Below, piece by piece: positions 1 to 32,469 of a stretch of 32,469 nt of DNA. Numbering within the stretch: position 1 is the first letter of the stretch; every line of letters begins with the position of its first letter. Source of the stretch: Klebsiella pneumoniae. Its GTDB lineage: Bacteria > Pseudomonadota > Gammaproteobacteria > Pseudomonadales > CAMAPQ01. Where the stretch lies: assembly GCA_945860125.1 (NCBI GenBank), contig CAMAPQ010000026.1, positions 1-32,469 on the forward strand, in the 5' to 3' direction. The position numbers were made by a program, and so were the translations under genes. The notes beneath the pieces were generated by a model. The model worked only from the letters and a program-made list of their open reading frames with translations, did no database searches and was not told the origin of the DNA.

Positions 1-132
1 ATAGTTTTTAGCAGCGCCAAAGAATTTCGTGAAGCAATAGTGGAATTTTTTGAGATTAAACTACCAAAAATGTTGCCGAGTTTAAGGCAAAGAATTAATG
101 ATAATTTTGAAATGCCATCATACGCTTTTTGA
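1..132 (+). mobile_element. IS630-like transposase, C-terminal fragment (runs in from left edge)
   Basis: An open frame enters at base 1 and ends at a TGA at 130-132. It gives a 43-residue tail beginning IVFSSAKEFREAIVEFF and ending RINDNFEMPSYAF. The pattern of FSS, a short acidic/aromatic helix, then RINDNF is what I recognise at the C-terminus of IS630-family DDE transposases. The rest of the element lies left of the window, so completeness cannot be judged. The adjacent Ser/Thr kinase gene on the other strand stops only 62 bases away, so this IS sits directly at the downstream end of the T6SS-related block. Confidence 0.7.
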
Positions 133-194
133 TTTCCGATAGGTATATAACTTACAAGCTAATAATCGAACAATAAATAACCGCACACAACAAA

Positions 195-1847
195 TTATTC
201 TTTTTGGCTACCATTTTTTTTTAGCGCAAAAATAGCCTTTGCAAACCATTCGGACTTATAAGGCTGAGAAGCTAAAAAAGAATCGTACAGATGGAATAGC
301 TCATACTCAATATCATCTGCTTTTTCTGCTTTTTCTGCTTTTAAGAAAGCATATAGCTCGTATGTTTTTTGATCGACAACTAAAAAGATATCACGCTCAA
401 AACCCACAGAGAGCATACTTGCCATTTTTAAATGAAACATTAGCTGCTCTGCTTTTTTAAATGAAGCAATATCATACTCACTTAAATTTACTAACTTTTT
501 TTGAATATTAAGCGAAAGTTGCCTTTTATTTTTATTAAGTAAAAGCAACGCATTATTGATCCTTAAAGAGTCTGCATATAATGCACTAACATTATTAATG
601 ATACGCTGAAAATCATTTATTTCTTGTGAAAATTCAATAGAATAATAGTCATTTATAAATCTAGAATGACGATCAGCCGTTTCTTCTACCTTAGAAATAA
701 TAGCTGCTTTAAAAAAAGAGCTTCTCTCAAAAAAATACGGATATCTATCAAGATATAAAACAACGCTATTAAATTTATTAACGAAAAGCAGATCAACTGT
801 CATGTTAATAACAAAAAATTGAAAAGAATAAAAAGAAAAAATAGACAAGAAAAAAAATACAAAGAAAAAAGAAAAAAATTTAATTTTCATGCTGGAAAAA
901 AAATAATTTTTCTTTTTAGCAAAAAAACTATCAAAAAAAGACATCTTATTATTATCAATAGAAGGATCTATAAACTGATTTAAAATCAACCATTTCTTAT
1001 GCTCTATTTTCTTTAAAAGCGTAGGCTTAATATTATGGCTGAGAACATATAAAGCATTTTTTTTGCGATAGGGATGATCAAAAGAATAAAGCATATAAAC
1101 AATACATCCAAACGAATAAGTATCATCAGATAAAGAGACATCACCTAAGCGAAGCAAATTTGCACTAGCATAAGCAGGTGTCCACGCTCTAAATTTATTA
1201 TTAGAAAAATGATTAATTTGAGAATTCAATATTCTAGCTATGCCAAAATCAATTATTTTAAGCTGATTAAATTTATCTATAAGGATATTCTGAGGCTTGA
1301 TATCTGAATGAACAATATTATTCTCATGAGAAAAAGAAATAGCATCATAAAGTTGTTTTATCCATAAATCTCTGCAAACACACAGTCTTTTTGTATCAAA
1401 CTTAATAATATTATCTAACGAGACACCATCAATCCATTCCATGGTAAAAAAATATATATCTTCATCTTTATCAAAAGAAAAAACATTTACAATATTTGGA
1501 TGAGATAAAGTCTGAAGTTTTTTTACTTCTTGATGAAGAAGCTTAGAGCCTAAAACATCTTTCATCAAAGCAGAATGCAGCAACTTAATAGCCACTAACG
1601 GGCTTGGATCTCCCGCTTCTTTTTGTAATAAATCTATTGATTTATAAACAACCCCCATACCTCCGGAACCTATCTTTTCTTTCAACTCAAATCTATTCTT
1701 TAAAATACGACCAGGTTTATTAAATAATTTTTTTTCTACAAAAGACAAAGAAGCTATAGACTGATCTAAAAAAGTAACATCATCATTGAAAAAACCAATT
1801 TCTTCTATTTCTTCTATTTCTTCTAATATAGTAGGCAAAATATTCAT
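195..1847 (-). CDS. Transmembrane Ser/Thr protein kinase (T6SS-associated, PpkA-like context)
   Basis: Hanks-type kinase of 550 residues. Visible motifs are the glycine loop GSGGMGVVY (about 60-68), VAIK with the ATP lysine (K88), the catalytic loop HSDIKPQN (180-187, D182), DFG (200-202) and DDTYSFG (about 241-247). The HRD arginine is replaced by Ser, and the APE-like motif is degenerate (TPAYASAN). One hydrophobic segment (about 322-347) follows the kinase domain. After it come about 200 mostly helical residues, predicted periplasmic, that I do not recognise. Three in-frame 9-bp tandem copies lie near each end of the gene (EEIEEIEEI; KAEKAEKA). It lies 35 bases after the tssJ-like gene and is the last gene before the IS630 fragment. 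By analogy with PpkA-Fha systems it may phosphorylate the FHA partner or a T6SS part. That role is inferred. Confidence 0.85.
   Translation of the reverse strand: MNILPTILEEIEEIEEIGFFNDDVTFLDQSIASLSFVEKKLFNKPGRILKNRFELKEKIGSGGMGVVYKSIDLLQKEAGDPSPLVAIKLLHSALMKDVLGSKLLHQEVKKLQTLSHPNIVNVFSFDKDEDIYFFTMEWIDGVSLDNIIKFDTKRLCVCRDLWIKQLYDAISFSHENNIVHSDIKPQNILIDKFNQLKIIDFGIARILNSQINHFSNNKFRAWTPAYASANLLRLGDVSLSDDTYSFGCIVYMLYSFDHPYRKKNALYVLSHNIKPTLLKKIEHKKWLILNQFIDPSIDNNKMSFFDSFFAKKKNYFFSSMKIKFFSFFFVFFFLSIFSFYSFQFFVINMTVDLLFVNKFNSVVLYLDRYPYFFERSSFFKAAIISKVEETADRHSRFINDYYSIEFSQEINDFQRIINNVSALYADSLRINNALLLLNKNKRQLSLNIQKKLVNLSEYDIASFKKAEQLMFHLKMASMLSVGFERDIFLVVDQKTYELYAFLKAEKAEKADDIEYELFHLYDSFLASQPYKSEWFAKAIFALKKNGSQKE
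317..343. repeat. 9-bp tandem repeat, three copies, in kinase C-terminal coding region
   Basis: Plus-strand unit CTGCTTTTT occurs three times in a row (317-325, 326-334, 335-343, the last copy ending in A). On the coding strand it encodes repeated Lys-Ala-Glu. The unit length is a multiple of three, so copy-number change would alter protein length without shifting the frame. Confidence 0.8.
1799..1825. repeat. 9-bp tandem repeat, three copies, in kinase N-terminal coding region
   Basis: Three perfect plus-strand copies of TTTCTTCTA (1799-1807, 1808-1816, 1817-1825). They encode the EEIEEIEEI segment near the start of the Ser/Thr kinase. This is a second short in-frame repeat in the same gene. 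Confidence 0.85.
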
Positions 1848-1882
1848 TAAATAGCGCGCCCAAGCTTAAACATTTAAATAAA

Positions 1883-2326
1883 TCAATAGGTACTAATATG
1901 GATAGTATCCTGATCAAGATAATAATAAATTGATTTAATATTTTCATGACTTAAATCAACATACTTTTTCCATTCGGCCCGATCAATTTTTCTAAACCCT
2001 GCAATAATAACCAACCATTGATCTTTAGTCTTATCAAAAGAAATTTCTTTTTCAGCACCAGGCTCCAGTTCAAATTCAGCCACTAAACGACCGGCTTGAA
2101 GCGCTTCTTTCTTTCCAGAAAACAAAGCAATTGAATCTTTAGAATCAAATTGATCTTTAGAAAAGACAGAAAATATTTTAATAGGAATAATAGAAGGAAT
2201 ATTATTTATGTCAGGATTAACTTTTTGAGAAACGAAAATTTTTACATTCATCTCTTCACTATCTCGACCGGGAATAAGAGAGCAAGATGAAAGAAAAACC
2301 AAAAAAAATAAGAAAAATTTAGTCAT
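1883..2326 (-). CDS. tssJ: TssJ-like T6SS outer-membrane lipoprotein
   Basis: About 147 residues from the ATG at 2326. I prefer this start to the longer frame opening at 2374 because it yields MTKFFLFFLVFLSSC, a clean lipoprotein signal peptide with lipobox LSSC (Cys15). The mature part has the TssJ/VasD look: an early VKIFVSQKVNPD strand, PSIIPIKIFSVF, DQFDSKD, LEPGAEKEISF, then WLVIIAGFRKIDRAEW. This is a beta-sandwich ending with the 'AFR-x-ID-x-AxW' pattern of the family. TssJ anchors the TssM-TssL complex to the outer membrane in T6SS. None of those partners is in the window. It follows the FHA gene by 31 bases and precedes the kinase by 35, so it is probably co-transcribed with both. 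Confidence 0.8.
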   Translation of the reverse strand: MTKFFLFFLVFLSSCSLIPGRDSEEMNVKIFVSQKVNPDINNIPSIIPIKIFSVFSKDQFDSKDSIALFSGKKEALQAGRLVAEFELEPGAEKEISFDKTKDQWLVIIAGFRKIDRAEWKKYVDLSHENIKSIYYYLDQDTIHISTY

Positions 2327-2357
2327 TATTATTTTCAAAACAGACCACCCAATTAAG

Positions 2358-3293
2358 TTAATATTTATCTTCAAAATTAAAGAAATTAAAATTTTTCTTA
2401 TAATTTACCTTATATTCATTCCAGCATTTAGAATCAATTAATCCTGCTTTTTTATCAAAAAATCCAATTCTCTCAAAAATATTTTTCTCTATCAAATCAG
2501 GGTTTAAAGAACCCTTAATTAAATTACTCATCACAGCAGAATCCTGATAAATTCTTTTATAGCTAGATTTTATTTCATTAAAAGAGTATTTAACAGCACT
2601 TGGAAGTGATGCAGAATTTTTTTTAATTCTTGAAAAATCATTTAAAATAAATGACTTATTATCATACTCACCAGTTAAAAACTCATTACTTTTTGACTCA
2701 AAATTTTTGTTATCGTTATAGGAATAACTATGTTCTTTTTTCTGAATCAATAAGCCTTTAATACCAGCCAAACTTTCTGCAAGAGTAAGTCCGCAACGTT
2801 CAATAATTGCAACTAAACACTCTTGAGGTACATCTGAAAGATCTATATCTAGCGCCATAAAGAATTTTTTCAAAGCAAGATGATACTGATAAAAAGTATC
2901 TTGACTCAAGTATTGATATTCTTTCTTTAATGAAAACAAAGAATCATCTAGCACCGGTACATTATCATGATCTACTTTTTTAAAGTATATTTTTAGGTTA
3001 CCTATAATGACAATTTTGTTAGCATTTAAAGGGTAAGGCTTTTCTTTTTCTAATTTATTTTTTTTATTTTTCTCATCAAAAAAAATCCCGTTTTTACTAA
3101 TATCAATCAAAAAATAGCAATTATTAGAAAACTCAACCCGCGCATGCTTAGCAGAAATAAGCCTGGCTTTATCCCTTATAATCCAATCACAAGAAGGATG
3201 CCGACCAATTAAACCACCACGACCATTAAGTAATATTATTTTCTTATTAGAAAAACACTCTGCTGAATTAATTAGCTCAAAAGAAACGGCCAT
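2358..3293 (-). CDS. FHA-domain protein, TagH-like (T6SS-associated)
   Basis: About 311 residues from the ATG at 3293. A GTG at 3314 would add seven residues, but MAVSFELI matches the usual start of this family. The N-terminal FHA domain (about 1-85) keeps the phosphothreonine-binding pattern: GGLIGRHPS (about 26-34), ISAKHARV (about 46-53) and SKNG (about 66-69). The C-terminal half has the features of T6SS FHA proteins (TagH/ImpI): a helical region with LPSAVKYSF, SYKRIYQDSAVMSNLIKG, then SKCWNEYKVNYKKNF. FHA proteins of this type bind a phosphorylated partner and control T6SS assembly. The Ser/Thr kinase two genes downstream is the obvious candidate partner (inference). Confidence 0.82.
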   Translation of the reverse strand: MAVSFELINSAECFSNKKIILLNGRGGLIGRHPSCDWIIRDKARLISAKHARVEFSNNCYFLIDISKNGIFFDEKNKKNKLEKEKPYPLNANKIVIIGNLKIYFKKVDHDNVPVLDDSLFSLKKEYQYLSQDTFYQYHLALKKFFMALDIDLSDVPQECLVAIIERCGLTLAESLAGIKGLLIQKKEHSYSYNDNKNFESKSNEFLTGEYDNKSFILNDFSRIKKNSASLPSAVKYSFNEIKSSYKRIYQDSAVMSNLIKGSLNPDLIEKNIFERIGFFDKKAGLIDSKCWNEYKVNYKKNFNFFNFEDKY

Positions 3294-3361
3294 AAAAAAA
3301 TTAACCCTATTCACTTCGACGCCATAGCGCCACTAATGAATAACAGTCTAATTTTTATAAC

Positions 3362-3955
3362 TTAAAAAGGATATTTTTTTTCAATGCCAAGCATTAAATC
3401 GACACCATTATTTTTGACAACCCACGCCAATAAGTCGCCAACTTCCACTAACTCAGAAAGCTCAATCAATGCATAGAAAACATTTCTGCTTAGTTTTGCT
3501 AATAACCCATTTCGTATCTCAATGTAAAGATTCTGTTCTTTTCTTTTGATAGAACAAAACAAGAAAGTTTTTAGAGCGTCATTAACAAGAATAATATTGC
3601 CTATATTTGTCAAAAAAAACAGTTCGTTTTTTTGTGAATTTTTATTATAAAAAAAATGATAGTCAATAATTAAAAACGGCACGTCCTCTACTTCTATTTC
3701 AATTTTTTCAATAGGCGTAACAAGGCTATATTTTAAACCTTCAAGAACAAGAATGGATGAAAAAAGCGCCACCATTTTCTTTCTGACAATAATAGTTTCA
3801 TTAAAATACCAAGCACCACTGCTATCTATTTTAATATTTAGTTTTCCACAATTATGTGGTTGCCATTCAGATAACAAAGATACATCCTGAGTTACTTTAT
3901 ATTCATCAATATAATCTTTCCAGGCATTGTTATCTTCAAGGAGACGGCTCATCAT
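3362..3955 (-). CDS. DUF1285 family protein
   Basis: 197 residues. It begins after an AGGGAAG ribosome site six bases upstream of ATG 3955. I recognise the DUF1285 pattern: CGKLNIKIDSSGAWYFNETI, then RKKMVALFSSIL, LVTPIEKIEIEVEDVPFLIID, LFFLTNIGNIILV and a final LYIEIRNGLLAKLSRNVFY. Structures are known for the family but I know of no proven biochemical role. It has no signal peptide, so it is probably cytoplasmic. It lies 40 bases after the hybrid kinase and about 68 bases before the FHA gene, all on one strand. This places it between the sensing and secretion parts of the block. That position is unusual for the family as far as I know. Confidence 0.75.
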   Translation of the reverse strand: MMSRLLEDNNAWKDYIDEYKVTQDVSLLSEWQPHNCGKLNIKIDSSGAWYFNETIIVRKKMVALFSSILVLEGLKYSLVTPIEKIEIEVEDVPFLIIDYHFFYNKNSQKNELFFLTNIGNIILVNDALKTFLFCSIKRKEQNLYIEIRNGLLAKLSRNVFYALIELSELVEVGDLLAWVVKNNGVDLMLGIEKKYPF

Positions 3956-3995
3956 GATTGCTTCCCTAGTAAAAAATATTAGCCGCCTAAATATA

Positions 3996-6425
3996 TCAGG
4001 CTACTAACCATTTACTCAAGACTTCATGCAAATTTTCACGGCTAAATGGCTTAGATAGATAATCATTCATACCTGCCTCAAGACATTTTTCTTTATCTCC
4101 TTTCATAGCATTAGCTGTCATAGCAATGATGGGTATTATTTGAATAACACCTGCTTTTCCTAGCGAGACAATTTCTTTGGTTGCCGCATATCCATCCATT
4201 ATTGGCATTTGGCAATCCATAAAAATAAGATCAAATTTTTCCTTCGTCAGAATGGCAATTGCTTCTACACCATTCTCGACAATATAACACTCAATACCAA
4301 GCTTTGATAATCTACCCACAACAACTTGCTGATTAACTTTATTATCTTCAGCAATCAATATTTTTTTTCCATGAAAAAAAAGATTCGATTGGCTGATAAC
4401 AGAAGATAATTTTTCTTTTTTATCTTCTGTTTTATCTAAAATTCTACCAATAACTTTAATGACATCTGCCCTCTTAAAAGGCTTTTCTATAAAAAAATGG
4501 CGATCTATCATGCCAAGCATTAGAAATTTATTCTTATCAGATAAGTCCCCAGTATAAACCATGGGAATACTAGAATCTTTAATCAAGCCATATACTTTAG
4601 ATAACTCAACCCCAAAACTTTCCAGAGTGGAAATATCAATGACAATTAAATCCACATCTTTTTTTTCTTTTATTTTCTCATAAAAATCAATAAAATTTAA
4701 TGATGAATTAATCGCTATATTTTTATAGATAATTTTATTAATCACCTCAATAGAAATTTGATTTTTTTCTAAAATTAAAATATTTTTAACATCAGCTAAC
4801 TCAAAGTAGTCATTATTAACAACTTGAATTAAATCAAATTGAACAGAAAAAGAAAAAACACTTCCTTTACCAAATTCACTTCTTAAATTTATTTCTCCAC
4901 CCATTATTGATACTAGCTCCCTTGATAAGGAAAGGCCTAAACCTGTACCACCATACTGCCTAGTTGTTGAACTATCTGCTTGAGAAAATTTATTAAAAAT
5001 AATAGGTATGTATTCAGCTTTAATACCTATACCTGTATCTTCAACATCACATAAAATTGACACTTTATTTTCGCCATAAAACTTAGCATCTAAAACAACC
5101 TTGACATAACCTTCCGCAGTAAATTTAATGGCATTTCCTACAAGGTTATATATAATTTGTTTAAACCGAGTGGGATCACCCAACACTTTTATCGCGGTCT
5201 TTGGTTCATATACAAAAACCAATTCAACATTTTTTTTATAACAAGACTCACCCAATAAAATTAAGCAATCGTTAATAGCATCTTCAACATTAAACTCTAT
5301 TTTTTCCAATTCAAATTTTTCACTTTCAATTTTAGAGAGATCTAAAATATCATTTAGAATACTCAAAAGTGCATAACCAGAATTAAAAGCAACTGTTGAA
5401 AAGTTTTCTTGTTCTTCTGTTAAAGAGGTATCTCTCATTAAGCTCAACATACCCAATACACCGTTTAGTGGCGTACGAAGCTCATGACTCATATTAGCAA
5501 AAAACTGAGATTTTACCTTCAAACTTTCTTCTGCAACTCTTTTAGTCTCTTCAGATAAAGAAACCATATGCTTAGCATCTGTAAGATTTAAGATGGTTAA
5601 TTCTAATTCATAGTTTGTTTTTATAAGCTGGTTCGTTCTTTTTGAAACCTCAACCTCTAATTTTTCTTGATGAGACTTTAATGCCTGTTCTCTTCCTATA
5701 ATTTTTTTAATCATCTCATTAAAAACATCAGTCAAAATACCAATTTCATCTTCAGAATACTTCATAACTTGAACTGAATAATTATTATCATCACGCACTT
5801 TTCTCATCGCATCAGAAAGCATAAAAATAGGTTTTGATAAAACTCTCTGCACTTTTAAAATACCAAAAAAAGAGATAGATAAGCCCAAAAAAAAAACAAA
5901 AAGTATAATTATTGAAATATAATTACGGTAAGCATAGTAATCATCCATAGTACCAGCTAAATACAACCATCCTGGCTTATCATCACTCACTGTCATTTTA
6001 TTTTTAATATAAAACATATTCCCTGAAAGCAGAATAATATTTTTTCTTTCAGGGGTTTTAGATAACACCTCACTAGTTAGCACAGAAAAATCTTTTCTAT
6101 TTTTCAATGAATCATCATAATAACTAGCAAAAATTTCTTTATTTTCATAATCTAAAATAGCGGCAAATTTTATACTTTTCAGCGTTTTTAAAGAACGCAA
6201 TGTTTCTGTTGCTGATTTTTTATCATTAAAAATCAATGCGGGCTCTACATGGTAAGAAATCAAACTAACCTGTAAAGCAAGATCTTCCCGTAGTTTTTTT
6301 TTGCTATTTATTTCCTCAACAACAAGAAAAGAAATACAAATAATAACCAGTGAAAAAGTAACTACAAGTGAATTAATTAAGGTGAATTTTGTTGAAATAG
6401 AGGCTTTCTTAAAGAAATAAAACAT
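3996..6425 (-). CDS. Hybrid sensor histidine kinase (CHASE8-like sensor, HAMP, two receiver domains)
   Basis: 809 residues. The order is TM (about 14-36), a periplasmic domain of about 130 residues with the CHASE8-like start (SYHVEPALIFNDKKSATETL), TM (about 168-190), HAMP (about 190-243), coiled coil (245-300) and HisKA with FFANMSHELRTPLNG (His314). The ATPase domain follows (NLVGNAIKFT about 428-437, DTGIGI 463-468, GGTGLGLS 492-499). A degenerate receiver (about 547-665) lacks the acidic pair but keeps D597 and K648. A full receiver follows (about 687-805; EDN, D737 in FMDCQMP, K792). There is no HPt domain, so a separate phosphotransfer protein is expected. The start codon overlaps the stop of the YfiR-like gene (TAATG), which suggests translational coupling. 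The pairing implies that the YfiR-like protein controls this kinase. Confidence 0.88.
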   Translation of the reverse strand: MFYFFKKASISTKFTLINSLVVTFSLVIICISFLVVEEINSKKKLREDLALQVSLISYHVEPALIFNDKKSATETLRSLKTLKSIKFAAILDYENKEIFASYYDDSLKNRKDFSVLTSEVLSKTPERKNIILLSGNMFYIKNKMTVSDDKPGWLYLAGTMDDYYAYRNYISIIILFVFFLGLSISFFGILKVQRVLSKPIFMLSDAMRKVRDDNNYSVQVMKYSEDEIGILTDVFNEMIKKIIGREQALKSHQEKLEVEVSKRTNQLIKTNYELELTILNLTDAKHMVSLSEETKRVAEESLKVKSQFFANMSHELRTPLNGVLGMLSLMRDTSLTEEQENFSTVAFNSGYALLSILNDILDLSKIESEKFELEKIEFNVEDAINDCLILLGESCYKKNVELVFVYEPKTAIKVLGDPTRFKQIIYNLVGNAIKFTAEGYVKVVLDAKFYGENKVSILCDVEDTGIGIKAEYIPIIFNKFSQADSSTTRQYGGTGLGLSLSRELVSIMGGEINLRSEFGKGSVFSFSVQFDLIQVVNNDYFELADVKNILILEKNQISIEVINKIIYKNIAINSSLNFIDFYEKIKEKKDVDLIVIDISTLESFGVELSKVYGLIKDSSIPMVYTGDLSDKNKFLMLGMIDRHFFIEKPFKRADVIKVIGRILDKTEDKKEKLSSVISQSNLFFHGKKILIAEDNKVNQQVVVGRLSKLGIECYIVENGVEAIAILTKEKFDLIFMDCQMPIMDGYAATKEIVSLGKAGVIQIIPIIAMTANAMKGDKEKCLEAGMNDYLSKPFSRENLHEVLSKWLVA

Positions 6426-6994
6426 TATTCCTTTACCTCATTATGCTTCACAACTTTTGCAAGCCTCAACAAATTTGAACTTATAATGACATGAGTTTCT
6501 TTTAACTTATCATGGTCAATCGAAAATCTTAACCGGTTATCTTCTAAAAAAAGATATATCATTCCTTTTTTATTGAAGAATTTTTCAGACTCGCTAATTA
6601 AAACAGTTGACTCACTAAAACGGCTATTATCATCAATTTTATTTTTCATAAAAAAGATATGACATTCTAAATCACGATACGGCGGATAAATTTTTCTAAT
6701 CTTAATTGCTTTACCGTTAATTTCTCTATTATTAAGCTTTTCCCAAATAGAATACTCATCATCACTATTCATAATGCAGATAACATAATTATTTAGCTTA
6801 TTTAATGATGTTTCTCGCCAGTCCAAAAATTTTAAAAAATTAAAGACATAGATCGTTTTCATCTGGCCGGCAGAAAGAAGCTCTTCGCTCTCAACAACAG
6901 GTAATGAAGAAAAGAAAAGAAAAGAAAGACAAAAGAATTGAGATAACTTTTTATAAAGAAATTTTTTATTATTTTTATACCGCTTAAAAAGCAC
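6425..6994 (-). CDS. YfiR/DUF4154-family periplasmic protein
   Basis: 189 residues. The GTG start at 6994 has an AAGGGG ribosome site about eight bases upstream. The signal sequence (about 15-36, LSQFFCLSFLFFSSLPVVES) is followed by the family signature: KTIYVFNFLKFLDWRE, NYVICIMNSDD, a basic stretch KAIKIRKIYPPYRDLECHIFF, then STVLISESEKFFNKKGMIYLFLEDNRLRFSID. YfiR in Pseudomonas is a periplasmic repressor of the CHASE8 diguanylate cyclase YfiN. Here the partner encoded one base downstream is a histidine kinase with a CHASE8-like sensor rather than a GGDEF protein. It is the first gene of the minus-strand block, after a 150-bp intergenic region. Confidence 0.8.
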   Translation of the reverse strand: MLFKRYKNNKKFLYKKLSQFFCLSFLFFSSLPVVESEELLSAGQMKTIYVFNFLKFLDWRETSLNKLNNYVICIMNSDDEYSIWEKLNNREINGKAIKIRKIYPPYRDLECHIFFMKNKIDDNSRFSESTVLISESEKFFNKKGMIYLFLEDNRLRFSIDHDKLKETHVIISSNLLRLAKVVKHNEVKE

Positions 6995-7026
6995 TCAACT
7001 CACCCCTTACCAAATGAGTTTGCATC

Positions 7027-7032
7027 AGTATA
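7027..7032 (-). promoter_or_regulatory. Possible -10 element upstream of the YfiR-like gene
   Basis: On the minus strand TATACT, five of six bases of the sigma-70 -10 consensus, lies about 33 bases upstream of the GTG start. It is in the only sizeable gap (6995-7147) before the block. No good -35 is visible, so this is tentative. Confidence 0.25.
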
Positions 7033-7147
7033 AGTTTCTGCACTAAATTAATGGCATTTTTTATTCTTAAAATGAACGCCACTACAGAAAAAGTGCAAGA
7101 TTACACACAAAGCTCATTTATAAAACACTTAACTATAATTGTAGTAA

Positions 7148-7852
7148 CTAATTAGGAAAGTAGGAGTGAGCCCAGTCTTTAAATAAAACAAACAAATAAT
7201 TAGTTTCTGACAAAGAGGTGTCTTTTAACGCCAAGCCTCTAAACGATAGAAAAGAAGTCTCTCTTAATTGGCGAGAAGAAACATCGTAAAGCCACAATGT
7301 TAACTTGATATCTCTTAATACACTAAAATCAGAAGAGTGACGGCAATTAGGCCTATCATAGTAACGACTAACACCACGAACTGATTCATACTTCTCTTTT
7401 TTATTTAAACAGGCGGGAGGTATCTTATTCTTAAATCCACTTAACACTTCAATTTGTGAAAAAAATATAAACTGAATATTTTCCTGCTCTGCCAAAGAAA
7501 AAATATGCTCACGCGAGGACTGATCATTAAGCAACCTTACTTCTGGGAAAAAAGCAGAAAGTGCAGAAAACTCTAAATCGCTAGTTTTTTTTATCTCATC
7601 AAATGGAATATCAGACTGTATCGGTGAGTAGCTAGCCATCACAATACCAATACGACTATCCTTTGGCAGCTTAAAATTATTTTGCCGAACAACCTGATAT
7701 TTATCGCCTAAAACACGAAAAACATTTTTTTCATTCCCAAACATACGATCAGTATTATTTTGGCATCCCGAAAAAAAAACAGAGCATGTCAAAATGACGC
7801 AATATCTTATAATAGGAAAAAAACGTCTTATTTTACCGTTATTTTTTTTCAT
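7148..7852 (-). CDS. Putative lipoprotein (DUF4823-like)
   Basis: About 234 residues from ATG 7852. An upstream GTG (7861) is less well placed relative to the AGGCGAG ribosome site. The N-terminus is basic (MKKNNGKIRRFF), followed by a hydrophobic stretch and FFSGC, a lipobox, so the product is probably anchored in the outer membrane or inner-membrane periplasmic face. The body (SRIGIVMASYSPIQSD, LEFSALSAFFPEVRLL, QFIFFSQIEVL, LWLYDVSSRQ) resembles small lipoproteins annotated as DUF4823. The match is from memory and weak. It overlaps the end of the TetR gene by 14 bases, so the two are one transcription unit and the lipoprotein may belong to that regulator's response. Confidence 0.65.
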   Translation of the reverse strand: MKKNNGKIRRFFPIIRYCVILTCSVFFSGCQNNTDRMFGNEKNVFRVLGDKYQVVRQNNFKLPKDSRIGIVMASYSPIQSDIPFDEIKKTSDLEFSALSAFFPEVRLLNDQSSREHIFSLAEQENIQFIFFSQIEVLSGFKNKIPPACLNKKEKYESVRGVSRYYDRPNCRHSSDFSVLRDIKLTLWLYDVSSRQLRETSFLSFRGLALKDTSLSETNYLFVLFKDWAHSYFPN

Positions 7853-8501
7853 CCAAATCACTCGCCTGAGATTTTCGATACTGGCCTCTGTTCCCCATCC
7901 TTACACCGATATCCATTAAAAACTCAAAAAATCGAGGTTTATCTTCTGTATATTGATTAAAAAAATCCGAATGATAAAGCGCAACAGCACCATGAACTAA
8001 AGCCCACGCAGCACAGATATGAAAATAAGGCGGCACATCCTCCAAGACATCCTCGGCAATACGAGCAGAAATAATTTCCTTCAGCTTGCCTACATTAGAG
8101 GCTCTAATTTTATGTAGTTTTTCTAGGAACTCAGGCATCTTATTTGCCTTAAGGCATAAGCCTTCTAAGCGATGAAATAATGCATAACGCTTTGGATCTT
8201 GCATACGAAAACGGAAATATTCACGAGCAAGACGATCTTTATTATCATCAAGAGAAATTGTACGAAATAACTCGGCTAACTCCTCCTCATAACTTAAAAG
8301 AAGTCTTAAATAGATTTCATAAATAGAGGCGAAATGCTTGTATATTGTCCCTTTACCTATACCCGCTTTATCCGCAATCATTGCGACAGTTACATCTTCT
8401 TCGCCTTTCTCTAAAAAAAGCAATAAAGCAGAATCTAAAATACTCTCCTCTCTTTGACGAAAAAGCTTTTTTTTCTCGTTGACCTTTTCCAAGTCAGCCA
8501 T
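7839..8501 (-). CDS. TetR/AcrR family transcriptional regulator
   Basis: 220 residues. The start ATG has GGAG eight bases upstream. The N-terminal DNA-binding domain is typical: ILDSALLLFLEKGEEDVTVAMIADKAGIGKGTIYKHF (about 21-57), where the last part is the recognition helix. The remaining about 150 residues form the helical ligand/dimer domain (FRFRMQDPKRYALFHRLEG, then PPYFHICAAWALVHGAVALYH). The ligand cannot be told from sequence. It is first in a two-gene unit with the lipoprotein and is divergent from the YiiX-like gene across a 209-bp gap that holds a small inverted repeat, so it may repress itself and/or that neighbour. Confidence 0.9.
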   Translation of the reverse strand: MADLEKVNEKKKLFRQREESILDSALLLFLEKGEEDVTVAMIADKAGIGKGTIYKHFASIYEIYLRLLLSYEEELAELFRTISLDDNKDRLAREYFRFRMQDPKRYALFHRLEGLCLKANKMPEFLEKLHKIRASNVGKLKEIISARIAEDVLEDVPPYFHICAAWALVHGAVALYHSDFFNQYTEDKPRFFEFLMDIGVRMGNRGQYRKSQASDLDEKK

Positions 8502-8606
8502 TAATGATTCTCCAGATTAGAAAGTATTATCTGCTCTATCTTTTTAGCTGTGTCCATGTTCGTTATGCTTTCACAGCAAAAATGCGATTATCATACTCTG
8601 TTAACT

Positions 8607-8635
8607 TGCCAAAACAAATATTCCATAAATTGGCA
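8607..8635. promoter_or_regulatory. Inverted repeat in TetR / YiiX-like divergent region (possible operator)
   Basis: TGCCAA (8607-8612) and TTGGCA (8630-8635) form six-base inverted arms separated by 17 bases between the two divergent genes. TetR proteins often bind such dyads in divergent promoters. The arms are short and could be chance. Confidence 0.25.
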
Positions 8636-8710
8636 CGAGACAGTTTTTGATCATAGACTTAATTCTAGTTTTAAAAGGAACTTAAACACAATCAGGCTTA
8701 AATAGTTTTT

Positions 8711-9742
8711 ATGAATAATGAAAATAATAAACATTCTGCATCATTTACAGACGTAATCATTCGTTGGCTTAATCAAGAATATTCTCACTATCATATCCCA
8801 CTGTGCGATTTTGAAAAAATGAGGCACGAACTAAAGCCTTGTGATGTCTTACTAATTGAAGGTCGCTCACGCATAAGCAATGTGATTCGCTGGATCACAA
8901 CCAGCCCTTGGACACATGCCGCCCTTTATATCGGCAAACTGCATGATATTGAGGATCCTATCGTAAGAGAAACAGCCGCTCTTTATCTAAAAGAAACACC
9001 GGATGCTCAATTTATGATCGAAAGCCTATTAGGAAAAGGCACACTGACTAACGCACTGACTGCGTATAAAGATGATCATATTCGCATTTGCCGGCCTAAA
9101 AACTTATCTTATAAAGATGCACAGCAGGTCATTCGTTATGCTGTAAGTCGCTTAGGTGCAGAATATGATGTAAGACAAATTATTGATCTTGCAAGATTTT
9201 TATTCCCATGGTTTTTACTACCAAGACGCTGGCGGTCAAGTTTATTTGGACATAATGCCGGCAGATCGACTAAAACAGTTTGCTCGACAATGATTGCTGA
9301 AGCATTTGATTTTGTACAATTTCCTATTTTGCCACTTGTCAAAAAAACAGACTCGACAGAAGGCATTCAACTCTTTAGAAGAAACCCAAAACTATGCGTG
9401 CCTAAAGATTTTGATGTGTCACCCTACTTTGAGATTATTAAATATCCCTTTGTTGACTTCACTTTTCATGCTGATTATCGACTTTTACCCTGGAAAGGTA
9501 GCGGCCATCTTACACACGAAGAAGCCAAATATTACATGGCTCGTTCAGATGGGGATCAAAGTCAACTTGATTCCTTTAGCAAAACAGAAGAACAATACGC
9601 ACCATCAATACAAAATGACGAGCTTATTCTAAATGAGCAGATAACAGATGATACTCTCAGGCAAGATCAAAAAATAACCACCGTTACAAAGTTATATCAA
9701 AAACTAGGGAAAAAATTGCAAAAAGGACAAGAAAAAGAATAA
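8711..9742 (+). CDS. YiiX/YebB-like permuted papain-fold (NlpC/P60-related, C92-type) protein
   Basis: 343 residues with no signal peptide. The permuted NlpC/P60 arrangement is visible: LKPCDVLLIEGRSRISNVIRW (about 41-61), the catalytic-type histidine in SPWTHAALYIG (His69), a possible third polar residue in FMIESL (Glu103), and the cysteine late in the domain in KTVCSTMIAEAF (Cys191). In this fold His comes before Cys, the reverse of ordinary NlpC/P60. Family members are thought to act as amidases or lipid/thioester hydrolases; the substrate here is unknown. The last about 90 residues are polar and look like an extra tail. It stands alone on the plus strand, and the ribosome site is weak (AGG about 14 bases upstream). 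Confidence 0.75.
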   Translation: MNNENNKHSASFTDVIIRWLNQEYSHYHIPLCDFEKMRHELKPCDVLLIEGRSRISNVIRWITTSPWTHAALYIGKLHDIEDPIVRETAALYLKETPDAQFMIESLLGKGTLTNALTAYKDDHIRICRPKNLSYKDAQQVIRYAVSRLGAEYDVRQIIDLARFLFPWFLLPRRWRSSLFGHNAGRSTKTVCSTMIAEAFDFVQFPILPLVKKTDSTEGIQLFRRNPKLCVPKDFDVSPYFEIIKYPFVDFTFHADYRLLPWKGSGHLTHEEAKYYMARSDGDQSQLDSFSKTEEQYAPSIQNDELILNEQITDDTLRQDQKITTVTKLYQKLGKKLQKGQEKE

Positions 9743-9787
9743 AAAAGTGACTCTCATAAAAAAAACATAAAAAACCCCTGATCAGAT

Positions 9788-9815
9788 TTGCATAAATCAA
9801 TTTATACATAATAAT
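9788..9815 (+). promoter_or_regulatory. Candidate sigma-70 promoter for the small RNA at 9822-9964
   Basis: TTGCAT (9788-9793), 16 bases, then AATAAT (9810-9815; five of six to TATAAT). Transcription would start near 9822, just before a GC-rich block that ends in a hairpin and T-run. The -35 match is only partial. Confidence 0.35.
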
Positions 9816-9821
9816 TATGTT

Positions 9822-9964
9822 TATCCGAGCGGGCTTAATGCGTGAGCATGCAAGTTATAAGCAAGGTGAAAAAAGGATTGAAAGTCTGGCGCGTGTAACG
9901 TGTACTGTATTTGAACTCCTGTTGGTCTTGGCCTGCTCTCTCCCCCAGAGCGCGGGCCTTTTTT
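9822..9964 (+). ncRNA. Candidate structured small RNA (about 140 nt)
   Basis: A stretch clearly richer in G and C than its AT-rich surroundings lies between the YiiX-like gene and a convergent minus-strand gene, with promoter-like boxes in front and a terminator behind. GAGCGGGC near the 5' end (9827-9834) can pair along all eight bases (one G-U) with GCCTGCTC (9931-9938), which is also the left arm of the terminator. The RNA could therefore close on itself or form the terminator, as in 6S-like or attenuator-type RNAs. No downstream gene exists on this strand, so attenuation is unlikely. I do not recognise it as 6S, 4.5S, RNase P, tmRNA or CsrB-type RNA. A 60-codon open frame (9817-9999) overlaps it but looks non-coding. 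Confidence 0.4.
9930..9964 (+). terminator. Rho-independent terminator
   Basis: GGCCTGCTCT and AGAGCGCGGGCC form a GC-rich stem with a small bulge around a C-rich loop, followed directly by TTTTTT (9959-9964). It ends the candidate small RNA and could also stop read-through from the gene at 8711-9742. Confidence 0.7.
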
Positions 9965-10016
9965 ATGCCTACTTCTTTATTATGCTTGCTTGTATATAGA
10001 ATAAGAAGGGCGTGCT

Positions 10017-10559
10017 TTAGGCACTCTCACGATGACTTTTTTGGTATTGCTTACTGTCCAAGCTAACGTTAGGCCATATCATTTGCTTTAACATTCGCTG
10101 TAATAAACCATATCGCCCAAAGCAAATTTCCTCAAAATATTTTTCAAATTCTGTTGGCAGTAACTCATAAGATCCCGCTCTTTCAATCTGAACAACCAAT
10201 AAATCTTCAGGAGCCTTATATACAAGGCTAATTGATTTCTTATTAAGTTTGAACAAAACAATGCTCAATGCAATGTGATCCGCGCAGATAATAATAGCTA
10301 TTTTTTTGATATTGGATTTCAGAGCCTGCTGCAATAAACGTGTTAATTCTGAAGTAGCGACAATAGAGCGACGCAAAGCCATAACGACTTCCTGAGGCAA
10401 GCCAAGCATATCCAACTCTTCACCTTTCACCTTACGAGAATACGGCGCTTCTCCTAACTCCCAAAATTGAGAAAGCCCAGCAAAGGTAATATCAAATCTA
10501 TCCATTTCAATGTGAATCTTTACAACATCACTCACACTTGATTTCTTTAAATCTTCCAT
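10017..10559 (-). CDS. Hypothetical protein
   Basis: 180 residues from ATG 10559, chosen because AGGAG lies seven bases upstream; a TTG six bases earlier is too close to that site. I do not recognise the family. It has no signal peptide or membrane segment, so it is probably cytoplasmic. The middle is an alpha/beta stretch: LGLPQEVVMALRRSIVATSE, then NIKKIAIIICADHIALSIVLF and ISLVYKAPEDLLVVQI. The acidic FEKYFEEI and basic C-terminal tail (SHRESA) are unremarkable. It is a single gene facing the small-RNA region and divergent from the aminopeptidase operon. Confidence 0.6.
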   Translation of the reverse strand: MEDLKKSSVSDVVKIHIEMDRFDITFAGLSQFWELGEAPYSRKVKGEELDMLGLPQEVVMALRRSIVATSELTRLLQQALKSNIKKIAIIICADHIALSIVLFKLNKKSISLVYKAPEDLLVVQIERAGSYELLPTEFEKYFEEICFGRYGLLQRMLKQMIWPNVSLDSKQYQKSHRESA

Positions 10560-10565
10560 GCCCAA

Positions 10566-10921
10566 ACTCCTAAGATAATTAAAATCTCAATGCCACTTAG
10601 TAGCTCACTTGTATACCAATGATCCCATCATATTAGAAGATCTTAATAAATTGCAATTCCTTCAATAATAAAATAAAACAATAAACACTAAGCAAAATAA
10701 AAAATAGACTTTTTAAAAGTTTGTTATCCTAGTTTAAGGTAAAACAATTTCATTTTACTTTTCGACGATTATTTATTTCTGTGGCAAAATACACAGACTC
10801 ATATACAAGACAAGTAAGTGGTCTAAAGCCATTATTTAATTTACTGATACTGGGATATGTCACATGACATTAAATAATCTGATAGAAAGATATAAAGCTA
10901 ACCTCTTTTTAAGGCTCATTG
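10566..10921. other. Long intergenic region (about 355 bp) between divergent genes
   Basis: Very AT-rich with no credible gene. It must hold the promoters of the hypothetical gene (left) and of the aminopeptidase-tolC run (right), but no strong -35/-10 pair stands out. The only clear structure is a short dyad at 10857-10870. A 47-codon frame starting at ATG 10865 overlaps the aminopeptidase start out of frame and looks spurious. Confidence 0.5.
10857..10870. promoter_or_regulatory. Perfect short dyad upstream of the aminopeptidase gene
   Basis: ATGTCA and TGACAT are perfect six-base inverted arms around a two-base spacer, centred about 58 bases before ATG 10922. The size and place fit an operator for a dimeric regulator, but I cannot name one. 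Confidence 0.3.
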
Positions 10922-12220
10922 ATGAACACAGAACATTTCTTACAAGGACTTTTAAGTTTTTTACACGCCTCTCCTACCCCCTTTCATGCAACTCAAACAA
11001 TTGCTGACGCATTAAATCAATCAGGCTTTCATAGGTTATACGAAGAAAACCCTTGGGATCTTGAAGCTGATAATGGCTACTATGTGATTCGTGACGACTC
11101 ATCTCTTATTTCTTTTACAACTGGTGACATTAGTTTTGTGGATCACGGCTTTAGAATAATGGGCGCTCATACTGATAGCCCCGCACTTAAAGTGAAACCA
11201 AATCCAGAAATATACAAAAATAGCCACTGGCAACTAGGCGTTGAAGTTTATGGTGGCGTTATTTTACGCACATGGTTTGATCGTGATTTATCCATCGCAG
11301 GACGCGTACATTATCTAGATGAAAACTACCAAATTGCATCAACTTTAGTTAACTTTGAGCGACCCATCGCCTTTATTCCAAATCTTGCCATTCATATGGA
11401 TAGAGAAACTAATAAAAAGCATTGCATCAATGAGCAAACACAACTGTCACCTATATTGTTACAGAGCCAGAAAAATAAACAGCCCAACTTTAAAAGTCTT
11501 CTCTTAAATCAAATTAATAATGGTGCAACTCAAGCGATTGAAGTACTCGATTATGATCTGTATTTTTATGATACCCAACCACCTAGCCTCTCAGGGTTTA
11601 ATGAGGAGTTTATTGTCAGCGCAAGAATAGACAATCTCATTAGTTGTTATACCGGCTTAATGAGTATGTTACAAAGCGCGCGCCATGTCCCTACGATTCT
11701 AGCTTGCTATAATCATGAAGAAGTGGGCAGCGAATCAGCCGCTGGCGCTGCAAGTTCCTTTTTAGAGTCAATTATAAAAAGACTCACTCACAGCGAAGAA
11801 GGTTTTGCTCGTTGCATCGCACGATCAATGCTTATCTCAATAGATGGCGCACATGCTTTGCATCCAAACTTTACTGATCGACATGATGATCTTCATGCTC
11901 CCATCATGAATCATGGTCCCGTTGTTAAATTTAATGCAAAACAACGTTATGCAACCAGCAGCGAAACAGCTTCAGTTATTCGTTATATTGCAAATTCAAT
12001 TAATGAAAATATCCAGCCATTTGTTATGCGCAATGATTTAGCTTGCGGAACAACCATTGGTCCTGTCTCGGCAACAAGACTTGGCATTAAAACAATTGAT
12101 ATTGGCATTCCACAACTAGGAATGCATTCAATACGCGAGATGGCAGGCACACGCGATGCGTACAGTCTATTTAGAATATTAAGAGAATTCTTAAGTATGG
12201 AATTTTTACCCTTCGCTTAA
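10922..12220 (+). CDS. apeB: M18 family aminopeptidase
   Basis: 432 residues. I start at ATG 10922 with AAGG seven bases upstream; a TTG one codon earlier is also open. M18 zinc-site motifs are in order: IMGAHTDSPALKVKPNP, SARIDNLISCYTGL, CYNHEEVGSESAAGAASSF, ISIDGAHALHPNFTDRHDD, NHGPVVKFNAKQRYATSS and CGTTIGPVSATRLGIKTIDIG with GMHSIREMAG. These supply the His, Asp, Glu and second His ligands of the two-metal centre. Length equals the family norm (about 430). It removes N-terminal residues from peptides in the cytoplasm. It is first of the plus-strand run and lies 28 bases before tolC, so it probably shares its transcript. Confidence 0.95.
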   Translation: MNTEHFLQGLLSFLHASPTPFHATQTIADALNQSGFHRLYEENPWDLEADNGYYVIRDDSSLISFTTGDISFVDHGFRIMGAHTDSPALKVKPNPEIYKNSHWQLGVEVYGGVILRTWFDRDLSIAGRVHYLDENYQIASTLVNFERPIAFIPNLAIHMDRETNKKHCINEQTQLSPILLQSQKNKQPNFKSLLLNQINNGATQAIEVLDYDLYFYDTQPPSLSGFNEEFIVSARIDNLISCYTGLMSMLQSARHVPTILACYNHEEVGSESAAGAASSFLESIIKRLTHSEEGFARCIARSMLISIDGAHALHPNFTDRHDDLHAPIMNHGPVVKFNAKQRYATSSETASVIRYIANSINENIQPFVMRNDLACGTTIGPVSATRLGIKTIDIGIPQLGMHSIREMAGTRDAYSLFRILREFLSMEFLPFA

Positions 12221-12248
12221 AAATAATACTATTGGAGCTTAAAATAAA

Positions 12249-13835
12249 ATGAGATATAAAAATCTAGCAACACCGCGTATTTTATCTTCGGCCGTTTTCA
12301 CATGCTCTGCGTTTTTATTCATAACGACATGCTTTAATAATAGTGCTTTAGCTCAAACGTATGATCTGCTCGATGTTTATCAAGCCACACAAAAAAATGA
12401 TCCGCAGTGGGCACAAGAAGAAGAAGGTTATTTTGCAAAAGCAGAATCAAAAAATATTGCTAGAGCAGGTTTATTACCGCAAGTTCAGGCGGGTATAACA
12501 CAGAGCAATAATCGTTACACAGGTACTTCAGCTTCGTTTTCCCTAGATGCCGATAAACTAGCTTCCTGCCAACTTAACGCGAGTGACTCAGTTAATATTG
12601 GCACGGCAATCACAGCACTAAACTGCTTAGCCGCACCAGAAGAATCATCGTCCTCATTCTCTAGCACTAGCTATAACGTTAGCATTGTTCAACCTATTGT
12701 TAGGCTTGATAGGTGGTATCAATATAAAGGCTCAGAAGCTATATCAGAACAAGCTAAAAAAGAAAGAGAAAGAGCTTTGCAAGACTTAATCCTACGCACA
12801 AGCGAAGCTTACTTTAATGTTTTACGTGCTAATCAAGCCTACTTATATGCTTCACAGCAAGAAGAAAACACACAAGCGCAACTGAATGGGGTACAACGTC
12901 GTTATGAAAAAGGATTACTGAACAGTTCAGACGTTTATCAAATACAAGCCCTGCACGATATTTCTTATGCTTATAAAATAACAGCGGAAAATATGCTATC
13001 GAATGCGGTTAATATGCTAGAAAAAATGACGCAAATTCCCGGTATTCAAATAGCAGCACTCCCAGATGATTTACCTATTGAGTTACCAAGACCAAGCACT
13101 GCCCAAGAATGGGTCAATATTGCCAAACAAAATAGTCCTGAACTGAAAATTGCGACACTTGGCATTGCTGCGGCCAATCATAACCATCAATCTAAGAAAT
13201 CCTTACATGCACCAACAGTGGATTTCTTTGCTTCATATAATCAAACAGAATCAGATGGCAGCACCGCAACGCTTAATCAAGGCTCAACAAACTATACGTC
13301 AGCTGGTGTGAATCTCAACGTGCCTATCTTTACCGGTGGATATAATTACGCCACTGCAAAACAAGCAAAACATCAAATGAAGCAGGCAGAATTTATTAAA
13401 GAGAATGTTTATCAAGATGTGATTACAAACACACAGATTTTATTTAGAAATGTTGTTAATACCGTTACACAGGTTAAAGCGCAACAATCTGCAGTTATGT
13501 CGAATCAAAGGGCTTACCAGTCTATTGTTCGCGGTTATGAGCAAGGCATTAAAAATGCCAGTGATCTTGCTGTGAGCCAAAAAGATCTTTATAGCGCTCA
13601 AAAAGATTTTTCTAATGCGAAATATGATTTTATATTGGACGCATTAAAGCTAAAAAGAGTAACAGGCATCCTCAGCGAGGATGATCTTAAATTAATCAAC
13701 CAGAGGCTAAACCAATCAGACCAAAATGCTAACAAAGAGGAATTTGACCCTAACCACTACCCGGTAAAAAATGAATTTAGCAGAGAAAAAGAGCCTAAAA
13801 AAAGCCTGGTGGAAGTTATCCGGGGTTGGTTTTAA
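12249..13835 (+). CDS. tolC: TolC-family outer membrane efflux channel
   Basis: 528 residues with GGAG upstream of the ATG. A long signal peptide (about 1-35, ending NSALAQ) precedes YDLLDVYQATQKNDPQW, the standard TolC opening. Two structural repeats follow, each with strand motifs (NIARAGLLPQVQAGIT; SKKSLHAPTVDFFASYN; VNLNVPIFTGGYNYATAKQA) and long helices (YLYASQQEENTQAQLNGVQRRYEKGLLNSSD; YQSIVRGYEQGIKNASDLAVSQKDLYSAQ). It forms the outer-membrane trimer for tripartite efflux pumps and type I secretion. The charged C-terminal tail (about 485-528) is longer than the core. Its stop is three bases from the next ATG, so it is coupled to lpxH. Confidence 0.95.
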   Translation: MRYKNLATPRILSSAVFTCSAFLFITTCFNNSALAQTYDLLDVYQATQKNDPQWAQEEEGYFAKAESKNIARAGLLPQVQAGITQSNNRYTGTSASFSLDADKLASCQLNASDSVNIGTAITALNCLAAPEESSSSFSSTSYNVSIVQPIVRLDRWYQYKGSEAISEQAKKERERALQDLILRTSEAYFNVLRANQAYLYASQQEENTQAQLNGVQRRYEKGLLNSSDVYQIQALHDISYAYKITAENMLSNAVNMLEKMTQIPGIQIAALPDDLPIELPRPSTAQEWVNIAKQNSPELKIATLGIAAANHNHQSKKSLHAPTVDFFASYNQTESDGSTATLNQGSTNYTSAGVNLNVPIFTGGYNYATAKQAKHQMKQAEFIKENVYQDVITNTQILFRNVVNTVTQVKAQQSAVMSNQRAYQSIVRGYEQGIKNASDLAVSQKDLYSAQKDFSNAKYDFILDALKLKRVTGILSEDDLKLINQRLNQSDQNANKEEFDPNHYPVKNEFSREKEPKKSLVEVIRGWF

Positions 13836-13838
13836 GCA

Positions 13839-14567
13839 ATGAGCATTATCATTATTTCTGATCTTCATTTAGACAGTGAGAGTGATTTTGTTTCTAATGG
13901 CTTTCAACGTTTTTTAGATGAAATCTGCCTTAAAAAAGCGGAGAAGCTCTATATTCTTGGCGATTTTTTTGAGGCTTGGATTGGCGATGACTATCAACCA
14001 GAATGGATAAAAAAAATTATTCTGGCCCTACAAAAACTAATAAAGTCTGGAACAAATATATTTTTGATGCGAGGAAATCGTGATTTCCTTATAGGAACAA
14101 CTTTATGCGAACAAATAGGCTGTACGCTAATTGAAGATATTTATCTTCTGCCTTTAAAAAAAGGCAACATCCTAATGATGCATGGCGATCTTCTTTGTAC
14201 AGAAGATAAAGAATACCAATCCTTTAGGCTCACTGTGCGTGAATTAGCTTGGCAAAAAAATTTCCTGCTTAAACCTCTTCACGAGCGCCTCAATATTGCA
14301 AAGCACCTGAGAGAAGCCAGCATCCAATCTAACCAAACAAAAAATCAAAACGTGCTTGATGTTACAGAGCAAAGCGTTTTAGAAGTATGCACTCATTACA
14401 ATGTTAAAAATATGATTCATGGGCATACACATAAGCCAAAAAAACATGAATATAAAATACGTAATGAGATCTTATCTCGCTGGGTACTCAGTGACTGGCA
14501 TAAAATTGTGAGCTATGTTGAGATAAATATGAAAGAAGAAATATCACTTAAATCCTTTCCTCTATAA
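13839..14567 (+). CDS. lpxH: UDP-2,3-diacylglucosamine diphosphatase
   Basis: 242 residues, about the usual size. Metallophosphoesterase motifs are clear: ISDLHLDSES (about 6-15), LGDFFEAWIGDD (about 40-51), MRGNRDFLIG (about 76-85), MMHGDLLCTEDKEYQSFR (about 112-129) and MIHGHTHKP (about 192-200). LpxH hydrolyses UDP-2,3-diacylglucosamine to lipid X in the cytoplasm at the inner membrane, in lipid A synthesis. It starts three bases after tolC, and both act on the outer membrane. The DFFEAW and EYQSFR pieces separate it from general calcineurin-like phosphatases. Confidence 0.93.
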   Translation: MSIIIISDLHLDSESDFVSNGFQRFLDEICLKKAEKLYILGDFFEAWIGDDYQPEWIKKIILALQKLIKSGTNIFLMRGNRDFLIGTTLCEQIGCTLIEDIYLLPLKKGNILMMHGDLLCTEDKEYQSFRLTVRELAWQKNFLLKPLHERLNIAKHLREASIQSNQTKNQNVLDVTEQSVLEVCTHYNVKNMIHGHTHKPKKHEYKIRNEILSRWVLSDWHKIVSYVEINMKEEISLKSFPL

Positions 14568-14631
14568 TACAATTAGAGTTACTAATTAAAAATCCTTCGG
14601 GAGTCACCCCTTTGAGCTCGCTAGCGAATGA

Positions 14632-15414
14632 ATGAAACATAAATCAATTGATTTTCAAAAATACTACGACACGCTGCACTTACAGCCAGACGCTCAATGG
14701 CAAGATGTTCGTCGTGCGTTCAAAAGCATGGCCCAAGCGAATCACCCAGACCGTTTTGAAGAGTTGAATGAAAAAGAGAAAGCAAAACAGGTTTTTTTTG
14801 AAATAAATGATGCCTATCAAAAACTTACCTCTTACTATAAAACATACGGTGAACTCCCTAAAAAAAGGATGAATATAGAATCAATTACACATAAAAATAC
14901 TTTTTCTTTTTCAGCAAAAAGCAACGATAATCTAGAGCAGACTTTTTTTAGTATCCAGCAACCAAAAATGAAGCCGCCACCAATGTGGCAAAATAATGCA
15001 TTTTTAGGTCTTATTATTTTCTCCTTAATTTTTGCACTCACTCTTTTTATCTGGTACCTTTTCGCCTTTAATCATGCTGACCATCAAATTGTTTCGATCA
15101 GAAATATTAAAGAAATTCGTGAAGAGTCCGCTGAAATTGATCGCCTCAACTCACAAAAGGACAGTAATATCTCTACTTATTATGAGCATCAGCAATCAGT
15201 TATCGAAGATGAAGCAGTTATTAAGGCATTAAATAGCTCAAACTCTTTTACTTTTGGGGATACTGCCGATCAAGTTCTTAGAGTACAAGGCGCACCTAGT
15301 GAAATAGCGGGAAGTGTATGGCACTACGGAGGCTCGACTGTTTTTTTTTCAGAAGGCTATGTTTATAATTGGGAAAGCTCATCTTCATATCCACTTAATA
15401 CTCGTCTAAAATGA
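14632..15414 (+). CDS. Membrane-anchored J-domain (DnaJ-like) protein
   Basis: 260 residues. The N-terminal J domain (about 8-70) has YYDTLHLQPDAQWQDVRRAF and the HPD tripeptide (38-40, ANHPDRF), needed to stimulate Hsp70 ATPase. A linker (80-120) and one membrane segment (about 123-145, FLGLIIFSLIFALTLFIW) follow. Then comes a probable periplasmic part ending in a small repeat-like domain: FTFGDTADQVLRVQGAPSEIAG, VWHYGGSTVFFSEGYVYNW. That C-terminal pattern occurs in other bacterial J-domain membrane proteins and resembles SmpA-type folds, but its ligand is unknown. With the J domain inside and the sensor outside, it may recruit DnaK to the membrane. It lies 64 bases after lpxH. The ribosome site is weak, so the start is set by the J-domain beginning. 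Confidence 0.82.
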   Translation: MKHKSIDFQKYYDTLHLQPDAQWQDVRRAFKSMAQANHPDRFEELNEKEKAKQVFFEINDAYQKLTSYYKTYGELPKKRMNIESITHKNTFSFSAKSNDNLEQTFFSIQQPKMKPPPMWQNNAFLGLIIFSLIFALTLFIWYLFAFNHADHQIVSIRNIKEIREESAEIDRLNSQKDSNISTYYEHQQSVIEDEAVIKALNSSNSFTFGDTADQVLRVQGAPSEIAGSVWHYGGSTVFFSEGYVYNWESSSSYPLNTRLK

Positions 15415-15512
15415 CGCGCTAACTTTAATTTTGCAAAACCATGACATAGAGCCATCATCGTTTAATCCCTTTATTTATGGCAGCTATTTTCCTAACTAAC
15501 GGAGTTAATCTA

Positions 15513-16784
15513 ATGAATACACATTATAAAATTGCAATTATTGGACTTGGCTATGTAGGTCTTCCTCTTGCCGTTGAGTTTGGAAAAAAATACCCGACAG
15601 TAGGATTTGACATTAAAAATGAACGAATTAAAGCTCTTTCTAGAGGATATGATGAAACCTTAGAAGTAACGGAAGAAGAGTTAAAGCGTTGCCCACACTT
15701 ACATTTTACATCTACAGTTGAAGATATTGCTGCTTGCAATACCTATATTGTGACGGTTCCTACTCCTATCGATACGTATAAAAGACCCGATCTCACGCCG
15801 CTAATCTCAGCCAGTAAAATGATAGGTCATACACTAAAGAAAAATGACATTGTAGTATACGAATCAACTGTTTATCCTGGCGCAACAGAGGAAGTGTGCA
15901 TCCCTGTTCTTGAGAAACAATCAGGTTTGAAATTTAATATTGATTTCTTTGTCGGTTATAGCCCTGAAAGAATTAATCCAGGAGATTTTCAACATAGATT
16001 GCCATCAATTAAAAAAGTCACATCAGGCTCAAACCAAGCAACACTAGAAAAAGTAGACAACCTTTATGCAAGCATAATTACAGCAGGCACCTTTCGCGCT
16101 AGCTCAATTAAAGTCGCAGAAGCGGCTAAGGTCATTGAGAATACCCAGCGCGATCTGAATATTGCACTGATTAATGAGTTATCAATTCTATTTCATCGTC
16201 TTGGTATTGACACCTTAGAAGTACTTGAAGCAGCAGGAACGAAGTGGAATTTTCTGCCTTTTCGTCCTGGTCTTGTGGGTGGCCACTGCATAGGTGTTGA
16301 CCCTTATTACCTAACTCATAAGGCGCAAGAAGTAGGATATCACCCAGAAGTAATATTGGCAGGCAGAAGAATAAATGACCGTATGGGCGAATATATAGCA
16401 GAACAGGTTGTTAAACTCATGACCCGCAAGAAAATTCAAGTGGTTGGCTCGAATATATTAGTCTTGGGTTTGAGCTTTAAAGAAAACTGCCCCGACATAC
16501 GAAATACAAAAGTAGTGGATGTTATCAATGAATTTAAAAGCTATCACGCTAACGTTGATATTTTTGATCCTTGGATTAGCATCGAGGATGCTTACCATGA
16601 ATATGGCCTGAAAGTTGTCAAATCGCCCGAGCCTAATCATTATGACGCGATTATTCTTTGCGTTGCGCATCGACAGTTTATTGAATTAGGGATACAAAAT
16701 ATTCGAACATTTGCAAAAGAGACTCATGTTTTATATGACGTAAAATCAGTATTTAGTGCTGATCAAGTTGATGGACGATTATAA
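15513..16784 (+). CDS. Nucleotide-sugar 6-dehydrogenase (TviB/WbpO/CapL type)
   Basis: 423 residues. I use ATG 15513, with GGAG just upstream, rather than the longer frame, because the Rossmann start then falls properly ([20 protein letters not shown], 6-24). Other signatures are [14 protein letters not shown] (81-94), [11 protein letters not shown] (117-127), [11 protein letters not shown] (148-158), [17 protein letters not shown] (203-219) and [11 protein letters not shown] (256-266, catalytic Cys259). The family oxidises UDP-GlcNAc, UDP-GalNAc or similar at C6 to the uronic acid with NAD. The sub-pattern ([24 protein letters not shown]) fits the TviB group more than UDP-glucose dehydrogenase. 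It begins the sugar-nucleotide segment and probably feeds the EPS locus. Confidence 0.88.
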
Positions 16785-16829
16785 TATTTCAATAAATATA
16801 TTTTACAATTAACTATTTCTGGAGTCTTT

Positions 16830-17837
16830 ATGAAGGTATTAATAACAGGAACAGCAGGGTTTATTGGCTCACGCTTAGCCATTCGATTACTCGAGCGAGG
16901 AGATGAAGTTATCGGTATTGATAATCTAAATGATTATTATGACGTCAACTTAAAAATAGCACGACTCAATCGTGTAAAAGCTTATGATAAGTTTACTGAT
17001 GTGCGCTGCTCGTTAGAAGATAGGGATAAAGTAATGGGTGTCTTTAAAGAGCACCAACCACATAGAGTTGTAAACTTAGCAGCTCAAGCGGGCGTTCGTT
17101 ATTCTCTAATTAACCCGTACGCCTATATTGATGCAAATATCGTTGGCTTTATGAATATTCTAGAAGGGTGCAGACATCATCAGGTAGAAAACTTAGTGTA
17201 CGCTTCAAGTAGTTCTGTATATGGATTAAACACGGACATGCCTTTCTCCGTTCACCATAATGTTGATCACCCTGTTAGCCTTTATGCGGCAACAAAGAAA
17301 GCCAATGAATTAATGGCGCACACATATAGCCATCTTTATAGGCTGCCAACAACAGGTTTAAGATTTTTCACAGTATATGGACCTTGGGGTCGCCCAGATA
17401 TGTCTTTATTTTTATTTACAAAAAATATTATAGAAGGCAAGCCTATCTCTGTCTTTAACTATGGCCGACATAAGCGCGACTTTACTTTTATAGATGATAT
17501 TGTTGAAGGCATTATACGTACACTTGATCATATTGCAGAACCTAACCCAGAATGGAATGGCAGCAATCCAGACTCTGCTACAAGCTGCGCACCTTATAGG
17601 CTTTATAATATCGGCAATAATCAACCCGTTGAACTATTGCGCTATATTGAGGTACTAGAGGATTGCATAGGTAAAAAAGCACAGAAAGAATTACTTCCCC
17701 TGCAGCCAGGTGATGTTCCAGACACCTATGCAGATGTTGATGCTCTTGTGAAAGACATGAACTACCGCCCCAGCACCTCTATTGAAAATGGCGTAAAACA
17801 ATTTGTTGATTGGTATCGTGATTTCTATCAAGTTTAA
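16830..17837 (+). CDS. UDP-glucuronate 4-epimerase family (NAD-dependent SDR)
   Basis: 335 residues with GGAG seven bases upstream. The extended SDR has GTAGFIGSR (7-15) for NAD, SSSSVYG (126-132) and the YAATK catalytic Tyr152/Lys156. [16 protein letters not shown] after the Rossmann start, [26 protein letters not shown] and [16 protein letters not shown] are typical of UDP-glucuronate 4-epimerase rather than UDP-glucose 4-epimerase. The reaction interconverts UDP-glucuronate and UDP-galacturonate. As it follows the dehydrogenase, it may instead act on the N-acetylated uronic acid; sequence alone does not decide this. Same transcript as the dehydrogenase (45-base gap). Confidence 0.88.
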
Positions 17838-17862
17838 ATTCTGCTAAAAAAAGGAGTTCTCA

Positions 17863-19554
17863 TTGAATTTTTTCGGTGATACTGAAATACAGACGCCTAT
17901 CTCTGGCTGGAACAAAAAGAAACAGCTCCTCTGGTCAAAGCTTAAAAATCATGCTGAGCATATAAAAAAATGCTCAGTACTGAGCCTGTTTGAAAAACTA
18001 CCTGATCGATCTAGCCACTTTTCAATTGATGCCGGTCCTTTACATATAGACTATTCCAGGCAGCTCATCGATGAACATGCCTTAAACCTATTGCTAGAGT
18101 TAGCAGAAGAAAGCGGTATTGATGCAAAATTTGAGGCTCTTTTTTCAGGTGGCAATGTAAATATCTCCGAAAAGAGGGCTGCTTTACATCATACTTTGCG
18201 AAGCTTTCTATTTAATGAAGAAACACTTAACAAAAAAGTAATAGAGCACACTTGGCTCAAACTACTTCAATTCACTCAAGGCATACATAAAGAAACTATT
18301 TTAGGGGCGACAGGCAAAAAAATAAGTCATATTGTCAATATAGGCATAGGTGGCTCTGATTTAGGTCCAAAGTTATTAGTTGAAGCACTAAAACCTTATC
18401 ACCTCCCCCACTGCAAAATCCATTTTATTTCAAATATTGATGCTTCGGAAATTCATCTACTATTACCATGCCTTAGAGCAGATGAGACACTTTTTATTGT
18501 TTCAAGCAAATCTTTTTCCACAATGGAAACATTGAAAAATGCAGAAATCGCACTAAATTGGATAAAAATCAACTTAGGAGAGAGCGCAACTAAAAAGCAT
18601 TTCGTTGCTGTAACAGCAAATATATCAAAAGCAATGAGTCTTGGCATTGCCGAAGATAGCATCTTTCCAGTTTGGGACTGGGTTGGTGGACGCTATTCTG
18701 TTTGGTCGGCAATGGGATTAAGCGTATTACTTGCTATTGGTGAGATTCATTTTACTCATTTTCTGAGAGGTGGATTTATCCTTGATGAACGAGTCAAAAA
18801 TAAATCAGACTTACAAAATCCAGCAATTATTCTTGCTCTTATTGATATATGGAATACTAACTTTCTTGGCGCACAATCACAGGCGATTATTCCTTACGCG
18901 TCTTCGCTTAGGTCTTTTCCTGATTACCTCCAACAGCTAATGATGGAAAGCAATGGTAAACGCGTTTCTCAAGAAGGACACTTGGTTAGTTACATGACAT
19001 GTCCCGTTATATGGGGGAATGTAGGAACAAATAGCCAGCATTCTTTCCACCAACTAATACATCAAGGAACACCATTTTTTTCTGTTGATTTTATTTTGCC
19101 ACTAAAGAATGATTTTGATGGCAACCTACAAAAACATTTAGTTGCCAGCTGTCTTGGTCAATCACAAGCGATGCTTATTGGGCGACACGAAGAAAATGTT
19201 AGGCAATCCTTAGATTACGGCCAACTTACAGAAGAAAGTTACAATCAATTAGTGAGACAACAAGTAGTTCCGGGCAATAGGCCGCACACGCTTATTGTTA
19301 TCCCTCAAGTTGATCCAGAGGCGCTAGGCTCCCTTATTGCTCTCTATGAGCACCGTGTTTTTACGCAAAGCGTGATATGGGATATCAACCCCTTTGATCA
19401 ATGGGGTGTTGAGCTAGGCAAGAAATTATCTACTGACATTTTAAGTAAAATGTCAGGGATTTTTGAAGAAAAAAAAATAAAAGCTAGTCAGTCACCAGAA
19501 ATACTGCCAACTGAAATCATTCGTAGATTTAGAGTTGCTAATGAAAAAAAGTAG
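17863..19554 (+). CDS. pgi: Glucose-6-phosphate isomerase
   Basis: 563 residues. The start is TTG 17863, with GGAG six bases upstream. Motifs in order are VNIGIGGSDLGPKLL (about 163-177), SKSFSTMETL (about 211-220), WDWVGGRYSVWSAMGL (about 268-283), MMESNGKRVSQEG (about 363-375), WGNVGTNSQHSFHQLIHQGT (about 387-406, with the catalytic His) and the C-terminal INPFDQWGVELGK. Length suits the family. It interconverts glucose-6-phosphate and fructose-6-phosphate. Placed between the sugar-nucleotide genes and metZ, it can feed precursor pools for polysaccharide as well as central metabolism. Confidence 0.95.
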   Translation: MNFFGDTEIQTPISGWNKKKQLLWSKLKNHAEHIKKCSVLSLFEKLPDRSSHFSIDAGPLHIDYSRQLIDEHALNLLLELAEESGIDAKFEALFSGGNVNISEKRAALHHTLRSFLFNEETLNKKVIEHTWLKLLQFTQGIHKETILGATGKKISHIVNIGIGGSDLGPKLLVEALKPYHLPHCKIHFISNIDASEIHLLLPCLRADETLFIVSSKSFSTMETLKNAEIALNWIKINLGESATKKHFVAVTANISKAMSLGIAEDSIFPVWDWVGGRYSVWSAMGLSVLLAIGEIHFTHFLRGGFILDERVKNKSDLQNPAIILALIDIWNTNFLGAQSQAIIPYASSLRSFPDYLQQLMMESNGKRVSQEGHLVSYMTCPVIWGNVGTNSQHSFHQLIHQGTPFFSVDFILPLKNDFDGNLQKHLVASCLGQSQAMLIGRHEENVRQSLDYGQLTEESYNQLVRQQVVPGNRPHTLIVIPQVDPEALGSLIALYEHRVFTQSVIWDINPFDQWGVELGKKLSTDILSKMSGIFEEKKIKASQSPEILPTEIIRRFRVANEKK

Positions 19555-19598
19555 CCAAGATATTATTACATGCCAATTTATTAATATATGGAAGTACT

Positions 19599-20801
19599 AT
19601 GAATATTGAGTCTTTTCTTGAGCATGCACGCGCAGAAACCTTGGCTATTCGAAAAGGTCAACTGCAAACTAACGAGCAGTCACATAGCGAGCCAATATTT
19701 GCAACATCTAGCTTTGTATTTAACTCTGCTGAACAAGCTGCTCAGCGTTTTTCTGGTGAAAGCCAAGGAAATATATACTCACGCTTTACTAACCCAACGG
19801 TAAATTCATTTGAAACAAGATTAGCTGCTTTAGAACACGGTGATTGCGCTATAGCGACAGCATCAGGCATGGCTGCCATTTTAACAATTGCACTTGCTTT
19901 TTTAAAATCAGGAGATGAGCTAGTTGCTTCGAAAAGCTTGTTTGGCACTACACTTATACTTTTTGAAAAATACTTAAAAAAATTCGGCATTGGCATTCAT
20001 TTAGTGAATCAAAATGATTTTGAGGGTTGGAAAAAGTCTGTTAATAAAAAAACCAAATTACTATTTGTTGAGACGCCCTCTAATCCTCTAAATGAAATTG
20101 CAGATCTTGACTTTCTTTCTAAACTAGCAAAAACAGTAGGTGCAAAACTAGTCGTTGATAATTGTATTTGCACCCCTGTACTGCAAAAGCCTCTATTACT
20201 TGGTGCAGACTTAATTGTTCATTCAGCAACTAAATATCTCGATGGACAAGGAAGAAGTATTGGCGGTGCTATTGTTGGTAGCTATGAACTAATGAAAGAA
20301 GTTGCCGGCGTCATACGAACATGTGGTCCTTGCATGAGTCCATTTAATGCCTGGATTACTTTAAAGGGTTTAGAAACACTCTCTTTAAGAATGGAAAAAC
20401 ATAGCCAAAATGCTCAATCGCTTGCAGAGTGGCTTGAAAGCAATCCACTTATTAAAAATATATTCTATGCAGGCCTTAAAAGCCATTCTCAGCATGGCCT
20501 AGCACAAAAACAGCAATCAGGAATGAGTGGAATTCTTTCATTTGAAGTATATGGCGGTCAAAAGTCAGCCTGGTCAGTGATAGATAACATAAAAATGTTA
20601 TCTATCACTGCAAACTTAGGCGATGTAAAATCAACCATTACTCACCCAGCAAGCACAACGCATGGAAGACTATCGCAAGAGGAAAAAAACCAAGCAGGGA
20701 TATCAGATGGCTTAATTAGAATTTCAGTGGGACTTGAGCATATTGATGATATCAAAAGAGATTTAGAGCAAGCATTGACGACAACCCTCAGGTATCGCTA
20801 G
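19599..20801 (+). CDS. metZ: O-succinylhomoserine sulfhydrylase
   Basis: 400 residues. A PLP fold-type I enzyme of the Cys/Met metabolism family: YSRFTNPTVNSFE (60-72), ATASGMAA (86-93), VETPSNPLNEIADL (157-170), VDNCICTPVLQKPLLLGADL (186-205) and SATKYLDGQGR (209-219) with the PLP lysine K212. DGQGR and the NCICTP stretch are typical of MetZ rather than cystathionine gamma-synthase. It makes homocysteine from O-succinylhomoserine and sulfide. Its 3' end overlaps the convergent permease gene by 14 bases, with no terminator between, so antisense read-through is likely. A perfect 16-bp hairpin lies inside the gene (20575-20610). Confidence 0.92.
   Translation: MNIESFLEHARAETLAIRKGQLQTNEQSHSEPIFATSSFVFNSAEQAAQRFSGESQGNIYSRFTNPTVNSFETRLAALEHGDCAIATASGMAAILTIALAFLKSGDELVASKSLFGTTLILFEKYLKKFGIGIHLVNQNDFEGWKKSVNKKTKLLFVETPSNPLNEIADLDFLSKLAKTVGAKLVVDNCICTPVLQKPLLLGADLIVHSATKYLDGQGRSIGGAIVGSYELMKEVAGVIRTCGPCMSPFNAWITLKGLETLSLRMEKHSQNAQSLAEWLESNPLIKNIFYAGLKSHSQHGLAQKQQSGMSGILSFEVYGGQKSAWSVIDNIKMLSITANLGDVKSTITHPASTTHGRLSQEEKNQAGISDGLIRISVGLEHIDDIKRDLEQALTTTLRYR
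20575..20610. repeat. Perfect 16-bp inverted repeat with four-base loop inside metZ
   Basis: CAGTGATAGATAACAT (20575-20590), loop AAAA, then the exact reverse complement (20595-20610). The arms encode the SVIDNIKMLSIT region, a normal part of MetZ, so it is not an inserted element. An uninterrupted 16-bp stem in coding DNA is unusual and would form a strong mRNA hairpin. Confidence 0.9.
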
Positions 20802-21840
20802 GCCACGCGTTAAAAATAGCCTTAATAAAAGTTGCCAAGGGAATCGCAAAAAAAACACCCCAAAATCCCCAAATTCCACCAAAAAATAAAACAGCTACGA
20901 TAATAAAAACAGGATGAAGATTTACAGCTTCAGAAAAAAGAAGAGGGACAAGCACATATCCATCCAAAGCTTGTATAATCCCAAAAACAATCATAACAGC
21001 AACAAAATCGGATCCCAAACCAAACTGAAAGTAAGTCAGCATAATAACAGGGACTGTAACAACTACAGCACCTATATAAGGTATAACAGCAGAAAGACCA
21101 ACTAGTAGGGCCAATAAGGCTGCATACTTGATTCCTAAAATCACAAAAGAGATATAGACCGTCATACCTAAAATGACAATCTCAACAAATTTTCCTCTAA
21201 CATAATTAGCGATTTGCATACTCATTTCTTGCCAAATCTGCATCATAACAGGGCGATTTTTAGGCAAATACTTAATAAGAGCATCAATTAATGTTTTTTT
21301 ATCCTTAAGAATAAAAAAAACTAAAACAGGTACAACAACTAAAAAGATTATCCACTCTACTAAATTTGAAATACCAGAAAATGAGTGCGACAGTAAACTT
21401 TGAACATAATCTGTTATCTTTAGCTTAAAGGTTTCAATCCAAATAGTAGTCTGATCAGGCGTAATATAATCAGGAAATTTTTCTTCAAGTAAAGACAGAA
21501 TACTCTGCCCTTCCACAAATAATCTTGGCAACTGTTCATTTAGCAAATTGACAAGCTGCCCCCAAGATAAAGGCAATATCAAGATCATAAGAGCAAATAA
21601 TAAACTTATGAATAAGGTAAAAACTAAAATAACAGCTAGTCTTTCAGGAACTGCATATTTTATTAAATGAGCAACTAATCCTTGAAGAAGATAAGCAAGA
21701 ATTATTGCAGTAAAAACAGGTGCTAATACTTTCCCAAAAAATCCTATTGTTAAACTGCATAAAACCAAAAGAAAAAAAACAACCAAAGCCTCCTCATTAG
21801 AAAAATATCTTTTAAACCAGCCAGCCAAAAATTGAAACAT
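20788..21840 (-). CDS. AI-2E family transporter / PerM-type permease
   Basis: 350 residues. The pattern of the family is clear: about eight membrane segments in a 2+1+5-like layout, with a soluble stretch at about 100-145 (FVEGQSILSLLEEKFPDYI). Further motifs are VPVLVFFILKDKKTLIDALIKYLPKNR, QIANYVRGKFVEIVILGMTVYI, GLSAVIPYIGAVVVTVPV, IIQALDGYVLVPLLFSEAVNLHPVFIIVAVLFFGGIWGFWGVFFAIPLA. Members are reported as exporters or ion/proton antiporters; the substrate here is unknown. It is last of the minus-strand EPS run, 19 bases after the TusA-family gene. Confidence 0.9.
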   Translation of the reverse strand: MFQFLAGWFKRYFSNEEALVVFFLLVLCSLTIGFFGKVLAPVFTAIILAYLLQGLVAHLIKYAVPERLAVILVFTLFISLLFALMILILPLSWGQLVNLLNEQLPRLFVEGQSILSLLEEKFPDYITPDQTTIWIETFKLKITDYVQSLLSHSFSGISNLVEWIIFLVVVPVLVFFILKDKKTLIDALIKYLPKNRPVMMQIWQEMSMQIANYVRGKFVEIVILGMTVYISFVILGIKYAALLALLVGLSAVIPYIGAVVVTVPVIMLTYFQFGLGSDFVAVMIVFGIIQALDGYVLVPLLFSEAVNLHPVFIIVAVLFFGGIWGFWGVFFAIPLATFIKAIFNAWPSDT

Positions 21841-21859
21841 AAAGATCTCTATGGCGTAT

Positions 21860-22102
21860 TTATTTTTTAATTAGGAAATGGTGTACAGAATCAACACATT
21901 TATAAGTTTGCAGAGTATAACCAACAGTACCAAGATAGATTGAAAAATCACGAAAACTAGAACCACCAGTGGTAACAACATATAAAACATGCCCGCTCAG
22001 CAAGCCTTTTAAACATAATTTAGTCTTGAGAAGTGGTAAAGGACAAGGTAAATCACGTAAATCTAACTTAAAATTGTATGAATCACTAGTTATCAAATCC
22101 AT
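21860..22102 (-). CDS. TusA/SirA-family sulfur carrier-like protein
   Basis: 80 residues, the normal family size. LDLRDLPCPLPLLKTK carries the CPxP motif with Cys20, where sulfur is held as a persulfide in TusA. VLYVVTTGGSSFRDFSIYLGTVGYTL follows, as in the two-layer fold. True TusA passes sulfur for tRNA thiolation. The context here (between a permease and an acyl-CoA-binding protein at the end of an EPS operon) gives no hint of that, so I assign only the family. It lies nine bases after the ACBP gene. Confidence 0.85.
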   Translation of the reverse strand: MDLITSDSYNFKLDLRDLPCPLPLLKTKLCLKGLLSGHVLYVVTTGGSSFRDFSIYLGTVGYTLQTYKCVDSVHHFLIKK

Positions 22103-22111
22103 ATGACTCTA

Positions 22112-22408
22112 TTATTCTATATCGGTCAAACGAGGATCAGAAAGTAATACATGAACTAAATCAACATAGCTCTGCATAGACTGCTCTTGAGACATTGACT
22201 CACATTTTTTCCAAGCATCGTACTTATGACGGCCAACTACATCAAAAAAGCCCGGTCTATTACCTTGAATATTACCGCTAATAGCCTGCTTAAAATAACC
22301 ATACAACATTGCTAACTGCTGATTGGCAGGCCTTTTTTTAAGAAACTTTACATCTATCTGAGCTTTTTCAAAAGCTATCCGTACCATATCATCAGGAATC
22401 AGTTCCAT
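22112..22408 (-). CDS. Acyl-CoA-binding protein (ACBP)
   Basis: 98 residues. ACBP pattern: IAFEKAQIDVKFL (about 11-23), QQLAMLYGYFKQAISGNIQGNRPGFFDVVGRHKYDAWKKCESMSQEQSMQSYVDLV, in which the LYGYFKQA and the aromatic/basic residues YDAWKK correspond to the ligand pocket. It binds long-chain acyl-CoA in the cytoplasm. The family is widespread in eukaryotes and patchy in bacteria. AAGGAG lies nine bases before ATG 22408. The start overlaps the end of the polymerase gene by 17 bases, which suggests translational coupling to polysaccharide synthesis. Confidence 0.88.
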   Translation of the reverse strand: MELIPDDMVRIAFEKAQIDVKFLKKRPANQQLAMLYGYFKQAISGNIQGNRPGFFDVVGRHKYDAWKKCESMSQEQSMQSYVDLVHVLLSDPRLTDIE

Positions 22409-23882
22409 GTAGTTTCTCCTTAGAAAAGGAAGGTTTTATCTCAAGAAAAATATGACTCATGACAGCCAAATATATCCAAACATAACCTACTGTATTAATA
22501 CCAATTATTCTTGAGCCAAAAAGATTAACTACTGCTAGAGAAATAGCAATAGATACCCCGCCAATACCAATCGCTTTGGCAAATAAATCAGAATGATTTC
22601 TATAGAGAGTCCGGCCAAGAAAGTATATCCTAAAAATAATAATTAACATCAAAAGTAAAGCTGGAATTCCCATCTGTGACGAAACATATAGGAACATATT
22701 ATGTGTATCGCTTTCATCAACTGACTGTAAAGTATACTGCCCCTTTATTTCAGCAAAACGCTTAAACCCTTTACCAAGCAATGGGCTTTCAAGCGTCATA
22801 TCTATAGCTGCATTCCAAAGAATCAATCTATGTTGAGAACTTTTATCTAATTTCTGGGTTGTTCCCGGATCATTAGATTGGGTTTGCTTAAATCGTGCAA
22901 TTGCAGAATCAGGTAAAACCTGAGGGAAAAACAAAAAAATAGCAATAGAAAAAGAAATCACAAGAAAAATATAGGATATACCTCTTGTCCATAGAGCAAG
23001 TGCTCCCCCAGCTAAAAACCCTAACATTGCCCCTCTAGAAAAAGTAACAAGCAATAACTTTAACAACAAAATAAAAAATGGCAGTAGAGACCAAAATTTT
23101 ACCTTTCGCCAAAATAACAAAAAAATACCGATAAAAGGCCCAGCATTATATGCCAAGAAAGCACCAAAATCATTCGGCTGCAATTGAGGACCTAATACTC
23201 TAGATTTTTCAATACTAGATCTACCAGCTTTCTCAAGCCATTCTTCAACTCCAAATAAAAAAACAGCAAAAGTACCAATCATTAAATATATAACGATCCT
23301 TCTTGCCATATTTCCATCTTTAATAAGATTGATAAAGATAAAAAAAACAAAAAAATGATCTACCCATGCTTTATAATCAAGAATATATTTTGTTGTATGC
23401 GAAATACCACCTGAAACAAGAGCTGTCACTCCAGAAAAACAAGTTATCCCACCCCATATAGACATTAGTAAAGTCATAGGATAAGCTCTAAACATTGGCT
23501 TATTATTCTGGTTAGCATCAATAGCCCAAGCTAAAAAACACAATAAAAGAAGAATATTTGTACCGTTAATATTTGGCAACAAAGACACCGGAATCATCTT
23601 TGACAAAGGCATGTATAAAATAAATATTGCCAATAAATACTCAGGATCACGAAAACTCTTAAAAGCCAAAATTAAACCGTATATTACAACAAATATATAC
23701 ATCAATATTTTAGGCAACCCTAACCCTAAGACCGTTGGAAATAAAAGAAAAATCACAGGTATTGCCAAAAAATATAGAACTGATTTAAGCTTTTTACCCG
23801 CCCAAGAAGAACTTAAAAAATCTGCATTATTTCTCAGTTTATTATTTTCAGAGTTAACATAACTAAAATCATTGAACTTCAT
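22392..23882 (-). CDS. O-antigen ligase/polymerase family membrane protein (Wzy-like)
   Basis: About 496 residues from ATG 23882; a TTG at 23903 is also open. At least ten hydrophobic segments run through the protein. The typical Wzy_C region is present: AIARFKQTQSNDPGTTQKLDKSSQHRLILWNAAIDMTLESPLLGKGFKRFAEI, then DTHNMFLYVSSQMGIPALLL, with the periplasmic loop residues HRLILWNAA and HNMFL. It would polymerise lipid-linked repeat units on the periplasmic face. Ligase and polymerase cannot be told apart, but the nearby exporter, co-polymerase and flippase favour a polymerase. It lies 35-52 bases after the flippase gene. Confidence 0.82.
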   Translation of the reverse strand: MKFNDFSYVNSENNKLRNNADFLSSSWAGKKLKSVLYFLAIPVIFLLFPTVLGLGLPKILMYIFVVIYGLILAFKSFRDPEYLLAIFILYMPLSKMIPVSLLPNINGTNILLLLCFLAWAIDANQNNKPMFRAYPMTLLMSIWGGITCFSGVTALVSGGISHTTKYILDYKAWVDHFFVFFIFINLIKDGNMARRIVIYLMIGTFAVFLFGVEEWLEKAGRSSIEKSRVLGPQLQPNDFGAFLAYNAGPFIGIFLLFWRKVKFWSLLPFFILLLKLLLVTFSRGAMLGFLAGGALALWTRGISYIFLVISFSIAIFLFFPQVLPDSAIARFKQTQSNDPGTTQKLDKSSQHRLILWNAAIDMTLESPLLGKGFKRFAEIKGQYTLQSVDESDTHNMFLYVSSQMGIPALLLMLIIIFRIYFLGRTLYRNHSDLFAKAIGIGGVSIAISLAVVNLFGSRIIGINTVGYVWIYLAVMSHIFLEIKPSFSKEKLHGTDS

Positions 23883-23916
23883 ATAAATCTCATAATCAGA
23901 CAAAATCTCAGAAAAA

Positions 23917-25377
23917 TTAAAAAACTATTTTATTTTTAACTCTAGATAAAAGCAGCCTAGACTTAGAATCAAAAAACAAAACTAATGCTATGTAAATAAG
24001 CACACCAACGGCAAGCTTGGTTAATAGCGTTAATAAAATACCATCAAGCTGTATATTAGAAATTACAAGGTACATTAATAATGAAATCAATCCAATCTTT
24101 AAACAAAGGACAACAGGAATAGCAATACGAATAATTTTGGCCGCATAAAAATAGCTGAAAATGCCCATGCCAACAAAACTGATCAATGTCGCTATTGCAG
24201 CACCCTCAATATTAAAATGAGGGATTAATAAAAAATTAAGAGCAATATTAAGCAGTGCGGTAAAAAACATCATTTTCATAAGCGAAGCACTTTGCTTGCT
24301 AATATATAACCCAGCAGCAAATATAATTGCACCACCTTGAAAAACCATGCTTGCAATAATATAAGGAATAATTTTTACGCCAGGCAGATATAAGTCAGAA
24401 GCCAATAAAGTAATTAACTCTACACCTACTGCGCTCAGCCCAGCAATAATAGGAAAACCTAAAATAATAAATACATGAAGAGATTGCTCTAAAAATTCTT
24501 TTGTTTTCTCCGCGCCATCTTCCACCCATATACGAAGATACATTGGTAAAATAGCAGAACTAATCGCAGCAACAATTACATTTTGTGCATACTCGCATAG
24601 ATTATAACTTGCAGAATATATACCAACACTCTCAGCCCCTTTTAAAAATTGCAATATATATCGATCTCCCAAATTTAAGACCGTACCGAATAACTCATAA
24701 CCCAACATAGGTAAACCGTACAACATCATTGATTTAAACATATCAAAATTAAAAAACTTAATAGAGAGGCGATACTTAATTAAAAGTTTATATAATAAAA
24801 AAATGACTAGCGTTAACTCTATAACTAAGTGAATAGTATAAAACGAACTAAGGGTAGAGTAATAAAACAAAAAAAATAATACGACAGTGCCCAAGGTTAA
24901 GTATCTTTTTAAAACTTGGTAAATGCTCACAAAACCACTACTTTCTTCAGCTCTGAATATATTAATAAGCCCACTATCTAATACCCGTATAAAAACCAAC
25001 GCCGCTACAGAGAATAAAGTAGAAGATAAAATAGGCTGATTCCAAAAGTCAGAATAGATAAAAAAGCCAAAAAAATATAAACAAAAAGATACTATGACAC
25101 CTAAAACAGCAATACCAAGCAGAGTGGTATTAATGAAAGATATGTGATGCGCCCAATCATTTTTTGATTCAGCATAAAATCTAACGGCAGAATGCTGCAA
25201 ACCAGACTTACCCAAACCAACTGACACAGTTAATGTCGCGCCAATTAAGCTTAGATACCCATACTCTTCTAGCGTAAGCATACGGGTAAGAAAAGGAAAA
25301 GAGGCCAATCCAGCAATCATCAATAAAAAATTTGCAGAAGAATAACGAGAAAGATGAACTACTAGGCTACGCAACAA
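23917..25377 (-). CDS. Polysaccharide flippase (Wzx-like, MATE/MOP superfamily)
   Basis: 486 residues with a TTG start (TTG at 25374 is an alternative); the ribosome site is poor. About 12-14 membrane segments. The family opening is visible (SRYSSANFLLMIAGLASFPFLTRMLTLEEYGYLSLI). The region FKSMMLYGLPMLGYELFGTVLNLGDRYILQFLKGAESVGIYSASYNL is the usual centre of Wzx/RfbX-type proteins, with GDRYIL and VGIYS. It should flip lipid-linked repeats across the inner membrane. It lies between the outer-membrane barrel and the polymerase. Confidence 0.87.
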   Translation of the reverse strand: MLRSLVVHLSRYSSANFLLMIAGLASFPFLTRMLTLEEYGYLSLIGATLTVSVGLGKSGLQHSAVRFYAESKNDWAHHISFINTTLLGIAVLGVIVSFCLYFFGFFIYSDFWNQPILSSTLFSVAALVFIRVLDSGLINIFRAEESSGFVSIYQVLKRYLTLGTVVLFFLFYYSTLSSFYTIHLVIELTLVIFLLYKLLIKYRLSIKFFNFDMFKSMMLYGLPMLGYELFGTVLNLGDRYILQFLKGAESVGIYSASYNLCEYAQNVIVAAISSAILPMYLRIWVEDGAEKTKEFLEQSLHVFIILGFPIIAGLSAVGVELITLLASDLYLPGVKIIPYIIASMVFQGGAIIFAAGLYISKQSASLMKMMFFTALLNIALNFLLIPHFNIEGAAIATLISFVGMGIFSYFYAAKIIRIAIPVVLCLKIGLISLLMYLVISNIQLDGILLTLLTKLAVGVLIYIALVLFFDSKSRLLLSRVKNKIVF

Positions 25378-25428
25378 TCCGATATACTCGCAAATTGAAT
25401 TAAAAGATTAAAATGAGATAAAGAAAAA

Positions 25429-26805
25429 CTAAGACTTTGGCAAATAATAAAGAGAAAACATAATCCGATTCTCTTCAGCATTCTGTTCAAAACTATCTGC
25501 CACATCCTTACGGATGTCTCTAGAAATCTGACCGGAAAATTCAACTCGACGAGCAACAAGATAAGTCATTCGAGTCACATAGCTTTGCAAATACTCGACA
25601 CCTGTATCACGATCATCAAACAAAGATTTAGAGGTAAAAATACCCAATGAAAAATCTAAACGAGGGCTTACTCTCTTTCCAAAAGCAAAATCAATCCCTC
25701 TGCGCAAACGATCCTGACCATTGGCATAAAACAAATCATTCACAGTCCTTCTCTCAACATAAGCAGTTGAATAAAAATCAACAATATCACCAAATAATTG
25801 TAAAGAAATAGCAGCATTCTTTTGCTCTATTATTGCATTACTAGAATCTTCGACTGATAAAGAAGACACAGTCTGATCTTGTAAGCTGCTAACTGAAGAA
25901 GAAAGATCGGATACTACTAAACCATTGGAGTCAACACGACTAGAAGCTATAGAAGAGCTTATAAGATCATTAACAGAATCAGAGTGACGCTGACTTAACT
26001 CAACAGTAAACTCTCGAACCTTTGGTATGAAATAAGTCGCTTTAACACCCCACCTAGCCAGCAAATCCTTTTCATTATCTTCTAGTCTTTCAATCTCAGT
26101 AACGCCAATATCAAATTCCAAGTGAGTATTTTGACTATCTCTATAAGGCATAATAAATGCCTCATACCTATTAAAATCTTGCACAACACCGAAAAGACCT
26201 TGCTCTTGAGCATCGAACTTTACTTGCTCTCCAAAAAGGACAAAACTAAAACCAGACACTTCTGAAAATTTGTGATCCAGCGTTGCCTCTGCTTTTTCTC
26301 TCACGCTATCGATTCCCGCCTCATCATTAACAATGACATGACGAAGATCTAGGACGATCGTATTTGCAGGATTAATAACACTCATCAAGGTTGGACCAGT
26401 AGAAAAAATATTTAGCCTGGATCTATCGGTTGGACGAAATAAACGAGTAGGATTATTAAATACATCAGTTACATAGTCTTCAAATATCCACTCAACCTGC
26501 TTAGGAGCAATAATAGCTGCTAGTTGGACCATTCCATCGACAGTTACCTGATTAGCAAAAGTATCTTGCAGATAATGCTGATAACTTGCACCTAAATCAG
26601 TCAATAACCGAGAGTAACTAGACTCTCCCCAAAATCTATAACGACCACCTAACTCCACTATTAAATCATTTTGTCTATTCTGAGACTGAAAAGCCGCATT
26701 ATCTGTATATGACATACTAACGCCACCTTCAACAGAAGATTCATAGCCGTAAACAGAAGCAGAGGAAAATAATAAAAAAAATAAAGAAAAGGAGAACCTA
26801 CCCAT
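25429..26805 (-). CDS. Outer-membrane beta-barrel protein of EPS / PEP-CTERM-type locus
   Basis: 458 residues. Signal peptide (about 1-20, FFLLFSSASVYG), then a long series of alternating amphipathic strands (SVEGGVSMSYTDNAAFQSQ, VELGGRYRFWGESSYSRLL, ASYQHYLQD and similar) ending RIMFSLYYLPKS. The SYTDNAAF opening is what I know from the uncharacterised barrels of exosortase-linked EPS loci (TIGR03016-type). A Ser/Asp-rich loop (about 285-330) probably faces the outside. Its function is not proven; a place in EPS export or attachment fits the neighbours. It lies between the CpsD-like ATPase homologue and the flippase. Confidence 0.75.
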   Translation of the reverse strand: MGRFSFSLFFLLFSSASVYGYESSVEGGVSMSYTDNAAFQSQNRQNDLIVELGGRYRFWGESSYSRLLTDLGASYQHYLQDTFANQVTVDGMVQLAAIIAPKQVEWIFEDYVTDVFNNPTRLFRPTDRSRLNIFSTGPTLMSVINPANTIVLDLRHVIVNDEAGIDSVREKAEATLDHKFSEVSGFSFVLFGEQVKFDAQEQGLFGVVQDFNRYEAFIMPYRDSQNTHLEFDIGVTEIERLEDNEKDLLARWGVKATYFIPKVREFTVELSQRHSDSVNDLISSSIASSRVDSNGLVVSDLSSSVSSLQDQTVSSLSVEDSSNAIIEQKNAAISLQLFGDIVDFYSTAYVERRTVNDLFYANGQDRLRRGIDFAFGKRVSPRLDFSLGIFTSKSLFDDRDTGVEYLQSYVTRMTYLVARRVEFSGQISRDIRKDVADSFEQNAEENRIMFSLYYLPKS

Positions 26806-26859
26806 ATTAGTTACTCAAAATATAATCAGTGAAAAGTTACTTGAAGTTAATAACTAGAA

Positions 26860-27762
26860 TTAAGAAACATAGCTCATTACTACGCCTGCCAGCTTATCTT
26901 TCCCAATAGCATTTGCCGCGCTAACTACCTCTGCAGGGGTTGATTTTCCATAGGGAACAACAACAACTGCTAGGTCACAAAGCTCAGCTAAAATTCTAGC
27001 ATCAGCAGAATCTGCTATAGAAGGACCATCTAAAATAATATATCTATCAGGATAACGAGCCTTTAGAACATCTAGAAATGCTTTCATTCGTAAAGACATA
27101 AAAGACTCACCAGAACTTTCTTTTCTGCAACCAACAGGAATAACTCTTAATCTGGGAATACCAGAAGAATATATGATTTCATCAATATCTAAATCTTCAT
27201 TTTCTAAAAAATCGACCAAGCCATACTCAGGCTCAATATCTAAAAGCTTGTGTAGGCTAGGGTTTCTTAAATTACAATCTATAAGAAGCGCTGTTTTACT
27301 ATCATCAAATGCAATAGAAGCGGCTAAATTTAGAGAAAATAAAGTACTACCGCCCATGGAACAAGAAGGCATTATCAAAGAGAGAAAGTTTTGCCCCCTT
27401 GCTATCTGAAAAAGCTTAGTGCGAATATCTCTAAATACATTGATAATTTTTCGGTCAGACATTTCAGGATAAATAATCTTTCTTTCGTCTAACTCAGACT
27501 CAGAAAAAAGTCTCGGCTCTTGCATCAGCCTAATACTCTTACTGATATTTAGATGGACAGGTAAGTCTCTTCGACTAGAAATATCCTGCTTAATAAGACT
27601 CGATGATGAATTTAAGTCATCGCTTGATTCTGTACGGGTAATAGAAGAATCAGCCACTTCATTCTGAGAATCCTCAGACAAAGAGAAACCGTGCTTCAAA
27701 GTAGTATCAAGGGCCTCTTCAATTTTAAGATCATCTCTGCGTCGATTTGGATTAGGAGACAT
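26860..27762 (-). CDS. CpsD/CapB-like EPS ATPase homologue with degenerate Walker A
   Basis: 300 residues. An N-terminal polar part (1-100, acidic and Ser-rich) precedes a BY-kinase/ParA-like fold. RDIRTKLFQ (about 111-119) is followed by the P-loop position PSCSMGGSTLFSLNLA (132-147), Walker A' LLIDCNLRNPSL (159-170) and Walker B YIILDGPS (241-248). Where active enzymes have GKS/T, this has GGST: the lysine is missing. The second Asp of A' is Asn. There is no C-terminal tyrosine cluster (ends VVMSYVS). It is therefore probably not an active tyrosine kinase but a cytoplasmic partner of the co-polymerase in the next gene upstream. The start has GAGG eight bases before the ATG. Confidence 0.82.
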   Translation of the reverse strand: MSPNPNRRRDDLKIEEALDTTLKHGFSLSEDSQNEVADSSITRTESSDDLNSSSSLIKQDISSRRDLPVHLNISKSIRLMQEPRLFSESELDERKIIYPEMSDRKIINVFRDIRTKLFQIARGQNFLSLIMPSCSMGGSTLFSLNLAASIAFDDSKTALLIDCNLRNPSLHKLLDIEPEYGLVDFLENEDLDIDEIIYSSGIPRLRVIPVGCRKESSGESFMSLRMKAFLDVLKARYPDRYIILDGPSIADSADARILAELCDLAVVVVPYGKSTPAEVVSAANAIGKDKLAGVVMSYVS

Positions 27763-27804
27763 TGTAATAACCTCGTAAATTCAAAATAATGTTGCTAGAC
27801 AAAG

Positions 27805-29328
27805 CTAAATAATGCGCTGAAATCTTAGCCACCCAATCAACGCGTAGAAAACTAGAACCACCAATAAAATAATAAGCAGCTTTAAATACGATAACCTTGT
27901 ATTTTGCAGCTCTAAAGCAGACGATAAATGAGGAACAACACCCAAAATAGGTAGCTGATACTGATCAGACAACACTTGTAAGTTACGAACTTTGCCATCA
28001 AACATTAAAAGAATATAAATAAAGCCAAGTGGGATTAGTATTCCCAAAACAGGTCCAAGCGCAGCAAAATGAATAAAACGAATGCCTTTTGGTATTATAG
28101 GAAGCTGAGCAGGCTCTTGCACTTTTAAATTTAAGCCTTGATTTTCAAGATCTAAATTCATTGAAACTCTTGCTCGCTCCCTTCGCTTTAATAGATCCTG
28201 ATAAATATCACGATGAACCTCATAATCTCTTGTTAATTCAGATAAATAGGTCTCTCCATCATTAATTCGTTTTAACCTATCCATTTCCAAAAAAATAAAC
28301 TTTTTAATTTGTTCTGCTCTAGCTTTATAAGTCTCAATAGCGGTAGTAGTCTTAGAAAGCTTACTCTTAAGCTCCGCATATATAGGATTAGCTGAGACAC
28401 CTTCTTCATCATTTAAGCTGCGCTTTGAATAGCGCTTGTCTTGTAAGCTGCCTTCCAAATCAGAAATTTGATGCTTAAGCCTGACAATATCAGGATAACT
28501 ATCATGATAACTCAATCTTAAAGTTTCTAATTGGGCTTGCATTTCAGCAATCCTCTGACGTAAAGCGCCAGATAGAGTAATTGTTTGATTAACTTCAGCT
28601 TCGCCAGACAACTGCTTTCTTAATGACTCTTTTTCAATCTCAGTCTCTTTTAAACCTAAAGATGCGTTCTCCATATCAGATCGTAGCTTAGCAATTCGCG
28701 TCATAACCTCCTGCTCACTTTCTGGACGAGCATCTAGGTTAGTTTCACGAAGATTCTTTAGATTTTCCTCAGCCTGAGTAAGTTTTTTATGATACGCCTC
28801 AACCTGTTTATCTATAAAATCATAGGCAGCTTTGCTTTCCTGTCTTTTAGATCTCTCACTTTCCAAAATAAAAAGCTCGGTATATTTTTGCACAACTCTA
28901 AAAGCAACATCTGCAGCACGATCAGAGAAGTTAAAGCGAATTAAATTTTCTCCAACCACTTCAATTTCAGTTTTCTTTTTAATTTCGTCAATTTTTCTTT
29001 CTATCGCAACAGGATCTGAAAAAGATTTTGACCAAGCGCCAGTTCTTAATATTTCATCCATAATACGACGGCTAAATAAAATCTCCTTCGTAATTCTTGC
29101 CCTATCTTGAATATTCGTTGTTACAGCATTACCTTCCAGCAAAGAACCAATAATATTTTCCTTGTCGATATATATCATTGTGGATGAACTATATTCCTTT
29201 GGCCATAAAACACCTAAAACAAGAAAAAAAATACTGACACAGGCAAATGCAAGGGCAAAAATCCGTTTTTTTATACCCAACTCATAGATCATCATTCTAA
29301 AAATATGCTCAAAAGAAGACTGGCTCAT
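27805..29328 (-). CDS. Polysaccharide co-polymerase / chain-length determinant (Wzz/GumC-type)
   Basis: About 507 residues from ATG 29328, with AGGTGA seven bases upstream; a longer frame opens at 29349. A first membrane segment near the N-terminus (RIFALAFACVSIFFLVLGVLW) is followed by the Wzz strand motif EYSSSTMIYIDKENI. A long coiled coil (about 150-400; YHKKLTQAEENLKNLRETNL, YLSELTRDYEVHRDIYQDLLKRRERA) comes next. The proline-rich segment LKVQEPAQLPIIPKG leads into C-terminal membrane segments (about 430-450, 485-505). In this class the ATPase domain is a separate gene, here the next one downstream. It controls polymer length with Wzy and Wza. The pattern fits the chain-length protein of exosortase-type EPS loci. 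Confidence 0.88.
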   Translation of the reverse strand: MSQSSFEHIFRMMIYELGIKKRIFALAFACVSIFFLVLGVLWPKEYSSSTMIYIDKENIIGSLLEGNAVTTNIQDRARITKEILFSRRIMDEILRTGAWSKSFSDPVAIERKIDEIKKKTEIEVVGENLIRFNFSDRAADVAFRVVQKYTELFILESERSKRQESKAAYDFIDKQVEAYHKKLTQAEENLKNLRETNLDARPESEQEVMTRIAKLRSDMENASLGLKETEIEKESLRKQLSGEAEVNQTITLSGALRQRIAEMQAQLETLRLSYHDSYPDIVRLKHQISDLEGSLQDKRYSKRSLNDEEGVSANPIYAELKSKLSKTTTAIETYKARAEQIKKFIFLEMDRLKRINDGETYLSELTRDYEVHRDIYQDLLKRRERARVSMNLDLENQGLNLKVQEPAQLPIIPKGIRFIHFAALGPVLGILIPLGFIYILLMFDGKVRNLQVLSDQYQLPILGVVPHLSSALELQNTRLSYLKLLIILLVVLVFYALIGWLRFQRII

Positions 29329-29393
29329 TGACTGATCACCTAAAAACAATTAAAAAATACAATAAATACTCAAAAACAGATAAAAGCTTCGCG

Positions 29394-30122
29394 CTAAAAT
29401 AGCTTTTCAGGAATCGTAATAATATCGCCGGGAAGCAAGGTAAAGTTTGTTTCAAGATCACCCTTTCTCAGAATATCCTTTAAGTACACATCCATACTTA
29501 TCGTCTTGCCATCCTGCTTTCTATATAATTTAGTTTTATTTTCTGAAGCAAACTCATTGACTCCTCCGGCTACCAAAACCAAATCTAACACACTCATTCC
29601 CTGCCGAAATGGCACAGAAATGGGGGCTTTAACCGCACCTGTAACTCTAACTCTAGATAAAAACTCATGACTTTTAAGCTCTTGGAGAATCACACTAACA
29701 TGAGGGTCACGAATGTATTCCTCAAGATGGCGCTTTATCTGATTTGCGACATCCTGGGGAGATCGCCCACCAACCAAAATATCGCCAATTAAAGGTGCGG
29801 AGATTTTACCATCAGGCCTAACAGGAACAGTGACTGAAAGATCAGGATTCCTCCAGACACTAACCTGCAACACATCATCCACGCCTATTTTATAGGTCTC
29901 ATCAAGCTTATAAAGGGGTGGCGCTGACTCTTGGCTCACCGGCGGCAGAGGTGCACTTAAAGGCACAACGCTAACAGCATCAGAGGGAGCTGCTTTACTC
30001 GAAGATTTCAAAGGTTCTGCTGGTGGAGGAGATGAATTTACATAAAACTCTGCTGAGGCCACTAATGAAAAAATAGAGAAAACAAAAGCGACCAAAAGAA
30101 AAAAATAAGGCTGACGATTCAT
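29394..30122 (-). CDS. Polysaccharide export protein (Wza-like, Poly_export + SLBB)
   Basis: 242 residues, short for Wza but normal for exosortase-type EPS exporters. Signal peptide (about 1-24, FFLLVAFVFSIFSLVASA) without a lipobox cysteine, so it is not an obvious lipoprotein. A Pro/Ser-rich linker (30-65) precedes YKIGVDDVLQVSVWRNPDLSVTVPVRPDGKISAPLIGDILVGGRSPQDVANQI (Poly_export). An SLBB-like part follows: RVRVTGAVKAPISVPFRQGMSVLDLVLVAGGVNEFA, then LLPGDIITIPE. It forms the periplasmic/outer-membrane export channel. It follows a 239-bp gap after the priming transferase, so it may have its own promoter and lead the rest of the operon. Confidence 0.88.
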   Translation of the reverse strand: MNRQPYFFLLVAFVFSIFSLVASAEFYVNSSPPPAEPLKSSSKAAPSDAVSVVPLSAPLPPVSQESAPPLYKLDETYKIGVDDVLQVSVWRNPDLSVTVPVRPDGKISAPLIGDILVGGRSPQDVANQIKRHLEEYIRDPHVSVILQELKSHEFLSRVRVTGAVKAPISVPFRQGMSVLDLVLVAGGVNEFASENKTKLYRKQDGKTISMDVYLKDILRKGDLETNFTLLPGDIITIPEKLF

Positions 30123-30226
30123 ATACAGAAGTCCCCTACAAAAAAACTATATTGCCTTGAAAAAATCAAAAAATCATATACAAATTAAAAGAATAATCGC
30201 TTATTTAGTACTTTACCGAAATAGCA

Positions 30227-30256
30227 AGCGTTAACTCTCCGAAAATAGTTAGCGCT
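30227..30256. promoter_or_regulatory. Imperfect inverted repeat in the wza-like promoter region
   Basis: AGCGTTAACT (30227-30236) and AGTTAGCGCT (30247-30256) match as inverted arms at nine of ten bases, with a ten-base spacer. The centres are 20 bases apart, two helical turns. It lies about 105-135 bases before the export gene and includes the ten-base palindrome TTAGCGCTAA. The size and place fit an operator for a dimeric regulator. Confidence 0.4.
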
Positions 30257-30361
30257 AAAAAAGAGGTAAATAAATAAGCCACTTTATAAGGAGCCTAATA
30301 GTACTGGATAGCTTAACAAGTTATCAAGTGCCATTATAAAATAGCGCGCAAAATTAGCCAA

Positions 30362-31768
30362 CTATCTTGCGCCTTTGCCAAATAAGACAACTTCAACTGT
30401 CTGAAGAATAATAAGAATATCTAAAAGTAGACTTTTATTTTTTACGTAATATAAATCGTACTTGAGCTTTTCAAGGGAATCTTTGTCAGATGAACCATAA
30501 GGATACTTTAACTGTGCCCATCCACTAATTCCGGGCTTAACCCGATGCCTCTCAGCATAAAAAGGAATGCTTTTCTCAAGATGGGATACAAACTGGGGTC
30601 TTTCTGGACGAGGACCGACAAAAGCCATATGCCCTCTAAATACGTTAAAAATTTGTGGCAGCTCATCAATTCGGCACTTTCTTATAAAACGACCAACACG
30701 TGTTACACGATCATCGTTCTCCTTTGCCCATTGAGGACCCGCTTTTTCAGCATCAATCCGCATGCTTCTAAACTTAGACACAAAAAAGGTCTTACCATTG
30801 AGACCAACACGCTCTTGCTTATAAAAAATAGGCGCATCAAAACCATCCTCCACCCTAATTGCAATTAACGTTGCCAGCATGATAGGCCAACTAACTAACA
30901 GCAATAAACCACTTATCAAAATATCAAAACAACGCCCCCAAAAAGCTGTAAAGCTACCAGATGAAAAACCATCTGAAAAAATAAGCCAACTAGGATGAAG
31001 CATTTCAACCTCAACACGACCCATTTCTCTTTCAAAAAAAGTGAGCACATCAACCACATCAATTCCACGAAGCTTACAGTCTAACAGCGTATGAAAATCA
31101 AAGGTTTTCCTTCGATCATCGATCGCCACAACAATTTCATCTATTTCACGATCCTCAACAAAAGAAAGCAAAGAAGCAGAATTTAGAGAAATAACAGGTG
31201 ACTTAGAAGAATCAATATAATTATCATCATCGGAAAGACTAATGCAGCCCACTAAACTAATAGATCGCTCAAAATGAAGACCTAAATGGTCTATAAGATT
31301 CTGAGCTTTTTTCCCCGCACCCAAAATAACTACTTTTCGCTTAAGGCTCTCTTGATCGACTAAACGACGAAACGCATATCGAACAAATAAAATAGCGACA
31401 AAAGCAAAAAAAGCAGAAATAGCAACAACACCACGACCGATATAAAGATGGGGAAAAACATAAAACAACATAGAGAGCGCTGTAGCACCCAAAAGAAAAC
31501 TCACCGCTGTTCGTAATAACGTACCAGAAAATCCTTCTTGTAGTTTTGCGTGATAAACCCCCATAGAAACCATGCTGGTAATCATCAAAAAGGCAAAAGT
31601 CCCAGCCCTAACTTCAAGCGAACCAAGAGAACCCAAAGGATCAGCCTGATCAAAAAAACGAATATGAATCCCTAAAATCATCGAGGCATAAAGAACACAA
31701 AACTCAACAAAACCAAGTAATAAATAAGGAGTACGAACATAATGTTTGAAAATACGAACATGCGCCAA
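30362..31768 (-). CDS. Priming undecaprenyl-phosphate sugar transferase (EPS, TIGR03013-type)
   Basis: 468 residues from TTG 31768. I chose this start because GGGGAG lies seven bases upstream and the product then begins MAHVRIFKHYVRTPYLLLGF, as family members do; a longer frame opens at 31855. Membrane segments lie in the N-terminal part. A CoA-binding/Rossmann-like domain (KVVILGAGKKAQNLI) is followed by the bacterial sugar transferase domain: a membrane helix, then FYKQERVGLNGKTFFVSKFRSMRIDAEKAG, RVTRVGRFIRKCRIDELPQIFNVFRGHMAFVGPRPERPQF and YAERHRVKPGISGWAQL. It adds the first sugar phosphate to the lipid carrier at the inner membrane. It leads the EPS locus and lies close to the insertion-element debris at 31895 onward. 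Confidence 0.9.
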   Translation of the reverse strand: MAHVRIFKHYVRTPYLLLGFVEFCVLYASMILGIHIRFFDQADPLGSLGSLEVRAGTFAFLMITSMVSMGVYHAKLQEGFSGTLLRTAVSFLLGATALSMLFYVFPHLYIGRGVVAISAFFAFVAILFVRYAFRRLVDQESLKRKVVILGAGKKAQNLIDHLGLHFERSISLVGCISLSDDDNYIDSSKSPVISLNSASLLSFVEDREIDEIVVAIDDRRKTFDFHTLLDCKLRGIDVVDVLTFFEREMGRVEVEMLHPSWLIFSDGFSSGSFTAFWGRCFDILISGLLLLVSWPIMLATLIAIRVEDGFDAPIFYKQERVGLNGKTFFVSKFRSMRIDAEKAGPQWAKENDDRVTRVGRFIRKCRIDELPQIFNVFRGHMAFVGPRPERPQFVSHLEKSIPFYAERHRVKPGISGWAQLKYPYGSSDKDSLEKLKYDLYYVKNKSLLLDILIILQTVEVVLFGKGAR

Positions 31769-31894
31769 GCAAAAACTCCCCGTAAAAACAATAGACAAGA
31801 AATACTCGAGCCAAATTTGAGCCCAGAGCTTAACAATTAATCCACACAGGCTCAACCAAAATCTATGCCAAAAATTACCAGTATTTTAATAATA

Positions 31895-31976
31895 GGGCTT
31901 ACGCAGAATTGTTCCAGCAAGGCATCGTGATGAAGACAGTACAAATCGTACGATGAAATGCGATAACAAAGCCGGA
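31895..31976. repeat. Truncated palindromic intergenic repeat (MITE/REP-like)
   Basis: GGGCTTACGCAGAATTGTTCC at the left leads to a centre with GTAC-AAATC-GTAC (31939-31951), then an AAAGCCGGA stretch that looks like the start of the inverted return arm (GCTGGA expected opposite TTCCAGC). The full copy should return as the reverse complement of the left arm, but sequence of another type begins at about 31977. I recall similar GTACAAA-centred palindromic repeats in other bacteria, from memory only. Confidence 0.45.
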
Positions 31977-32340
31977 TAGTCTCCTGACTTCCGCACTTTT
32001 TGATAAAGGCAAAACGACAACGTATTGATTTATAATTGCCTTTTAAAAAAAGGCACTACATTCTTTTGGTTTTTTAAGGCTTGTTTTAGGGCTGATAAAT
32101 CGTCGCATCGAGCGACCTTTTTAAGCCGACTGCTCGATAAATTTTTTGGGCAGTTTGAGAAAATACGCTGGGGACGCGATAACGATCTTGTGTTTCTTTA
32201 TGAATAAAAATCGATGCTTCTACTTTTTGTAATTCTGCTATGAGCGTTTCAGGGCTCACTTTCTGCGTTAAAGCAACTTCATATTGAAGATGACGTAATA
32301 TAGCAAGGTCAGCATAGTATGACATAATATGCGCCTTCAT
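31977..32340 (-). mobile_element. IS1634/IS4-like element remnant (3' part)
   Basis: From the end of the palindromic repeat (about 31977, starting TAGTCTCCTGACTTCC) to the junction with the IS630-like element. It includes the transposase tail and about 110 bases of terminal non-coding DNA. A short hairpin (TGCCTTTT / AAAAGGCA, 32037-32055) follows the transposase stop. Boundaries are estimates. Confidence 0.45.
32086..32340 (-). pseudogene. IS1634/IS4-like transposase, C-terminal fragment
   Basis: The open frame reaches 32376, but its first about 12 codons come from the IS630-like element. The relict part begins at about MKAHIMSYYADLAILRHLQYEVAL and ends SLDATIYQP. KAHI followed by a hydrophobic run, then a VSPETLIAELQKVEASIF block and YRVPSVFSQTAQKIYRAVGLK match the end of IS1634/IS4-type DDE transposases as I remember them. 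No catalytic domain remains, so it is inactive. Confidence 0.55.
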
Positions 32341-32369
32341 TTTTTCTTTCAGGCATGGAGGCCCATTCA

Positions 32370-32469
32370 ATGACATATCCTCTTCTATTCAGACAAAAAG
32401 TATTTGAAACTAAAACGAAAAAAAACCTCACTTTTGAACAAACCTCTCAATTGTTCAGCATTTCAATGA
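32370..32469 (+). mobile_element. IS630-like transposase, N-terminal fragment (runs off right edge)
   Basis: ATG 32370 opens a frame that continues to the end of the window: MTYPLLFRQKVFETKTKK, NLTFEQTSQLFSISM. The 'MTYP-x-FRQKV' start and the 'LTFEQTSQLF' helix-turn-helix are what I recognise in IS630-type transposase N-termini (orfA). It is in the same orientation as the IS630-like fragment at bases 1-132. Whether the two belong to the same IS cannot be tested because they show opposite ends. Confidence 0.65.

Follow-up and report, generated by a model that had tools for sequence, protein, structure and literature searches.

Introduction

In the type VI secretion system (T6SS), TssJ is seen as a structural anchor, and PpkA and Fha as the switch. 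The closest described counterpart of the genes considered here is the T6SS threonine phosphorylation pathway (TagQR/TssW/RtkS-PpkA-Fha-PppA), which brings together an outer-membrane lipoprotein, a transmembrane Hanks kinase and an FHA reader, and in which PpkA contacts TssJ and Fha is phosphorylated (PMC12607579, PMC6082577, PMC6657622, PMC3953482). Acidovorax citrulli PpkA has TssJ, TssM and TssL as interaction partners and Fha as a phosphorylation substrate, and its condensates recruit TssJ and Fha (PMC12607579); in Pseudomonas and Serratia, PpkA is governed by the periplasmic or outer-membrane proteins TagQ/TagR and RtkS (PMC6657622, PMC6082577). Furthermore, Vibrio cholerae TagH is reported to have an output unrelated to the T6SS via its phosphopeptide site (PMC8993066). 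Here, we describe a stretch of DNA of 32,469 nucleotides (hereafter the window) in which genes for an FHA protein, TssJ and a Ser/Thr kinase lie side by side (hereafter the trio). The trio offers the same three kinds of component as the known pathway; unlike that pathway, however, it was found with neither a T6SS machine nor TagF nor a linked PppA, and TssJ, normally structural, is the sole lipoprotein beside the kinase.

Organization of the Contig

The genome carrying the window (hereafter G000) comprises 2.58 Mb on 125 contigs and is 96.83% complete, and the window is the entire contig C26; its features are collected in Table 1. The left end is occupied by part of an IS630-type element, near-identical copies of which are present on contigs C88, C16, C84, C48 and C113, the part common to the copies stopping at about position 147–153 of the window. 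The contig terminates 45 bases beyond the kinase gene, within this copy. The assembly stops here because the element is a multi-copy repeat, and contigs cannot be joined through it because near-identical ends occur on several of them; since the window is a whole contig ending in this repeat, leftward extension is impossible in the present assembly. The other IS630-type copies of G000 sit mostly at contig ends, copies or fragments being found at or near the ends of many contigs (those named above, as well as C36 and C85), and they probably account for much of the fragmentation of the genome.

The preliminary description of this DNA had reported six genes of named families, tightly packed on one strand, with the first pair overlapping, and open reading frames and family models agree with it. 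All six are encoded on the minus strand and follow one another as YfiR, CHASE8 hybrid kinase, DUF1285, FHA protein, TssJ and Ser/Thr kinase; the YfiR and hybrid kinase genes overlap by 1 base, and the other gaps do not exceed 47 bases (40 between the hybrid kinase and DUF1285, 47 between DUF1285 and the FHA protein, and 35 between TssJ and the kinase). The FHA and TssJ genes overlap by 17 bases when TssJ is started at TTG. The G+C content is 28–31% in the block against 31–40% in the remaining window, and AT-richness was rejected as proof of a foreign origin, as the AT-rich stretch includes a conserved operon made up of the first three genes. A gene for a protein with a Peptidase_C92 domain (YiiX-like permuted papain amidase; window 8711–9742) adjoins the block on the opposite strand.

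Table 1. Features at the left end of the window, with their coordinates and the matches or signals by which they were recognized.
Feature	Position	Strand	Basis
IS630-type transposase 3' end and IS end	1–150	+	C-terminal reading frame ending IVEFFEIKLPKMLPSLRQRINDNFEMPSYAF (stop)
PpkA-like Ser/Thr kinase, N-terminal Hanks kinase	195–1847	-	PF00069, E 1.6e-39
TssJ/SciN outer-membrane lipoprotein	1883–2374 from TTG; 1883–2326 from likely ATG	-	E 9.6e-15
TagH/Fha-like protein, N-terminal FHA domain, divergent T6SS_FHA_C region	2358–3314	-	PF00498, E 3.9e-12
DUF1285 protein	3362–3955	-	PF06938/PF21028 over cut-off, E 1.8e-23 and 7e-12
CHASE8-HAMP hybrid histidine kinase, HisKA, HATPase and REC receiver domain(s)	3996–6425	-	PF17152, PF00512, PF02518, PF00072
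YfiR/HmsC-like periplasmic protein (YfiR/DUF4154)	6425–6994	-	PF13689, E 2e-25
Probable lipoprotein, no Pfam family	7148–7861	-	ORF; lipobox FSGC by inspection
TetR regulator	7839–8501	-	PF00440

The Upstream Half as a Conserved Sensing Operon

The upstream half of the block matches, gene for gene and in order, the TetR-YfiR-CHASE8 hybrid kinase-DUF1285 operon of family f29, which contains a pair of the NF053591/NF053592 type and which, unlike the window, is not followed elsewhere by FHA, TssJ and kinase genes. Against these two models, the window proteins remain under the cut-offs, YfiR scoring 75 bits with NF053591 (TOL_0243-type YfiR; cut-off 125) and the hybrid kinase 123 bits with NF053592 ("HK near YfiR-like"; cut-off 194); in four f29 genomes that share this gene order, the corresponding kinase matches the window hybrid kinase with 469–579 bits. 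In genome G028, the order is TetR-YfiR-HK-DUF1285, the TetR that directly precedes the other three genes matching the window TetR with 263.7 bits, and the three-gene order of the window recurs in G147, G262 and G420. In none of these four genomes is YfiR-HK-DUF1285 flanked by genes for an FHA protein, TssJ or a Ser/Thr kinase. The upstream half thus represents a conserved operon, and only the three-gene part of the block is unusual. DUF1285, for which a role in signalling has been proposed (PMC2954208), is the final gene of this operon. A promoter-like match found just upstream of it (4019–3990) belongs to a class of matches that occur at chance frequency here in the promoter scan. The probable lipoprotein gene of the window stands between TetR and YfiR, sharing 23 bases with the TetR gene, and in G147 a lipoprotein weakly like DUF4823 takes the same place, with no sequence similarity detected between the two.

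These comparisons bear on the proposal that the six genes form a single device, in which the YfiR/CHASE8 kinase pair controls the TssJ-kinase-FHA switch by co-transcription. Such control agrees with the packing of the genes on one strand, no gap being longer than 47 bases, and with the lack of terminator-like sites on the coding strand from one gene to the next; yet the sensing operon occurs without the trio in the four genomes above, FHA-kinase pairs occur without the sensing operon in two others, and the joint arrangement is known from one genome only. A single six-gene device is thus very improbable, and on sequence grounds the block is better described as a composite of two modules, the sensing operon and a T6SS-derived trio.

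The FHA Protein, TssJ and the Ser/Thr Kinase

The FHA protein, whose likely start is the ATG at 3293, carries an FHA domain clearly over the cut-off (PF00498, 46.9 bits; cut-off 20.7) in which the phosphopeptide-binding residues GR, S..H and NG are retained in the alignment. Its C-terminal part aligns to TagH proteins, with scores under the cut-offs for both PF20232 (T6SS_FHA_C; 19.9 bits, cut-off 23.7) and, for the protein as a whole, the TagH equivalog TIGR03354 (80.1 bits, cut-off 120.25). TssJ is identified by PF12790 (54.8 bits, cut-off 27) and TIGR03352 (63.2 bits, cut-off 31.6), and its sequence matches TssJ entries in the PDB; in a single-sequence model of low confidence (pLDDT 58), the top Foldseek matches are TssJ structures, the best with an E value of 6.7e-4 to 3rx9. 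The likely ATG start at 2326 lies immediately before a signal peptide with the lipobox LSSC, which can be read directly as MTKFFLFFLVFLSSC, and the lipobox and core motifs are retained in the alignment.

The kinase has one transmembrane segment, placed by eye at about residues 325–350, followed by a predicted periplasmic region of about 200 residues, and its catalytic motifs (GSGGMG, VAIK, HSDIKPQN and DFG) are intact in the alignment; its predicted structure has a pLDDT of only 34. The nearest relatives are the T6SS PpkA proteins of family f29, with up to 221 bits, and the alignment with them extends through the transmembrane segment. Unlike these PpkA proteins and the kinase of genome G021, however, the window kinase has no C-terminal FGE-sulfatase domain. 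In the kinase tree, it groups with kinases of two other genomes, G021:C106 and G018:C14 (support 91/81, or 93/94 with all columns); in the all-column tree it is placed inside a starred set with the f29 T6SS PpkA (99/94), and in the kinase-domain tree no starred set contains it. A constraint holding the window kinase with f29 alone was not rejected (p-AU 0.11). As the branches are long (2.4–3.2), we regard the grouping as a moderate argument, with long-branch attraction a possibility. Branches are also long in the FHA and TssJ trees, which give the window proteins no resolved placement.

The two genomes with which the kinase groups are also those that have, as here, an FHA gene and, after it, a PpkA-like kinase gene away from the tss genes. 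Their pairs differ from the window in several respects: no TssJ lies between the two genes, that position being taken in G018 by a serine dehydratase-like gene; the kinases are larger, with 899 residues in G021, where an FGE domain is present, and 830 in G018; and both genomes, which belong to two other families, still hold a T6SS elsewhere, whereas none was found in G000.

All three reading frames of the trio are intact. At alignment columns with 85% or higher conservation among homologues, the kinase keeps 52 of 61 residues, TssJ 7 of 10 and the FHA domain 12 of 14, while the trio proteins agree with the commonest residue at only 9–18% of the variable columns. As far as the alignments reach, the keeping of conserved columns despite such divergence shows long past purifying selection on the trio.

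Search for a T6SS Machine and Comparison across the Order

A search of G000 for tssBC, tssK, tssL and tssM, which the preliminary description had proposed, found none of them (for TssL, the core is absent). With Pfam models, TssK, TssC and TssM gave no match in this 96.8% complete genome, and with a joined protein query, TssB, TssE, TssF, TssG, the TssL core, Hcp, TagF and VgrG were found to be absent, the only matches in G000 being OmpA-type domains (query 1410–1552, the C-terminal part of TssL). The same query matched T6SS parts in six T6SS-bearing genomes used as positive controls. In all, eleven components or domains were covered. Among 392 genomes of the order, TssJ is found in 123 and TssK in 127, and G000 is the sole TssJ carrier without TssK; in the literature, nothing was found on an orphan TssJ.

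The gene order of the trio also departs from that of T6SS loci. A script placed TssK after TssJ in 38 of the 43 loci that were fetched, and in four of the five exceptions the two genes are adjacent by coordinates; in the window, the kinase comes after TssJ instead of TssK. The T6SS loci of family f29 have the order fha-tssJ-tssK-tssL-tssM-pppA-ppkA, and the trio therefore corresponds to the first two genes and the last one, with none of the middle genes. Scans of the named genome collection with the FHA protein, and then with the kinase, turned up no close relatives of the trio, and its position after DUF1285 has been seen in G000 only.

The block could nevertheless be the edge of an ordinary T6SS cut by an IS630 repeat, the remaining genes lying on unassembled or unbinned contigs. 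The contig does end within a multi-copy IS, the three genes at its left end are T6SS-derived, the genome is fragmented and incomplete (125 contigs, 96.83% completeness), and the AT-rich block (28–31% against 31–40% G+C) would favour loss during assembly or binning. Even so, every core gene tested is missing from G000, along with TagF and also Hcp and VgrG, whose genes are often dispersed; and whereas TssK follows TssJ in almost all of the T6SS loci examined, it does not do so here. We consider an unrecovered T6SS unlikely, though a serious alternative. Of the two alternatives raised in the preliminary description, the cluster edge cut by an IS thus stands as regards the IS at the contig end and the origin of the three left genes, and is disfavoured in that G000 yielded no further T6SS gene and that the gene order is unlike the T6SS clusters of the order; the self-standing device reusing TssJ may hold for the three-gene part, for which a device or a remnant is favoured over an ordinary cluster edge.

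Possible Retention of the Trio without Its Machine

By gene order and similarity, the source of the trio is judged to be a T6SS locus with the arrangement fha-tssJ-tssK-tssL-tssM-pppA-ppkA. It may have come down to the present as a mere remnant, the T6SS having been lost recently by IS-driven deletion and rearrangement and fha, tssJ and ppkA having been left by chance and without use. In keeping with this, the gene order is that of an f29-type locus minus its middle genes, active rearrangement is evident from the IS630 copies found at many contig ends, the end branches of the trio are long (2.4–5.6 against medians of about 0.3–0.4), and the FGE domain of the kinase is gone; a loss too recent for decay may also be compatible with the intact genes. 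However, the three frames are intact with conserved motifs kept, and a remnant of this shape presupposes one or more precise internal deletions leaving short intergenic gaps on both sides. In addition, the survivors are not a random piece but exactly the control trio, a set known to contact one another from the reports on PpkA partners in A. citrulli, Pseudomonas and Serratia. A chance remnant is, in our view, rather unlikely, though it too is a serious alternative.

The most likely reading, which we put at an even balance, is that the trio is a control part of a T6SS which has been separated from its machine and kept, with a TssJ-PpkA-Fha switch working without a T6SS. An intact trio with no detectable machine suggests that the control circuit may have a use by itself. 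More specifically, and somewhat short of evenly balanced, the trio could be a transenvelope sensor that stands alone and acts by Ser/Thr phosphorylation, TssJ having been turned into a sensor or ligand of the kinase. TssJ, in the outer membrane and facing the periplasm, would touch the periplasmic region of the PpkA-like kinase, and an envelope signal read by TssJ would alter this contact and the activity of the kinase. The kinase would in turn phosphorylate threonines, either of the FHA protein or of a different target to which the FHA domain then binds, and the FHA protein would alter the activity or localisation of a cytoplasmic partner outside the T6SS. Against a stand-alone switch, the FHA-kinase pairs of G021 and G018 may serve their T6SS in trans, the window kinase is without an FGE domain, the PppA-like phosphatase of G000 more likely pairs with another kinase (see below), the contig ends just past the kinase gene and the assembly is short of about 3% of the genome; the stand-alone reading draws on a trio known from one genome. 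If true, a genome keeping only the trio would make it possible to examine the switch in isolation from the machine, the T6SS control circuit would be shown to be re-usable, and matches to TssJ, TagH or PpkA alone would be no sign of a T6SS.

Other Phosphorylation Modules in G000 and Its Relatives

FHA proteins and Ser/Thr kinases also occur in other settings in these genomes. On contig C1 of G000 (about 79.2–85.3 kb; L024, L032) and on G021:C54 (L103), the order gspN-gspC-gspD-FHA-PP2C is found, with the FHA and PP2C genes directly downstream of gspD, and gspD-FHA-PP2C is likewise present near a contig edge in G062 (C132; L104). In G021, these genes are followed by a Sel1/caspase-domain protein and a Ser/Thr kinase, an arrangement similar to that of G062, and an orthologue of this gspD-linked kinase (40% identity) is encoded on contig C2 of G000. 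The gspD-FHA-PP2C-kinase set looks like a threonine phosphorylation module linked to the T2SS, and nothing was found in the literature on FHA or PP2C genes beside gspD. The PppA-like phosphatase of G000 is located in the gspCD operon on C1. A pairing of this phosphatase with the window kinase was considered and has been largely dropped, as C2 carries the orthologue of the gspD-linked kinase of G021 and G062; the C2 kinase is its more likely partner.

In family f24 (L126, L130, L132, L135, L139, L141), a PpkA-like kinase gene consistently comes right after a small lipoprotein gene, and no f24 genome is among the TssJ or TssK carriers in the lists for the order. Family f24 may be taken as a parallel case of a lipoprotein and a PpkA-like kinase without a T6SS.

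Further observations concern G000 itself. Contig C48 encodes a protein in which an IQ-like and a RING-like segment can be recognized by eye (283–777; L078), and contigs C35 and C11 (L223, L224) carry further protein kinase genes that are weakly similar to bacterial ones; together, these suggest a host-associated organism. On contig C43 (L033:6807–7718), a nucleotide-cyclase-like region precedes an FHA domain in what is the third FHA protein of G000.
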